Source of the DNA: Gammaproteobacteria bacterium
GTDB taxonomy: Bacteria > Pseudomonadota > Gammaproteobacteria > Steroidobacterales > UBA11654
Reading direction: 5' to 3'
Assembly (NCBI GenBank): GCA_029941465.1
Contig: JAPYQN010000006.1
Coordinates: forward strand, 1-56,416
DNA: 56,416 nt
Both the position numbers and the translations under genes were made by a program. Below are positions 1-56,416 of this stretch, piece after piece; position 1 is the stretch's first letter; every line of letters begins with the position of its first letter. The notes under the pieces are model-generated. The model did no database searches and was not told the origin of the DNA. It worked only from the letters and a program-made list of their open reading frames with translations.

Positions 1-492
1 ATAGAATTATTTGATTGTCTTGCACAAACAGTGGTTGAACAACAGCTATCATATAAAGCAGCAAAAAGTATTTGGAATAAAATTAAAACTAGCTCAGAAG
101 AAAGAAACATTAAACTGATTGACTATTTTGATACTGCATATATAGCTGGTATCAGAAAAGATGGTTTATCTGAAAATAAAATTAAAGCAATTCTTGGTGC
201 AAAAGAAGCAGTTAATGGTGGTGAAATTACACTCAAAGGACTATCTGAAATGAATGATATAGAATTCAAAGCATCTATTACAGGCCTATGGGGATTTGGT
301 AATTGGTCTGCTGAAATGATTGCAATCTTTTATCTTGGAAGAACTAATATCTGGTCAGAAAAAGATTTAATCTTGAATAAAGGAATCAATCAAATTTGTG
401 AACAATGTGAATTAACTCCACATGAACTTCTAGAAATTGTTGATCCCTATCAATCATATTTGGCTCTTCACATCTGGAGATACAAAGATTAA
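1..492 (+). CDS. DNA-3-methyladenine glycosylase II family protein (HhH-GPD), 5' truncated by window edge
   Basis: The reading frame is open from base 1, so the gene begins outside the window; 163 residues are visible. The sequence has the helix-hairpin-helix pattern LWGFGNWSAEM at about residues 96-106 of the visible part, followed by SEKDLIL, whose Asp (about residue 122) sits where the catalytic Asp of HhH-GPD glycosylases lies. Family knowledge: these enzymes excise alkylated purines from DNA by hydrolysing the N-glycosidic bond, starting base excision repair. The length is compatible with the C-terminal three quarters of an AlkA/MPG-II-type protein. It ends 12 bp before the convergent fabB stop. 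The GTG at 31 is an internal Val, not a start. AlkA versus a shorter archaeal-type MagII cannot be decided without the N-terminus. Confidence 0.8.
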   Translation: MELFDCLAQTVVEQQLSYKAAKSIWNKIKTSSEERNIKLIDYFDTAYIAGIRKDGLSENKIKAILGAKEAVNGGEITLKGLSEMNDIEFKASITGLWGFGNWSAEMIAIFYLGRTNIWSEKDLILNKGINQICEQCELTPHELLEIVDPYQSYLALHIWRYKD

Positions 493-504
493 AAATAAAG
501 TAAT

Positions 505-1707
505 CTAAGGTTTAGTAAAAACAAGAGAAGCGTTGGTGCCTCCAAAACCAAAACTATTAGACATCACAGTATTCAAACCAATGCCCTCTTCCATAGCTGT
601 CACAATTGGTACACCCTTTGCACCTTCATCAAGATTTTCAATATTTGCAGAAGCTGCAATAAAGTCTGAATCAAGCATTAAAAGTGTGTAAATTGCTTCA
701 TGGACACCAGCCACTCCTAATGAATGCCCTGTAAGGGATTTCGTTGAAGTGAGTTTAGGTATATCCTCACCAAAAGTTTCCTTAATTGCCTCAAGTTCTC
801 TACTATCACCAACTGGTGTGCTTGTCCCATGAGTATTTAAATAATCAATTTTACCAATATTCTGCATGGACTGCTGCATACATCTAACAGCTCCTTCTCC
901 AGAGGGTTGAACCATATCAAAGCCATCTGAAGTCGCACCATAACCAACTAGCTCAGCATAAATCTTTGCACCTCTTGAAATAGCATGTTCATATTCTTCA
1001 ACCACCACAACACCACCACCACCAGAAATAACAAAGCCGTCTCGATCATTATCAAAAGGTCTTGAAGCACATTCAGGCGTTTCATTGTAATTTGATGACA
1101 AAGCTTTCATTCCATCAAAAAACGAAGCTAAAACCCAATGGACTTCGTCACCAGCACCGGCAAAAACAATATCTTGTTTATCAAATTGAATTAGCTCAGC
1201 AGCATTTCCTATGCAATGTGCACTCGTAGCACAAGCTGAGCTGATTGAATAATTAATCCCCTTTATTTTAAAAGCTGTGCCTAAGACACCAGAGTTACCG
1301 CTAGACATTGATCGAGTCACTAGAAACGGGCTAACTTTTCCTTTTTTCCTGAATGAATCTGCACCAAAAACAACTGATTCTGGTGAACCTCCGCCATTAC
1401 CCATGATTAATCCAGTGCGAAAAGAACTGACTTGATCCTGATTAAGTTGAGAGTCCTCTATTGCTTCTTTCATGGCAAGATAATTAAAAGCAATACCGTC
1501 ACTCATAAAGCGTTTTAGTTTTCGATCAACGTGGTCTTCTAAATTAAGATTAATGGTTCCGGCAACCTGGCTTTTGAGACCGTAATCAGCAAACTGTTGG
1601 AAAAATTCAATACCAGATCTTCCTGTTTTCAAAGAATCAGTAACTTCTTGTTTGTTATTACCGATGGCACTTAGAATACCTAAGCCAGTTATAACAACTC
1701 TTCTCAT
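505..1707 (-). CDS. fabB: 3-oxoacyl-[ACP] synthase I (beta-ketoacyl-ACP synthase I)
   Basis: FabB condenses malonyl-ACP with acyl-ACP in fatty acid elongation and is specifically needed to extend the cis-unsaturated intermediate made by FabA. The 400-residue protein has the full thiolase-fold triad: Cys159 in [10 protein letters not shown], His293 in [11 protein letters not shown] and His328 in KSLTGHSLG, with the conserved Lys323 five residues before. The length fits FabB (about 404). It is the last gene of a minus-strand operon. Its ATG overlaps the fabA stop by one base (TAATG), which implies translational coupling and equal production of the two unsaturated fatty acid enzymes. FabF is the alternative family, but pairing with fabA decides for FabB. 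Confidence 0.95.
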
Positions 1708-2225
1708 TAATTAGCCTCTGAAAGTTCAGTGAACAATCCAACACGTAAGTCCTTACCTGTGTATATCACTTTTTCATCGGCCATCAGAGTAGCGTCAGCA
1801 ATTCCCATCGTGAGTTTTGAATTAATAATACGTTTGATGTGTACGTGGTATGTAATTAATTTAGTTGTGGGGGTAACCTGTCCAACGAATTTAATTTTAC
1901 TACACCCAAGAGCGCGCCCTCTTCCTTGGCCGCCAATCCAACCGAGGAAAAAACCAATTAATTGCCACATAGCGTCAACACCTAAGGAACCAGGCATAAC
2001 AGGGTCAGAAAAAAAATGGCAATCAAAAAACCAAGCATCTTTCTTTATATCCAGTTCGGCGATAATCTCACCTTTACCATAATCACCACCTTCATCGCTT
2101 ATATGCGTGATTCGATCAATCATTAACATTGGGGGTAATGGTAATCTACCGTTATCAGGACCAAAGAGCTTCTCTTTAGCACAATCCATAAGTTCTTGAA
2201 GATTGTATGTGTTCTTTCTTTTCAT
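1707..2225 (-). CDS. fabA: 3-hydroxydecanoyl-[ACP] dehydratase/isomerase
   Basis: FabA dehydrates 3-hydroxydecanoyl-ACP and isomerises trans-2- to cis-3-decenoyl-ACP, the branch point of anaerobic unsaturated fatty acid synthesis. I chose the ATG at 2225 over the in-frame TTG at 2249. It gives 172 residues, the E. coli length, and puts the catalytic residues at His70 (WFFDCHFF) and Asp84 (SLGVDAMWQ), the E. coli numbers. The hotdog-fold signature [15 protein letters not shown] is intact. There is no clear Shine-Dalgarno before 2225, so translation may be coupled to the upstream gene, whose stop lies 43 bp away. fabB follows with a 1-bp overlap. Confidence 0.95.
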
Positions 2226-2268
2226 AGATTTTATTTTAATAGAAACCAAGTGAAATGAATAACTGTTT

Positions 2269-2841
2269 CTAACTACCGTAGTGTAATTGGAGTGTTTTTA
2301 CTTTACCAAGCCAAGGCACTGTTACCACAAAGAGCTGGTCTAAATCTTGTAGAGAAGCAGGTTGGATTTTTTTACTTCCCTGAAGCTCAATAATCAGTTG
2401 AGGTAAGACCTCGGGTTGCGTGACTATAAGAATAATTTTACCCTTATGATTATCCATAATATCTTTTATCAATTCTTCAACACCCTTAGGATCAACTATA
2501 TTGATAGGAACATTCAAGCTTCTCGAAACAGGTTCAGCGGTTTCTTGTGTGGCCCTTAGTGGAGTAGCATAAATAGTGTCAACTCCAGCAACAACATCAA
2601 TTGATAACAACATCTTTTGAAGTGATGTCGCACGTTTTGTGCCAGCATCTGTTAAACCAGGATTTGATTGTAAATCGGATTTAATCTCTGTGTGGGTTGT
2701 TATCAACACCGTGGTGGTCGCTTGTGATTCAAAGAACCATGAAAGCATAACAGCAAAACCAATAAAAACTAGGACAAATGCGACTCGCCTTAACTGTCGT
2801 TTCTTTCGTTTATGTTTATACTCATCTATGCGATCAATCAT
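2269..2841 (-). CDS. Membrane-anchored histidine-phosphatase-fold protein lacking key catalytic residues
   Basis: 190 residues: a basic N-terminus, one transmembrane helix at about residues 19-41, then a SixA/phosphoglycerate-mutase-like domain facing the periplasm. Fold landmarks are visible: LTDAG at about 63 and YATPLRATQETAEP at about 92, which keeps the mid-domain Arg. The catalytic RHG motif reads ITTHTE, so the first Arg is Thr, and the later VGH/VTH motif reads VTQPE, so the second His is Gln. Two of the four core phosphate-binding residues are therefore missing, and I infer that it is not a phosphatase. It overlaps the upstream small membrane protein gene by 8 bp and lies 43 bp upstream of fabA, so it is in the fab operon. 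Its function is unknown. Confidence 0.7.
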   Translation of the reverse strand: MIDRIDEYKHKRKKRQLRRVAFVLVFIGFAVMLSWFFESQATTTVLITTHTEIKSDLQSNPGLTDAGTKRATSLQKMLLSIDVVAGVDTIYATPLRATQETAEPVSRSLNVPINIVDPKGVEELIKDIMDNHKGKIILIVTQPEVLPQLIIELQGSKKIQPASLQDLDQLFVVTVPWLGKVKTLQLHYGS

Positions 2842-3073
2842 CAGAATCCTTGTTATCTAAAATAGTGTATTCTGCATCAATTACCGTGTCATCTGTATCT
2901 AAATCTTTCTTTCTACGGTAAAAAAACCCTCTTACATAAAATCCGATTATGGCTATAACAATTAATCCAGCGAGAGTAATAAAAATAAAACCCCCCAGAA
3001 CAATAGCAACAGCAAGGATGCCCAAACTAAAGACAATACCCAGTGCTCTAATAATCAATTCAAATGGTAACAT
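2834..3073 (-). CDS. Small membrane protein with acidic C-terminal tail (unknown function)
   Basis: 79 residues with two closely spaced hydrophobic stretches (about residues 8-24 and 26-47), a basic FFYRRKK stop-transfer segment and an Asp-rich tail containing VIDAEYTIL. I do not recognise a characterised family, although short bitopic or hairpin proteins with a VIDAEY-like tail occur in other proteobacteria. It is the first gene of the minus-strand run leading to fabA-fabB and overlaps the next gene by 8 bp. The 153 bp upstream separate it from the divergent lexA operon. Its tight coupling to the phosphatase-like protein suggests they work together, but this is inference only. Confidence 0.65.
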   Translation of the reverse strand: MLPFELIIRALGIVFSLGILAVAIVLGGFIFITLAGLIVIAIIGFYVRGFFYRRKKDLDTDDTVIDAEYTILDNKDSDD

Positions 3074-3187
3074 TAAGACTACATCAACTATTTAAAAGGT
3101 TATTAAACTCCATATCATTTAGGTAGGCAACTATGGATATCTCATATATGAAAATATTTAATAAAAATTTAAAATATTTTGTTGAAT

Positions 3188-3202
3188 GTTCTCTTTTTGT
3201 TC
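3188..3202 (+). promoter_or_regulatory. Putative SOS (LexA) operator, GTTC-N7-GTTC direct repeat
   Basis: GTTC occurs at 3188-3191 and again at 3199-3202 with exactly 7 bases between. This is the arrangement known as the alphaproteobacterial SOS box. It lies 46-60 bp upstream of the lexA ATG at 3248, where an autoregulatory operator is expected. No E. coli-type CTGT-N8-ACAG palindrome is seen in the same interval. The match is short, and the region is AT-rich. Confidence 0.55.
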
Positions 3203-3247
3203 TCTATTATCTAACTGTCTAATTAATTGACTATGAGGAGTGAAATA

Positions 3248-3856
3248 ATGCTGACACCCAGCGAAAGAAAAACATTAAAATTTATTCAAAAATATTGTAT
3301 GGGGAAAGGTTACTCCCCTACTCTGACTGAAATTGCTGAGGGCATTGGCATTAAGTCAAAAGGAGTAGTTCATCGCTACTTAAAAACTCTTGAATCATTA
3401 AACATGGTGAGTATTGCATCACATCGAAAACGTGGCATTTGCTTAAATCTTGAAGCTTATGAAAACCAATCAGTTGCTCCGATTATCCCTTTACTGGGTC
3501 GTATTGCTGCAGGTCAACCTATTGAAGCTATTGAAGGAAGGGAAGAAATCAACCTAGCTGACTTTATCATGAACCCAGATCGTTATGCTCTTCAGGTAAC
3601 AGGGGATTCAATGATTGAAGTAGGGATCCTAGATGGCGATACCGTCATTATCAAACATCAAAATATAGCTGATAATGGAGATATTATTGTCGCTCTTATT
3701 GATGGCATTGAGGCAACATTAAAAAGACTCAAGAAACTCCCCAATGGTATGGTTCTTTTGGTCCCAGAAAATAAATTAATGGAAGCGATTTCTTACGAAG
3801 CAGAGCGCATTCAGATACAAGGAGTGGTGGTTGGTCAACTCAGAAGTTATCAGTAA
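3248..3856 (+). CDS. lexA: LexA repressor (SOS response)
   Basis: 202 residues from the ATG at 3248. That start is chosen over an upstream TTG at 3227 because GAGGAG lies 7 bp before it and the protein then begins MLTPSERKTL like other LexA proteins. The N-terminal winged HTH has YSPTLTEIAEGIGIKSKGVVHRY at about 22-44. This recognition helix differs from that of E. coli LexA and matches the alternative LexA type found in some gammaproteobacteria. The C-terminal S24 domain keeps the self-cleavage site Ala88-Gly89 and the Ser121/Lys159 dyad. RecA filaments trigger cleavage after DNA damage. It is first in an apparent operon with the polymerase (16 bp gap) and SRAP genes. Confidence 0.93.
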   Translation: MLTPSERKTLKFIQKYCMGKGYSPTLTEIAEGIGIKSKGVVHRYLKTLESLNMVSIASHRKRGICLNLEAYENQSVAPIIPLLGRIAAGQPIEAIEGREEINLADFIMNPDRYALQVTGDSMIEVGILDGDTVIIKHQNIADNGDIIVALIDGIEATLKRLKKLPNGMVLLVPENKLMEAISYEAERIQIQGVVVGQLRSYQ

Positions 3857-3872
3857 CTGGTCTTGGACAAAA

Positions 3873-5081
3873 ATGATTGCGTTGGTTGATATGGACTCAT
3901 TTTTTGCGTCCATTGAACAAATGGATCAACCGGAATTATTTGGACGTCCTGTTGCTGTCACTAATGGATTACAAGGTACTTGCATTATCACCTGTTCATA
4001 CGAAGCCAGATATTGGGGTATTAAAACAGGAATGCGTTTAAAAGAAGCCAGGAAATTATGCCCAGATATTATTCAAAGGCCCTCAAGGCCTAAACGATAT
4101 GCAGAAATATCAACAAATATTATGCGAGCGTTAATAACCATTACCCCTGATATAGAGGTGTATTCAGTCGATGAAGCTTTCTTAGAATTAACACACTGTA
4201 AAAAAATTATTCAATCCCCAAAAAATATAGCAAATAAAATTCAGGAACTAGTTCTTGAGGTATCAGGTTTATGCTGTTCTATTGGAATCAGCGGTGATAA
4301 AACAACCGCTAAATACGCCGCAAAACAAAATAAACCGCATGGCATTGCCATTATTCACCCTGAAACTTCAGAAGAAGCTTTAAGTAATGTAGCAGTTGAG
4401 GAGTTATGCGGTATCGCACAAGGCATGAAAAGATTTTTAAATGCCTATGGAGTTTATAAGTGTGGTGACATGAAGAACATACCCATTAGTGTGCTTGGAA
4501 AGCATTTTGGAAATCCAGGGCGTCGTATATGGTTAATGGCTCAAGGCAAGGATCCTGAAAATATAAACACCAAAATAGCTGCGCCAAAATCAATTGGTCA
4601 TGGCAAAGTGATGCCGCCAAACACTAAAAACCTAAAAACTATCTTGATCTATTTACAACATATGAGTGAGAAAGTTGGATCTCGTCTCAGAAAATATAAC
4701 TTTAAAGCATCGAGTTTTTATATTGGGATTAAATCTAGTAGGGGTTGGATTGGCGGCAAAATTAAGTCACCCTACCCTATTGATGATGGGAGGCTCATTA
4801 TGAAACTTGGCCAAAAGATGATCAACTATGGTTGGAATGGTGAAGGTATTAGTCAAATACAAGTCACAGCAATTAATCCAAAAAAATTAAATCAGCAAAT
4901 TGACTTTCTTGAGGACAGAGAACTGCATGCTAAGTCAAATATTAAAAATAAAGTCCTAGATATGATTAACCAAAAATATGGTGACCTGACGATAGTGCCT
5001 AGTAATTTAATTTATAGATCCAGCATGCCAGATGTAATTGCACCAGCATGGAAACCTAGCGGCCACAGAAGGACTGTTTAG
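3873..5081 (+). CDS. Y-family translesion DNA polymerase (DinB/UmuC-like)
   Basis: 402 residues from ATG 3873; upstream in-frame GTG 3831 would overlap lexA and add residues unlike the family. Palm-domain metal ligands are present: Asp6 and Asp8 in LVDMDSFFASIE, and Asp100-Glu101 in YSVDEAFLE. The helix-hairpin-helix/thumb region with SIGISGDKTTAKYAAKQNKP follows at about 153-171, then a little-finger domain. Such enzymes copy across damaged bases with low fidelity. Length is between DinB (about 350) and UmuC (about 420), and there is no umuD here, so I do not assign a symbol. Its place directly behind lexA and before an SRAP gene supports SOS control. Confidence 0.88.
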   Translation: MIALVDMDSFFASIEQMDQPELFGRPVAVTNGLQGTCIITCSYEARYWGIKTGMRLKEARKLCPDIIQRPSRPKRYAEISTNIMRALITITPDIEVYSVDEAFLELTHCKKIIQSPKNIANKIQELVLEVSGLCCSIGISGDKTTAKYAAKQNKPHGIAIIHPETSEEALSNVAVEELCGIAQGMKRFLNAYGVYKCGDMKNIPISVLGKHFGNPGRRIWLMAQGKDPENINTKIAAPKSIGHGKVMPPNTKNLKTILIYLQHMSEKVGSRLRKYNFKASSFYIGIKSSRGWIGGKIKSPYPIDDGRLIMKLGQKMINYGWNGEGISQIQVTAINPKKLNQQIDFLEDRELHAKSNIKNKVLDMINQKYGDLTIVPSNLIYRSSMPDVIAPAWKPSGHRRTV

Positions 5082-5083
5082 AT

Positions 5084-5494
5084 ATGTGTGGTGGAGCATC
5101 ATACACTCATCATGGGGAGCATATGAGGGTGTATTTTCCTAATCCAAAAGCAAAACTTCCTGTGATTGTAAAAAATAATGAGACCAAACTAATTCTGTGG
5201 GGGCGAAGGAAAAGTCAAATGGGTAAATTACCACTTGGAGGATGGGCAAGACTAGACTCTATTCACGCAGGTATTTGGGATAGATGGTTTCCCAAACCAG
5301 TGAAAATACCTGTCATAAGCTTTATGGAAAAAGATCACGAAGGTAAGAGCCATTGGTTTGATCTAGTGAAAGGTCAGTGGATACAAGGCTTGGTCGCTGT
5401 TGAAAAGCAAGAACAAAGACTATATGTCGTGACAATTGAACCCGAACTAGAGCACAATATTCATGATCGTTGGCCAAGAGTTATGAGTGGTTAA
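5084..5494 (+). CDS. Short SRAP (HMCES/YedK-like) abasic-site-shielding protein
   Basis: 136 residues starting MCGG, so removal of Met1 would expose Cys2, the residue that SRAP proteins use to form a thiazolidine crosslink to abasic sites in single-stranded DNA. Further landmarks follow in SRAP order: Glu82 in SFMEK (cf. GFYEW), GLVA at 102-105 (cf. AGLW) and His127 in NIHDRWP (cf. IHDRMP). The Asn of the NARAET motif seems replaced (GWARLDS at 53-59). The protein is far shorter than YedK (about 220), mainly through loss of the N-terminal half of the domain. It starts 2 bp after the polymerase stop, in the lexA operon. I infer protection of ssDNA abasic sites during SOS synthesis. Confidence 0.72.
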   Translation: MCGGASYTHHGEHMRVYFPNPKAKLPVIVKNNETKLILWGRRKSQMGKLPLGGWARLDSIHAGIWDRWFPKPVKIPVISFMEKDHEGKSHWFDLVKGQWIQGLVAVEKQEQRLYVVTIEPELEHNIHDRWPRVMSG

Positions 5495-5522
5495 TTAACA
5501 CTTCCTTATATAGACTGTTATC

Positions 5523-6680
5523 GTGAAAAAAATTCTTTCATTGCTCTTATTTATCGTATTGATCTTTTTTGTGGTTGCTCCAAGCCTGCTAGAAAAACAG
5601 TTTAATCTTATTTCAAAACATGCCCCTTTTATAGTTTCAGAAGAAGCACAAAAACTTCATAGGAATTTATTTATTGGTGATTTACATGCTGACAGTACAC
5701 TTTGGGATCGTAATCTATCAAATCAACATAATTTTGGACACGTAGATATTCCTCGTTTACAGAAAGGCAATGTGGCATTGCAAATGTTTACCACTGTCTC
5801 TAAAGTGCCACAAGGTCTAAATTATGAAAGAAATGAGACTTCAGCAAATGACAGAATAACTGCTTTAGCTGTGATACAAGGATGGCCAGTTAAAACTTGG
5901 AACAATTTAACAGAAAGGGTGATCTACCAAGCAAAAAAAATACAGCGAATTGCAAAAAAAGATAGTGATAATTTTATGTTAGTTTTATCCCAATCTGACC
6001 TTGAAAAGTTCATTAATAAAAGAAAGTCTAATCCAAACTTAGTAGGTGGATTGATTGGCACCGAAGGATCTCATGCACTCGAAGGTAATCTAGATAATAT
6101 TCAACGCCTATACAGTGAAGGGTTTCGAATGATGAGTTTACAGCATTTTTTTGATAATAAATTAGGAGGATCGCTGCATGGAACAACTGAACAGGGCTTA
6201 ACAAAATTTGGGCAAGAGGCTATTTATGAAATGCTCCGTCTTAAGATTATCATTGATGTTTCTCACTCTTCTGAAAATGTTGTCAAAGATGTTCTAAATC
6301 TCACCACTCAACCCTTATTAGTAAGTCATACTGGCTTTAATGGACATTGCCCTTCACCAAGAAATATTGATGACTCCTTGATGAAGGAAATTGCTGCAAG
6401 AGGTGGTTTAATAGGAATCGGCTATTGGGATGCCGCGGTGTGTGGGAATACCCCTAGAGAAGTTGCATCAGCCATCCAGTTTGGCATCAAACTGGTTGGT
6501 GTTGAGCACGTGGCTTTAGGCTCTGATTTTGATGGTGCAGTCTTGTCTGGATTTGATACCTCAGAACTTATTGCTCTTACTCATGAATTACTTGAAGCTG
6601 GAATTGAGGAACCACAGATCCGTCTAGTCATGGGAGAAAATTTATTACATTTTTTTGAGAGAAATTTGCCTACAAAGTAA
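5523..6680 (+). CDS. Membrane dipeptidase, peptidase family M19 (renal dipeptidase-like)
   Basis: 385 residues from a GTG start. A hydrophobic N-terminus (about 3-22) is either a signal anchor or an uncleaved signal peptide, so the enzyme probably acts in the periplasm. Zinc-site motifs of M19 are present in order: HADS with His55 and Asp57, Glu181 in GTEGSHALEG, His in DVSHSS (about 247), LVSHTG (about 269) and SDFDG (about 341). The family hydrolyses dipeptides, including some with D-residues. It lies 28 bp after the SRAP gene on the same strand but has no functional link to SOS that I can see. It converges on the nuclease gene. Confidence 0.9.
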   Translation: MKKILSLLLFIVLIFFVVAPSLLEKQFNLISKHAPFIVSEEAQKLHRNLFIGDLHADSTLWDRNLSNQHNFGHVDIPRLQKGNVALQMFTTVSKVPQGLNYERNETSANDRITALAVIQGWPVKTWNNLTERVIYQAKKIQRIAKKDSDNFMLVLSQSDLEKFINKRKSNPNLVGGLIGTEGSHALEGNLDNIQRLYSEGFRMMSLQHFFDNKLGGSLHGTTEQGLTKFGQEAIYEMLRLKIIIDVSHSSENVVKDVLNLTTQPLLVSHTGFNGHCPSPRNIDDSLMKEIAARGGLIGIGYWDAAVCGNTPREVASAIQFGIKLVGVEHVALGSDFDGAVLSGFDTSELIALTHELLEAGIEEPQIRLVMGENLLHFFERNLPTK

Positions 6681-6707
6681 AATGGAAAAGAAAAATCCTA
6701 TCAATTC

Positions 6708-7346
6708 TTAATCTCTTACGCTGTTCGCTCTTCTCCAATCTTCAGGATCAAGAAAATTACCGCTCCAAATCCCTACTTTAGCGTTCATTGCTTCAACCAT
6801 TTCATTTTCATAACGTCTAGAATATTTTAGATAAGCAATGGCCATACCAGATCGAACCATTTCAGATTGCAGATCAAGACCATTAACAAAACAAATACTC
6901 AATGTTCTCCCGTACCTATCCTTGCCTTCATCAGTGCATTGAACCAGCTGATTATTAATGAGTTTTTTAAGCTTTGATGTGGCTTTCTTGCCACAAGCCC
7001 ATATTTTTCCATTTGCTTTTTTACAATACTGGGTTTGACCATAATAATAACTCTCAGGTGCATCAATACCGCTAAAACGGATCTTAGTGTTGTTGATGGT
7101 AATGGTATCACCATCAACAACTTTGGCTTTACCTGAGATATTAAAGACTAGTGGTTTATTTTCATCTATGAGTCTTTCATCTCCCAAAGTATCATCCTTA
7201 AAAGATCGAGGATCTGTCAAAGTAAAATCTTGCGATTGGATTGGTGAGTTTGATGGTAACGGTTCACCTATGTCTTCAGATTCTTGAGCAAATAGTGGCT
7301 GACTAGTTATGATAAGAAAAACTAAAATTAGTAACCTTGGGTTCAT
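6708..7346 (-). CDS. Secreted thermonuclease-like (SNase-fold) nuclease
   Basis: 212 residues with a signal peptide (hydrophobic 4-18, cleavage near LFAQ-E). After a low-complexity linker of about 30 residues comes an SNase domain: VVDGDTITI at about 77, IRFSGIDAPE at about 89 with the catalytic-type Arg and Asp, KDRYGRTLSICFVNG at about 142 and MVRSGMAIAYLKYS at about 164. These cover the Asp/Arg/Glu site region of staphylococcal nuclease. It would cleave DNA or RNA outside the cytoplasm, for defence or nucleotide scavenging. It is the last gene of a minus-strand run; only 2 bp separate it from the SDR gene. Confidence 0.85.
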   Translation of the reverse strand: MNPRLLILVFLIITSQPLFAQESEDIGEPLPSNSPIQSQDFTLTDPRSFKDDTLGDERLIDENKPLVFNISGKAKVVDGDTITINNTKIRFSGIDAPESYYYGQTQYCKKANGKIWACGKKATSKLKKLINNQLVQCTDEGKDRYGRTLSICFVNGLDLQSEMVRSGMAIAYLKYSRRYENEMVEAMNAKVGIWSGNFLDPEDWRRANSVRD

Positions 7347-7348
7347 TT

Positions 7349-8146
7349 TTAATACGACCTCTGAGTAAGATATTTGGCAATAGATCTTGTTAAGTTTTGT
7401 GGTATCAGTCTAGACAGAGTAGCAAAAAAATTATTCAGTCGGCCATTTATTATTATACATTCCCCTTTCATAACGGCATCAAACCCTTGTCTCGCAACAG
7501 TTATCGAGTCCATCCATAACCAATTTGGTGATTTAAGAACCTCATGCATATTAGCTGCTTCATGAAACTCAGTACGCGTTAGTCCAGGGCACACAGCTGA
7601 GCAATGAATATTATGGTCACAATATTGGAAATGAATACTCTCAGAAAATTTTATCTGGAATATCTTTACAGGACTATATAAGCCGGCCATATCTGGTGCT
7701 GGCATATAGGGCGCTAATGAAGCAAGATTAATAATCCGACCATATTGTTTCTTGATCATGCCTGGTAAAAATAAATAGGTTAATTCAGTGACAGCAGTAA
7801 CCATAACTTGAAGAAAATCCTGATGAGATTGCCAAGGTATGTCCTCAAATTTACCTGGGTTACCATAACCTGCGTTATTCACTAAACAATCGACATGTAT
7901 TCCATTTTCTGTACAAAAATCTAGGATATTATTAGGTGCCATAGGGTCTGATAGATCAGCTTGAATAATATGTATATTAGTTGGCCTAATAAGCTTTAAT
8001 TTACTAGCAATTACCTCTAAACGGTCTTGCCTTCTAGCAGTCAGAACTAAATCAAACCCTTGTTCAGAATAAACTTGAGCAAATGCCTCTCCAATGCCTG
8101 AAGATGCCCCAGTAATTAATACAGTTTTATTAATATTCTTCGACAT
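7349..8146 (-). CDS. Short-chain dehydrogenase/reductase (SDR)
   Basis: 265 residues. The classical SDR pattern is complete: the TGASSGIG dinucleotide-binding loop at about 14-21, an Arg after the second strand (LTARRQDR), NNAGYG at about 92, Ser in NLASLAP at about 146 and the catalytic YSPVK at about 160. It is an NAD(P)H-dependent oxidoreductase of unknown substrate; overall it resembles the DltE/YqjQ-like group of cytosolic SDRs. It lies within a compact operon, 1 bp after crcB and 2 bp before the nuclease gene. Confidence 0.88.
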   Translation of the reverse strand: MSKNINKTVLITGASSGIGEAFAQVYSEQGFDLVLTARRQDRLEVIASKLKLIRPTNIHIIQADLSDPMAPNNILDFCTENGIHVDCLVNNAGYGNPGKFEDIPWQSHQDFLQVMVTAVTELTYLFLPGMIKKQYGRIINLASLAPYMPAPDMAGLYSPVKIFQIKFSESIHFQYCDHNIHCSAVCPGLTRTEFHEAANMHEVLKSPNWLWMDSITVARQGFDAVMKGECIIINGRLNNFFATLSRLIPQNLTRSIAKYLTQRSY

Positions 8147-8147
8147 A

Positions 8148-8531
8148 TTAGCTTCGCATCCAATTATAGCCTAGCACAGCCAACATAATACCAATCAGAA
8201 CTTGGATAGAAATATAGGCAGCCAGTTTCAGAAACTCACCATTTTGTATAAAAACTTGCGATTCAATTGCAAATGCAGAAAAAGTAGTAAAGCCACCTAA
8301 ACAACCAATGGTTAAAAAGAGAAAAAGATTTGAGTCACTGGTAAGTCGTTCTGAAAAGAAACCTGCTAATACACCAATGAGAAGGCACCCAATAAGATTA
8401 ACGACCACAGTACCAATTGGAAAAGAAATAACAGTGTATTTATTAATAAATTGAGTGGTCAAAAACCTCAGTAAGGTGCCGATAAAGCCCCCACCTGCAA
8501 TTAATAATGATGTTTTTATAAGTTCATTCAT
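8148..8531 (-). CDS. crcB: CrcB/Fluc fluoride channel
   Basis: 127 residues with four predicted transmembrane helices. Diagnostic motifs are GGGFIGTLLRFL at about 13-24, the GTVVVNLIGCLLIG helix at about 40-53 with the pore-lining Asn, and GCLGGFTTFSAFAIE at about 77-91, the TTFS break that carries the central Na+ site. Fluc dimers export toxic fluoride from the cytoplasm. I saw no fluoride riboswitch in front of it: the gap to the upstream hydrolase gene is only 4 bp, so it is read through as part of the operon. Confidence 0.92.
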   Translation of the reverse strand: MNELIKTSLLIAGGGFIGTLLRFLTTQFINKYTVISFPIGTVVVNLIGCLLIGVLAGFFSERLTSDSNLFLFLTIGCLGGFTTFSAFAIESQVFIQNGEFLKLAAYISIQVLIGIMLAVLGYNWMRS

Positions 8532-8535
8532 TACA

Positions 8536-9456
8536 TTAATAAATTGATAAATCCTGCCCTAAAGAAACGTTTCCTGAATAGTTAGCCTGCACTTCATCTA
8601 TGATCTCCTCTTCTGTTGAACCCCAAAAGAGAACATGTGTCAGAACCAATAACTTTGGTTGAGCTTCATTAGCAATATCAGCCAGCTCTTTCGTAGAAGT
8701 ATGGTGAGAGGCATGATATTTTTTCCAAACTTCTGATCTGCGATTAAATCCAGCTTGTGAATATACCTCATGCACTAAAATATCTATACCTTTACTCATT
8801 TCAATTAACTTCTTACTCGGGGCTGTGTCCCCAGAAACAACAATAGTTTTATCCTTTGTAATAAATTTATACCCAAAAGCGTCAGTCCATGTCCCATGGT
8901 TAACTTTGAATGCTATCACTTCAATCAGTTCATCTTGATAAATAATACCTTCATTAATTTCTATTGCTTCAACCTTCCAACCATCAATATTGGTAGGTTC
9001 TAATCCTTCAATACGATAATCAATGTCTTTGCTGTATGCCTTAATAATATCCTGGGTCATCTGATTGAGTCCTTTGGGACCAAAAACTTTTAAGGGAGTG
9101 GATCTTTCTAACACCCAAGGAGTTAATATTAGATCTGGATAACCAGCCGTATGATCAGAATGTAAATGGGTTAAAAATGCTACTTTAAGATTTTTTGGAT
9201 TTAATGCCTCTATTGAACCTCCCCAATCTTCTGATACAGCAGCTGCTTGTCTAACAACACCGGGGCCAAAATCAACCAGATATGATTGCCCTCCTGTAAT
9301 AATTGCTAAGGCAGGCCCTGATCTATTTGGGTTAGCATTAGGTGTTCCAGTTCCTAAAAGAACTAACTCAGTTTGAATATTCTGTGACTTAAGGGGTAAG
9401 CACGGAATTAACATAAAAAGAAGAGTCAAAACTAATTGTTCATTGCGAATAGTCAT
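8536..9456 (-). CDS. Exported metallo-beta-lactamase-fold hydrolase (RNase Z/arylsulfatase-like)
   Basis: 306 residues with a signal peptide (hydrophobic 8-22, probable cleavage after LKS). The metal-binding motif THLHSDH gives His97, His99, Asp101 and His102. Further ligands are expected in VSGDTAPS (Asp, about 208) and LTHVLFWG (His, about 275). Overall the layout (LGTGTPNANPNRSGPA at the N-terminus, ligands in the same order) matches the ElaC/RNase Z-like and secreted arylsulfatase/phosphodiesterase branch of the superfamily. The signal peptide argues against tRNA processing. Substrate unknown. Its start overlaps the stop of a 46-residue gene by 4 bp (ATGA). Confidence 0.83.
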   Translation of the reverse strand: MTIRNEQLVLTLLFMLIPCLPLKSQNIQTELVLLGTGTPNANPNRSGPALAIITGGQSYLVDFGPGVVRQAAAVSEDWGGSIEALNPKNLKVAFLTHLHSDHTAGYPDLILTPWVLERSTPLKVFGPKGLNQMTQDIIKAYSKDIDYRIEGLEPTNIDGWKVEAIEINEGIIYQDELIEVIAFKVNHGTWTDAFGYKFITKDKTIVVSGDTAPSKKLIEMSKGIDILVHEVYSQAGFNRRSEVWKKYHASHHTSTKELADIANEAQPKLLVLTHVLFWGSTEEEIIDEVQANYSGNVSLGQDLSIY

Positions 9457-9593
9457 ACATCCTCTTTAATCAATTCATCTATTTGTTTTTTTGATTTCTT
9501 TCTTTCATAACGTTTCTTACTTATATGTTTTTTTGTAGTAGCAAAATCGGGTATATTTTTTCTGGGTTTTAGATTTTTATCTTTTTCGTTCAT
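9453..9593 (-). CDS. 46-residue highly basic small protein (unknown function)
   Basis: The 133-bp gap between the cytochrome and hydrolase genes is a complete ORF: ATG at 9593, stop TGA at 9455-9453. It starts in an ATGA overlap with the cytochrome stop and ends in another ATGA overlap with the hydrolase start, a pattern unlikely by chance. The product starts MNEKDKNLKPRKN, contains KKHISKKRYERKKSKK, and ends in a short acidic-basic helix (IDELIKEDV). About one third of residues are Lys or Arg; there is no signal peptide or membrane segment. I do not recognise it. It may bind nucleic acid or a partner protein, or its translation may simply couple the two flanking genes. Confidence 0.7.
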   Translation of the reverse strand: MNEKDKNLKPRKNIPDFATTKKHISKKRYERKKSKKQIDELIKEDV

Positions 9594-10633
9594 TGCATTT
9601 CTTTGATCCACTGATAAATCAGTTCAACACCTTCTTTATGCATAATAGAACGGCCTGATTCTGGCATCATAATATCAGGTGAATTAGACATCATCCTATA
9701 AAGTAGTATAGATTCATCAGGATGTCCTGGAACTATTGAATAATCTAATTCACCACTACCCCTTCCTGTTGCAACAGGACTCTTAAATACGCCAAGTTGC
9801 TTATTTCTATTTTCTTTATAGTTTAAATACAAGCCAGAATTACTTGCAGATCCAGTAACTGAATGACAGTGGCCGCAATTAATAGCTAAATAAGCACGGG
9901 CTCTTTTATCAATTGGTTGTGAGGTGTCTAAATAATCTGCAACAGGCATCTTATTCTCCGAATATGATTTAATATATCCAAGCTCTGACCATTTCATCAA
10001 CTGATTCATAGTTCCATCATCATAATTGTAATTCGTGTTTAGATTTCTAGGCTTAGGGCCAATAGGAACAATTGCTTCATCTTTTAAATGACATTCTTTG
10101 CATTGGTTCTTATTTGGAACTCGATAGCGAATATTTGTTTTTTTACCTTCACTATTAATGTAAGTGGCTGGGACTGTTTTACCTGCTACTTTGAGTTCAG
10201 CCTCTTCACCATCATTATCCCAAACATAGGCATATGTCTCCCATCCTGATTCCTTTCTTATTAATAATCTTGTTTCAATTAAATGCCGATTCAACGGAGG
10301 CTCCAATGCTGTGACATAAGAAAAGGTTTTTATTAATGTTGAACCAATTGGAAAATTAAACACTGAATCAGCTTCATGAGTTGCAAATCGTCCCTTAGGA
10401 ATATAAACAAAACGGTGTTTATCAGCATAATCAGAAAAAAGAGGTGTAATTAGATCATAAGGGAGTACTCCTGGAGCTGGATTTTGTTGCTTTTGATTCA
10501 GAAAAAAACCGTATTGTGAGAGATATTTTGGTGGAATATCAGAAAGAATTATGTCGTCATTCACCATAGAGTAAAGATTGAAAGGAGTTATAAATAAGAT
10601 CATTATTAATCTTAATAAAATCTTATTTAACAT
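9590..10633 (-). CDS. Exported diheme c-type cytochrome family protein (TIGR03806/SO2930-like)
   Basis: 347 residues from the ATG at 10633. I chose this over ATG 10684 because that one overlaps the upstream gene, and because the later start puts a signal peptide directly at the N-terminus (MLNKILLRLIMILF) and a 4-bp spacing after the upstream stop. Two heme-attachment motifs are seen: CKECH at about 178-182 and CGHCH at about 253-257. The N-terminal half has conserved-looking segments (PLFSDYADKHRFVYIP, WDNDGEEAEL). From memory this family occurs regularly as a two-gene pair with a parallel beta-helix protein (TIGR03805), exactly the arrangement here. The function of the pair is unknown; it acts in the periplasm or at the cell surface. 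Confidence 0.85.
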   Translation of the reverse strand: MLNKILLRLIMILFITPFNLYSMVNDDIILSDIPPKYLSQYGFFLNQKQQNPAPGVLPYDLITPLFSDYADKHRFVYIPKGRFATHEADSVFNFPIGSTLIKTFSYVTALEPPLNRHLIETRLLIRKESGWETYAYVWDNDGEEAELKVAGKTVPATYINSEGKKTNIRYRVPNKNQCKECHLKDEAIVPIGPKPRNLNTNYNYDDGTMNQLMKWSELGYIKSYSENKMPVADYLDTSQPIDKRARAYLAINCGHCHSVTGSASNSGLYLNYKENRNKQLGVFKSPVATGRGSGELDYSIVPGHPDESILLYRMMSNSPDIMMPESGRSIMHKEGVELIYQWIKEMQ

Positions 10634-10637
10634 TTCT

Positions 10638-11909
10638 TTATTCAGAGAAATTAATAACCACGGGTTGTAAAGGTTTAACCTCATGATTATAAGGTGTTTG
10701 ATCTGTGGAAATAGGATTAGGTAATGAGAACATATATCGAATAGGCCTAATCGTTAAAAATGTTGCATCACCATTATTATTTAATATTAATTTATCCTCT
10801 TCAGGTTGACCAAAAATTACTTGCGTTAAAGGTAACACTCCATCCCAAAATATATCTGTCATTTTTCCCTCAGACAACTCATAAAGAATCGCAGCTATTT
10901 CTTTATCGGTATCAGGATTAAAACCACTGTTGCTAAAGTTATTATCATGAATTTGTACTGATTTTGGGTGAGGATAATATTGACTATTGGTGTATCTGTC
11001 TTGTCCCTTTTCATGATCTAGTTCATCAGTAAAAACTTGATCATTAGAGTCGCTAAAACTAACGATGGCTATATTAACTGTGCCATTGTCTGCAATATTA
11101 TTATTAAAAATTTCAACATCAGAGTTAGCCATAACAATAACACCTGTGCCTCTTGGTACTTCGCCAACAATATTCCCTTCAGGGGCAAAATTATCAGTGT
11201 TGTTATTGTTAATTTGATTATTAAAAACCCGAATATGATGACCACCCTGTTGTGGTAAATCAGGAAGATCAAAAACTAAAATTCCCCCTGTATTATTCTG
11301 AGCAGTATTATTATGAACATCAGCATAATATGAATTTTCAATTTCTATTCCAGCAACATTGTATTCTGCCAAAGAATTTCTCACGATAATATTTTGTGAT
11401 TGGCCAACGTATATCCCTGCATCTGAAGCACCAATTGCAATACATCCATCAATTAAGACATTTTTAGAGTCCACTGGATATAGTCCGTAAGCACCGTTCA
11501 TTGAGTTAGGTCCACCGGTCCATTCTGTTCTTATATTAATAAATGAAATTCCATTTGAACCTTTCGATTTAATTGCATCCCCTTTGGTATTAATAATTGC
11601 AAAATCTTTTAATAAGACATCACTAGAAGTAACCATTAATCCCTGAGCACCAGTCATTTGATTGCTAAAATCAAGCACAGTGTTTCGGTGTCCAGTACCT
11701 TTCAGACTTAGCCCATCAACATCCAGAGAAAGGCCATCTTCTATTATGTACACCCCGGTTGTAAGCTGTATTTCATCGCCTGGTTTTGCTAGGATCATTG
11801 CTTCTTGGATTTGTTCCTGAGCATTCTCGCTGGGTGGGATAATAATAATTTCTGAGAAAGCATTAAAGCTGACTAATAATGAAATTAAATGTATTAGAAA
11901 AATTCGCAT
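10638..11909 (-). CDS. Exported right-handed parallel beta-helix protein (TIGR03805-like), partner of the diheme cytochrome
   Basis: 423 residues: signal peptide 1-19 (ends AFSE), then AILAKPGDEIQLTTGVY-type start of a pectate-lyase-like solenoid, and repeated turns of about 22-25 residues rich in Asn and Gly (for example NVLIDGCIAIG, NIIVRNSLAEYN, YADVHNNTAQNN, IRVFNNQINNNN) across about 55-330. Such Asn ladders stack inside beta-helices. A C-terminal part after 330 lacks the repeat. The proteins bind or cleave polysaccharide in other families, but I see no pectate-lyase catalytic pattern. The gene is first of the pair with the cytochrome (4 bp gap) and follows the M2 peptidase gene by 39 bp. 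Confidence 0.85.
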   Translation of the reverse strand: MRIFLIHLISLLVSFNAFSEIIIIPPSENAQEQIQEAMILAKPGDEIQLTTGVYIIEDGLSLDVDGLSLKGTGHRNTVLDFSNQMTGAQGLMVTSSDVLLKDFAIINTKGDAIKSKGSNGISFINIRTEWTGGPNSMNGAYGLYPVDSKNVLIDGCIAIGASDAGIYVGQSQNIIVRNSLAEYNVAGIEIENSYYADVHNNTAQNNTGGILVFDLPDLPQQGGHHIRVFNNQINNNNTDNFAPEGNIVGEVPRGTGVIVMANSDVEIFNNNIADNGTVNIAIVSFSDSNDQVFTDELDHEKGQDRYTNSQYYPHPKSVQIHDNNFSNSGFNPDTDKEIAAILYELSEGKMTDIFWDGVLPLTQVIFGQPEEDKLILNNNGDATFLTIRPIRYMFSLPNPISTDQTPYNHEVKPLQPVVINFSE

Positions 11910-11948
11910 AAAAAAATATTTAGAACTCAGAGTAAGAATTATTGATTG

Positions 11949-13757
11949 CTACCACCCACAAGCTCTGCCTTCATTTTCCTGATCTAGCCACTGTTTTAAA
12001 GGGGCATAATAATTTAGCATTGCTTTGCCACTTAGTTCTTTATCATCAATCATAGCCTCCAATGCCTCTTGCCAAGGTTTGCTTTGTCCAAGACTTAACA
12101 TCGATCTTAATTTTTCACCAGCTAATTCATTACCGTATATTGAACATTCATGAAGTGGCCCATCAAATCCAATTGAATTACAAAGTGATTCATGAAATTG
12201 ATATTGCAATATCCTTGCTAAATAATATCGAGTATAGGGTGTATTGCCGGGTATATGATATTTCGCACCAGGATCAAAAGCATCAGAAGGCCGATCAATT
12301 GGAGCTTGAATTCCTTGATATTTTTCCCTTAATTCCCACCAATAATCATTAAGTTCTTGATCATTTAGTTTGCCATCAAAAACAGCCATCCTCCACTTAT
12401 CAAGCATCAAAGTCCAAGGAACTCCTACAACGCCATCAAGAGCTTGTTTCATTAATAATGATATTCCATTTCGCTTAGCTTCAGCTGATTCTTCAGGGGT
12501 TATAAAATTTATTTTCTCTAGATAATTTGGCGTAATAGATAACGATAAAAGATCACCAACAGCCTCATGAAAACCATCGTTAGCTCCACTCTGAAAGATC
12601 TCAGGTAGATCTGAGTAAGCTTGATAGTAGAAAATATGGCCGAGTTCATGATGGATAGTAATAAAATCTTCTTCATTTTTTTGGATACACATTTTGATTC
12701 TGAGATCTTTATTTTGAGTATCTATATCCCAAGCACTTGCATGACATACTACATTTCGATCTTGAGGTTTTGTAAACAATGATCTTTGCCAAAAAGTTTC
12801 TGGAAGTTTATCGAAACCAAGTGATAAAAAAAAGTTTTCTGCAATCTCAACCATTTCTGTCTCTGATAAATTCTTTTCCAAGATAATATTAGTCAAGTCA
12901 ATAGAAGTGCTCTCTTCCTCTTCATAAACCAGATCAAAAATATTAGACCATGACTGAGCCCACATATTACCTAGAACATGAGCTGGCATGGGTTCATTCA
13001 ATGGTATCACTGAGTCACCATAAATCTGATTGAGTTCAGCCCTAACATGACATTGAAGTGCTTCATACAATGGTTGGATATCTTCATACACATTATCAAC
13101 CATGATCGCAAAGTCTTCGCTCGGCATATCGTATTTACTAAACCATAAATCAGAGAGGCCGCTATAACCTAAATCCTTTGAGCCTTGATTACCTATATCA
13201 ACCATCCTTAAATATTTGTCTTTCATTGGCTTCCCTATCTCTCGCCAACCAGACCAAGCTTTTAAAAGCTCATTTGGATCCCTAGAGCTATCAATAATAT
13301 TTTCAAATGCTTCAAGATCATAACAGTCATCCTCTGTAAAACAGTGCTGCCCAGTTCCATACATAGCTTCGAGTTCAGTCATAATTATAGAAAGTTCACC
13401 AGCCAGCTCTTCATTAAGAGGTGGCGGCATAACAAAACCATTTTTTATTAGATTTAGCGCCCTTCTATCAAGGGCTTCCAATTCAATATCATCAAATGTG
13501 GCAGCAATTCTAGCTTCTTCAAGTCCTTTAAGGGTATAACGCTTACTATAATCAGCAGCAACAACTTGTGAATCATGAGTAATAAAATTAGAGGAGATCC
13601 AAAAAGCTGAAGAAATTACAGGACCCTCAGTGGTTGCTATTTTTTGATATTCAGTTAAGAAATCCTTAGCTTGTTCTGCTGTTGGTCTTTGTTGATCATC
13701 CGTTGTGCATCCAATCAGGACTGCAAATAAAAAAAGGAATGTTATAGCTCTATTCAT
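11949..13757 (-). CDS. Peptidyl-dipeptidase A, peptidase family M2 (ACE-like), lipoprotein
   Basis: 602 residues with a lipobox LIGC; Cys17 would be lipidated, so the enzyme is probably anchored facing the periplasm. The zinc motif HHELGH gives His370, Glu371 and His374, and FHEAVGD gives Glu398 as third ligand, the gluzincin pattern of angiotensin-converting enzyme. Length matches a single ACE domain. The family removes C-terminal dipeptides from peptides, suggesting uptake of environmental peptides as nutrients. The gene follows tRNA-Ser on the same strand by about 47 bp and may be cotranscribed with the downstream beta-helix gene. Confidence 0.93.
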   Translation of the reverse strand: MNRAITFLFLFAVLIGCTTDDQQRPTAEQAKDFLTEYQKIATTEGPVISSAFWISSNFITHDSQVVAADYSKRYTLKGLEEARIAATFDDIELEALDRRALNLIKNGFVMPPPLNEELAGELSIIMTELEAMYGTGQHCFTEDDCYDLEAFENIIDSSRDPNELLKAWSGWREIGKPMKDKYLRMVDIGNQGSKDLGYSGLSDLWFSKYDMPSEDFAIMVDNVYEDIQPLYEALQCHVRAELNQIYGDSVIPLNEPMPAHVLGNMWAQSWSNIFDLVYEEEESTSIDLTNIILEKNLSETEMVEIAENFFLSLGFDKLPETFWQRSLFTKPQDRNVVCHASAWDIDTQNKDLRIKMCIQKNEEDFITIHHELGHIFYYQAYSDLPEIFQSGANDGFHEAVGDLLSLSITPNYLEKINFITPEESAEAKRNGISLLMKQALDGVVGVPWTLMLDKWRMAVFDGKLNDQELNDYWWELREKYQGIQAPIDRPSDAFDPGAKYHIPGNTPYTRYYLARILQYQFHESLCNSIGFDGPLHECSIYGNELAGEKLRSMLSLGQSKPWQEALEAMIDDKELSGKAMLNYYAPLKQWLDQENEGRACGW

Positions 13758-13804
13758 AATAATGATTATCTTATCAGAAGAGGGATTTTCTTAATACTAG
13801 GTTC

Positions 13805-13895
13805 TGGCGGAGAGGGAGGGATTCGAACCCCCGGATAGCTATTAACCATCAACGGTTTTCAAGACCGCCGCATTCGACCGCTCTGCCACCTCTCC
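13805..13895 (-). tRNA. tRNA-Ser (anticodon TGA)
   Basis: Reading the minus strand from 13895, the sequence folds as a class II tRNA. The acceptor stem GGAGAGG pairs with CCTCTCC, discriminator G, and CCA is encoded at 13807-13805. The D-arm, anticodon loop CTTGAAA with anticodon TGA, a long variable arm and the T-loop GTTCGAATC are all present. Length is 91 nt including CCA. It decodes UCA. It sits between the M2 peptidase gene and the decayed adhesin segment. Confidence 0.96.
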
Positions 13896-13991
13896 TATAT
13901 TTTTAATACTCGTATTTTATAGAGGTTTCTACAAATATCATACTATCTCATATTCTCAGCTTCATATTTGACCATCCGTAATTGACCAATA

Positions 13992-14672
13992 CTATCCCAA
14001 TTCCGAGGTTACAATTAAAATAGTATCGTCCAGCATGGTATTACAATTATCCAAAAATGGAAGATCAGTAATTGAATACACTTTTACCATTGAAGGTTCT
14101 AGGGGTTGTTGAGCTAGGCTAACTGGATCATCCTCATCCATCATCAATGTATTCTGGTAATCCATGGCAACGAGTGGGGTTGGATCAATCAGTTCGGTGA
14201 GTAAATCCAGAGCATCTTCTGCTGACAAAAGGAAAGGTAAACTGGTAACCGGTGCACTTTCCGGCAGGACAATATCCTCAATCGATCTTCCGGTTTCGAT
14301 TAAACCTAGTGGGTTGTGTTCTGATGCAATTTCGTTGACATCGTCATCATTCGCTGAGTCAATTTGATCAAACTGTTCACGTTCAACTCTACCGGATCCT
14401 AAGCTTCGTCCAGACTCAAGGCTGTCACGGACTCTAATCACACATAACTCAGTGGCACGTCCGCCGTAACCATCGCTGACCGTGATTTCAACCAGATAGT
14501 AGTTGTCCTAATCGCTGTCCTAAGGGTTCTCATAATCAGGAGCATTTTTAAAACTCAAAGCCCCGGCACTGGCATCGATGACAAAGAGGGTTTGATCCGC
14601 ACCACCGGTGATGGAATAAGTGAAGGTATCGCCATCACCATCGGTGACCATAATGTTTGCTACTGCAGTGGT
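13992..14672 (-). pseudogene. Decayed fragment of a cadherin/VCBS-type surface adhesin
   Basis: One minus-strand frame reads like a cadherin-type repeat: TTAVANIMVTDGDGDTFTYSI, then DQTLFVIDASAGALSFKNAPDYENP, then after two stops DNYYLVEITVSDGYGG. Two in-frame TAG codons interrupt it at 14522-14520 and 14510-14508, 12 bases apart, in the linker where intact repeats typically read NP-x-DSDG-x. After the repeat the frame stays open for about 150 residues of Asp/Glu/Pro/Leu-rich sequence with no recognised domain and ends at 13992. There is no start codon or signal peptide of its own. G+C is near 48%, above the neighbourhood. I read this as the internal or C-terminal remnant of a large imported adhesin. 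TAG is a normal stop elsewhere in this window, so recoding is unlikely. Confidence 0.7.
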
Positions 14673-14866
14673 GTTGTATGAAATTTCAACTCTCCTTTCA
14701 TCACTATAGCTTGAGTGGGTAGCATTAAAATAGTGGCTTTTCCGCTGCCTGTGGATTTTTGGCAATCTACACAATGACAATGATGTGAAGAGATTAGATT
14801 GTACTTATTAAATTCATACTTTACGGTTCCACACAGGCAACCACCTGATTCACATTCATCACTCAT
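14672..14866 (-). pseudogene. Truncated GFA/CENP-V domain gene (glutathione-dependent formaldehyde-activating enzyme-like)
   Basis: An ATG at 14866 with AGGAG 7-11 bases upstream opens MSDECESGGCLCGTVKYEF, then HHCHCVDCQKSTGSG, matching the zinc-binding CxxG and CHCxxC motifs of the GFA fold. The frame keeps family resemblance to about KGELKFHT and then stops at 14660, so only about 65 of the usual 110-140 residues remain. The sequence is joined in a different frame to the adhesin fragment, with the junction near 14665-14685 by eye. The second half of the GFA domain is absent. A small truncated product could still be made because the start signals are intact. Confidence 0.72.
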
Positions 14867-14980
14867 TTTTAACTCCTTTTTCATATAGCTCTCCTTACCT
14901 ATTCTATTCAACTGTGTTCCTTCACTATTAATATTAGTTTAACTATAAAAAATAAAAAATACTGATAGGATATTTTTTTA

Positions 14981-14996
14981 TAGAATAGTTATTCTA
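14981..14996. promoter_or_regulatory. Inverted repeat TAGAATA-GT-TATTCTA, possible operator
   Basis: A perfect 7-bp inverted repeat with a 2-base centre sits 21-36 bp before the MFS transporter ATG and between it and the divergent truncated GFA gene. Its position overlaps where the promoter or transcription start of the transporter is expected, so a repressor site is plausible. No regulator gene is adjacent, and in AT-rich DNA such palindromes also arise by chance. Confidence 0.35.
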
Positions 14997-15016
14997 ATAC
15001 AATTGGTTTCCTTATC

Positions 15017-16594
15017 ATGACAGAAAAAACCTATCCTAAAGTTGGTGGTAGATCAGCAAAAATAGCCTTAGTTCTCTTAGTTATCGTCTACATTTTTAAT
15101 TTTGTTGACCGTCAAATACTCTCTGTTCTTGCAGAAGACATAAAAGCAGATCTAAATATTACTGATAGTGATTTAGGGTTTTTATTCGGAACAGCTTTTG
15201 CTGTTTTTTATTCCATTTTTGGAATACCACTTGGGAAACTTGCTGACTCTTGGTCAAGAAAAAATCTACTTAGCATAGGCTTAGCCACATGGAGCTTGAT
15301 GACAGTTCTCTCTGGAACAGCAAAATCATTCAGCACTCTTTCGATATATAGAATTGGTGTTGGTATTGGCGAATCTTCTGCGAGTCCAGCCTCCTATTCT
15401 ATTCTTTCAGATTATTTCTCACCCAAAATCAGGTCAACAATACTATCAATCTATTCAAGCGGTGTTTATTTAGGTGCAGGAATTGGTCTATTTCTTGGTG
15501 GCTGGATTGTTGAACTATGGACCAATACATTTCCTGATCCGAGTCTAGCCCCATTAGGTTTAAAAGGTTGGCAAGCAGCATTTATGTTGGTTGGATTACC
15601 TGGGATTATTCTGGCATGCTTTACCTGGCGTATTAAAGAACCAAAAAGAGGTGGTAGCGAGGGTATTGAATCTCCTCAGGTATCCTCACCATTTAAATCA
15701 ATGCTAGATGAGTTTATTGGCATGTCGCCTTTAATCATTTTTCAGGATAAATCACCACAAAAAGCTTTAATTATTAATCTAGTTACTGCTTCTTTGATCA
15801 GTTTGACTTGTTACGGATTATATCTAATAACAAATGATCTTATACAGTGGCTTGCCTTTGGCGTAGGGTCTTATCTGTTAAGTTGCTGGATTCAAGGTCT
15901 GAAAAATAGAGACCCAATAACCTTTGGTTTAATTTTCAAAACAAAATCTTTAATTTTTGCCGTCATCGGTTTCCCGTTTATTGCATTTGTTACCTATTCA
16001 ATGGCAGCCTTCGGCCCAGCTTTTTATATGCGTAATTTTGGTATTAGCGAGGGAGAAGTTGCCACTATTCTTGGTTTAATAACTGCAGTATCAGGAACAG
16101 TTGGAGTGATACTTGGCGGTTATGTCGGAGATAAATTAAGAAAAAAATACATAAACGGTCGTCTCTATGTTGGCTTCATGGTTATAGCTATAGCAATACC
16201 GACTGGCCTAGGTCTTTTGTTTTCTGAATCACTTAAAATGTCATACTTATATTATTCAATCTTTCAAATTGCTACCCCGTTATGGGTAGGCATCGCGCCG
16301 ACCACAGTGTCAGACCTAGTGTTACCAAGAATGAGAGGAGTCGCTGGAGCTTTTTATATTCTTATGGTTAGTATGTTAGGGCTAGCCCTTGGGCCATATA
16401 CTATAGGTAAATTAAGTGATATTTTTTACACGAATGGATACAACGAAGCTGTGGCTTTAAAATATGCTCTAGCATGGGGTTTATCAGCTCTTTCAATCGC
16501 CTTCATAGCTTTAATTATATCGTGTTACTACCTGCCGAAAGAAGAACCCACAAAACTTGAGCGTGCTAAAGCTCTTGGGGAATCAATAGATTAG
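15017..16594 (+). CDS. Major facilitator superfamily transporter (spinster-like)
   Basis: 525 residues with about 12 hydrophobic helices. The N-terminal part fits the spinster-type MFS group: NFVDRQILSVLAEDIKADL at about 27-45, GIPLGKLADSWSRKNLL at about 73 (loop 2-3 motif) and GVGIGESSASPASYSILSDYF at about 118. A long extra cytoplasmic/transmembrane insertion between helices 6 and 7 (about 225-300) is typical of this branch. Substrate cannot be read from the sequence; relatives handle organic acids, sugars or lipids. The 3' end overlaps the convergent thioesterase gene by 29 bp. Confidence 0.88.
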   Translation: MTEKTYPKVGGRSAKIALVLLVIVYIFNFVDRQILSVLAEDIKADLNITDSDLGFLFGTAFAVFYSIFGIPLGKLADSWSRKNLLSIGLATWSLMTVLSGTAKSFSTLSIYRIGVGIGESSASPASYSILSDYFSPKIRSTILSIYSSGVYLGAGIGLFLGGWIVELWTNTFPDPSLAPLGLKGWQAAFMLVGLPGIILACFTWRIKEPKRGGSEGIESPQVSSPFKSMLDEFIGMSPLIIFQDKSPQKALIINLVTASLISLTCYGLYLITNDLIQWLAFGVGSYLLSCWIQGLKNRDPITFGLIFKTKSLIFAVIGFPFIAFVTYSMAAFGPAFYMRNFGISEGEVATILGLITAVSGTVGVILGGYVGDKLRKKYINGRLYVGFMVIAIAIPTGLGLLFSESLKMSYLYYSIFQIATPLWVGIAPTTVSDLVLPRMRGVAGAFYILMVSMLGLALGPYTIGKLSDIFYTNGYNEAVALKYALAWGLSALSIAFIALIISCYYLPKEEPTKLERAKALGESID

Positions 16595-17078
16595 ATTTTT
16601 TATTTGTAACACTTAATCTTAAATCAAAATTAATAGAGCCTTTGTGACAATGCTCTACTGATACTGCTTCTACTTTTTGAAGAAGTGTTTGAGGCATATT
16701 CATAGTCCGACGTTGAGTCATATCAATATGAGCCACAATGGTTTCTGATATGGATGACAATTCTTCATCTTCGTTTAATAAAACACCCACTACATGTATT
16801 AATTTATGATTGTAATTATGAATCCTAAACCTAGGATATATGTTATCACCTTCAAGAAATTCATTTAAATATCTAATGTTGTCCTCGATAGCAAAACATG
16901 AAAAACCCTGAGTAAAATAATCTTGAGTAAACCCTAATGACTCAAATAGAGATCGAGAATAGACATCAAAAGTTTCAAGATAATAGCTAACATTCATATG
17001 ACCATTAATATCACACATATTGGCTGTCACTTTCTTTGATGGGGCTTTGTAGGGAAACACTTCTTTTAAGCGACTCAT
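16566..17078 (-). CDS. Hotdog-fold acyl-CoA thioesterase-like protein
   Basis: 170 residues. The motif DINGHMNVSYYLETFDVYS at about 23-41 resembles the 4-hydroxybenzoyl-CoA thioesterase pattern (Asp...GHMNN...Y), with the Asp as likely catalytic residue; an EDNIRYLNEF strand follows. Length is slightly above a single hotdog domain (about 140). It would hydrolyse an acyl or betainyl-type CoA thioester in the cytoplasm. It forms a pair with the second hotdog gene (7 bp gap) and converges on the transporter gene with a 29-bp overlap of coding ends. Confidence 0.75.
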   Translation of the reverse strand: MSRLKEVFPYKAPSKKVTANMCDINGHMNVSYYLETFDVYSRSLFESLGFTQDYFTQGFSCFAIEDNIRYLNEFLEGDNIYPRFRIHNYNHKLIHVVGVLLNEDEELSSISETIVAHIDMTQRRTMNMPQTLLQKVEAVSVEHCHKGSINFDLRLSVTNKKSNLLIPQEL

Positions 17079-17085
17079 AAATATT

Positions 17086-17544
17086 TTACTTTATGTTTTT
17101 AATGTTCATTTTAATTTCAGCGCTGAATACAAGCTCATTATTATCATCAGTAATCCCTACTGGTACTATAACTTCACCTTCCCTATCCCAATCAAGTTCA
17201 TTTCCATCAGCTATTGCGATTAAGTTTGATTTAGCCTTCTTTAAATATTTCACAGTCATTCCTGAAGGGATCCATCGCTTACCTTGAGGGAGTGATACTT
17301 CTGTCATTAATCCTCCAGCAAGTTCTGCCATATTACACATAGCTACAGCATGTACGGTTTTAAGATGGTTCGTCACAGCTCTCCTCTTTTTCATAAAAAC
17401 TACGCATCGATTTATTTTAAGTTCTTTTATTGATGGCTTGATTGAAGAAAAATAAGGGGTCAGAAAACAGAGCATTTTACTAAAAATAATCTTCCCTAGA
17501 GGAAGATGTGTCAGACTTTGGTATAGTTTTAGTGTTTTTTGCAT
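17086..17544 (-). CDS. DUF4442-type hotdog-fold protein
   Basis: 152 residues. Features fitting DUF4442: an N-terminal helix, then IKELKINRCVVFMKKRRAVTNHLKTVHAVAMCNMAELAGGL at about 40-80, where the NHLKTVHA...N.AE core resembles PaaI-like thioesterases, and a MTVKYLKKAKSNLIA strand. The family is probably a thioesterase, but catalytic activity is inferred only. It is upstream of and in the same direction as the other hotdog gene, so the two may form a heteromer or act on related acyl-CoA substrates. Confidence 0.72.
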   Translation of the reverse strand: MQKTLKLYQSLTHLPLGKIIFSKMLCFLTPYFSSIKPSIKELKINRCVVFMKKRRAVTNHLKTVHAVAMCNMAELAGGLMTEVSLPQGKRWIPSGMTVKYLKKAKSNLIAIADGNELDWDREGEVIVPVGITDDNNELVFSAEIKMNIKNIK

Positions 17545-17663
17545 CTTAATATTATTTCATAACTAGTTAGAAAATGAGCTTACAATCCAAATTATTGTAG
17601 ACTATAAAACTGATAACCTTATAACTGAAGTTTATGAAGAACCTACAAATCAGATAGATTTAA

Positions 17664-19178
17664 ATGATGTCATTTCAGAAAATCCATAAATTAACTAAGA
17701 GGGACTTCCTCAAATACACCTCCGGGATATTATCTACTGCTATCCTTCCCTACCCCTATCAACTTGCATTGGCTAAGGAGCATTGGGATGTCATTATCAT
17801 TGGAGGAGGCACAGCAGGCCTGCCAGCAGCTATTTTTGCAGCTAAAAAAGGCTTAAAGGTTCTTGTTATTGAGAAAGCCTCAGTGATAGGAGGGACTTTA
17901 TTCTTATCCACAGGTCAAATTGCAGGAGCTGGCACTGTTTTTCAACAGCAAAAAGGAATTATGGATAGCCCTGATCAACATTATGATGACATTATGAGAA
18001 TCAACGGCAATACCTCTGATCCAGATCTAACAAGGATTGTGGCAGAAAATGCCGGTACAACAATCAATTGGTTAGCAGCAAATGGTTATAAGGTCTTTGA
18101 TCATCATCCGGTTACAAAAATAGCCCATGACCCCTTTAAAGTAGAAAGATATATTCAAGGTCCAATGGGAGGCATCTCCATTTTAAATGCTATCAAACCA
18201 ATCGTTGATCAAGAAATTACTAAGGGCAACATTACAGTTCTGCTAGAAACCAATGCTGTAGATTTAATGCAATCTAAAAATGGTGATATAACTGGCGTTA
18301 TCACACACAACAAAGAAGGAAGACTAATGGACTATAAGGGTCACAAAGTGATCCTTGCCTCAGGAGGATGTGCGTCTAACCCAGATCTCTATGAAGAATT
18401 GCATAACGTACCGCTTTATTGTCAAATGGCTTATCCAAACAGCCAAGGTATAGGTTTAATCTTAGGGCAATCAGTGGGAGGCTATCTTCGAGGCGGAGAG
18501 AAATACTCACCTTTGTATGGAATGATCCTTACTGACGATAAAATACCTTCCACCATGTACGGATTGACTAAAAACATAATTGAGAGACTACCTTGGGAAA
18601 TCCTTGTTAACTCAAAAGGCAAACGTTTTGTTCAAGAAGATCATGAGAGTGTTGATGCCATTGAGCACACTATTATGCAACAACCCGCTCATCGGCACTG
18701 GGCTATTCTTGATCAGAATATGATCGATGAAATGCCCCAGTTAATTTACGGATGGCCAAATAAAAGAATCATGACTGAATCAAAAAAACAAAACATGATC
18801 AAGCAATATGGAAGTATCAGAGAATTGGCGATAAAAAGTGAGCTACCCGCACTCAGCCTTGAATCAACAGTGCAAGAGTATAATAATAATCTAGAAAATA
18901 ACCGTGACGACACTTTAGGGAGACAGTACCGACCCCTACCGATCGAAAAACCACCTTTTTATTCAATTAGAATGAGTGGATGGAGCTTATGCTCCTTTGC
19001 TGGATTGGCCATTAATAAGGACTTTGAAGTTATTAAACCTAGCGGTGAACCAATTAATAATCTTTATGCAATTGGCGAAGTCATTGGCTTCGGAGCAACT
19101 TCAGGGAACGCTTATGTTAATGGCATGGGTGTTACACCGGCCCTTACCTATGGCAAATTACTAGGTGAAAGTATTTGA
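17664..19178 (+). CDS. Exported FAD-dependent oxidoreductase (fumarate reductase/flavocytochrome c flavoprotein family)
   Basis: 504 residues. An N-terminal segment LTKRDFLKYTSGILSTAIL resembles a Tat signal with KR in place of RR, so periplasmic export is likely though not certain. A Rossmann FAD site follows: VIIIGGGTAGLPAAIF at about 43-58, then IEKASVIGGTLFLSTG at about 69-84. The C-terminal IGEVIGFGATSGNAYVNGMGVTPALTYG is the second FAD-contact motif of the fumarate reductase/KsdD group. No heme motif is present, so an external electron partner is needed. Substrate unknown: fumarate-like acids or 3-ketosteroids are both handled by the family. Two adjacent ATGs make the start uncertain by one codon. 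Confidence 0.85.
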   Translation: MMSFQKIHKLTKRDFLKYTSGILSTAILPYPYQLALAKEHWDVIIIGGGTAGLPAAIFAAKKGLKVLVIEKASVIGGTLFLSTGQIAGAGTVFQQQKGIMDSPDQHYDDIMRINGNTSDPDLTRIVAENAGTTINWLAANGYKVFDHHPVTKIAHDPFKVERYIQGPMGGISILNAIKPIVDQEITKGNITVLLETNAVDLMQSKNGDITGVITHNKEGRLMDYKGHKVILASGGCASNPDLYEELHNVPLYCQMAYPNSQGIGLILGQSVGGYLRGGEKYSPLYGMILTDDKIPSTMYGLTKNIIERLPWEILVNSKGKRFVQEDHESVDAIEHTIMQQPAHRHWAILDQNMIDEMPQLIYGWPNKRIMTESKKQNMIKQYGSIRELAIKSELPALSLESTVQEYNNNLENNRDDTLGRQYRPLPIEKPPFYSIRMSGWSLCSFAGLAINKDFEVIKPSGEPINNLYAIGEVIGFGATSGNAYVNGMGVTPALTYGKLLGESI

Positions 19179-19183
19179 ATGAT

Positions 19184-19684
19184 TTAATTTCTAGTTGAAA
19201 CCAGTAATGATTTTCGGGTCATTGACCATCCTGTATAAAAAACTAATGAGAAAGTAACTGTACTAAAAAGCAGTTTTAAATCAAAAGGAATAGCTAAGAG
19301 ATAGGTTTGAGCTAAAGACTGAGTGCCAAGACCGTTCATATATACACCAAAGTTAACAACTAGATGCCATAAGAGCACACTTGAGAAACCACTTAAAAGC
19401 AATGACCCTGCTGTACCTTTATGCAGCACACGTGATAGCAAACCAATTAGAATCATTGTTCCGTATACATAAATCATTGTTTGACCATAAAAGCCTAGTA
19501 TCAAATCAGAGAAGAATAAAATTGATACCGGAAGGAGCATTTGCAAAGATTTATGTTGGGTCATAAACGGTAGAAAAACTGCCATGGCAATAACAGGAGT
19601 GTAACTAGGAGGCATAATAAACCTAGCTAAAAAAACACATATTACAATTAATAATGCAGACTTTAAAAACTCAGAAATACTCAT
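19184..19684 (-). CDS. DUF6580-like integral membrane protein
   Basis: 166 residues with five or six hydrophobic helices. The N-terminal ARFIMPPSYTPVIAMAVFLPF at about 20-40 and the middle LLPVSILFFSDLILGFYG at about 50-67 match the pattern I know from DUF6580 putative transport proteins, which resemble S-components of ECF vitamin or metal transporters. No ATPase or T-component gene is adjacent, so a transport role is a guess. It ends 5 bp after the convergent flavoprotein gene stop. Confidence 0.65.
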   Translation of the reverse strand: MSISEFLKSALLIVICVFLARFIMPPSYTPVIAMAVFLPFMTQHKSLQMLLPVSILFFSDLILGFYGQTMIYVYGTMILIGLLSRVLHKGTAGSLLLSGFSSVLLWHLVVNFGVYMNGLGTQSLAQTYLLAIPFDLKLLFSTVTFSLVFYTGWSMTRKSLLVSTRN

Positions 19685-19743
19685 GATTTCCCCTAATTTT
19701 TAAGCAAATTATAACAGAAGAAATTATAAAAAATAATGAATTA

Positions 19744-20256
19744 TTAATCTGTATTGTTTGGAAAAACTAATTTAAATTTTTCAACCAACACCGGCATATC
19801 ATCTGTACAACTTATTCCATAGTCTTTTAATATGCCATTCCAATAATTTCTATGCAGCGGAATCCAAACATCTGGATCTCTAACTGGTGGGCCGTCAATA
19901 CCAGTTACCTTTGAGTCTATGTTGCCAAAACTAATCTCAAACACCTTTGTAAGTTGAACCACTAATTCAGGTTTACCATCATATGAAAGTAATATTATAG
20001 GAAGACCTTTATAACTCATTGGTAAATTTTCAGCTGTCATAATCCAGGGCAAAGAAAAAGTCCCTACTTTTTCTCCTGCTTTTATGAAGCTAATAATAAG
20101 ACCCGTTGTCTCCTCATCAATTCCTATTGATCTAACTTGATGATCACCTGCTAATGTTGGTATGTGGTTAACTGCTTGATTCCAAAAGTCATCTATTGGC
20201 TGCTGATTGGGATTTTTTTCAGCACCGCTGCCGGTTATTGCAAAAACACGATTCAT
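19744..20256 (-). CDS. ASCH-domain protein (YhfF-like)
   Basis: 170 residues. The ASCH domain is recognised by the run IDDFWNQAVNHIP at the N-terminus, the middle EKVGTFSLPW (the G-x-K/R-x-GTFSLPW element), LTKVFEISFGNID, GPPVRDPDVWIPLHRNYWN and the C-terminal DDMPVLVEKFKLVFP. ASCH is a PUA-related beta-barrel thought to bind RNA; one E. coli member (YqfB) is an amidohydrolase for N4-acetylcytidine, but YhfF-type members are uncharacterised. It is a single minus-strand gene divergent from the channel gene. Confidence 0.78.
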   Translation of the reverse strand: MNRVFAITGSGAEKNPNQQPIDDFWNQAVNHIPTLAGDHQVRSIGIDEETTGLIISFIKAGEKVGTFSLPWIMTAENLPMSYKGLPIILLSYDGKPELVVQLTKVFEISFGNIDSKVTGIDGPPVRDPDVWIPLHRNYWNGILKDYGISCTDDMPVLVEKFKLVFPNNTD

Positions 20257-20337
20257 AAATTTTTTAATACGACCTCATATAGCATGATAGACTTTTCCAT
20301 ATATATTTTAAGGTTATTAAATTAAACTCCAAACATC

Positions 20338-22632
20338 GTGAGAACTATTCTACAACACAAATACTTTTCGTCATTATTAATAATATTAGTTCTGACATTT
20401 AGTCAATCAATCTTTTCTCAGTTTGAGGTTAATAATGCCATCTCTGAATTATCGATATTACAAGACAGATTAAACAGTGAAAATATTAATGAAACAATCA
20501 TTAAAGATGTTAGAGGAAAATCCTTATCACTTAGAGCCTCTGCACTTAGATGTGTTGATGAGGTTGAACCTCTAGTTGAAACACTTAAGTTAGAAGTTGA
20601 GGCCTTAGAACAAATTAATCCTGAGGTAGATATAGAAATTTATGAGCGTCTCTCTGAGGCAAGAAATAAATTAACTATAGAAGATGCACAACTTAAGAAT
20701 TGTTCTCTAACAGTTGTTCGATCAACACGGATTATTGATCTATCAAATAAATTACTTAATGATTTAACCACGGAGTTACTCGGCGAAAAAGGTACAAATA
20801 TTATTGAAGCTATTACTTCGTTACCTAAACAACTCAACCTTTTACCTGAGTTATTTTTAGATAAAACCCTTAAACAAATTAATGCTCAAAGCCTAATCCT
20901 TTTCACACTATTTCTCATTCTAGGTTTTAGTTTTGGTTTTTTCATTGGTGACCAGATCAAAAAAATTCAGTACTACGAGATACTTAAATCATTAGACAGA
21001 GGCTTAATACTTAATTTAAGAGCACTATTTAAACCTTTCGGTAGAGTTCAAGCACCCATTATATTCGGGTCTTTAGGTATTGCTGCTGCTGCAAGCCTGA
21101 GTTTGTCAATTAGTATCTCAGAATCATGGATTATTCGTCTAGCGATCAGCCCATTTCTTGTGACAGTACTTAATGTTTTTAATAATTGGGTGACAGGTTC
21201 CTTCTCTCCAACCAAAATTGAAGGAGAGAAAAAGAAAGATGCAGCACAAACACTAAAGCAAAAACTCCGGTTCCTTACTTTGGTTTTAGTTCTCAGCTAT
21301 ATAATCTTTGGTCCTGAATGGCTTACTAGTGATGTAGCATCACAACAGTCGCTGATAAGAATCGGCATTGTTAGTGTTTTAGTTATTTCCATGATGTCAG
21401 TGTTGAACTCTGTATCCGCAGTGTTTTTATCTCAAGGACAATACGGGATTCTAAAAATGTTAGGTTATTCAGCCTTAGGTGTTAGTTTTCTTGCTGAGTT
21501 ATCAGGCTTTCATAATTTATCTAGTTTTGTTCTTAGCGGTTTTATCATTACCCTACTCTCTGTGTATATTCTTTGGTCATTATTAGCATTCAGTGACACA
21601 ACAATGAATTGGATTAACAGCAGCACAAACATCGCTAGCATCAAAATAAGAAATGTTCTTAATTTTACTCGAGACACTGGAAAACCAAAATTAGCACTTT
21701 ACCAACTCTTCATTGACGCTGTTCTTTGGATAGTCTTTGTAAGTGTATTGTTCCGTATTTGGGACCCTACTGGAACAGTTATAGGCACTCTCTCATCTTA
21801 TGCCACTGAGGGCATACCTATGGGGGATATTAGAATAGTACCCACAAATATCATTGCTGGGATTATAGCCTTTGCTATTCTTAGCGGCATAACTGGCTGG
21901 ATTAAGAGTTGGATGGATAGACGCTGGTTAAGGCAAATAACTTCAGATCGTGGAGCCAGAGATGCTTTAGTTACAATTGTTGGATACACAGGTTTTACTA
22001 TTTCACTACTCGTTGGATTATCCATTGGTGGAATCAACATTACAGGATTAGCTGTTGTTGCTGGTGCACTATCAGTTGGTATAGGTTTTGGTCTTCAATC
22101 AATTGCTAATAATTTTATCTCTGGAATTATTCTGCTCTTTGAACGACCAATTAAGGCCGGTGATTTTGTATCTGTGGGAGATGTTGAGGGTTACGTAAAA
22201 AAAATAAGTATCAGAGCAACTGAAATAGAGACACTAGATAATCAAGATATGCTAATACCCAATTCAGAACTTATCTCTGGTCGTGTTACAAATTGGGTGT
22301 TACATAACCCATATGGTCGGTTAATAATAAAAATTGGTGTGTCTTATGGCAGTGATGTTGAAAAAGTAAAAACAATCCTTGAATCACTATCCTCTGAGCA
22401 TGATCAGGTGATAACAGACAGCAGAGCCTCTCCACCAAAAGCTTTGTTCATGGGATTTGGAGATAGCTCACTTAATTTTGAACTAAGAGTCAGAATACTT
22501 GATATTAAAAAACGTTATGATGTTCTCAGTGATTTAAACTTTGAAATTAATCATCAATTCTCTAAAGAAGGTATTGTTATTCCTTTCCCGCAAAGAGATA
22601 TTCACATTAAAGAAAGCTCTGATAAAAAATAA
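20338..22632 (+). CDS. Large MscS-family mechanosensitive channel (DUF3772-type N-terminus)
   Basis: 764 residues from a GTG start. A signal peptide (about 8-25) is followed by a periplasmic helical domain of about 150 residues (DUF3772-like, coiled-coil tendency), then about 10-11 transmembrane helices. The pore-lining helix near 575-600 carries AGALSVGIGFGLQSIANNFISGIILLFE, the Gly/Ala-packed TM3 of MscS, followed by the PIKAGDFVSV and IPNSELISGRVTNW motifs of the cytoplasmic beta domain and a C-terminal alpha/beta domain. It would release osmolytes on hypo-osmotic shock. The length places it with the large MscK/YjeP/YbiO-type channels. Confidence 0.88.
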   Translation: MRTILQHKYFSSLLIILVLTFSQSIFSQFEVNNAISELSILQDRLNSENINETIIKDVRGKSLSLRASALRCVDEVEPLVETLKLEVEALEQINPEVDIEIYERLSEARNKLTIEDAQLKNCSLTVVRSTRIIDLSNKLLNDLTTELLGEKGTNIIEAITSLPKQLNLLPELFLDKTLKQINAQSLILFTLFLILGFSFGFFIGDQIKKIQYYEILKSLDRGLILNLRALFKPFGRVQAPIIFGSLGIAAAASLSLSISISESWIIRLAISPFLVTVLNVFNNWVTGSFSPTKIEGEKKKDAAQTLKQKLRFLTLVLVLSYIIFGPEWLTSDVASQQSLIRIGIVSVLVISMMSVLNSVSAVFLSQGQYGILKMLGYSALGVSFLAELSGFHNLSSFVLSGFIITLLSVYILWSLLAFSDTTMNWINSSTNIASIKIRNVLNFTRDTGKPKLALYQLFIDAVLWIVFVSVLFRIWDPTGTVIGTLSSYATEGIPMGDIRIVPTNIIAGIIAFAILSGITGWIKSWMDRRWLRQITSDRGARDALVTIVGYTGFTISLLVGLSIGGINITGLAVVAGALSVGIGFGLQSIANNFISGIILLFERPIKAGDFVSVGDVEGYVKKISIRATEIETLDNQDMLIPNSELISGRVTNWVLHNPYGRLIIKIGVSYGSDVEKVKTILESLSSEHDQVITDSRASPPKALFMGFGDSSLNFELRVRILDIKKRYDVLSDLNFEINHQFSKEGIVIPFPQRDIHIKESSDKK

Positions 22633-22655
22633 TTAATGAGATGATGTCGAGAAAC

Positions 22656-23927
22656 CTAGATTATCTCTATACCACCCATATAGGGTCTTAATACCTCTGG
22701 AATAGTTATTGTTCCGTCTTCATTCTGGTAATTTTCTAGAACCGCTATAAATGTCCTTCCTACAGCTAAACCCGAGCCATTAAGGGTATGCACATACTCG
22801 TTTTGATTCGTCTTCAAATCCTTAAATCTCGCTTTCATCCTACGAGCTTGAAAAGACTCACAATTGCTGCAAGAAGAAATTTCTCGATATTTATTTTGTG
22901 ATGGCAGCCAAACCTCGATGTCATAAGTTTTTGCTGCTGCAAAGCCAGTATCCGAAGAGCATAGAAGCATAACACGATAGGGTAACCCTAATTTAACGAG
23001 AATTGATTCTGCATTTTCAGTTAATTCTTCTAAAGCTTGGTAAGATTCTTCTGGTTTCACAATATGAACTAATTCTACTTTCTCGAATTGATGTTGCCTG
23101 ATCATACCTCTAGTGTCTTGACCATAAGATCCGGCTTCTTGACGATAACAAGGTGTGTGAGCAACCATTTTAATCGGTAATTGATTTGTTTCTATGATTG
23201 ATTCTCTAACTAAATTAGTGAGTGGCACTTCAGCTGTTGGGATTAGATAAAGATTTTCTTCATTCTCAATCTTATACTGATCTTCAGCAAACTTAGGTAG
23301 CTGTCCTGTCCCTTCGAGACATTCTGAACGAATGATGCTTGGGACATAATATTCAGTGTAACCATTAACATTGGTTTGAATATCGAGCATAAAATGTATT
23401 AATGATCTATGCAATTGTGCGTATCTATCAATAATCACTGCAAATCTAGATCCAGATATCTTTGATGCTGACTGAAAGTCAATCCAACCGCTGTCTTCTC
23501 CCAATTGAGTATGATCTTTAGGTTCAAAACTAAATTCTCTTATCTCACCCCATTGCCTAATTTTAACATTGTCCTTTTCATCATTGCCATCAGGTACCGA
23601 TTCGTGGAGTATATTAGGTAACAGAAGAGAAAGATTTTTCACTTCTACTGAAAGCCCCTCTAATTTTGCTTCTGCATCCTTAAGGGATTCATTGATTTCA
23701 TGAACTTCATCTACAATCTTTTCCTTGGCTTTTTCATCTAACTTTGATGAACCTATTGTCTTAGTAAGTTTATTTTTAGTTGATCTAAGATTTTCAACCT
23801 CTGTTTGGATTTTTCTTGCAGCTTCTTCTGCAGATAGGTAATCATCAAGTTTAAAATCATTTTTTCTTTTTGAAAGATTATCTAAGACTATCTTGGCGTC
23901 GTGTCGAATTAATTTTGGGTCAATCAT
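22656..23927 (-). CDS. serS: Seryl-tRNA synthetase
   Basis: 423 residues, the usual length. An N-terminal antiparallel coiled coil (about 25-100) that grips the long variable arm of tRNA-Ser is followed by the class II catalytic core. Motif 2 is seen in TPCYRQEAGSYGQDTRGMIRQHQFEKVE (about 263-290), motif 3 in LNGSGLAVGRTFIAVLENYQ (about 383-402), and the serine-specific TAEVPLTNL at about 232. It charges tRNA-Ser, including the tRNA-Ser(TGA) encoded at 13805-13895. It is the terminal gene of the minus-strand ftsK-lolA-VanZ-serS run. Confidence 0.97.
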   Translation of the reverse strand: MIDPKLIRHDAKIVLDNLSKRKNDFKLDDYLSAEEAARKIQTEVENLRSTKNKLTKTIGSSKLDEKAKEKIVDEVHEINESLKDAEAKLEGLSVEVKNLSLLLPNILHESVPDGNDEKDNVKIRQWGEIREFSFEPKDHTQLGEDSGWIDFQSASKISGSRFAVIIDRYAQLHRSLIHFMLDIQTNVNGYTEYYVPSIIRSECLEGTGQLPKFAEDQYKIENEENLYLIPTAEVPLTNLVRESIIETNQLPIKMVAHTPCYRQEAGSYGQDTRGMIRQHQFEKVELVHIVKPEESYQALEELTENAESILVKLGLPYRVMLLCSSDTGFAAAKTYDIEVWLPSQNKYREISSCSNCESFQARRMKARFKDLKTNQNEYVHTLNGSGLAVGRTFIAVLENYQNEDGTITIPEVLRPYMGGIEII

Positions 23928-23962
23928 AATTATCTATGTTATTGAGCTTTCTATAAAAGTGA

Positions 23963-24313
23963 TTATAGCTTTTTAGTGAAAGTAAAAAAACCAACCAGTA
24001 CACCCAGTGCATCAAATAACCAATCCATCCATTCAAAAGACCTTAAGGGAAAAAACGCCATTTGCATCCATTCAAGCATTAATCCATAGAATATTAAAAA
24101 AATAACAAACAACTTAATTCTCTCTCTAGAAAAAACAAAACATGACCAAAGAGTTAAGGAACAAAACATAAGAAAATGAAAAAACTTATCAATTCCATAT
24201 ATTGAACTAACTTCGATTGAGGGTGGTTTTATAAAATGCAAAACAGTTATAAGTAACAATAGAATAAAGGTGAATAAGTATTGCGTAGGTTTTGATAATG
24301 ATCTAATCAACAC
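23963..24313 (-). CDS. VanZ-family small membrane protein
   Basis: 116 residues from a GTG start with four transmembrane helices. VanZ-type landmarks are IDKFFHFLMFCSLTLWSCF at about 42-60 (the DKxxHFxxF element) and the C-terminal SFEWMDWLFDALGVLVGF at about 92-109 (the D-xxxN/DxxG element). The function of the family is poorly known (teicoplanin resistance for VanZ itself). The start overlaps the lolA stop by one base (TAGTG), so translation is coupled to lolA. Confidence 0.75.
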   Translation of the reverse strand: MLIRSLSKPTQYLFTFILLLLITVLHFIKPPSIEVSSIYGIDKFFHFLMFCSLTLWSCFVFSRERIKLFVIFLIFYGLMLEWMQMAFFPLRSFEWMDWLFDALGVLVGFFTFTKKL

Positions 24314-24939
24314 TATTCTCGTCGTTGATCTATAACATCTGCTGATTGTGGCACAGTGTAGTTAAATAGAGTTTTTTTTATTGTTGGGTTTATTTCAAAT
24401 TTAGTGAATTCAATTTCAACAACCTCAGAACTTAAATCTTCAAGTTTAACTATATGTAATCGTTCATTTTGAAATACAAATACCACACTTTTGTATTGAT
24501 CGCGAAAATCATCAATCATGAAACTAACATAATATTGATCATCGATTAGTGTTTGTTCTTTAATAAGCTTTGCGTCATCGTTATATTTACCTTTCATAAA
24601 AAGGCTAATCCATGAACTTTTATTGTCTTCAATATAATCAGAGATTAAGGCTTGATTTAAATCCTCGTCATAAAAAATCATGGTTGACCCATTAATTACC
24701 ATTATTTTTTTAAAAGGTTCATGCATATCCCAAATTAGCTTATTAGGTTTTTTTAAGAATATTTCACCTGACCCTTGAATGATACTACTGGCAGAGACTC
24801 CTTTATTTTTTTGGGTAAATTCTGCATGCAAAGTGTCAATCCTATTAAAGAACTCAATAACATTAAAATCATTGCCTAATGAGGTTTTTGGTATAACTAA
24901 TAGATATAAAAAAATAAGAAAGAATTGAATATTTTTCAT
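24313..24939 (-). CDS. lolA: Outer-membrane lipoprotein carrier protein LolA
   Basis: 208 residues with a signal peptide (cleavage near SLG-ND). The LolA fold is recognised by FFNRIDTLHAEFTQ at about 30-43, SGEIFLKKPNKLIWDMHEP at about 57-75 (the conserved F-x-R/K-P-x-K/R-x-x-W region) and a C-terminal half of alternating strands. LolA receives lipoproteins from LolCDE, encoded at 40.6-43.8 kb in this window, and carries them across the periplasm to the outer membrane. It is 10 bp downstream of ftsK, the arrangement of E. coli ftsK-lolA. No lolB gene is visible in the window. Confidence 0.92.
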   Translation of the reverse strand: MKNIQFFLIFLYLLVIPKTSLGNDFNVIEFFNRIDTLHAEFTQKNKGVSASSIIQGSGEIFLKKPNKLIWDMHEPFKKIMVINGSTMIFYDEDLNQALISDYIEDNKSSWISLFMKGKYNDDAKLIKEQTLIDDQYYVSFMIDDFRDQYKSVVFVFQNERLHIVKLEDLSSEVVEIEFTKFEINPTIKKTLFNYTVPQSADVIDQRRE

Positions 24940-24949
24940 AGAAGTTTAT

Positions 24950-27208
24950 TTAATCTTCTGGAGGTGGTGGGGCTATAACCTCTCTTCTGCCATTGGGTTC
25001 AAGTTCACTAACAATACCAATTTCTTCCATTTTCTCTACAATCCTGGCAGCACGATTATAACCAATTCTAAGTTTTCTTTGGACTGATGAAATTGAAGCA
25101 TTTCTTGACTCAGTGACAAGTTTAACTGCTTCGTCAAATAAGGGATCTGTTTCACTGTCATCATTACCAGAACGTTGATCTCCGGTAGAAGCCTCTTCAA
25201 TTTGACCAGAAGTTACTTCATCGAGAAAAATAGGTTGAGATTTTAATTGCAAGTCAGATGAAACACGATTTACTTCTTCATCTGATACAAACGCACCATG
25301 AACCCTAAATGGCGTCGAAGAACTGGGTGCTATATATAACATATCACCATTACCTAGAAGACTTTCTGCTCCCATTTGATCAAGAATTGTTCTGGAATCA
25401 ACTTTTGCTGAAACCTGGAATGCTATCCTGGCTGGTATATTAGCCTTAATTAAACCTGTAATAACATCAACAGAAGGTCTTTGTGTGGCAATAATCATAT
25501 GAATACCTGAGGCTCTAGCTTTCGCTGCTAAACGAGTAACAAGTTGCTCAACCTTCTTTCCAACTGTCAACATCATGTCTGCCAATTCATCAATAACAAC
25601 AATAATATTGGGCAAAGGCTCTAAATGGGGGATGTTAGTACTCTCCCCTAACTTAATAGCATTCTCAACATCAAATAGTGGGTCTTCAATTGGATTACCA
25701 GCCTTCATCGCTTCTTCAATTTTTGTGTTCATCCCTTTTAAATTTCTAACCTTTAAGCTAGACATTAATCTATACCGTCTTTCCATTTCTACTACGCACC
25801 AACGCAGTGCATTTGCAGCTTGACGCATGTCAGTTACAACGGGACACAAAAGATGGGGTATTCCACCATAGACTGATAGTTCAAGCATTTTAGGATCAAT
25901 AAGTATCATTCTGACATCTTTTGGTGTTGACTTATAAAGTAGACTGATAATCATGGCATTAATACCAACAGATTTACCCGAACCTGTGGTTCCTGCAATC
26001 AATAAATGTGGCATTTTTTGTAAGTCAGCAACTATTGGATTACCAGCTATATCTTTTCCTAAAGCAATGGAGAGTGGTGATGACATTTCTTCAAAAGTTT
26101 TGGAACGTAATATCTCACCTAGAACCACTAAAGCTCTTTTATCATTAGGAACCTCTATACCAATAAAAGATTTACCTTCAATGACTTCAACTATTCTGAC
26201 ACTTGACACAGAGAGAGACCTAGCTAAATCCTTTGATAGATTACTAATTTGATTGACCTTTACTCCAGGAGCAGGATTAATTTCAAATCTTGTAACAATT
26301 GGTCCAGGCAGCACTTCCTCAACTGTGGCATCAATCCCAAAGTCCTTTAATTTTAATTCAAGCAATCTAGAGAGTGCTTCTAAGGATTCTTGTGAGTTAC
26401 CGTATTTTTCATTTGACGCTTCATCAAGTAAATCTAAGCTGGGTAATAATGAATCTGATGAGGTATCAAATAATTTAGACTGTCTTTCTGTGCTAGCTTT
26501 TTTACCTTCTTCAATTGGGGGCGCAGTTTTTTCTATTTTTGGTTTTGATGCTTTATGTTGTACTTTTCTTTCAGGTAATTTTTTATCTATTTTATTCTTA
26601 ATGGACTCAGCTTTTATGTTTATATTTACTGGTTTAGAAAGTAATGATTTTAAGTACTCGACTAGCTTATACGAGAGTTTAGAAAGAAGGCTGAATGCCC
26701 TAATAACGCTAGTGCCTATAACCTCAATTAATCTCAACCAAGAGAAACCTATAAATAAAGGTAAAAAAGAAAACCATAAAGCCAACATCAACAGTGAAGT
26801 CCCAACCACATTCAGCCCTTGGATAAAAAAGGAAGCCATAATCATACCCAAAATACCCCCTGCTCCTTCAGGCATCCAAGGCACTATGAAGTGTATCGAT
26901 GCAAGTGTGCAGGTGGTGATAAAAACAAAAAAGAAAGATATCAATTTAATAATCAGTATCTCTTTATTTGATTTTGTCTCGTCAGGTCTAACTAAACCAA
27001 CTGCTGATGAAAAAAATAAAAGTGGTAAAAAGTAACTGGATATTCCTATAAAAGTAATAGCAGTATTAGAAAAATAAGCACCAATGAGCCCAATAAAATT
27101 ACTGATATCCTGTCCGTTTCCGGTGGTATTAAATCCCGGATCATTCTCACTGTATGTTAGGAGAGAGATAAACAGAATTAAAGAAAAAGAAAATAAGACA
27201 ATCACCAC
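24950..27208 (-). CDS. ftsK: DNA translocase FtsK
   Basis: At least 752 residues: four N-terminal transmembrane helices (first about 2-20, the rest to about 170), a short charged linker to about 270, then the RecA-like motor with Walker A AGTTGSGKSVG at about 418 and Walker B MILIDPKMLELS near 445, an SWIRL of ATQRPSVDVITG, and a C-terminal winged-helix gamma domain (NASISSVQRKLRIGYNRAARIVEKMEE) that reads KOPS sequences. It pumps DNA at the septum and activates XerCD. The linker is much shorter than in E. coli. The GTG at 27208 has a weak ribosome site; the frame stays open further upstream to about 27271, so the true start is uncertain. Confidence 0.95.
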   Translation of the reverse strand: MVIVLFSFSLILFISLLTYSENDPGFNTTGNGQDISNFIGLIGAYFSNTAITFIGISSYFLPLLFFSSAVGLVRPDETKSNKEILIIKLISFFFVFITTCTLASIHFIVPWMPEGAGGILGMIMASFFIQGLNVVGTSLLMLALWFSFLPLFIGFSWLRLIEVIGTSVIRAFSLLSKLSYKLVEYLKSLLSKPVNINIKAESIKNKIDKKLPERKVQHKASKPKIEKTAPPIEEGKKASTERQSKLFDTSSDSLLPSLDLLDEASNEKYGNSQESLEALSRLLELKLKDFGIDATVEEVLPGPIVTRFEINPAPGVKVNQISNLSKDLARSLSVSSVRIVEVIEGKSFIGIEVPNDKRALVVLGEILRSKTFEEMSSPLSIALGKDIAGNPIVADLQKMPHLLIAGTTGSGKSVGINAMIISLLYKSTPKDVRMILIDPKMLELSVYGGIPHLLCPVVTDMRQAANALRWCVVEMERRYRLMSSLKVRNLKGMNTKIEEAMKAGNPIEDPLFDVENAIKLGESTNIPHLEPLPNIIVVIDELADMMLTVGKKVEQLVTRLAAKARASGIHMIIATQRPSVDVITGLIKANIPARIAFQVSAKVDSRTILDQMGAESLLGNGDMLYIAPSSSTPFRVHGAFVSDEEVNRVSSDLQLKSQPIFLDEVTSGQIEEASTGDQRSGNDDSETDPLFDEAVKLVTESRNASISSVQRKLRIGYNRAARIVEKMEEIGIVSELEPNGRREVIAPPPPED

Positions 27209-27372
27209 TGATTCTTTTAGAATTGTGATCTTGCTAATTAGTTTTTTGACTTTATTTATTGAAATAATAATTCCTTAAAGTAATTTGCAATATATAGTTT
27301 TAATACAGGGTTTTGATAGTTGTCCGCAATATTATGATTCTTTATGGAAAATCTAACAACACACTTTTCTAA

Positions 27373-28335
27373 ATGACTACAACTGAACATAGAAAATTAA
27401 TTATCCTTGGAGCAGGTCCTGCTGGTTATTCTGCTGCTGTTTATGCTGCCAGAGCTAACCTAAAACCAACTTTAATTACTGGCTCAGAACCTGGTGGCCA
27501 ACTAATGACAACAATTGATGTTGAAAATTGGCCAGGTGATCCAGAAGGGCTTATAGGCCCTGCATTAATGGACCGTATGATGAAACATGCTGAGCGTTTT
27601 GAAACGGAAATCATTTATGACCATATCGAAAAATCAGATTTCTCAAGTAGACCGTATAAACTTTTTTCTGGGAATAAAATATACACAGCAGATGCAATTA
27701 TTATTTCAACAGGATCAACAGCTAAATATCTAGGTCTTGAAAGTGAAGAAATTTATAAAGGTAAGGGTGTGTCCGCTTGTGCCACATGTGATGGCTTCTT
27801 TTATAAAGATCAAGATGTAGTTGTTGTAGGCGGTGGTAATGTTGCTGCTGAGGAGGCTATATATCTTTCTAATATTGCAAAAAAAGTAACTCTAATTCAT
27901 CGGAGAGATAAATTAAGGGCAGAAAAAATGTTGCAAGACAAACTTTTTGAGAAAACAAAAGGCAACGGTAATATTGATATTCTCTGGAATCATACCTTGA
28001 AAGAAGTTGTAGGTGATGAGTCAGGTGTTAATAGTATTCTCTTAAATGATCTCAATAATGATGGTGAGGATGTTTCTCTGCCCGTTCAAGGAGTCTTCAT
28101 TGCAATTGGTCATAACCCAAATACAGAGATTTTTGATAATCAAATACAACTAGATCACTCTAACTATATCGTTTTGGATAAATCAAATAATCGATTTTCA
28201 ACCCAAACAAGTGTAGAAGGAATTTTTGCAGCGGGTGATGTAGCCGATCCAATCTATAGACAAGCAGTAACCTCAGCTGGAAGTGGATGTATGGCTGCAC
28301 TTGATGCAGAAAAATACTTAGATAATTTAGATTAA
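27373..28335 (+). CDS. trxB: Thioredoxin-disulfide reductase
   Basis: 320 residues. The FAD-binding [16 protein letters not shown] is at about 13-28, the redox pair Cys136/Cys139 lies in [10 protein letters not shown], the NADPH site [16 protein letters not shown] is at about 152, and the FAD closing motif [10 protein letters not shown] at about 286. All belong to the low-molecular-weight bacterial enzyme, which reduces thioredoxin with NADPH. It is divergent from ftsK across a gap of about 165 bp (less if ftsK starts upstream) and is followed by infA; trxB-infA proximity is also seen in E. coli. Confidence 0.96.
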
Positions 28336-28373
28336 ATTTGTTTTAAACTTATAACACTTAAATATACTTAACT

Positions 28374-28592
28374 ATGGCAAAAGAAGAAGCAATACAAATG
28401 AATGGGGTGGTCAAAGAGACACTTCCAAACACAGTTTTTAGAGTAGAACTTGAAAACGGGCATGTAATAACCGCACATATATCAGGTAAAATGAGAAAAA
28501 ACTATATACGAATATTGACTGGAGACAAGGTCATTGTAGACATTAGTCCTTATGACTTATCTAAAGGCAGAATTGTTTTTAGAGAAAGCTAA
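28374..28592 (+). CDS. infA: Translation initiation factor IF-1
   Basis: 72 residues, exactly the common IF-1 length. It is a single OB-fold (S1-like) domain: [19 protein letters not shown], then [27 protein letters not shown] and [18 protein letters not shown], all near-identical in pattern to E. coli IF-1. It binds the 30S A site during initiation. It follows trxB by 38 bp on the same strand. Confidence 0.98.
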
Positions 28593-28663
28593 ATGATTGC
28601 TCTTTTTAGCACTTTAGTAGAGACTTATAGAAAATAAATTTAAATTTATGGAGTTATAATCGC

Positions 28664-28885
28664 ATGGCATTTATTAACAAAACTAAAACATTTTTAGCCT
28701 TAATAACTTTGTTCTTTCTAGTTGGCTGTTATTCACAGTTACAAAATAGACAATTACAAACTGAAATTGAAGAACTGAAAGAAGACATTGCAACCCAAGA
28801 AGAAATTGAAGAGGTTGCAGAACAGGCAAAAGATGATATGGAAAAAGCTGAAAGAATATGGGAAAGAGATCAGGCTAAAAAATAA
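28664..28885 (+). CDS. Small coiled-coil lipoprotein (possible Lpp-like cell-wall tether)
   Basis: 73 residues; ATG at 28664 has GGAG 10 bases upstream. The signal peptide ends in lipobox LVGC with Cys22. The mature part (52 residues) is one predicted helix with heptad-like spacing of Leu and Ile (RQLQTEIEELKEDI), ending KK. Size, lipidation, helix and a C-terminal lysine resemble Braun lipoprotein (58 mature residues), although the usual YRK end is missing and the middle is more acidic. The convergent neighbour, 15 bp away, encodes an L,D-transpeptidase, the enzyme class that links Lpp to peptidoglycan. The Lpp role is inference. Confidence 0.7.
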   Translation: MAFINKTKTFLALITLFFLVGCYSQLQNRQLQTEIEELKEDIATQEEIEEVAEQAKDDMEKAERIWERDQAKK

Positions 28886-28900
28886 CACTATATTTTTAAC

Positions 28901-29809
28901 TTATTTTCTAACCGTTACTTTCGTTGCTAGACCATTCCGCGACTTTAGAAGGCTTGCGACCGAATCCCAGTTAATTTGTATCAACTCATCTTGATTATTG
29001 ATTAATAATTCTATTTGTGTTCTTAATTTCTCTAAGTCGTAATCATACTGATTACTGTAACTTGAGTGCACTTGTAGATAAATTTCATTTTTTATTCTTG
29101 CTATTTTAATTGGCTGATCAAGAAGTATTACTTCTGTGCCAACATCAGTAAGTTGAAAAATATAATCTATATCTTCTGGAAATAAGCGAATACAGCCATG
29201 TGATATTTCCATACCAACACCATCGGGCCTATTAGTACCATGGATAAAATAACCACCGGGAATTGAAATTCTCATTGCAAGTTCACCGAGAGGGTTATCA
29301 GGTCCTGGTAAGACCTCTGCGGGTAAAAAATTTCCTTGTTTTTTATATTCATCTCTGACTGATTTTGGAGGATACCAAGCAGGTTTTTCTAATTTCAAAT
29401 CAATAGTTGAGATGCCAAGAGGAGTTTTCCAATCCATTCTGCCTAAACCCACTGGGAAAGTAATTAATTTATTGTCCTTAATTAAATAACCCCTGAATTC
29501 TGATAAATTAATGGTAATCCCTTTTTTTGAGAACCCTTTAGGAATAATGTGTTGCGTAGGTATTTTGATAATTGTACCTTCTCCAGGTAGCCATTTATCA
29601 ACATTCGGATTGGCTCTAATAATCTCATTAAATCCAAGATTGTATTTTCTTGCAAGATCTACAAGTGTGTCCTCATAAACTGCTTTAAGTGATTGATTAT
29701 GTCCGAATGATTGAATTGAGTTATCAAAATCATACACATTAGCCGCTAACAGATTAGTTATGGTAAAAAATGATATAAAGAACAGGAGAAAGCTTTTTAT
29801 TCTGATCAT
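28901..29809 (-). CDS. Periplasmic L,D-transpeptidase with LysM domain (YbiS/ErfK-like)
   Basis: 302 residues: signal peptide 1-23, a LysM peptidoglycan-binding domain at about 44-84 (TLVDLARKYNLGFNEIIRANP), then a YkuD catalytic domain with His190 (IHGTN) and ISHGCIRL giving His204 and the nucleophile Cys206. The PPKSVRDEYKKQGNFLPAEVLPGPDNPLG insertion is characteristic of the ErfK/YbiS/YcfS/YnhG group, which attach Braun lipoprotein to meso-diaminopimelate in E. coli. The start abuts the fabH stop (TAGATG), so it is the final gene of the yceD-rpmF-plsX-fabH operon, replacing fabD here. Confidence 0.93.
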   Translation of the reverse strand: MIRIKSFLLFFISFFTITNLLAANVYDFDNSIQSFGHNQSLKAVYEDTLVDLARKYNLGFNEIIRANPNVDKWLPGEGTIIKIPTQHIIPKGFSKKGITINLSEFRGYLIKDNKLITFPVGLGRMDWKTPLGISTIDLKLEKPAWYPPKSVRDEYKKQGNFLPAEVLPGPDNPLGELAMRISIPGGYFIHGTNRPDGVGMEISHGCIRLFPEDIDYIFQLTDVGTEVILLDQPIKIARIKNEIYLQVHSSYSNQYDYDLEKLRTQIELLINNQDELIQINWDSVASLLKSRNGLATKVTVRK

Positions 29810-30775
29810 CTAAAGTGTAAGTAAAACAGTGCCCCAAGTAAAACCGGCACCAAAGCTTTGTAATAAAATTCTATCACCCTTGGATATTCTTCCATCAGTA
29901 ATGGCTTTATCAAGAGCTAATGGAATGGATGCCGCAGATGTATTGCCATGCTCAGCAAGAGTTACTATGACTTTTTCCATGGGCATATCTAATCGTTTGG
30001 CTACTGCTTGGATAATTCTTATGTTTGCTTGATGAGGAATAAACCAATCAATGTCATCTGAAGTTAAGTTATTTTTCTTAAGCGTATTAATAGCTATAGA
30101 TTCTAATTTTTTAACCGCAACTTTAAACACCTCATTGCCCTTCATTTGTAGAAAGTAATCATTCTCTTTTTCATTTATTGGTTTTCTCGATGTTCCATAA
30201 GGGACATACAATAAATCAGAATAAGTGCCGTCAGCACTTATTTCAGAATATATAATTCCTGTGTCTTCTGAGGGTTTCAAAATTGCAGCACCAGCCCCGT
30301 CTGCAAATAAAACACATGTGTTTCTATCGTTCCAATCTGTGATTCGAGACAATGTTTCAGCTCCAACCACTAGAGCACACTTTGATTCACCTGAGAGAAT
30401 GAATTTATTAGCAATATTTAATGCATAAATAAACCCACTGCAGGCAGCCTCAACACTAAATGCTGGACAGCTATTCAGTTCAAGCGACTCTTGAATAATC
30501 ACTCCAACATTAGGTGTAGCAACATCAGGAGTACAAGTGCCTACTATAATTAAATCAATTTCATCTTTATTAATATCTGATTTTTTTATAGCTGCATCAG
30601 CAGCAAGAATTGCCAGATCAGAAGTAGCCTGTCCTGGTTCGGCTATAGCCCTACTCTCAATACCAGTTCTGGTTCTGATCCATTCATCTGAGGTATTAAC
30701 TTTATGCTCTAATTCCTCATTGGTAACAATATTATCAGGCTGATAACTACCTACGGAGATTATTCTTGAATACAT
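29810..30775 (-). CDS. fabH: 3-oxoacyl-[ACP] synthase III (KAS III)
   Basis: 321 residues. The KAS III triad is complete: Cys112 in EAACSGFIYAL, His248 in FIPHQANIRI and Asn278 in EHGNTSAASIP. The N-terminal TSDEWIRTRTGIESR motif (about 28-42) is also diagnostic. FabH starts fatty acid synthesis by condensing acetyl-CoA with malonyl-ACP. It is 15 bp downstream of plsX as in E. coli; fabD, fabG and acpP, which follow in E. coli, are absent at this locus. Confidence 0.96.
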   Translation of the reverse strand: MYSRIISVGSYQPDNIVTNEELEHKVNTSDEWIRTRTGIESRAIAEPGQATSDLAILAADAAIKKSDINKDEIDLIIVGTCTPDVATPNVGVIIQESLELNSCPAFSVEAACSGFIYALNIANKFILSGESKCALVVGAETLSRITDWNDRNTCVLFADGAGAAILKPSEDTGIIYSEISADGTYSDLLYVPYGTSRKPINEKENDYFLQMKGNEVFKVAVKKLESIAINTLKKNNLTSDDIDWFIPHQANIRIIQAVAKRLDMPMEKVIVTLAEHGNTSAASIPLALDKAITDGRISKGDRILLQSFGAGFTWGTVLLTL

Positions 30776-30790
30776 GATTTAGTATCTCTA

Positions 30791-31780
30791 TTAGACGACA
30801 GAAATCAATTTAGGAACGATATTTTTTTCAACTTCATCTATGGCTGTGTGTAACGCATGATAAAAACCAAATGAATCTGATGCGCCATGGCTTTTAACCA
30901 CGACTCCATTCAATCCTATTAATAAACCACCATTGAAACGCCTTGGATCTATTCTAGACTTAAATTTATTGATTGCTGGTTTTGAGATGATTGAGGCAAG
31001 TTTATTATAACTATTGGATTGAAATGACTCATGCATAAACGCTGAAAACATATTGATACTTCCTTCCATTGTCTTTACAGCAATATTTCCTGTAAACCCA
31101 TCTGTGACCACTACATCTGCTATATCTTCAACTATGTTATTGCCTTCAATAAAACCAATATAATTTAATGTAGATTCTTCAAGTAGGCTTGCAGCGTCTT
31201 GAATAACCTCATGCCCCTTAACTCTCTCATGTCCTATATTTAATAGAGCAACTTTTGGTTTATTAATCCCCTTGATTTCTTGGGCAATCACTGAACCCAT
31301 CGTTGCAAATTGCATAAGTTGTTCAGCTGAACAATTGGAATTAGCGCCTAAGTCTAACATGTAGGTAAAACTTTTTATCGTGGGTATAGATTTAACTATT
31401 GCAGGGCGACTAATGTTTGGAATAGTTTTTAAAAGATATTTTGATATAGCTAAAAGAGCCCCGGTATTCCCTGAACTCACGCAAGCATCAGCGTGATTAT
31501 TAGCTACCATTTCAACAGCCAATCTCATGGATGAATTCTTCTTTCTCCTTAAAACATCCATTGGAGAATCGTTCATAGTAATGACTTCATCGGTGTGATG
31601 AATTGTTATTTTATCGTCAATTTTATTTGGTAGGCAGTGTTTAATCTTCTCTTGATTACCAATGAGGTGAAAATGAATATCCTCTCTTTCTGTGAGCAGG
31701 TCTATAGAAGCGGCTACAGATGCATGAGGGTCTTTCTCTCCGCTCATTACATCAAGAGCAAGTGTTATCAAATTATCCAA
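30791..31780 (-). CDS. plsX: Phosphate acyltransferase PlsX
   Basis: 329 residues. Family landmarks: LALDVMSGEKDPHASVAAS at the N-terminus (canonical ALDAMGGDxxP, here with Val and Ser-Gly-Glu substitutions), ASVSSGNTGALLA-like DACVSSGNTGALLA at about 98, LLNIGHERVKGHEVIQDAASLL at about 183 and VVTDGFTGNIAVKTMEG at about 224. PlsX makes acyl-phosphate from acyl-ACP for phospholipid synthesis. It lies between rpmF (11 bp) and fabH (15 bp). The substituted first motif is a mild oddity. Confidence 0.94.
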   Translation of the reverse strand: MDNLITLALDVMSGEKDPHASVAASIDLLTEREDIHFHLIGNQEKIKHCLPNKIDDKITIHHTDEVITMNDSPMDVLRRKKNSSMRLAVEMVANNHADACVSSGNTGALLAISKYLLKTIPNISRPAIVKSIPTIKSFTYMLDLGANSNCSAEQLMQFATMGSVIAQEIKGINKPKVALLNIGHERVKGHEVIQDAASLLEESTLNYIGFIEGNNIVEDIADVVVTDGFTGNIAVKTMEGSINMFSAFMHESFQSNSYNKLASIISKPAINKFKSRIDPRRFNGGLLIGLNGVVVKSHGASDSFGFYHALHTAIDEVEKNIVPKLISVV

Positions 31781-31791
31781 AGGTAAGCCCC

Positions 31792-31995
31792 CTACTCTTG
31801 GTCGTCGTCTGAACTTGTTTTATCTTTTACTAATATAACTTGTTTGCCACGATAAAAGCCTTCGGGACTAATATTGTGCCTGAGATGATTTTCCCCGGTG
31901 TTTTGATCACTAGATATTGCAGGCTTCTTTGCCTTAATTTGAGATCGTCTCATATCTCGTCTTGATCTAGTTTTTCGTTTCTTTTGTACTGCCAT
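31792..31995 (-). CDS. rpmF: 50S ribosomal protein L32
   Basis: 67 residues starting MAVQKKRKTRSRRDMRRSQ, the L32 signature. The middle ENHLRHNISPEGFYRGKQVI matches the C-terminal half of the E. coli protein, and about 10 acidic residues extend the tail beyond the usual 56-60. The Cys residues of zinc-binding L32 forms are absent, as in E. coli. It is the second gene of the yceD-rpmF-plsX-fabH operon. Confidence 0.97.
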   Translation of the reverse strand: MAVQKKRKTRSRRDMRRSQIKAKKPAISSDQNTGENHLRHNISPEGFYRGKQVILVKDKTSSDDDQE

Positions 31996-32006
31996 TTTAT
32001 TCTCCC

Positions 32007-32567
32007 TCAGAAGTCCTCATGATTTTTCTTCATCATGTTAGAAAGTTCTGAAAACGGTTTATTTTTACTTTCTTCTTTCGCTTTATCCAATGAAGTTGAT
32101 AAAAACATGCCTAAGGTATCTATATTTTCACATAATTCAATACTTTTATGCATTACTGACATCGGCATTGTTGATAATATCTCATCTTCAACAATTTTTT
32201 GTATCGAAATACCCTCATCTCCTATTTCTATTTTATCAACTTGAGACTGATTATTTGCTTGTTCGTTCTCATCTTCATTAAATCCAATCGATATAATAAT
32301 TTTGTCTTGCCAATTAATAGGCCTAAGACATCGTTGACACTTTAAACTCAGATTAACTGTTACCTCTCCCTCTAAAAGAGGCTGCAAAGATAAATCCTGA
32401 CTAAACTGTATGTTTATAGATATTTCATTTGTGTGTTCATCGTTATCCTCAACAAGTGTTTCATTGAGTCTAGAATGTAATATTGCAGAGTAAACCTTAG
32501 TAAGACTTGCTTTCTTTTGAGACAAATCAAATATTTCTTTAAAACTGAATATTTGTTTAAACATCAC
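32007..32567 (-). CDS. yceD: YceD/DUF177 family protein (23S rRNA accumulation protein)
   Basis: 186 residues. The LKCQRCLRPI motif at about 94-103 with its CxxC pair and the acidic GDEGISIQKIVEDEILSTMPMSVMH segment at about 133-157 are typical of DUF177. In E. coli YceD affects 23S rRNA accumulation, and its plant homologue acts in 23S processing. It is directly upstream of rpmF (11 bp) and the first gene of the operon. The divergent maf gene starts 62 bp away, so the shared interval holds both promoters. Confidence 0.88.
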   Translation of the reverse strand: MMFKQIFSFKEIFDLSQKKASLTKVYSAILHSRLNETLVEDNDEHTNEISINIQFSQDLSLQPLLEGEVTVNLSLKCQRCLRPINWQDKIIISIGFNEDENEQANNQSQVDKIEIGDEGISIQKIVEDEILSTMPMSVMHKSIELCENIDTLGMFLSTSLDKAKEESKNKPFSELSNMMKKNHEDF

Positions 32568-32629
32568 TTATGCAACTATATAATTCATCAATATTTTATC
32601 AAAAAAGCTTTTAAGATTACTAATCACTA

Positions 32630-33211
32630 ATGAACGAGAGTATTAAAAACAACCAGATCATTCTAGCATCAAGTTCTATTTATAGATCTAGACTACTTAA
32701 AAAGTATATTAAAAATTTTTCAACATGTACTCCAGATATTGATGAAACCCCTAGAAAAAAAGAATCTGCTAAAGCTCTGTCGTTAAGATTAGCATTATCA
32801 AAAGCTAGAAAAATATCTATTAGTGAGCCTGATAGTTTTATCATTGGGTCAGATCAGGTTGCCTCATTTAAGGGAAACATACTTGGAAAACCAGCTAATT
32901 ATGAAGATGCATTTAATACGATAAAAAAATTCTCAAAAGAAGATGTCATATTCTTTACTGGGATTGCGCTGATTAATAAAACTGAAAATCTCCAATACTC
33001 CCATATTGATATCACCACAATCTCATTCAGAGATTTTAATCATCAAATGCTTAAAGACTATTTAGACTCAGAAGACAATTTAAACACAACAGCTGGGGTA
33101 AAAATGGAATCAAGATTGTTCAGAAAACTTATTTATAAAGTTAAGACTGAAGACAAAGAAGCTATTATTGGGCTACCAATTCAATGGTTATTAAACAAAC
33201 TAAGTTCTTAA
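32630..33211 (+). CDS. Maf-family nucleoside triphosphate pyrophosphatase (YceF-like)
   Basis: 193 residues. Maf motifs: ILASSSIYRSRLLKK at about 11-25 (canonical LASxSPRR), IDETPRK at about 39, SFIIGSDQVASFKGNILGKP at about 70-89 and the C-terminal IIGLPIQWLL. From the E. coli synteny (yceF between rluC and yceD) it is the YceF subtype, which hydrolyses 7-methyl-GTP as a house-cleaning reaction. The PRR of the first motif reads IYR, a divergence I note. The 3' end overlaps the convergent rluC gene by 12 bp. Confidence 0.88.
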   Translation: MNESIKNNQIILASSSIYRSRLLKKYIKNFSTCTPDIDETPRKKESAKALSLRLALSKARKISISEPDSFIIGSDQVASFKGNILGKPANYEDAFNTIKKFSKEDVIFFTGIALINKTENLQYSHIDITTISFRDFNHQMLKDYLDSEDNLNTTAGVKMESRLFRKLIYKVKTEDKEAIIGLPIQWLLNKLSS

Positions 33212-34141
33212 TTTAGAAATAACATCATTTAGTTCGTTTCCTATATTTGACTCTATAGTGATAATTTTTTCAGCAGCATTTGGCAACGGAAATGAAATTG
33301 ATTTTGCATGCAAGAATAATCTCTTCAATCCAAAATTTTCTAAAAAGTCTGGTTCAGGATTATATCTTTGATCCCCTGCGAGGGGTTTACCAATAAAATT
33401 TGCATGGACTCTAATCTGATGAGTCTTTCCAGTAATAGGTTTAATTTGAAATAATGCACAATTATCAAATTCTTCCATTAAATTAAATTCTGTAATAGCC
33501 CTCTTACCATCGCTATCAGGCACCGCCTTTCTTTGATTATTATCACGATTAATTTTTAGCGGTTGATCAACTACAAAGCTCTTCTTTTTAAAACTGCCCA
33601 TCAATAATCCTAAATATGTTTTATCAACTCGTCCATCTCTAAAATATTTATGCAGTAATCTTAATTTAGATCTCTTTTTTGATACTAATAAACACCCACT
33701 GGTTTCCTTATCTAATCGATGGACTAATTCGAGGTCTTCTTTATTAGTGTCTCTATGAGCTCTGAGAAGCTCAATTAATCCATTGCTGATACCGCTGCCT
33801 CCGTGAACCGCAATACCGCTGGGTTTATTCAAAACTAGGAAGGCATCATCTTCATAAATGATAATGTCATCAATCCAATTAAGATCTTTATGTTTAATCG
33901 ATAGTTTTTTCTGGCTTCCAATTTTAATTAAATTAGGTGGAATTCTAATAAGATCGTCTATTTTTAGTTTATATAAGGGTTTCACTCGTTTGGAATTAAC
34001 TCTAACTTCACCTTTTCTAATAATGTTATAAATTTTTGATTTAGGAATACCCTTTATTGTTTTAAGAAGATAGTTATCCAATCTCATGCCTTCAGAAGTA
34101 TCATCTATTTGAAACTTATTTTTTTCCTTTGGATTATTCAT
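33200..34141 (-). CDS. rluC: 23S rRNA pseudouridine synthase RluC (RluA family)
   Basis: 313 residues: an N-terminal S4 RNA-binding domain (MRLDNYLLKTIKGIPKSKIYNIIRKGEVRVN at about 19-50) and a RluA-type catalytic domain with HRLDKETSGCLL at about 140-151, whose Asp is the nucleophile. ITGKTHQIRVHANFIGKPLAGD at about 237-258 is the family C-terminal motif. E. coli RluC modifies 955, 2504 and 2580 of 23S rRNA. Divergent orientation to rne over 320 bp is the standard gammaproteobacterial arrangement, which supports RluC over RluD or RluA. Confidence 0.92.
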   Translation of the reverse strand: MNNPKEKNKFQIDDTSEGMRLDNYLLKTIKGIPKSKIYNIIRKGEVRVNSKRVKPLYKLKIDDLIRIPPNLIKIGSQKKLSIKHKDLNWIDDIIIYEDDAFLVLNKPSGIAVHGGSGISNGLIELLRAHRDTNKEDLELVHRLDKETSGCLLVSKKRSKLRLLHKYFRDGRVDKTYLGLLMGSFKKKSFVVDQPLKINRDNNQRKAVPDSDGKRAITEFNLMEEFDNCALFQIKPITGKTHQIRVHANFIGKPLAGDQRYNPEPDFLENFGLKRLFLHAKSISFPLPNAAEKIITIESNIGNELNDVISKLRT

Positions 34142-34260
34142 ATATTATTGATATATATATAATTAATAATTGATTCTTGCTGATTTTAAGATAACTCTGC
34201 TATACTCCACTCTAAATTATTGATTATTTATGAAAGATAATCACTTTTAATAATAAAAAA

Positions 34261-34276
34261 GTGGAACTAATTCCAC
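34261..34276 (+). other. Leader hairpin 1 of rne
   Basis: GTGGAA and TTCCAC form a perfect 6-bp stem with a 4-base loop (CTAA). The next 20 bases contain ACCC and GGGT that could make a second small stem closing an 8-base loop. Both precede any ribosome site by about 170 bases, so they are candidates for RNase E recognition elements, not translation control. Confidence 0.5.
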
Positions 34277-34383
34277 ATACACCCCAGAAAGTGGGTAAGA
34301 ATTTTTTAAACAAAGACAATTAGATAGAAGCATCTTTGTTGGTATAAACTAAAGTTTTGTAAGAGTTATTGAGAAAAAACATA

Positions 34384-34405
34384 CTGGATATCATGTGATA
34401 TCTGG
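34384..34405 (+). other. Leader hairpin 2 of rne
   Basis: The arms CTGGATATC and GATATCTGG pair over nine positions with two G-T wobbles near the base, closing a short 4-base loop. It lies 57-78 bases before the rne ATG. The GATATC palindrome is at the top of the stem. Confidence 0.5.
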
Positions 34406-34461
34406 AAAACCAATCTAAGTAGAAAATATTTCTATCCAGTTGCCTAAACATTGAGGTAACT

Positions 34462-36573
34462 ATGAAACGCATACTAATTAACGCAACTCAACAAGAAGAA
34501 TTGAGAGTTGCAATGGTCGATGGACAGAAGTTATACGATTTAGATATCGAACTTTCATCCAAGTCACAGAAAAAAAATAATATATACAAAGGTAAGATTA
34601 CAAGGGTAGAGCCCAGCCTTGATTCTGTATTTGTTGACTTTGGCTCTACAAGAAATGGATTTTTGCCCTATCGAGAGATTTCTCGCGAGTATTATCTTTC
34701 TGAACCAATCCCTGGTGAAAAACACAACATTAAGAACCTATTTGAGGAAGGGCAAGAAATTGTAGTCCAGGTGGTTAAAGAAGAACGTGGCACAAAAGGT
34801 GCTGCATTAACAACTTATTTAAGTCTTGCAGGACGATTTATTGTCTTGATGCCTAACAGTTCTAAAGGTGGGGGTGTTTCAAGAAAAATTATTGGTAAAG
34901 AACGAAATGAGACTCTTGAAAGTCTCGCCGACTTAGAAATCCCTGATGGAAACAGCATGATAATTCGAACTGCAGGTGTAGGCAGAGCCTCAATTGAATT
35001 ACAGTGGGATTTAAATTATCTCGTTGGAATATGGGATGCAATCAAGAAACTAGCTTTAAAAGTTAATGCTCCCTCACTTATCTTTCAAGAAAACAATCTT
35101 ATTGTGCGTGCAATGAGAGATCATCTAGAAGATGACATTGGTGAAATTGTAATTGATGATGATTCTACGTTTGATGATGCAGAAAAATATGTTAAACAAA
35201 TTACGCCGAAGAATCTTAAAAAATTAAAGCATTATAAAGAACCCACGCCTTTATTCACTCGATTTCAAATTGAAAACCAAATTGAATCTGCTTACTCAAA
35301 TGAAGTTTCACTTCCTTCAGGCGGTTCAGTAGTTATTGATTACACAGAAGCTCTAGTGGCTATTGATATTAATTCAGGTAAATCCACTAAAGCGTCTGAT
35401 ATTGAAACAACGGCTTTGCAAACTAACATTGAAGCAGCTGAAGAAATTGCTAGACAATGCAGATTAAGAGATTTAGGTGGCTTAATTGTCATCGACTTTA
35501 TAGATATGAGGCAATATAAAAACCAAAGAGCAGTAGAAAATACTCTAAGAGCTGCTGTTAGAATTGATCGTGCAAGAGTTTCTATAGGTGGTATTTCAAA
35601 ATTTGGGCTATTGGAAATGTCAAGACAACGACTAAGACCTTCACTTGATGATTCAGCTTACGCTATTTGTCGAAATTGCAGCGGTATTGGAAAAGTTAGA
35701 AGCACCGAATCCTTGGCATTATCAGTCCTAAGACTAGTCGGTGAAGAAGCCAGAAAAGAAAAAACCAAAAGTGTAATTGCAGATATTCCATCAGATACTG
35801 CAAATTATCTTTTGAAAGAAAAAAGTGATTGGATTAAAGACATTGAAGAAAGAGAACAAATTGATGTTGTTTTAAAAGCTAATCCAAATCTATCTAGCGT
35901 CAACTTTAGTATCAAAAGGGTTCGTGAGGATGAATCTACAACCACAACATACGGGAAACCAAGCTTTGGTGTTTCAGAAAAAGATTTACGGCCTCATGCA
36001 AACAAAAATAAATCAGCAGTAGTGAAAACTGAACAACTAAATGAACAAGAGCCTATAACAGCTTGGAATGTTGATGATATGAAGGGACCTACTTTAATTG
36101 ATAGGCTAAAGTTTTGGATACTATCAGCTAAGAAACCCAACGCTAAAAAGAAGCAAACAAAAGTTCCTAGAAAGAATAGAAATAATCAAAGAAGAGGAAG
36201 AAAACCACATTCTAAAAATACGAGAACAAAACAATCATCTCATTCAAAATCTAAAAAACCTAACGCAAGTAAAAACACTGCCAATAAGAAAAGATCTGTA
36301 AATAAGAAACGTCCAGCCAGTAAAACTAAAAAAGTTACCTCGCCAGTTAAGGAAGTTAAGGCAGCTAAAGCAACCAAGCCAACAAAAAAAATAGCTAGTC
36401 CTAAAAATAAAGAAGCTAAAGCAAGCCAGAAAAAATTACCTGCTAAGAAGGCCACTAAACAACCTAATAAGATTGTGAAGAAGTCTAAAAAAGAACCGGC
36501 TAAGAAAGTTTTGAAAAAAATAACTAATTCAGAGAAAGTTTTGCCTTGGGAAGATATTGTTCCCCCAAAATAA
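34462..36573 (+). CDS. rne: Ribonuclease E
   Basis: 703 residues. The catalytic half aligns closely with E. coli: S1 domain with FVDFGSTRNGFLPYREIS at about 57-74, 5'-sensor/RNase H-like regions, the Mg2+ site Asp302 (VAIDINSGKS) and Asp345 (VIDFIDM), and the Zn-link CRNC at 403-406; E. coli numbers are one higher. After about 540 comes an amphipathic stretch PTLIDRLKFWILSA (543-556), near where the E. coli membrane anchor lies, then about 130 residues of Lys/Ala/Pro-rich tail ending LPWEDIVPPK. It starts mRNA decay and processes rRNA and tRNA. The tail is much shorter than in E. coli (1061). No enolase or PNPase sites were recognised. Confidence 0.95.
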   Translation: MKRILINATQQEELRVAMVDGQKLYDLDIELSSKSQKKNNIYKGKITRVEPSLDSVFVDFGSTRNGFLPYREISREYYLSEPIPGEKHNIKNLFEEGQEIVVQVVKEERGTKGAALTTYLSLAGRFIVLMPNSSKGGGVSRKIIGKERNETLESLADLEIPDGNSMIIRTAGVGRASIELQWDLNYLVGIWDAIKKLALKVNAPSLIFQENNLIVRAMRDHLEDDIGEIVIDDDSTFDDAEKYVKQITPKNLKKLKHYKEPTPLFTRFQIENQIESAYSNEVSLPSGGSVVIDYTEALVAIDINSGKSTKASDIETTALQTNIEAAEEIARQCRLRDLGGLIVIDFIDMRQYKNQRAVENTLRAAVRIDRARVSIGGISKFGLLEMSRQRLRPSLDDSAYAICRNCSGIGKVRSTESLALSVLRLVGEEARKEKTKSVIADIPSDTANYLLKEKSDWIKDIEEREQIDVVLKANPNLSSVNFSIKRVREDESTTTTYGKPSFGVSEKDLRPHANKNKSAVVKTEQLNEQEPITAWNVDDMKGPTLIDRLKFWILSAKKPNAKKKQTKVPRKNRNNQRRGRKPHSKNTRTKQSSHSKSKKPNASKNTANKKRSVNKKRPASKTKKVTSPVKEVKAAKATKPTKKIASPKNKEAKASQKKLPAKKATKQPNKIVKKSKKEPAKKVLKKITNSEKVLPWEDIVPPK

Positions 36574-36583
36574 GCATGTTTAA

Positions 36584-37072
36584 TTAATTATTCACTAAAT
36601 GGTTTAATAACCCTTCAGCAGCTCCATCTAAAAGATCTAGAACTAATTCAAAACCGTTATCCCCACCGTAATAAGGATCTGGTACTTCGATATAATCTGA
36701 TTGTTGACTAAACTCTAGAAACAATAATATTTTATGGTGATAGATCGGATCTGAAATATTTATTAGAAACTCAAGATTGTTATTGTCCATAGGAAGAATA
36801 AGATCAAAGAACTCAAAGTCTTTTATTTCAATTTTTCTAGCGATTTGGTGTCTTATATCTATACCTCTATCCAAAGCTACTTCAATTGATCGCGAATCCG
36901 GTCCTTGACCTTCGTGATAACCATGTGTTCCGCATGAATCTATGATAAATGCCTTATCCATACTTTCCGTTTTGACTTTATTTAACAAGACACCTTCTGC
37001 CGAAGGTGACCGACAAATATTACCCATACAAACAAATAATATTTTATGCTTGTCTGATTTTTCCATGGTCAT
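36584..37072 (-). CDS. Low-molecular-weight protein-tyrosine phosphatase
   Basis: 162 residues. The P-loop VCMGNICRSP gives Cys15-x5-Arg21, and the DPYYGGD motif (about 125) supplies the general acid Asp and the following Tyr pair. This is the complete LMW-PTP pattern. Possible substrates are tyrosine kinases of exopolysaccharide systems or small arylphosphates, but no such kinase is nearby. It overlaps kdsB by 4 bp at the end of the msbA-lpxK-kdsB operon, so it is probably cotranscribed with lipid A/Kdo genes. Confidence 0.92.
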   Translation of the reverse strand: MTMEKSDKHKILFVCMGNICRSPSAEGVLLNKVKTESMDKAFIIDSCGTHGYHEGQGPDSRSIEVALDRGIDIRHQIARKIEIKDFEFFDLILPMDNNNLEFLINISDPIYHHKILLFLEFSQQSDYIEVPDPYYGGDNGFELVLDLLDGAAEGLLNHLVNN

Positions 37073-37806
37073 GATTTAGGGTTTTTATAAATTGAATTTA
37101 CCAACAATAAATCCTCATAAGTATCCACATCTGGGCCTGGTGTTATACTCGCCTTTCCTACAATAATTCTTAATTGGAGGTCATAGGCTCTTAACTGTTC
37201 AAGTTTTTCCTTTTCTTCGTCAATAGATGGTTCACTATCACTAAAGGTTCTTAAAGATGATCTGGTGTACGCGTATATACCTATATGCCTCATATAATTG
37301 ACCGATGTATTACCATAGGTTTTAAGTTGTCTTTTGAAAGTAATCGCTTCATCTGTTTCTTTATCAATAAATACTTTCACGGCATTTTCATCTGCTTCCT
37401 CATCTTTAGATAGAAAGCTAGTCGCCAAAGTTGCTATTGAGTATGCGGGGTTATCAAATAATAGCTTGGCAACTTGATCTATGTTTCTACTTGGCATCAA
37501 GGCATTATCACCTTGAAGATTAACGATAATCATTTCATCAGACCAATTCTCAATCACTGCAACTTCATTGACCCTATCTGTTCCTGATTTATGTTCACTG
37601 CTAGTGATTAAGCATTTAGCTCCAAATTTTTTACAAACATCATTAATTTTTTCAGAATCAGTCGCAATAATAATTTCGGCTGCTTGACTACCTAAAGCAG
37701 CTTCATAAGCCCTCTCGATCATAGTCTTACCATTGATATCCTCAAGGGCTTTCCCTGGCAATCTTTTAGAATCATATCTTGCAGGTATAACAATTGAGTA
37801 ACTCAT
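37069..37806 (-). CDS. kdsB: CMP-Kdo synthetase (3-deoxy-manno-octulosonate cytidylyltransferase)
   Basis: 245 residues. The nucleotidyltransferase motif IPARYDSKRLPGKALEDINGKTMI at about 6-29 is diagnostic, followed by SGTDRVNEVA at about 89, VNLQGDNALM at about 112 and MRHIGIYAYTRSSL at about 170. It activates Kdo with CTP for lipopolysaccharide inner core. It overlaps lpxK and the phosphatase gene by 4 bp each, so the unit is translated together. E. coli has the same msbA-lpxK-(...)-kdsB order. Confidence 0.96.
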   Translation of the reverse strand: MSYSIVIPARYDSKRLPGKALEDINGKTMIERAYEAALGSQAAEIIIATDSEKINDVCKKFGAKCLITSSEHKSGTDRVNEVAVIENWSDEMIIVNLQGDNALMPSRNIDQVAKLLFDNPAYSIATLATSFLSKDEEADENAVKVFIDKETDEAITFKRQLKTYGNTSVNYMRHIGIYAYTRSSLRTFSDSEPSIDEEKEKLEQLRAYDLQLRIIVGKASITPGPDVDTYEDLLLVNSIYKNPKS

Positions 37807-38807
37807 AAGTACTGACCAAATATTTTTAAGAAATAATCCTTATCTATTCGTATTGTAGGTTCTAGAAGATAACTATTAGCTGGGAAAGATCCACTGTATT
37901 TGACCGCGTCTTTTGGAGTCATCATAAGGGGGTATGAATCTTCTTTATGAAGTTTTTCTAAATTAATTAAACCATGATCCTCAGTTATTATTGGAATCAC
38001 TTCTATCCCATGATCTTCAATCTTTTTATATAGTTTTTCTGGGCTTCCAAGACCTGCTAAAACTTTAAAAGTCTGTCCTTTAAAGTCTTTCAGTTTTAAT
38101 TTATCACTAGTATTTAAGTCAATTAGGTATTCATTTTCAATACTAAAATTAAGAGTTGGGGCACTTCCTATAAAAAGATTTTGTTGTTCATTCTTATCTC
38201 CATTAATAAGAATTAAATCCACACTATTTAACCGATCAGAGCTTTCTCTTAATGGGCCAGCTGGAAGATGATACCCATTGCCTAAGAGTCTTGTTGAATC
38301 TATCACCACAATTTCATAATCCCTTGCCAATTTATAGTGTTGCAACCCATCATCAGAGATAATTAACTCAACACCTGCATCTATAAGCAATGCAGCAGCT
38401 TTTGTCTTATTCTTGCAGACACAAACCATTGCTTTTGACTCTCTAGCCATATAAACCGCTTCATCACCGTAATCGTATGCATTATCATTCTCAGATAAAA
38501 TGAAGGGTACTTCTCTGGTTTTTTTCCCTTTATAACCTCTTGAGATAATGCCAATCTTTTTTCCCTTATCGTTAAACCAATCAGCCAAAAAAAGTGTAAT
38601 AGGTGTTTTGCCAGTTCCCCCTACCGTTATATTTCCAATGACAATAACCGGTACTGGAACTTTAGTGCTGCTTAAAATCTTTGATGTGAAGAGTGTTGAC
38701 CTGATTTTAACTAACAGAGAAAAAATCATGGATAAAATGACAAGTAACAATGGAGGCCTATCTTTGCTATACCATATGTTATTTAATTTACTGGAGATAT
38801 TATTCAT
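37803..38807 (-). CDS. lpxK: Tetraacyldisaccharide 4'-kinase
   Basis: 334 residues from the ATG at 38807, which overlaps the msbA stop by 8 bp (ATGAATAA). The longer ATG at 38843 would overlap msbA by 44 bp and is less likely. A hydrophobic N-terminal segment (about 12-32) associates with the inner membrane. The P-loop GNITVGGTGKTP at about 53-64 and GIISRGYKGK at about 82 are family motifs, and SDDGLQHYKLARDYEIVVID (about 150) is conserved. LpxK phosphorylates the lipid A disaccharide at 4'. Confidence 0.94.
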   Translation of the reverse strand: MNNISSKLNNIWYSKDRPPLLLVILSMIFSLLVKIRSTLFTSKILSSTKVPVPVIVIGNITVGGTGKTPITLFLADWFNDKGKKIGIISRGYKGKKTREVPFILSENDNAYDYGDEAVYMARESKAMVCVCKNKTKAAALLIDAGVELIISDDGLQHYKLARDYEIVVIDSTRLLGNGYHLPAGPLRESSDRLNSVDLILINGDKNEQQNLFIGSAPTLNFSIENEYLIDLNTSDKLKLKDFKGQTFKVLAGLGSPEKLYKKIEDHGIEVIPIITEDHGLINLEKLHKEDSYPLMMTPKDAVKYSGSFPANSYLLEPTIRIDKDYFLKIFGQYL

Positions 38808-40533
38808 TAAACTGTAAACGATGAAGCGATGCATATTCAGCATTCTGTTTAATTAACTCATTATGATTACCCTGCTCCACAATTCTACCTTTCGACAAGA
38901 CTATAATTCTATCTGCATTTTCAATGGTAGATAAACGATGCGCAATCACTAAAGTTGTACGATTCTTCATTAATTGATCAAGTCCTTTTTGTATGTATTT
39001 TTCGCTCTCAGAATCTAAGGACGAAGTGGCCTCATCTAAAATAAGTATGGGTGCATCTTTCAGTAAAGCCCTGGCAATAGCTATTCTTTGTCTCTGGCCC
39101 CCTGAAAGTAGAATGCCCTGGTCACCAACCAATGTATCTAACCCCTTAGGTAAATCATCTATAAATTCATCCATATGTGCTGAGGTAACCACTTTCTTTA
39201 CTTCATCATCAGAATATTTACCGTAAGCAATATTATTAAATATAGTGTCATTGAATAAGGTCACTTCCTGAGTTACTAAACTGATATTGGATCTCAAAGA
39301 CCTGAGTGAATAATTTTGTATATTTTCTGAGTCAATCAACAACTGCCCAGATTCAATCTCATAGAATCTTGGAATTAAATTAACAAGGGTTGTTTTTCCG
39401 CTGCCCGACTTACCAATAATTGCTATGGTCTCACCAGGATTAATGCTGATATTAATTCCATCCAAAGTATGTTCGGCTTGATTGTAGGAAAAACAAACGC
39501 TCTTAAAGTTAATTGAACCTTCTAAATCATTTGCCTCGAGTTGCCCTTGATCATCTTCATTATCTTCATCAAGTAAAGCAAAAATGGAAATAGCAGCAGC
39601 AATGCCCTTTTGTATCATCGCATTAACATTGGTTAGTCTCTTTAAAGGAGTCATTAATAAAACCATGGCTGTTATAAATCCACTAAAATCACCGACTGTC
39701 ATTGAGGTTTTAACTTGTTCCAACATAGCCACATAAACCACTCCAGCAACACCAAGTGACGCAATAAAAATGGTAATAGAATTTCCTATAGCTTTTGTTG
39801 AGAAGAGTTTCATATTGTGTTTTCTATTGTTTTCATTAATTAAAGAAAACTTTTCTTGCTCAAAATCTTGGCCATTAAATATCTTTATGATTCTATGATT
39901 TTGTAATGTTTCTTTTATCGCGTGGGTCACATCAGCCATGGAGTCTTGAATCCGTTCACTATAACGTCTAAATAATAAACTGAGAAATCTCACCAGAATG
40001 GCAATGACAGGGGCAACCAAAAAAATGACTGATGCAAGTGTCGGACTCAAATAGACCATATATATCGAAAGAACGATAATTGTTAATGTGTCTCTTATCA
40101 GTACAGTAAGAATATTTGAAGTTGATTCAGCTACTTGCTCAATATTAAAGGTCACTTTTGATAGTAGTTCAGCATTAGACTTATGATCAAGAAATTGGGT
40201 CGGTAAATTAAGAAATTTTTGATAAATCTCACCCCGTAATAGCTTTATAATCTGACGACCAATCCAAGCAATGTTATAAACTGAGAAAAATCCTGAAACA
40301 CCCCGAATAATAAAAATAATAATAACTGCAATCGGTAAAATTACTTTAATCTGTTTTGTATCGTAAGCAGTGCCAATACCAGCAAAACTATCAGTCAAGG
40401 TTTTAATTAGAAACGCAAAACCAGTGTCAGTCACTGCAAAAAGTAACATGGCAATTACCCCAATTGAGAACATAGGCCAATAGGGTTTCCCATAGACCAG
40501 CAATCTCAAATAAATTTTATAGCCATCTTTCAT
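38800..40533 (-). CDS. msbA: Lipid A export ATP-binding/permease protein MsbA
   Basis: 577 residues: six transmembrane helices in the first 310 residues, then one ABC domain with Walker A GKSGSGKTT at about 367, signature LSGGQRQRIAIARAL at about 470, Walker B LILDEATSSLD at about 489 and the H-loop IAHRLSTIENAD. The half-transporter works as a homodimer, flipping lipid A-core across the inner membrane. Being followed by lpxK with an 8-bp overlap supports MsbA over other ABCB exporters. It is first in the msbA-lpxK-kdsB-phosphatase operon. Confidence 0.95.
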   Translation of the reverse strand: MKDGYKIYLRLLVYGKPYWPMFSIGVIAMLLFAVTDTGFAFLIKTLTDSFAGIGTAYDTKQIKVILPIAVIIIFIIRGVSGFFSVYNIAWIGRQIIKLLRGEIYQKFLNLPTQFLDHKSNAELLSKVTFNIEQVAESTSNILTVLIRDTLTIIVLSIYMVYLSPTLASVIFLVAPVIAILVRFLSLLFRRYSERIQDSMADVTHAIKETLQNHRIIKIFNGQDFEQEKFSLINENNRKHNMKLFSTKAIGNSITIFIASLGVAGVVYVAMLEQVKTSMTVGDFSGFITAMVLLMTPLKRLTNVNAMIQKGIAAAISIFALLDEDNEDDQGQLEANDLEGSINFKSVCFSYNQAEHTLDGINISINPGETIAIIGKSGSGKTTLVNLIPRFYEIESGQLLIDSENIQNYSLRSLRSNISLVTQEVTLFNDTIFNNIAYGKYSDDEVKKVVTSAHMDEFIDDLPKGLDTLVGDQGILLSGGQRQRIAIARALLKDAPILILDEATSSLDSESEKYIQKGLDQLMKNRTTLVIAHRLSTIENADRIIVLSKGRIVEQGNHNELIKQNAEYASLHRLQFNE

Positions 40534-40620
40534 ATAAATTAGTCAGCCATTATACGATAGGGCATTGGAGTCCGGCGAATTGGATTGTGTTGATTTTGTG
40601 AAGTTTGACAAGACATTAAG

Positions 40621-41310
40621 CTAAGACTTATTTGATATCTCAATAAGTTTTCCATATTTTAATTCAAACACTCTGTCCATTGTTGCTGCCAATTGATGAT
40701 TGTGAGTAACCATGACAAGACTTGAGTTAAGAGAGCGATTTAAATTGATAAATTTTTCGAAGACTTTTTCAGCTGTATCCGGATCTAGATTTCCTGTAGG
40801 CTCATCAGCTAATATAACATTTGGTGAAGTCACTAAAGCCCTTGCCACTGCAACTCTCTGGCACTCTCCACCTGAAAGTTCATGAGGCTTATGGTGCTCC
40901 CTCCCCTCTAGACCAACAGACGATAAGAGTTTGTGAGCTATGGATTTTGCATCTTTAATCTTTTCATTTCTTACCAATAAAGGCATCATCGTATTTTCTA
41001 AAGCCGAAAATTCATTAATTAAATGATGAAACTGATAAACAAAACCAAAAAATTGGTTTCTTAGTCTACTTCTTGATTTATCTGTTAAATCAACTTGATT
41101 CTCCCCTTGTACAAATAAATCACCTTTCGTAGGTCTATCTAAAAGACCAATAATTTGTAACAAAGTTGTCTTACCGCTGCCTGATGGGCCTATTATTGCA
41201 ATTAACTCTCCTTGATCTATGGTTAAATCAATCCCATTAAGAACTTCAACAACATTTGTTCCTTTTGTAAATTCTTTGCGAACGTTATTTAATTTAATAA
41301 TATTTTGCAT
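40621..41310 (-). CDS. lolD: Lipoprotein-releasing system ATPase LolD
   Basis: 229 residues, a single ABC ATPase domain of the MacB/LolD group: Walker A IGPSGSGKTTLLQ at about 40-52, Q-loop FVYQFHHLINEFSALEN at about 89-105, signature LSGGECQRVAVARAL at about 144 and Walker B VILADEPTGNLD at about 164. It powers extraction of outer-membrane lipoproteins from the inner membrane by LolC/LolE, loading them on LolA. The gene is 2 bp downstream of the lolC-type permease. The short 87-bp gap to msbA suggests a separate msbA promoter there. Confidence 0.94.
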   Translation of the reverse strand: MQNIIKLNNVRKEFTKGTNVVEVLNGIDLTIDQGELIAIIGPSGSGKTTLLQIIGLLDRPTKGDLFVQGENQVDLTDKSRSRLRNQFFGFVYQFHHLINEFSALENTMMPLLVRNEKIKDAKSIAHKLLSSVGLEGREHHKPHELSGGECQRVAVARALVTSPNVILADEPTGNLDPDTAEKVFEKFINLNRSLNSSLVMVTHNHQLAATMDRVFELKYGKLIEISNKS

Positions 41311-41312
41311 AA

Positions 41313-42560
41313 CTATCTATATAGCTTTAATAATTCAGAAGGGTCAATCTTAGAAGCATTATACGAAGGAATAAATGCTGAAAGCATAGACAAAATTATT
41401 GCAATGGAGCAGATGATTAACACTTCTGGCCAGTCAATCTTAGTAGGTAATTCATTCAAAAAATAAATTTCAGGTTGATATAAAGTGATACTCAATATTT
41501 TCTCAATAAAATTAACCACTGTACTTAAGTTGACAGTGATAAAGAAACCGATAATGATACCAATAACAGACCCAATAGATCCTAAAAAAAATCCAATGGC
41601 CAAAAAAATCTTATGAATCGAGTATTGTTGCACTCCAAGAGACCTAAAAACGGCAATATTAGAGCGTTTTTGCCTAACTAACATTGTCAGTGAGGAGATG
41701 ATATTAAAGCAAGCAATAGCTAAGATTAGTATTAATACAATAAAAATAATCCTTTTGGTTAATTCTAATGACCTAAAAAAACTTGGGTTTTCTCTGGTCC
41801 AATCGCTTATCAAAAACCCTCCACCTGATTCTATAGCAATTTGTCTTGTGTAAATTGAGGCTTTATCAGGATCATAGTATTCGATGTTTGTGCCTGAAAA
41901 ATCATCTCCCATTTGAAAAAATAATTGAGTGTCTTTCAATGTAGTAAAAACTAGGTGTTGATCAAATTCAAAAACACCTGACTCAAAGATTCCTGAGACT
42001 TTAAATTGTTTTACTCGAGGAATACGCCCCAATGGGATACCCAGGTTATCCTGTGTCATAAACGTTATTTTGTCGCCAAGTTTTATCTTTAGTTGTTCTG
42101 ACAAACCTTTACCTATGATGACATTAAAAGATTTGTTATATAAATCGAACACTTCACCTTCAATCATTAGTTGTGACAATTTATTTTTAATTGGTGACGC
42201 TTCTTTAGCATAAGCTTTTATTTGTATTGCATTAAAATTTGTATCGGTAATTGCTATTGCTTCTCCATTCACAAAAACTGAATAAGACTCTATAAATGGT
42301 TTCTTATCAAGAATTGAATTCAAAAGGTCTATGTTTGACTTGTTGTTAATGTTTTTAATAGTGGCATGAGGGATTAAATTTAACATTTTTTCCTGAATTT
42401 CAATCTGAAAACCATTCATAACTGACATGACTGTAATGATCACAGCCACTGCTAAACTGATACCAAGAAGACTTAATAAAGAGATGATGGAATAAGCCAT
42501 ATCGCCCTGCTTTCTTTTAAGAAATGATTTTATTATTTGCCATTCAAAATATTTATACAT
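41313..42560 (-). CDS. lolC: Lipoprotein-releasing permease, LolC/E family (LolC-like)
   Basis: 415 residues: one N-terminal transmembrane helix (about 24-46), a periplasmic domain of about 200 residues, and three C-terminal helices with the FtsX/MacB-type sequence (VRQKRSNIAVFRSLGVQQYSIHKIF). The IPLGRIPRVKQFKVSGIFESG stretch at about 176-196 matches the P-x-GRIP region of LolC, so I favour LolC. It partners with the other permease and LolD. The order here is E-C-D or C-E-D depending on which permease is which; E. coli has C-D-E. Symbol is tentative. Confidence 0.8.
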   Translation of the reverse strand: MYKYFEWQIIKSFLKRKQGDMAYSIISLLSLLGISLAVAVIITVMSVMNGFQIEIQEKMLNLIPHATIKNINNKSNIDLLNSILDKKPFIESYSVFVNGEAIAITDTNFNAIQIKAYAKEASPIKNKLSQLMIEGEVFDLYNKSFNVIIGKGLSEQLKIKLGDKITFMTQDNLGIPLGRIPRVKQFKVSGIFESGVFEFDQHLVFTTLKDTQLFFQMGDDFSGTNIEYYDPDKASIYTRQIAIESGGGFLISDWTRENPSFFRSLELTKRIIFIVLILILAIACFNIISSLTMLVRQKRSNIAVFRSLGVQQYSIHKIFLAIGFFLGSIGSVIGIIIGFFITVNLSTVVNFIEKILSITLYQPEIYFLNELPTKIDWPEVLIICSIAIILSMLSAFIPSYNASKIDPSELLKLYR

Positions 42561-42567
42561 CTTATGC

Positions 42568-43803
42568 CTAATTTCTATAAAACCTTATGATTGAAACTGG
42601 GTCTTGTTTAGAAGCTTTTATTGAAGGTAAATAACAAGCTATAAAACTAATCAATAATGCCGAGATTGAAATAATTGCGACATCTCCCATCCTGATCAGA
42701 TAAGGCATAGATGAGATGTAATAGAGTCCCTCTGGAAAGAAATCAAAACCAAAGATAACACTGATAAATCCCTCAATTGTTTGTAAATTATTTAAACCAA
42801 TAAAAGCTAAAACAATACCCAATACAATACCTACTGTGGCGTTCATCATTCCTTGTAAAAAAAATATCTGGGAAATATCACGTTTCGTAAAGCCAAGGGT
42901 CCTCAGTATGGCAATATCTTTTTCTTTATCATCTACTGTCATTGAGACCATCACCATAATATTAAACATGGCAATAAGTACAACTAGAAAGATTAATACG
43001 CTCATAATTGTCTTTTCAATCATAATAGCCTTGAAAAGTGGTTGATTATTGCTTGACCAATCACTAACGATTATCTGATTATTATCAATTGCAGATTCAA
43101 TTTTTTGAATATATTTAGTAGTTTGGTAAGGATTATCTACTCTAATCGACCAACTATTTAATGCAGCAATTGACCGCATTGACATTCTTAATTCATTCAT
43201 GGGTAACAAGGCTAAAGTTGAATCATATTTACTGAGTCCAAATTCAACAATATCAATCACCTGATAAGATTTAGAATTGGCCACTGTAACTGAAGTAAAA
43301 TCTTTAAAATTAGGAATTCTAATTATGATTTGGTTGCCAATATTAACTCCCATACGATAAGCTAAACCCTGACCAATGATTATCTGATTTGGTTTTAATT
43401 CAGAGATATTAAGTTGGTCATAAAACTCTGCATTTAGTGCAACACTATTAGCTGAATCTAAGCCCTTTAAATTTACACCTGAAGTTAACCCATTAAATTC
43501 CATAATCCCCTTGGACTCAAGTGAAGGAAAAATTATTGTCTTTCCTTGTATAAAACTAAGATCCACGTCTTTCAAAGGATTATAGTCCAAAGGTTTAGTG
43601 CTTTTGATTGTTATATGAGGCTCAACCTTCAATATTCTCTTATGGATTTCTGATTCAAAACCATTCATAACAGAGAGCACAATGAGAATAGATGCTATCC
43701 CTATTGCAATGGCTATTGATGAGACAATACTTACAATTGAAATGAATTGACCTTTATCTTTTGTAAGCAAAAACCGTCGAGCTATAAAAAATTTATTCTG
43801 CAC
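42568..43803 (-). CDS. lolE: Lipoprotein-releasing permease, LolC/E family (LolE-like)
   Basis: 411 residues with the same architecture as its neighbour: helix at about 22-46 (SIVSSIAIAIGIASILIVLSVMNGFESE), a periplasmic domain, and three C-terminal helices with KEKDIAILRTLGFTKRDISQIF. The shared VMNGFE motif after helix 1 is typical of LolC and LolE. It lacks the GRIP stretch, which is why I call it LolE-like, but the assignment could be reversed. It is the first gene of the lol operon, divergent from mfd across 106 bp. Confidence 0.78.
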   Translation of the reverse strand: MQNKFFIARRFLLTKDKGQFISIVSIVSSIAIAIGIASILIVLSVMNGFESEIHKRILKVEPHITIKSTKPLDYNPLKDVDLSFIQGKTIIFPSLESKGIMEFNGLTSGVNLKGLDSANSVALNAEFYDQLNISELKPNQIIIGQGLAYRMGVNIGNQIIIRIPNFKDFTSVTVANSKSYQVIDIVEFGLSKYDSTLALLPMNELRMSMRSIAALNSWSIRVDNPYQTTKYIQKIESAIDNNQIIVSDWSSNNQPLFKAIMIEKTIMSVLIFLVVLIAMFNIMVMVSMTVDDKEKDIAILRTLGFTKRDISQIFFLQGMMNATVGIVLGIVLAFIGLNNLQTIEGFISVIFGFDFFPEGLYYISSMPYLIRMGDVAIISISALLISFIACYLPSIKASKQDPVSIIRFYRN

Positions 43804-43909
43804 TGTGTAAATTAACTATTAGTGGATTAGAAACATCATAAATACTTTAAACAGAAACACGAAGAAAAAATAATTAAATATGGAATAATACATGTCCTAA
43901 ATTATCAAA

Positions 43910-46900
43910 ATGATGAACAAACGATCACAATATAAGCTTATTAATTCTCAGAACTTGGATACAAAAAATAGTTCTATAAAGTTTGGTCAACTTTACGGTT
44001 CATCCATTGGTTTAGCTTTAGCAGAAGATAAGATGCAAACCGATGTGTCTTCTTTGGTTATATGCCCAAACAGTGAAAGTGCACAGGTGATTGCAGAAGA
44101 AATCAGCTACTTTAATCAAACTGATCAGATAGTTGAAGTCTTCCCAGATTTAGAAATCTTACCTTATGATTTCAGCTCTCCAAGGCGGAATATAATTTCG
44201 AAACGATCAGAAATCTTACATAAGTTAATTAAAAAAGAAGTTAACTTTTTGATTGTTAATGCCTCTAACCTTTTGTGGAAATTACCTCCTAGAGATTTTT
44301 TTGATTCTGTAAGCCAACAAATTGAAGTTGGACAATCATTTTCTATTAATGAGATAAAAGAAATATTAAAGCGCAGTGGTTTTGATCGTGTTGCAGTGGT
44401 CCATGATCCTGGTCAATACGCTGTCAGAGGCTCTATAGTTGATCTCTATTCACCTTCTGAAATACATCCTATACGCCTTGATCTTGGTGACGATCATATA
44501 GACTCTATCCGATTGTTTGATAGTGCCTCACAACTCACAATAAACCACATCTCAAAGACTTGGATTATTCCAGCGAGTCAATTTCCTCGAGATTCAAAAG
44601 CGATTGATTTTTTCAAGGCAAATATGAGAAATCACTTTGAAGGAAATCAAATGGAATGGCCTCTTTATAATTATATTTATGATGACCCTGAGAACCATGG
44701 TGTTTATAGCTACCTACCTTTATTCTATAGCACCATGTCTTCTATTCTAAACTTCATTGACCCTTCAACTAGAATTTTTTTAATTGATGATTTTTCTTCA
44801 TCTTTATTGGATTTTGAGAAACTAATTAATCAAAGATTTAATGATTATCAATTGGATTCACAACCGATAATGCATCCTAATGAATTGTTCTTTAATGCTA
44901 AAAGTGTATTAGATGATATAAATCAGAAAACTCCTTTTACTATTCAATCAGAAAAATTCACCCAGACTAATAAGCAACAAGTTATTAATTTTGGCACTCA
45001 ACCCTTACTGTTAGAAACCTCAGATATTTCCTTAATAACTAACAAGATCCTTCAATTAATTGAAAAAGAATCTATTAGTAAGGTTTTAATCTCAACACCG
45101 ACAAAAAAGAAACAAAGTTTAATAAAGAATTCTTTTAAATCCACTTCTGTAGCTATTGGTATGACAGAAAACTGGGCAGATTTTCTGAATCAAAAAGACG
45201 GTATTTACTTGACTGAAAAAATTCTAGGCAAAGGTTTTTTAATAAAGAGTCAAGGTTTAGCTGTAATTGGTGAAATTGACTTATTTGGTAAACAAACAAA
45301 AAGAATCAATAAACAGTATCGTAAACAAGACCCTGAAACAATTATTGAAAATCTAAAAGATTTACAAAAAGGAGCACTCGTTGTTCATCGAGATTATGGT
45401 ATTGGCAAATATGATGGGCTAAAAAGACTAACACTTGATGATATTGAATCAGAATTTTTATGTATTAATTATGCTAAAGGAGATCTACTGCAACTGCCAA
45501 TAACTCAACTGGAAAAAGTCTCTAGATACATAGGTGATAGTAGTGATGAGAGCCTTTTAAGTAATCTTGGGAATGATCAATGGAAAAAAATATGTAAAAA
45601 GGCAAAAACTAAAGCTCAAGATATGGCTGCAGAACTCTTAGAATTGTATGCTAATAGAAAATTAACTCCTGGTAAGAGTCAACCTATTAATCAACAAGAT
45701 TATGATGCTTTTTGCTCAGGTTTCCAGTTTATTTTAACCAGAGATCAAGCAAAAGTAATTGATCAAGTATTAGATGATATGAGTTCTTCTAGCAAGATGG
45801 ATAGATTAGTTTGTGGTGATGTTGGGTTTGGAAAAACTGAAGTGGCTTTAAGAGCAGCATTTAGTGCAGTTATGAATGGCAATCAAGTTGTTTTAATGGT
45901 CCCTACAACGCTTTTAGCACAACAACATTATGAAACCTTTCAAGAAAGATTTACTGAGTGGCCTATTAACATTGAGCTGTTATCACGCACACAGAGCCCT
46001 AAAAAAAGAGAGGCAATTATCAATGATTTAAAATTAGGACAAACAGACATTGTCATTGGTACTCATGCCGTTCTTTCAGAAAAAATATCCTATCCAAAAT
46101 TAGGTCTTGTTATTGTTGATGAAGAACATCGATTTGGAGTTAGGGATAAAGAAAAATTAAAAAAAATAAGATACGGCGTTGATTATCTAGCAATGACCGC
46201 TACTCCCATACCGAGAACTCTAAATATGGCTATTGGTGAACTCAAAGATATTTCAATGATTGCAACTCCACCAGAAAGTCGATTACCAATCAAAACCTAT
46301 ATAAGTCGTTGGGAAAAAAACCTTATTAAAGAAGCCTTTCAAAGAGAAATTAACAGAGGTGGACAGATTCTCTTCATACACAACAAAATCAATGATATTG
46401 AAAACATTTCTGAACAACTTAGAAATATTTTTCCAGACCTTTCAATTGAAATAGCTCATGGTCAAATGAGAGAAAGAAAACTTGAACAAATCATGATGAG
46501 ATTCTATAACAACGAATTCAGTGTATTGTTAGCAACAACAATTATTGAAAGTGGATTAGACATACCAAATGCAAACACTATTATCATTAATAATGCCAAT
46601 CGTTTTGGTTTAGCACAACTCCATCAACTGCGAGGCAGAGTGGGTAGATCTGAACGTCAATCTTATGCTTATTTATTAACACCACCAAAAAATCAAATAT
46701 CAGAGGATGGACTTAAGAGACTTGAAGCAATTGAAGCTATTGAAGATTTAGGAGTCGGATTTATTTTAGCCATGCATGATCTAGAAATTAGAGGGGCAGG
46801 TGAAATTCTAGGCGATGAACAAAGTGGACAAATCCAAAAAATAGGATTCACCCTCTATAAAGATTTACTCTCAGAAGCTGTTAGTTCATTAAAAGATTAT

Positions 46901-47383
46901 GGAACCTCTGATGATCCATTTCTCACAACGGATATCAATTTAAATATTCCAACACTCATCCCTGAAGACTACATGCCTGACGTTCATTTAAGATTGATAT
47001 TCTATAAACGAATATCATCAACTGATAGCGACAGTCAAATCAAAGAAATAAGACATGAACTCATGGATCGTTTTGGTGCTGTACCTGAATTCACTTCTAA
47101 TCTTCTCGAGGTTACTAAACTCAAAAATAAGGCGAATTCAATTGGTATAAAACGCATTAAGCTAAACAACCAATATGGAAGAATTTACTTTCATTCCTCA
47201 ACCACAATAGAAAGTGATCTACTGATTCAATTAATTAAAGAGAATCATGACAAATTTCGGTTATACCCAGATCAATCCCTTGGTTTCAAAGGTGATTTTC
47301 TAGTCAGTATCGAGAAAATTAAAGAAATTAAAGATTTGCTGAACTATTTAACAAGTGGTCAAGCTCCAAAATCAACTCATTAA
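43910..47383 (+). CDS. mfd: Transcription-repair coupling factor Mfd
   Basis: 1157 residues, the usual length. N-terminal UvrB-like domains (with FPDLEILPYDFSSP near 82 and RGSIVDLYSP near 182), a CarD-like RNA polymerase interaction domain (LVVHRDYGIGKYDGL near 490), and RecG-type translocase motors: Walker A CGDVGFGKTEVALRAAF near 644, DEEHRFG near 743, ATPIPRTLNMA near 766, and RGRVGRSERQSYAYLL near 910. Mfd removes stalled RNA polymerase at lesions and recruits UvrA. The two ATGs at 43910 and 43913 leave the start uncertain by one residue. Its last 56 bp overlap the convergent nagZ end. Confidence 0.96.
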   Translation: MMNKRSQYKLINSQNLDTKNSSIKFGQLYGSSIGLALAEDKMQTDVSSLVICPNSESAQVIAEEISYFNQTDQIVEVFPDLEILPYDFSSPRRNIISKRSEILHKLIKKEVNFLIVNASNLLWKLPPRDFFDSVSQQIEVGQSFSINEIKEILKRSGFDRVAVVHDPGQYAVRGSIVDLYSPSEIHPIRLDLGDDHIDSIRLFDSASQLTINHISKTWIIPASQFPRDSKAIDFFKANMRNHFEGNQMEWPLYNYIYDDPENHGVYSYLPLFYSTMSSILNFIDPSTRIFLIDDFSSSLLDFEKLINQRFNDYQLDSQPIMHPNELFFNAKSVLDDINQKTPFTIQSEKFTQTNKQQVINFGTQPLLLETSDISLITNKILQLIEKESISKVLISTPTKKKQSLIKNSFKSTSVAIGMTENWADFLNQKDGIYLTEKILGKGFLIKSQGLAVIGEIDLFGKQTKRINKQYRKQDPETIIENLKDLQKGALVVHRDYGIGKYDGLKRLTLDDIESEFLCINYAKGDLLQLPITQLEKVSRYIGDSSDESLLSNLGNDQWKKICKKAKTKAQDMAAELLELYANRKLTPGKSQPINQQDYDAFCSGFQFILTRDQAKVIDQVLDDMSSSSKMDRLVCGDVGFGKTEVALRAAFSAVMNGNQVVLMVPTTLLAQQHYETFQERFTEWPINIELLSRTQSPKKREAIINDLKLGQTDIVIGTHAVLSEKISYPKLGLVIVDEEHRFGVRDKEKLKKIRYGVDYLAMTATPIPRTLNMAIGELKDISMIATPPESRLPIKTYISRWEKNLIKEAFQREINRGGQILFIHNKINDIENISEQLRNIFPDLSIEIAHGQMRERKLEQIMMRFYNNEFSVLLATTIIESGLDIPNANTIIINNANRFGLAQLHQLRGRVGRSERQSYAYLLTPPKNQISEDGLKRLEAIEAIEDLGVGFILAMHDLEIRGAGEILGDEQSGQIQKIGFTLYKDLLSEAVSSLKDYGTSDDPFLTTDINLNIPTLIPEDYMPDVHLRLIFYKRISSTDSDSQIKEIRHELMDRFGAVPEFTSNLLEVTKLKNKANSIGIKRIKLNNQYGRIYFHSSTTIESDLLIQLIKENHDKFRLYPDQSLGFKGDFLVSIEKIKEIKDLLNYLTSGQAPKSTH

Positions 47384-48365
47384 TAGATAAGGGTGTTTCC
47401 TCATGTTTCATCAATGGTTTCATTAACTCTATTTGGTTATTTGGATTGATATCTGTTTTTATAGCTATTAAATCAAGTTTTGTTTCAAGGTCTTCTTTTG
47501 CATGACACCAAAGGACATAGTCACAACCAGCATCAAGGGCCATATTCACTTTGTCTATCATGAATCCAATATCTTTTGTTGCCCCCATAGAAAGGTCATC
47601 TGAAATTACAAGACCTTGAAAATTTAATTGATATCGAAGAATATCTTTTAGCCATTTCTGAGAAAAAGTCACTATAGAAGAATCAACCTTAGGGAACAAT
47701 ATGTGTGCTGTCATAATTGCTGATAAGCCTTCTTTAAATAAACTTTGAAAAGGACTGAGATCATTATCTAAATCATCAAAGGAACGTTGATCAATCGGCT
47801 TGTCAACATGGGAATCAATGCTCACCTTTCCATGACCTGGAAAATGCTTTGCAACAGCTTTCATACCAACAAGTTCCAAACCCTTTAGGTAAGCAGTAGA
47901 TAAGTCAATCACTGTTTGTGAAGAAGAATGGAAAGCTCGATCGCCAATCACTGAAGATAACTCATAGTCAAGGTCAACCACAGGGGTAAAACTAAAATCA
48001 ACATTTACCTCTAACAGCTCAAGTGCCATAATTTGTGAAGCAAGAAACGAAGCTTTTAATCCATCTTCAGCTGAAGAATCATAAATTTTGCCCAGTTGTT
48101 TAAGAGAAGGAAGTGAATAGAATTCCTTTTGAAACCTCTGAATACGCCCTCCTTCTTGGTCCACACAAACAATTAATTCTGGTGATTTTATTGCTTTTAT
48201 TGATTGCACAAGATCTTTAAGTTGATTCCGATTTTCGTAATTGTTAGCAAACAGAATGACTCCACCAATTGAATCATGTGACAAGATAGTTTTCTCTCTT
48301 TGTGAGAGTTTCTTATCGTCAATTGAAATGATTATTGGACCAAGGCAAGTCATCAGGCTATTCAA
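47328..48365 (-). CDS. nagZ: Beta-N-acetylhexosaminidase NagZ (GH3)
   Basis: 345 residues. GH3 motifs of NagZ: CVDQEGGRIQRF at about 61-72, KHFPGHGKVSIDSHVDKP at about 164-181 (with the Asp-His dyad acting as acid/base) and FQGLVISDDLSMGA at about 249-262 with the nucleophile Asp. NagZ acts in the cytoplasm, removing GlcNAc from anhydro-muropeptides in cell wall recycling. Its start overlaps the L,D-transpeptidase stop by 8 bp, and its 3' end overlaps mfd by 56 bp tail to tail. Confidence 0.94.
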   Translation of the reverse strand: MNSLMTCLGPIIISIDDKKLSQREKTILSHDSIGGVILFANNYENRNQLKDLVQSIKAIKSPELIVCVDQEGGRIQRFQKEFYSLPSLKQLGKIYDSSAEDGLKASFLASQIMALELLEVNVDFSFTPVVDLDYELSSVIGDRAFHSSSQTVIDLSTAYLKGLELVGMKAVAKHFPGHGKVSIDSHVDKPIDQRSFDDLDNDLSPFQSLFKEGLSAIMTAHILFPKVDSSIVTFSQKWLKDILRYQLNFQGLVISDDLSMGATKDIGFMIDKVNMALDAGCDYVLWCHAKEDLETKLDLIAIKTDINPNNQIELMKPLMKHEETPLSINELILELDHLLNSSANL

Positions 48366-48828
48366 TTAGTACTGGGGTGCCTATATCGACTAAATCAAAG
48401 ACTTCTTCAATATCATTATTAGACATATTAATACAACCTTTTGATCCAGGAATTCCAAGAATTAACTCATCAGGAACACCATGAATATAAATGTATCTTT
48501 GCATACTATCAACATTGCCTAATCTATTTTTACCAATCTCAGTTCCACTTAACCAAAGTATTCTTGTTAATACCCAATCTCCTCCATTGAGATCATTGAT
48601 GTCAGCTGAAAATACTGTTCCTGTTGGTCTTCGTCTTTTGAATATTTGTCCAAGAGGCTGTCCTGTACCTATTTTTGCTCTAATTAAGTGTTGACCTCTG
48701 GGTGTGCAATAACTATTTTTCTCTTCACCAGGGCCGTGCTTTGAAGTAGCAATTATATATTCACGACTTTGTGTCTCTGTTTTTAGATAAAGCCTTTGAT
48801 GAATGATTGAAATAGAAATATTGGTCAT
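48358..48828 (-). CDS. L,D-transpeptidase (YkuD) without signal peptide, altered active-site motif
   Basis: 156 residues from the ATG at 48828, 4 bp after the exonuclease stop; the longer ATG 48870 would overlap that gene by 38 bp. The protein goes straight into the catalytic fold with no signal peptide or membrane helix. IYIHGVPDE provides the first His, and GSKGCINMSNNDIEEVFD holds the nucleophile Cys where the usual motif is SHGCIRM, so the second His is Lys and the Arg is Asn. YkuD enzymes form L,D crosslinks or cut them. Its partner position to nagZ suggests a role in muropeptide recycling, or export by another route. Activity is uncertain. Confidence 0.78.
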   Translation of the reverse strand: MTNISISIIHQRLYLKTETQSREYIIATSKHGPGEEKNSYCTPRGQHLIRAKIGTGQPLGQIFKRRRPTGTVFSADINDLNGGDWVLTRILWLSGTEIGKNRLGNVDSMQRYIYIHGVPDELILGIPGSKGCINMSNNDIEEVFDLVDIGTPVLIE

Positions 48829-48832
48829 TAGA

Positions 48833-49519
48833 TTAAAGCTTTTCAATAAACTCATTGTGATGATGTTCACTTGAACTCAGAAAAGATTTAAGTGTTTCTT
48901 TTTTCTCTCTTAATTGATCATTGGATATTTCTGCAATTGTGTATTGATGATGGATGTAGATTAAATAAGTATTAAGGACATCGGCTTCACAATACTGGAT
49001 GATTTCTTGTATTTTGTTATCCACATACAAATCCCAAACTACTGTTCCTGAATGCAAGGTTTTACCAGGTAGCCCAAGGTGTTTTGAAACCCTATCAAGA
49101 CCTGAAATTAGACTAATATTACCATTTGATAAAACAGCCTTTAAATCAGTATGATGTTTATCATCTAACAGCTTATTGTTAATAACTAAATGTTCAATAA
49201 GAGTCCTAAAAGCAATCACTGGAACATCAAATCGATGACCATTCCAAGTCACGAATTGGTCCGCATCCTTAATAAAGTTAATAAAATGTTCCAGCTGAGT
49301 AAAACTCTTCAATTCAATTATTCCATTCTCTTCAGCTATACAAGAAATAGTGATAATTTTATGCAGATCAATGGGTAAAAACTCATCACCTTTTTTTTGC
49401 AGTTGCTGAAAAAACATCGACCTTCCAATATCCTCGTCACTCAAACCGTCTAGATTCATATTCTTTTTCCCGTACTCAAGATCTGGAATGGTCTCTACAT
49501 CAAATGCTATGGTTCTCAT
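48833..49519 (-). CDS. PolB-type 3'-5' exonuclease domain protein (DNA_pol_B_exo2)
   Basis: 228 residues. The DnaQ-like exonuclease fold is seen in FDVETIPD at about 5-12 (motif I, Asp and Glu), TWNGHRFDVPVIAFR at about 92-106 (motif II) and IIQYCEADVLNTYLIY at about 173-188 (motif III, YxxxD-type). This matches the stand-alone exonucleases related to family B polymerase proofreading domains. It degrades DNA 3' ends or mismatches; its biological role is not established. Its ATG abuts the acpS stop (TAAATG), so the genes are translated in series. Confidence 0.85.
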   Translation of the reverse strand: MRTIAFDVETIPDLEYGKKNMNLDGLSDEDIGRSMFFQQLQKKGDEFLPIDLHKIITISCIAEENGIIELKSFTQLEHFINFIKDADQFVTWNGHRFDVPVIAFRTLIEHLVINNKLLDDKHHTDLKAVLSNGNISLISGLDRVSKHLGLPGKTLHSGTVVWDLYVDNKIQEIIQYCEADVLNTYLIYIHHQYTIAEISNDQLREKKETLKSFLSSSEHHHNEFIEKL

Positions 49520-49900
49520 TTATTTCTCTAAAATAACAAATGCCATAGACCAGGGTTGTTCATCAGTTAAACTAATATGAGATGCATTAATCCCTTTAGT
49601 CATAAATAACTTTTTAAGTTTATTTGATAGAATTAATTCTGGTTGGCCAGAAGGTTTATTACTAACCCCAAAATCCTTCCACGTAATCCCTTGGGAAAAC
49701 CCAGTACCCAATGCCTTAGTTGCAGCTTCCTTTCCAGCAAATCGATTGGCCAAGAATTGATCTTGATCATTGGTTTGATGAAACAACTCCAATTCAGTTG
49801 AATTTAAGATTTTTGTCACAAACCGTTTACCGTATTTGTGATGTAGTTTTTTTATACGATCAATATTGACCATATCAACCCCAATACCAAATATGCTCAT
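49520..49900 (-). CDS. acpS: Holo-[acyl-carrier-protein] synthase
   Basis: 126 residues. The AcpS pattern IFGIGVDMVNIDRIKK at about 3-18 (Mg2+ Asp) and LANRFAGKEAATKALGTGF at about 49-67 (Glu and Lys of the active site) is complete. It transfers 4'-phosphopantetheine from CoA to acyl carrier protein. It overlaps pdxJ by 4 bp, the same pdxJ-acpS pairing as in E. coli. Confidence 0.96.
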   Translation of the reverse strand: MSIFGIGVDMVNIDRIKKLHHKYGKRFVTKILNSTELELFHQTNDQDQFLANRFAGKEAATKALGTGFSQGITWKDFGVSNKPSGQPELILSNKLKKLFMTKGINASHISLTDEQPWSMAFVILEK

Positions 49901-50637
49901 TTTCTGGATTTAATCATTATTGATTTCATCTCGCTCACTGCTTCTGCAATTCCTGAATTGACGGCTCTAGCAATAATTGAATGACCAATATTTAATTCTT
50001 TAATTTCACGAATAGCAGCAATGTCACTTGTGTTTTCATAATGAAGCCCATGTCCTGCATTAACTCTTACTCCAATACGATCAGCATGAACTGCACACTC
50101 CTTTATTCGATTCAATTCATATTCTTGATCTGATGAGTTGGCGCTATCAGCATAAAGACCTGTATGAATTTCAACCGCATCAGCACCAATCATCTGGCTG
50201 GATTCAATTTGTTTTGGGTCTGGATCAACAAAAATAGAAACTCTTATTCCAGATTTTTTAAGCTTTTCAACACAAGAGGATAAAAAATCTACTCTAGAGT
50301 AGACATCAAGTCCACCTTCAGTAGTCAATTCTTGTCTTTTCTCAGGAACCAAGCAGCAATCATAGGGTTTTAACCTGCATGCAATATCAATCATTTCATC
50401 TGTTGCAGCCATTTCGAAATTTACTCTTGAATCTATCACTGCAATCATTCTTTCCACATCATGATCCTGAATATGTCTTCGGTCCTCTCTAAGATGAATA
50501 GTGATACTGTCAGCACCATTTTTTTCTGCTATAAGAGCAATCTGTAGCGGGTCTGGATAATTAACCCCTCTCGCCTCTCTCAGAGTAGCTACATGGTCTA
50601 CGTTTACCCCTAATAAAATATTTTTATCTTTTTTCAT
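49897..50637 (-). CDS. pdxJ: Pyridoxine 5'-phosphate synthase
   Basis: 246 residues. TIM-barrel motifs of PdxJ: LGVNVDHVATLREARG at about 9-24, DSITIHLREDRRHIQDHDV at about 41-59, CCLVPEKRQELTTEGGLDV at about 95-113, and VRVNAGHGLHYENTSDIA at about 193-210. It closes the pyridine ring of vitamin B6 from 1-deoxyxylulose 5-phosphate and amino-acetone phosphate. PLP is required by the ornithine aminotransferase and diaminopropionate ammonia-lyase encoded nearby. recO, the usual upstream partner, is missing. Confidence 0.96.
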   Translation of the reverse strand: MKKDKNILLGVNVDHVATLREARGVNYPDPLQIALIAEKNGADSITIHLREDRRHIQDHDVERMIAVIDSRVNFEMAATDEMIDIACRLKPYDCCLVPEKRQELTTEGGLDVYSRVDFLSSCVEKLKKSGIRVSIFVDPDPKQIESSQMIGADAVEIHTGLYADSANSSDQEYELNRIKECAVHADRIGVRVNAGHGLHYENTSDIAAIREIKELNIGHSIIARAVNSGIAEAVSEMKSIMIKSRK

Positions 50638-50736
50638 TATTTAATAGTATTTTTTAACTGATAATATATATTACCAGTAAGTAATGAGGTTAATAAGAAA
50701 TACTATATTTCTCATTTCTGTGAAATTAGATTTATG

Positions 50737-50796
50737 ATCGTTCATTCACTCTGTATTGACGGTGAACGGAAGTAGACAATAAAGTCGAAGGAACGC
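50737..50796 (+). promoter_or_regulatory. Glutamine-I (glnA-type) riboswitch aptamer
   Basis: The leader of the glutamate dehydrogenase gene holds the conserved blocks of the glnA RNA motif in order: CGTTCA at 50739-50744, CGGAAGTAG at 50766-50774 and CGAAGGAACGC at 50786-50796. Three stems form: P1 CGTTC (50739-50743) with GAACG (50791-50795); P2 TTCAC with GTGAA around a 12-base loop (50745-50765); and P3 GAC (50774-50776) with GTC (50783-50785). I compare with the consensus from memory. Known members bind L-glutamine and occur mostly in cyanobacteria and marine metagenome sequences, ahead of nitrogen genes. I found no clear promoter in the 50638-50735 interval. Confidence 0.85.
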
Positions 50797-50827
50797 TCTT
50801 AACCACTCTAAATGTAGAGTTAGGAGG
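50796..50827 (+). promoter_or_regulatory. Expression platform: hairpin covering the gdh ribosome binding site
   Basis: Immediately 3' of aptamer stem P1, CTCTTA (50796-50801) can pair with TAGGAG (50821-50826, one G-T), and ACTCTA (50805-50810) pairs perfectly with TAGAGT (50815-50820) around the loop AATG. The result is one long hairpin with a 3-base bulge on the left side. It buries AGGAG of the Shine-Dalgarno AGGAGG (50822-50827), 5 bases before the ATG at 50833. TTAACC (50799-50804) could alternatively pair with GGTTAA at 50688-50693. There is no run of T after the hairpin, so translational control is more likely than termination. Confidence 0.65.
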
Positions 50828-50832
50828 AAATT

Positions 50833-52233
50833 ATGGCTAATTCAAAAGAATTTTTAAATTCTGTAAATCAGATGTTTGACAAATCTGCCAAACTGATTTC
50901 ATTACCAGAAGACTTAGCAACAAAAATAAAGTTAGCAAACTCAACTTATACGGTAAATTTTGGTGTTAAATTAAGAAATAAGCTGCATACTTTTAAAGGT
51001 TTTAGGTGCGTTCATTCTGAACACAATGAACCAGTCAAAGGAGGTATTAGATACTCATTAGATGCATCACAAAATGAAGTTGAAGCCTTAGCAGCCTTAA
51101 TGTCATATAAATGTTCACTGATGGATTTACCCTTTGGAGGAGCAAAAGGAGCATTAATTATAGACCCCAATGCTTGGAAACGAGACGAATTAGAAAAAAT
51201 TACTCGGAGATTCACTTATGAACTTGCTAAAAGAGATCTGATACACCCCTCACAAAACGTGCCTGCTCCAGATATGGGAACAGATGAGAATGTTATGGCA
51301 TGGATTGCTGATGAATACAGACGACTTAATCCAACTGAAATTGACTCACTTGCTTGTGTAACGGGTAAACCGATTTCAAAAGGAGGAGTTCACGGGAGAA
51401 CTGAAGCAACTGGTAGAGGAGTATATTACGCTATAAATGAATTTCTAAGCTACCCAAAAGACTGTAAAAGAATAGGACTTTCTCCTCATATTGAAGATCA
51501 ACAGATTATAATTCAAGGTTTTGGTAATGTTGGTTATTATGCAGCAAAATTCCTCTCAGAAGATGGTGCAAAAATTATTACTATCATTGAGAAAGACGGT
51601 TCAGTGGTAAATGAAAAAGGAATTAATATTGAATCATTAAAAAAATACTTTGATAAAAAAAGAACATTTAATGGTTATGATGGGTTCACAACAACACGAA
51701 GTAGATTCCTAAGTAAAAAATGTGACATATTAATACCGGCTGCAATAGAGAATGTTATCAATAAGAATAACGCGAATAATATTAAATCTAAATTAATTGT
51801 AGAAGCCGGGAATGGGCCCGTAACTGCTGAAGCAGATGACATTCTTCAAAAAAGAGGTATTGTTGTTATCCCTGACTTTTATGCGAATGCTGGTGGAGTG
51901 ATTGTGTCGTACTTTGAATGGGTAAAAAACTTATCAAAAATGCGATACGGATTAATGCAAGAAAGAGAAGAAGAAAAAAGACAATCTAATTTAGTGTCTG
52001 CCTTAGAGTTAATGACAGATAAGAATTTTCCAAATGAGTTGAAAGGTAAAGTTATAAAGGGTTCCACTGAATTAGACTTAGTTAGATCAGGACTTGAAGA
52101 AAAAATGAGAGAAGGTTATAGCAACATCCACGAAAAGTTTCATTCAAACAAGAAAATTAAAGACCTTAGAACTGCCGGTATGGTTATAGCCATAAGAAAA
52201 ATAGCTGATGCCTATAGTTATCTTGGAATTTGA
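50833..52233 (+). CDS. Glutamate dehydrogenase (Glu/Leu/Phe/Val dehydrogenase family)
   Basis: 466 residues; ATG 50833 has AGGAGG 5 bases upstream. Catalytic motifs: PVKGGIRYSLDAS at about 69-81, LPFGGAKGALIIDP at about 98-111 with the active Lys, PAPDMGTDENVMAWIADEY at about 144-162, and a Rossmann domain with IIQGFGNVGYYAAKFL at about 224-239. It interconverts glutamate with 2-oxoglutarate plus ammonia; the RocG/GudB-like type suggests NAD+ and a catabolic role, but the cofactor is not proven by sequence. It is first in an operon with P5C dehydrogenase, ornithine aminotransferase and CtlX, and lies behind the glutamine riboswitch. Confidence 0.93.
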   Translation: MANSKEFLNSVNQMFDKSAKLISLPEDLATKIKLANSTYTVNFGVKLRNKLHTFKGFRCVHSEHNEPVKGGIRYSLDASQNEVEALAALMSYKCSLMDLPFGGAKGALIIDPNAWKRDELEKITRRFTYELAKRDLIHPSQNVPAPDMGTDENVMAWIADEYRRLNPTEIDSLACVTGKPISKGGVHGRTEATGRGVYYAINEFLSYPKDCKRIGLSPHIEDQQIIIQGFGNVGYYAAKFLSEDGAKIITIIEKDGSVVNEKGINIESLKKYFDKKRTFNGYDGFTTTRSRFLSKKCDILIPAAIENVINKNNANNIKSKLIVEAGNGPVTAEADDILQKRGIVVIPDFYANAGGVIVSYFEWVKNLSKMRYGLMQEREEEKRQSNLVSALELMTDKNFPNELKGKVIKGSTELDLVRSGLEEKMREGYSNIHEKFHSNKKIKDLRTAGMVIAIRKIADAYSYLGI

Positions 52234-52273
52234 AGGTAGAATAGCTTCTCTTTAACAAATTAACGGAATTATA

Positions 52274-53857
52274 ATGACTCACCTATCGAAGTTTGCAACC
52301 GTTGATCCATTTAACGAAATGAACGAAGAGAACCCCGGAAAGTGTCAAAATCTAGTCAGTGGTCAATGGAGAGATGCAGCTAATTATTTTGATAATGTTC
52401 CTGATCCCATTAATGGTGAGAGTTTTATACAGATTCCAAACACACAAAATGTTGATGATTTTATAGAAAACCTGGCTAGCTGTCCTAAAAGTGGTTTACA
52501 CAACCCTTTAAAAAATGTGGAACGCTATGTGATGCTTGGAAATGTTTGTGCTAAGGCTGCTGAAGTTATGAGAGATAAAGAAGTCGAGGATTTCTTTGTT
52601 CGTCTAATTCAAAGAGTAATGCCAAAAGCTGATAATCAATGTTTTGGTGAAGTAAAAGTTACCAGGACATTTCTTGAAAACTTTGCAGGTGATGGCGTTC
52701 GTTTTCTAGGCAGAGGGTTTTCAAACCCAGGGGATTACGTAGGACAAGAATCTTCTGGCTATCGATGGCCATATGGCCCGGTAGTTATTATTGCTCCCTT
52801 CAATTTTCCTTTAGAAATCCCAGGTCTACAATTTCTGGGGGCTGTGTTTATGGGAAATCGACCACTCATTAAATCAGCTACCACCGTCGGTGTTGTCTTT
52901 GAGCAATTCTTACGCTTACTTATTTATTCAGGCCTACCAGCAACAGACGCTGATATGCTGCATTGCAGTGGATCGACGATGGGAAATTTGGTTAAAAATT
53001 CCAGTAGTAACATTCGAATGCTTCAATTCACCGGCTCTTCAGGAGTTGCTGAGCAATTAGCTCAAGACATGAATGGTCGAATCAGAGTTGAAGATGCTGG
53101 GTTTGATTGGAAAGTGATTGGACCAGATTACAGCTCAGAGTGGGAAGATTACGTTGCATGGCAATGCGATGAAGACGCTTACAATGCATCAGGTCAAAAA
53201 TGCTCAGCCCAAAGTATTCTCTTTGTTCATGAGAATTGGACAGATCATCTAATGCCAAAATTAAAAACACTTGCGGAGCGAAGACGACTGGATAATCTAA
53301 GTATAGGACCGGTGCTCACTTGGAATAATAAAGAGATGCGGAATCACATAGATGGTTTACTTGAAATACCAGGTGCAAAGCTTCTTTTTGGCAATGAAGA
53401 ACTTGAATCACATAATATACCGAGCGTCTATGGGTCACTTAAACCGACGGCAGTAGAGGTTCCAGTTGAGCAGTTAATGACAGAGCATTTTGACCTTATT
53501 ACCACTGAGGTATTTGGACCTGTTCAAGTGATTGTCAATTATAAGCATGACCAATTACCTATTATTCTCGAGACGTTAGAAAAGATCCCATTGCATTTAA
53601 CTGCAGCGGTGGTCAGTAATGATCCCCTCTTCCTACAGCAAGTATTAGGACTTACTGTCAATGGAACAACCTATGCGGGCATGAGGGCTAGGACAACTGG
53701 AGCTCCTCAAAACCACTGGTTTGGACCTGCTGGCGATCCCAGATCAGCTGGCATTGGTACACCAGAAGCAATCATCAATACTTGGAGCGGACATAGAGAA
53801 ATTATAAAAGACATTGGCCCCATTGATACTGATTGGAGCACTCCTGAGTTAGGCTAA
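52274..53857 (+). CDS. 1-pyrroline-5-carboxylate dehydrogenase, ALDH12 (plant-type) subfamily
   Basis: 527 residues. It is an aldehyde dehydrogenase with catalytic Cys in SGQKCSAQS (about residue 313) and the very distinctive segments GYRWPYGPVVIIAPFNFPLEIPGLQ (about 161-185), VEDAGFDWKVIGPD (about 275-288), YVAWQCDEDAYNASGQKC and TTGAPQNHWFGPAGDPR near the C-terminus. These match plant mitochondrial P5CDH (ALDH12) far better than bacterial PutA or RocA. It oxidises glutamate-5-semialdehyde to glutamate with NAD+. It lies 40 bp after the dehydrogenase gene and overlaps the aminotransferase gene by 1 bp (TAATG). Confidence 0.88.
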   Translation: MTHLSKFATVDPFNEMNEENPGKCQNLVSGQWRDAANYFDNVPDPINGESFIQIPNTQNVDDFIENLASCPKSGLHNPLKNVERYVMLGNVCAKAAEVMRDKEVEDFFVRLIQRVMPKADNQCFGEVKVTRTFLENFAGDGVRFLGRGFSNPGDYVGQESSGYRWPYGPVVIIAPFNFPLEIPGLQFLGAVFMGNRPLIKSATTVGVVFEQFLRLLIYSGLPATDADMLHCSGSTMGNLVKNSSSNIRMLQFTGSSGVAEQLAQDMNGRIRVEDAGFDWKVIGPDYSSEWEDYVAWQCDEDAYNASGQKCSAQSILFVHENWTDHLMPKLKTLAERRRLDNLSIGPVLTWNNKEMRNHIDGLLEIPGAKLLFGNEELESHNIPSVYGSLKPTAVEVPVEQLMTEHFDLITTEVFGPVQVIVNYKHDQLPIILETLEKIPLHLTAAVVSNDPLFLQQVLGLTVNGTTYAGMRARTTGAPQNHWFGPAGDPRSAGIGTPEAIINTWSGHREIIKDIGPIDTDWSTPELG

Positions 53858-55092
53858 TGAAAAGTTCCAACCAACGGAATTTTATAGATAAAGAATCCAT
53901 CTTTGGACCCGACAACTATAAACCCTTGCCAGTAGTTTTATCGAGAGCAAAAGGAGTTTGGGTCTGGGACGTGGATGGTAAAAAGTATTTGGACATGATG
54001 TCAGCATATTCTGCTGTAAGTCATGGTCATTCCCACCCTGAGCTACTGAAAGTGCTCCATGAACAATCAAGCCAGTTAGCACTCACCTCTAGAGCATTTT
54101 ATACCGATACCCTTGGCCCCTACCTAGAGACAATTACTTCGCTCAGTAACTTTGATATGGCATTACCAATGAACTCAGGTGCAGAAGCTGTCGAAACAGC
54201 AATCAAGGCCGCTAGACGATGGGCTTATCTGTCCAAGAAAATTGAATCGGATAAAGCTGAAATTATTGTTGCTGATGGTAATTTCCATGGCAGGACCACC
54301 ACGATCATCAGCTTTTCTAGTGATGCTAACTCAAAAAATGACTTCGGGCCGCACACACCTGGATTTGTGTCCGTCGAATTTGGCTCAGCTAAAGCTATCG
54401 AACAAGCCATCAATGAGAACACCGCAGCTGTATTGATCGAACCAATCCAAGGTGAAGGTGGAATTATAGTGCCTCCTGAAAACTTCCTTCCTGACGTGAG
54501 GGAAATATGCTCTAAAAACAATGTCTTGATGATTCTCGATGAAGTTCAATCCGGTTTAGGAAGAACAGGTAAAATGTTTGCCTTCCAGCATTCTAATATT
54601 CAACCTGATGGCCTGATCCTAGGAAAGGCGCTTGGCGGTGGATTTATGCCAGTATCTTGCTTTCTAGCATCCAAAGAAGTAATGCAATGGCTAACACCTG
54701 GCTCTCATGGTTCGACATTTGGTGGTAACCCTCTTGCTGCGGCAATAGGAAAAAGATCCCTAGAGTTACTTGAGGAAGAGAACTTAATTGAAAACAGCCG
54801 GGTGCTGGGAGATTTTTTCAAAAATGCCCTGATCGACATCAAAAGTAATGTGATTAAAGAAGTCAGGGGTAAGGGCCTTTGGATTGGTGTGGTCATAGAT
54901 CCAAACTATGTTTCTGGTAAAGATTTGTCTAAATTACTCCTCAAAGAAGGCATTTTATGTAAGGAAACCCATGAGACTGTCATCCGATTCGCTCCTCCAC
55001 TGGTGATCACTAAAGAGGAAATTGAGTGGGCACTAGAGATCATAACTACAACACTTACCCAGATTGAAAACAAGGCTAATATCTCAAAATGA
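53857..55092 (+). CDS. rocD: Ornithine aminotransferase
   Basis: 411 residues, class III PLP aminotransferase. Motifs: NYKPLPVVLSRAKGVWVWDVDGKKYLDMMSAYSAVSHGH in the N-terminal 20-58 region typical of OAT, MNSGAEAVETAIKAARRW at about 105-122, ILDEVQSGLGRTGK at about 226-239 and PLP-lysine in LILGKALGGGFMP at about 252-264. It transfers the delta-amino group of ornithine to 2-oxoglutarate, giving glutamate semialdehyde (P5C), the substrate of the preceding gene's product. It overlaps ctlX by 4 bp (ATGA). Confidence 0.93.
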   Translation: MKSSNQRNFIDKESIFGPDNYKPLPVVLSRAKGVWVWDVDGKKYLDMMSAYSAVSHGHSHPELLKVLHEQSSQLALTSRAFYTDTLGPYLETITSLSNFDMALPMNSGAEAVETAIKAARRWAYLSKKIESDKAEIIVADGNFHGRTTTIISFSSDANSKNDFGPHTPGFVSVEFGSAKAIEQAINENTAAVLIEPIQGEGGIIVPPENFLPDVREICSKNNVLMILDEVQSGLGRTGKMFAFQHSNIQPDGLILGKALGGGFMPVSCFLASKEVMQWLTPGSHGSTFGGNPLAAAIGKRSLELLEEENLIENSRVLGDFFKNALIDIKSNVIKEVRGKGLWIGVVIDPNYVSGKDLSKLLLKEGILCKETHETVIRFAPPLVITKEEIEWALEIITTTLTQIENKANISK

Positions 55093-55982
55093 ATGGTCAA
55101 TCCACCAATCATGTGCTGCTCATTAGACCTGTTGAATTTTATTGTAACCAACAAACCATTGAAACAAATCATTATCAGAGTGTCGATGATGATAAATCTC
55201 ATTCTGAGATCTTGGAAGATGCCCTTATAGAATTTGATAATTTTGAAAAAAATCTCTTAGAAAACAATATCAAAGTTACAACTCTAAGAGGTCAAGAAGG
55301 TTGTCCCGATAACATTTTTCCAAATTGGGCAGTAACTTATGATGATAAATCAATGCACTTATTTAGTATGCTCGGTGAAAATAGAAGACTTGAAAAATCT
55401 GATGAACATATTGCTTTTCTTAATAAACAGTATCGAACCACATCAGATTACAGTGCATACGAAAATCAATCCCAGTTTCTAGAAGGAACTAGCAGTCTGG
55501 TTCTTGATAGAGTAAATCGTAAAGCCTATATGGGTATTTCAACAAGATCTAACGAAGAGCTAGCGATTAAATGGGCAAAAGAACAAAATTATGAATTAAT
55601 TGTGTTTGAGACTCAGAGTCATACAGGTAATCCTATTTATCATAGTGATGTAATGATGTACATTGGGACAGAATTAGCTGTAGTTTGCAGTGAAGCAATA
55701 AAAGTTGGAGCTAATAATGTTATTAATGAACTGTCTCACACTCATCGAATACAGGAAATTTCTAGTCAACAATTATTAGACTATTGTGGCAACTGTATCG
55801 AAATTAAAGACACTAATAATAACCTGAATCTAATCATGTCGACTTCGGCTTTTGAGAGTTATGATTCTTCACAACTTAATGTTTTAAATGAGCATTTCAT
55901 CAAAATTATACATTCTGACCTTAAAACCATTGAAAAATATGGAGGCGGATCGGCTCGATGTATGATTATGGAACTTTTTTAA
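55089..55982 (+). CDS. ctlX: CtlX-type amidinotransferase-fold hydrolase (probable citrulline hydrolase)
   Basis: 297 residues of the guanidine-modifying (pentein) superfamily. Core motifs: CPDNIFPNWAVTYDD at about 77-91 (canonical D-x-x-FxxN), FLEGTSSLVLDRVNRKAYMG at about 135-154, GNPIYHSDVMMYIG at about 182-195 with the catalytic His, and a C-terminal GGGSARCMIMELF with nucleophile Cys291. CtlX members are linked to citrulline use as nitrogen source, hydrolysing citrulline to ornithine. Its 4-bp overlap with rocD fits: product ornithine is handed to the aminotransferase. Arginine deiminase is the alternative, but length and last motif favour CtlX. Confidence 0.83.
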   Translation: MNGQSTNHVLLIRPVEFYCNQQTIETNHYQSVDDDKSHSEILEDALIEFDNFEKNLLENNIKVTTLRGQEGCPDNIFPNWAVTYDDKSMHLFSMLGENRRLEKSDEHIAFLNKQYRTTSDYSAYENQSQFLEGTSSLVLDRVNRKAYMGISTRSNEELAIKWAKEQNYELIVFETQSHTGNPIYHSDVMMYIGTELAVVCSEAIKVGANNVINELSHTHRIQEISSQQLLDYCGNCIEIKDTNNNLNLIMSTSAFESYDSSQLNVLNEHFIKIIHSDLKTIEKYGGGSARCMIMELF

Positions 55983-56007
55983 ATTTATCTAATTAGTTTA
56001 TTTATCC

Positions 56008-56416
56008 TTATCGAAGAATCTTCGCGTATAACTCCGGGTCAGTATCGCCTTCTGTAGAAAACATTAATACTGTCGATGAACTATCAAGCTCGAGGAGATT
56101 TTTCATGGGAGTGTATCTATTATTGGTACAGACCTCATGAATAAAACCGAGTGGCACCGCCCCACTCTCACCGGAAACAATCAACGGATCGCCTTGATTA
56201 GGATTTGCGAACAATCGCATGCCTTGGAAGGCTAATTCATCGTCACAAACAGAAAAGACATCAGTTACTTGGGTAATAATATCCCAAGCAAGAACACTTG
56301 GTAATCCACATGAAAGTCCTGCCATGATAGTATTCAATTCTTGGGTTAAATGTGGTTGTCGATCACCGATTTTTATCGAATTAAAAAAACAAGCAGCACC
56401 GGTGGGTTCTAACAGT
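56008..56416 (-). CDS. Diaminopropionate ammonia-lyase, C-terminal part (truncated by window edge)
   Basis: About 135 residues are visible; the frame stays open to the right edge, reading LEPTGAACFF, then TIMAGLSCGLPSVLAWDII, ANPNQGDPLIVSGESGAVPLGF and the C-terminal STEGDTDPELYAKILR. These match the C-terminal part of YgeX, a PLP-dependent fold-type II enzyme that converts 2,3-diaminopropionate to pyruvate and two ammonia. The SGESGA loop is the PLP-phosphate Gly/Ser-rich site. It is convergent with ctlX (25 bp gap). The TTG at 56337 is an internal Leu. It extends the ammonia-releasing amino acid theme of the locus. Confidence 0.85.
   Translation of the reverse strand, partial: LLEPTGAACFFNSIKIGDRQPHLTQELNTIMAGLSCGLPSVLAWDIITQVTDVFSVCDDELAFQGMRLFANPNQGDPLIVSGESGAVPLGFIHEVCTNNRYTPMKNLLELDSSSTVLMFSTEGDTDPELYAKILR

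Follow-up and report, generated by a model that had tools for sequence, protein, structure and literature searches.

A canonical glutamine-I riboswitch occupies the 5′ leader of an operon encoding glutamate dehydrogenase (GDH), a probable P5C dehydrogenase (P5CDH), ornithine aminotransferase (OAT) and a CtlX-like hydrolase in the window analysed here, a 56,416-nt stretch of a gammaproteobacterial contig. This riboswitch likely controls the translation of the operon and turns it ON in response to glutamine, where ligand binding, the sign of the response and the substrates of the last enzymes are inferred. Glutamine is the usual nitrogen-status signal in bacteria, and we know of no RNA circuit by which it controls the breakdown of glutamate, ornithine and probably citrulline; in this genome-streamlined bacterium, glutamine is apparently read by an RNA to govern just these steps. 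The switch in the window belongs to a known class and has a new target, with a mechanism that is well supported but inferred; the more novel result is a circularly permuted form of the aptamer in sister lineages.

The aptamer lies at 50737-50799 on the forward strand, where a cmscan search of the whole window matched RF01739 with 57.9 bits against a gathering score of 35 (E 3.2e-10). The alignment spans the full model length (positions 1-53) without broken pairs, and the match is the sole one to RF01739 in the 1.39-Mb assembly. The initial annotation had recognized a glnA-type leader from its motifs, and the covariance model bears this out: CGTTCA, ACGGAAGTAG and CGAAGGAACGC sit where it had located them, and P1, P2 and P3 can all form, as it had claimed. 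P1 consists of the 5′ strand CGUUC (50739-50743) and the 3′ strand GAACG (50791-50795); the P2 stem-loop at 50745-50766 pairs UUCAC (50745-50749) with GUGAA (50762-50766), and the P3 stem-loop at 50775-50786 pairs GAC (50775-50777) with GUC (50784-50786). The conserved core of CGGAAGUA and GAAG is likewise present. The solved structure of the glutamine-I aptamer shows the ligand in contact with the C1:G59 pair and the level of G2:C58 and stacked between the junction residues G22 and G23, with the G23-C60 pair as a linchpin (PMC6698751, PMC11477058). All these residues are kept in the window: C50739/G50795 and G50740/C50794 correspond to C1/G59 and G2/C58, G50768 and G50769 to G22 and G23 (numbering from PMC11477058), and C50796 to C60. 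Score and contact residues confirm, as far as sequence can, a genuine member of the glutamine-I class; in the absence of binding data, glutamine binding remains an inference. The glutamine-II (Downstream-peptide) riboswitch RF01704 recognizes the same ligand in a nearly identical pocket (PMC6698751), but it has a pseudoknot architecture, and Rfam places the window element in RF01739, not RF01704. The only promoter-like match on the forward strand upstream of the aptamer (50709-50738) has a weak consensus, and its start would fall inside P1.

The ATG of GDH (ELFV family, 466 aa, 50833-52233; PF00208/PF02812) follows C60 after 36 nt, and three tightly packed genes on the same strand lie downstream: the aldehyde dehydrogenase and probable P5C (glutamate semialdehyde) dehydrogenase (527 aa, 52274-53857; PF00171), OAT (411 aa, 53857-55092) and the CtlX-like hydrolase of the DDAH superfamily, possibly acting on citrulline (297 aa, 55089-55982; PF19420). 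Citrulline is broken down via ornithine and glutamate semialdehyde to glutamate, and further to 2-oxoglutarate and ammonia. The four enzymes together could cover this entire route, with the substrates of the aldehyde dehydrogenase and the hydrolase being inferred. The operon content proposed in the initial annotation stands for GDH and OAT, which are supported by profiles (for OAT, TIGR01885 with 533.8 bits against an NCBIfam cut-off of 378.4). The names P5CDH and CtlX rest only on family and neighbourhood, because matches to P5CDH are weak, with the gene adjoining pdxJ in relatives, and the CtlX profile NF046062 scores 278.5 bits, below its cut-off of 334. At the end of the window, a gene of the diaminopropionate ammonia-lyase family on the reverse strand (56008-56416) converges on the CtlX end of the operon, and beyond the window the next gene is, by eye, of the agmatinase/arginase family (L262, 7327-8298). 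These converging genes suggest a larger amino-acid catabolic island.

Between aptamer and start codon, a predicted hairpin at 50796-50826 (-10.4 kcal/mol) pairs five of the six bases of the Shine-Dalgarno (SD) sequence AGGAGG (50822-50827). Its anti-SD strand starts at nucleotide 60, with zero gap after P1, so that C50796 is both the linchpin partner of G50769 and the first base of the hairpin, where it pairs with G50826. This flush architecture is common to most other short-leader glutamine switches: in 131 leaders, the distance from the aptamer to a start codon with SD is below 50 nt, and of these leaders 108 have nucleotide 60 paired (P>0.5) and 105 have the SD paired to the first 15 nt; mean SD pairing reaches 0.67 in genome loci compared to 0.27 for shuffled spacers, near-identical copies being counted separately in these statistics. 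Transcriptional attenuation was rejected, as the forward strand of the leader contains no terminator-like site.

Nucleotide 60 covaries with its partners in both structures. In 295 distinct aptamers, positions 23 and 60 form G-C (234), C-G (55) or G-U (6) and no other combination, while the predicted hairpin partner is G for C60 in 160 cases, with 74 unpaired, and C for G60 in 54 of 55. The G23 set was mostly fetched by a pattern demanding C60; unbiased scans for the other three bases gave 13 stretches for position 60, with only T among those counted, and 69 for position 23, all C23-G60 among those counted. The 55 C-G cases do not represent 55 independent events, because the phage sequences are related. 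A switch between two mutually exclusive pairings would require a single base to stay matched to both of its partners, and the covariation supports such a switch. Most work on the expression platform of the class concerns cyanobacteria; that nucleotide 60 covaries with both its linchpin and its hairpin partner offers a concrete mechanism for the class, including a three-base-swap prediction.

How would glutamine act on the leader? At low glutamine, the hairpin at 50796-50826 would mask the SD. Binding of L-glutamine would complete P1 and pair G50769 with C50796 in the linchpin, removing the closing base of the hairpin, which would thereby be weakened and allow ribosomes to start. A nitrogen-rich cell with high glutamine would consequently turn on the oxidation of glutamate, ornithine and probably citrulline, and low glutamine would spare them. 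When nucleotide 60 is blocked in the window, the predicted fraction of open SD rises about 40-fold, from 1.1e-4 to 4.1e-3. Forcing the aptamer to form was uninformative for predicting the sign, with the SD paired in every ensemble. Because thermodynamic folds retain the SD hairpin in the free and aptamer-forced states alike, only a modest effect is predicted, which depends on a single base pair together with the covariation. The initial annotation had left the direction of control open. We favour, but have not shown, a translational switch with glutamine as the ON signal, since the covariation at nucleotide 60, the effect of blocking it and the reported ON behaviour of cyanobacterial relatives (PMC6316151) all point this way; there are no expression or binding data. 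Like the window element, the cyanobacterial gifB/DUF4278 switches feature a short leader and an SD hidden by a hairpin starting at nucleotide 60, and these are activated by glutamine (PMC6316151). In contrast to the gifB switch, the window switch resides in a proteobacterial host and targets metabolic enzymes rather than a GS-inactivating factor.

The main rival to the ON reading has the opposite sign: P1, once stabilised by glutamine, would stack end-to-end on the SD hairpin and lock it, turning the operon OFF in keeping with a nitrogen-scavenging logic. That P1 and the hairpin abut gap-free and form together in the predicted fold would suit such coaxial stacking, but nucleotide 60 can pair in the linchpin or in the hairpin, not in both, and the fact that it covaries with either partner speaks for competition between the two pairings. 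The same aptamer also precedes ammonium transporter, GS and GOGAT genes, which are expected to be repressed by glutamine; however, those members with short leaders that have been tested in published work act as ON switches (PMC6316151), and the leaders of gltB and gltD are longer, with an additional pairing further downstream by which the sign might be reversed there. An OFF switch seems unlikely to us on this evidence, but it deserves to be kept in mind.

Several further features of these leaders deserve mention. In the window, a competing fold of the 5′ half is predicted in the absence of ligand, between 50739-50746 and 50761-50768, with the P1 5′ strand against the P2 3′ strand plus ACG (CGUUCAUU / GGUGAACG); it is a possible anti-aptamer fold and counts against the favoured reading. 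In the gltB and gltD leaders (L035, L037), a second, longer pairing of the 3′ arm of the hairpin is predicted after the P1-flush hairpin, which could be the source of an inverted sign for biosynthetic genes. About 60 aptamers in natural order from viral loci (L371-L462) carry C23-G60 instead of G23-C60, and the SD-hairpin partner is swapped too (GGAAA...UUUCC). The sequence CACTCTAAATGTAG, which forms the P2 apex in phage and SAR86 switches (L039, L128, L202, L212, L213, L216, L235, L242, L245), lies within the SD hairpin of the window (50805-50819), and the window P2 has its UUCAC/GUGAA stem in common with the switches carrying it; CACTCTAAATGTAG in the SD hairpin may be the remnant of a second tandem copy. 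We discarded the idea that CTCTAAATGTAGAG derives from a mobile repeat: in viral contigs, the exact 16-nt form sits in unrelated contexts, none near a switch.

Comparison with relatives indicates how the switch came to the operon. In seven relatives of the same genus with pdxJ, the aldehyde dehydrogenase gene is directly divergent from pdxJ and has a plain leader; five of these were examined further, and in all of them OAT and then CtlX follow. An RF01739-type aptamer is absent from the P5CDH-OAT-CtlX operon in all five, ruling out an ancestral riboswitch at the operon in these relatives. A GDH 74% identical to that of the window is found in five relatives, at an unrelated locus without an aptamer, and no GDH match was found in the other four. 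Because relatives keep P5CDH-OAT-CtlX without a switch and have GDH elsewhere or unmatched, GDH and riboswitch appear as an addition: in the window's species, they were, by this comparison, together put at the head of an older operon. The synteny shared with relatives also argues against a contaminant contig. The arrangement of GDH and switch is seen in only one genome, a draft of 92% completeness.

The restriction to one species, with relatives running the P5CDH-OAT-CtlX genes without an aptamer, could also mean that the intact aptamer arrived recently as a passenger and does not regulate the operon. We give this little credence: the aptamer core is intact, and so is an SD hairpin typical of the class in form and spacing, a combination that a passive relic would not retain.

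Is GDH a target of glutamine switches elsewhere? Pattern scans for the canonical core retrieved at least 119 stretches in named genomes and at least 120 in viral contigs; these are a sample, and the scan of genome contigs may omit the window's own records. The initial annotation had assigned the class mostly to cyanobacteria and marine metagenomes, but it is not confined to those: among the matches listed, the hosts comprise cyanobacteria, SAR86, SAR116, other alphaproteobacteria, Pelagibacteraceae, marine gammaproteobacteria and phages. The first genes after these switches, again among the matches listed, encode ammonium transporters, GlnII glutamine synthetase, glutamate synthase subunits, circularly permuted ATP-grasp proteins, Gcw_chp porins, a TonB receptor and DUF4278-type small proteins (labelled by their YRG motif, not by a Pfam scan). 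Searching the same loci by tblastn with the four proteins of the window revealed no GDH, P5CDH or CtlX among the matches listed, and for OAT only two weak matches (25-29% identity) in loci whose switch precedes other genes. Targets described in the literature consulted are PII, GS, GOGAT, Amt and DUF4278/gifB, and a full-text search, judged mainly by titles and abstracts, yielded no report of a glutamine switch paired with glutamate dehydrogenase. The window element thus belongs to a class of riboswitch already known but has a target new to it, since none of about 240 other loci (among the matches listed) encodes GDH, and the novelty of the link suspected in the initial annotation holds in these loci and in the literature consulted. 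Compared to other RF01739 members (glnA, type 1), sequence, three-way junction, ligand-contact residues, linchpin and flush SD hairpin are alike, but the target is a GDH-headed operon for ornithine and citrulline catabolism instead of DUF4278/gifB, GS, GOGAT, PII or Amt. This unusual gene context could be taken to indicate that the aptamer is a variant specific for a different pathway metabolite (glutamate, ornithine or citrulline), which is very improbable given that every residue named as a glutamine contact in the solved structure is unchanged.

Canonical RF01739 elements over the cut-off are rare in the genome samples: 3 of 369 genomes in the class sample, the window's genome included, and only the window's own genome in the order (1 of 396) and phylum (1 of 339) samples. 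As a separate observation, canonical switches in marine alphaproteobacteria and SAR86 (L022, L049, L067, L074, L135 and similar) precede genes for circularly permuted ATP-grasp proteins (PF14403), a target not found in the literature consulted on the class.

In sister lineages, the glutamine sensor very probably exists in circularly permuted form, in front of glutamine synthetases and TonB receptors, with glutamine binding again inferred. The starting point was sub-threshold RF01739 matches of 30.4-30.5 bits in two relatives of the genus. The permuted element is present in 12 distinct copies in 6 of 10 genus genomes (L315-L326; for example L324, 1497-1543 on the forward strand) and in four genomes of a second genus from another family (L357 at 1501-1547, L360, L361, L362; 46.5-48.1 bits with the permuted model, also gap-free over its 47 positions), amounting to 10 genomes in two genera of the order. 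The genus copies read UGAGA-CGCAAGUA-RGC-GGAA-GCU-GAAG-AAACG-(GAGU, GAUU or AAGU)-CGUUU-A-UCUCA, with the exception of one loop change. Their elements follow the order P2-3′, CGCAAGUA, P3, GAAG, P1-3′, 4-nt loop, P1-5′, A, P2-5′, which corresponds to a glutamine aptamer whose two ends have been moved to the middle of P2, with P1 as a closed hairpin and P2 as the open end.

To score this arrangement, we used a covariance model (R1) made from 40 canonical aptamers permuted on paper, excluding sister-genome sequences, and a matched model in canonical order (R2). R1 matches the 12 genus copies with 47.5-49.4 bits over all 47 positions, without gaps and with every pair formed, while R2 reaches at most 24.5 bits on the permuted elements. 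For canonical loci scored with both models, the relation is reversed, with R2 above R1. R1 also scores on canonical loci because the core is common to both forms and tandem arrays present the halves in permuted order; matches of this kind were not accepted as permuted aptamers. Nor are the permuted elements the junction of two tandem canonical copies: no canonical copy was found flanking them, and tandem arrays score higher with R2. Unconstrained RNAalifold predicts the AAACG/CGUUU hairpin inside UGAGA/UCUCA, that is, P1 closed and P2 open, and places P3 in another register. The copies are nearly identical, and no pair in the set is changed on both sides. All copies have C at position 23, and all have G at position 60 except the two tandem copies of one genome, with A instead; the C23-G60 combination is also found in 55 natural-order phage aptamers. 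In two genomes, the permuted copies are arranged in tandem pairs (L316, L322).

The genes 3′ of the permuted element, identified by sequence motif and a GS family search, encode GlnII and GSI glutamine synthetases and members of the TonB receptor family; canonical switches of other marine gammaproteobacteria also precede GlnII and a TonB receptor (L091, L042). No permuted copy was found in the window's own genome. Natural circular permutations described in a 2023 paper include hammerhead, twister, 5S rRNA and group II introns, with no riboswitch named (PMC10085705). Their rearrangement is like that of the sister-genome elements, but they are not riboswitches, and text searches of the literature found no description of a natural circularly permuted riboswitch. 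If the permuted form binds glutamine, it would be the first natural circularly permuted riboswitch that we could trace, extending natural circular permutation to riboswitches. It probably arose from a tandem pair of canonical aptamers whose outer halves were lost. Finally, in five viral loci (L327, L329, L331, L344, L346), a second CGUUCAUUAC follows the canonical aptamer after 3-4 nt, providing the P1 3′ strand with two alternative partners; this second CGUUCAUUAC is possibly an expression platform and an intermediate on the way to permutation.
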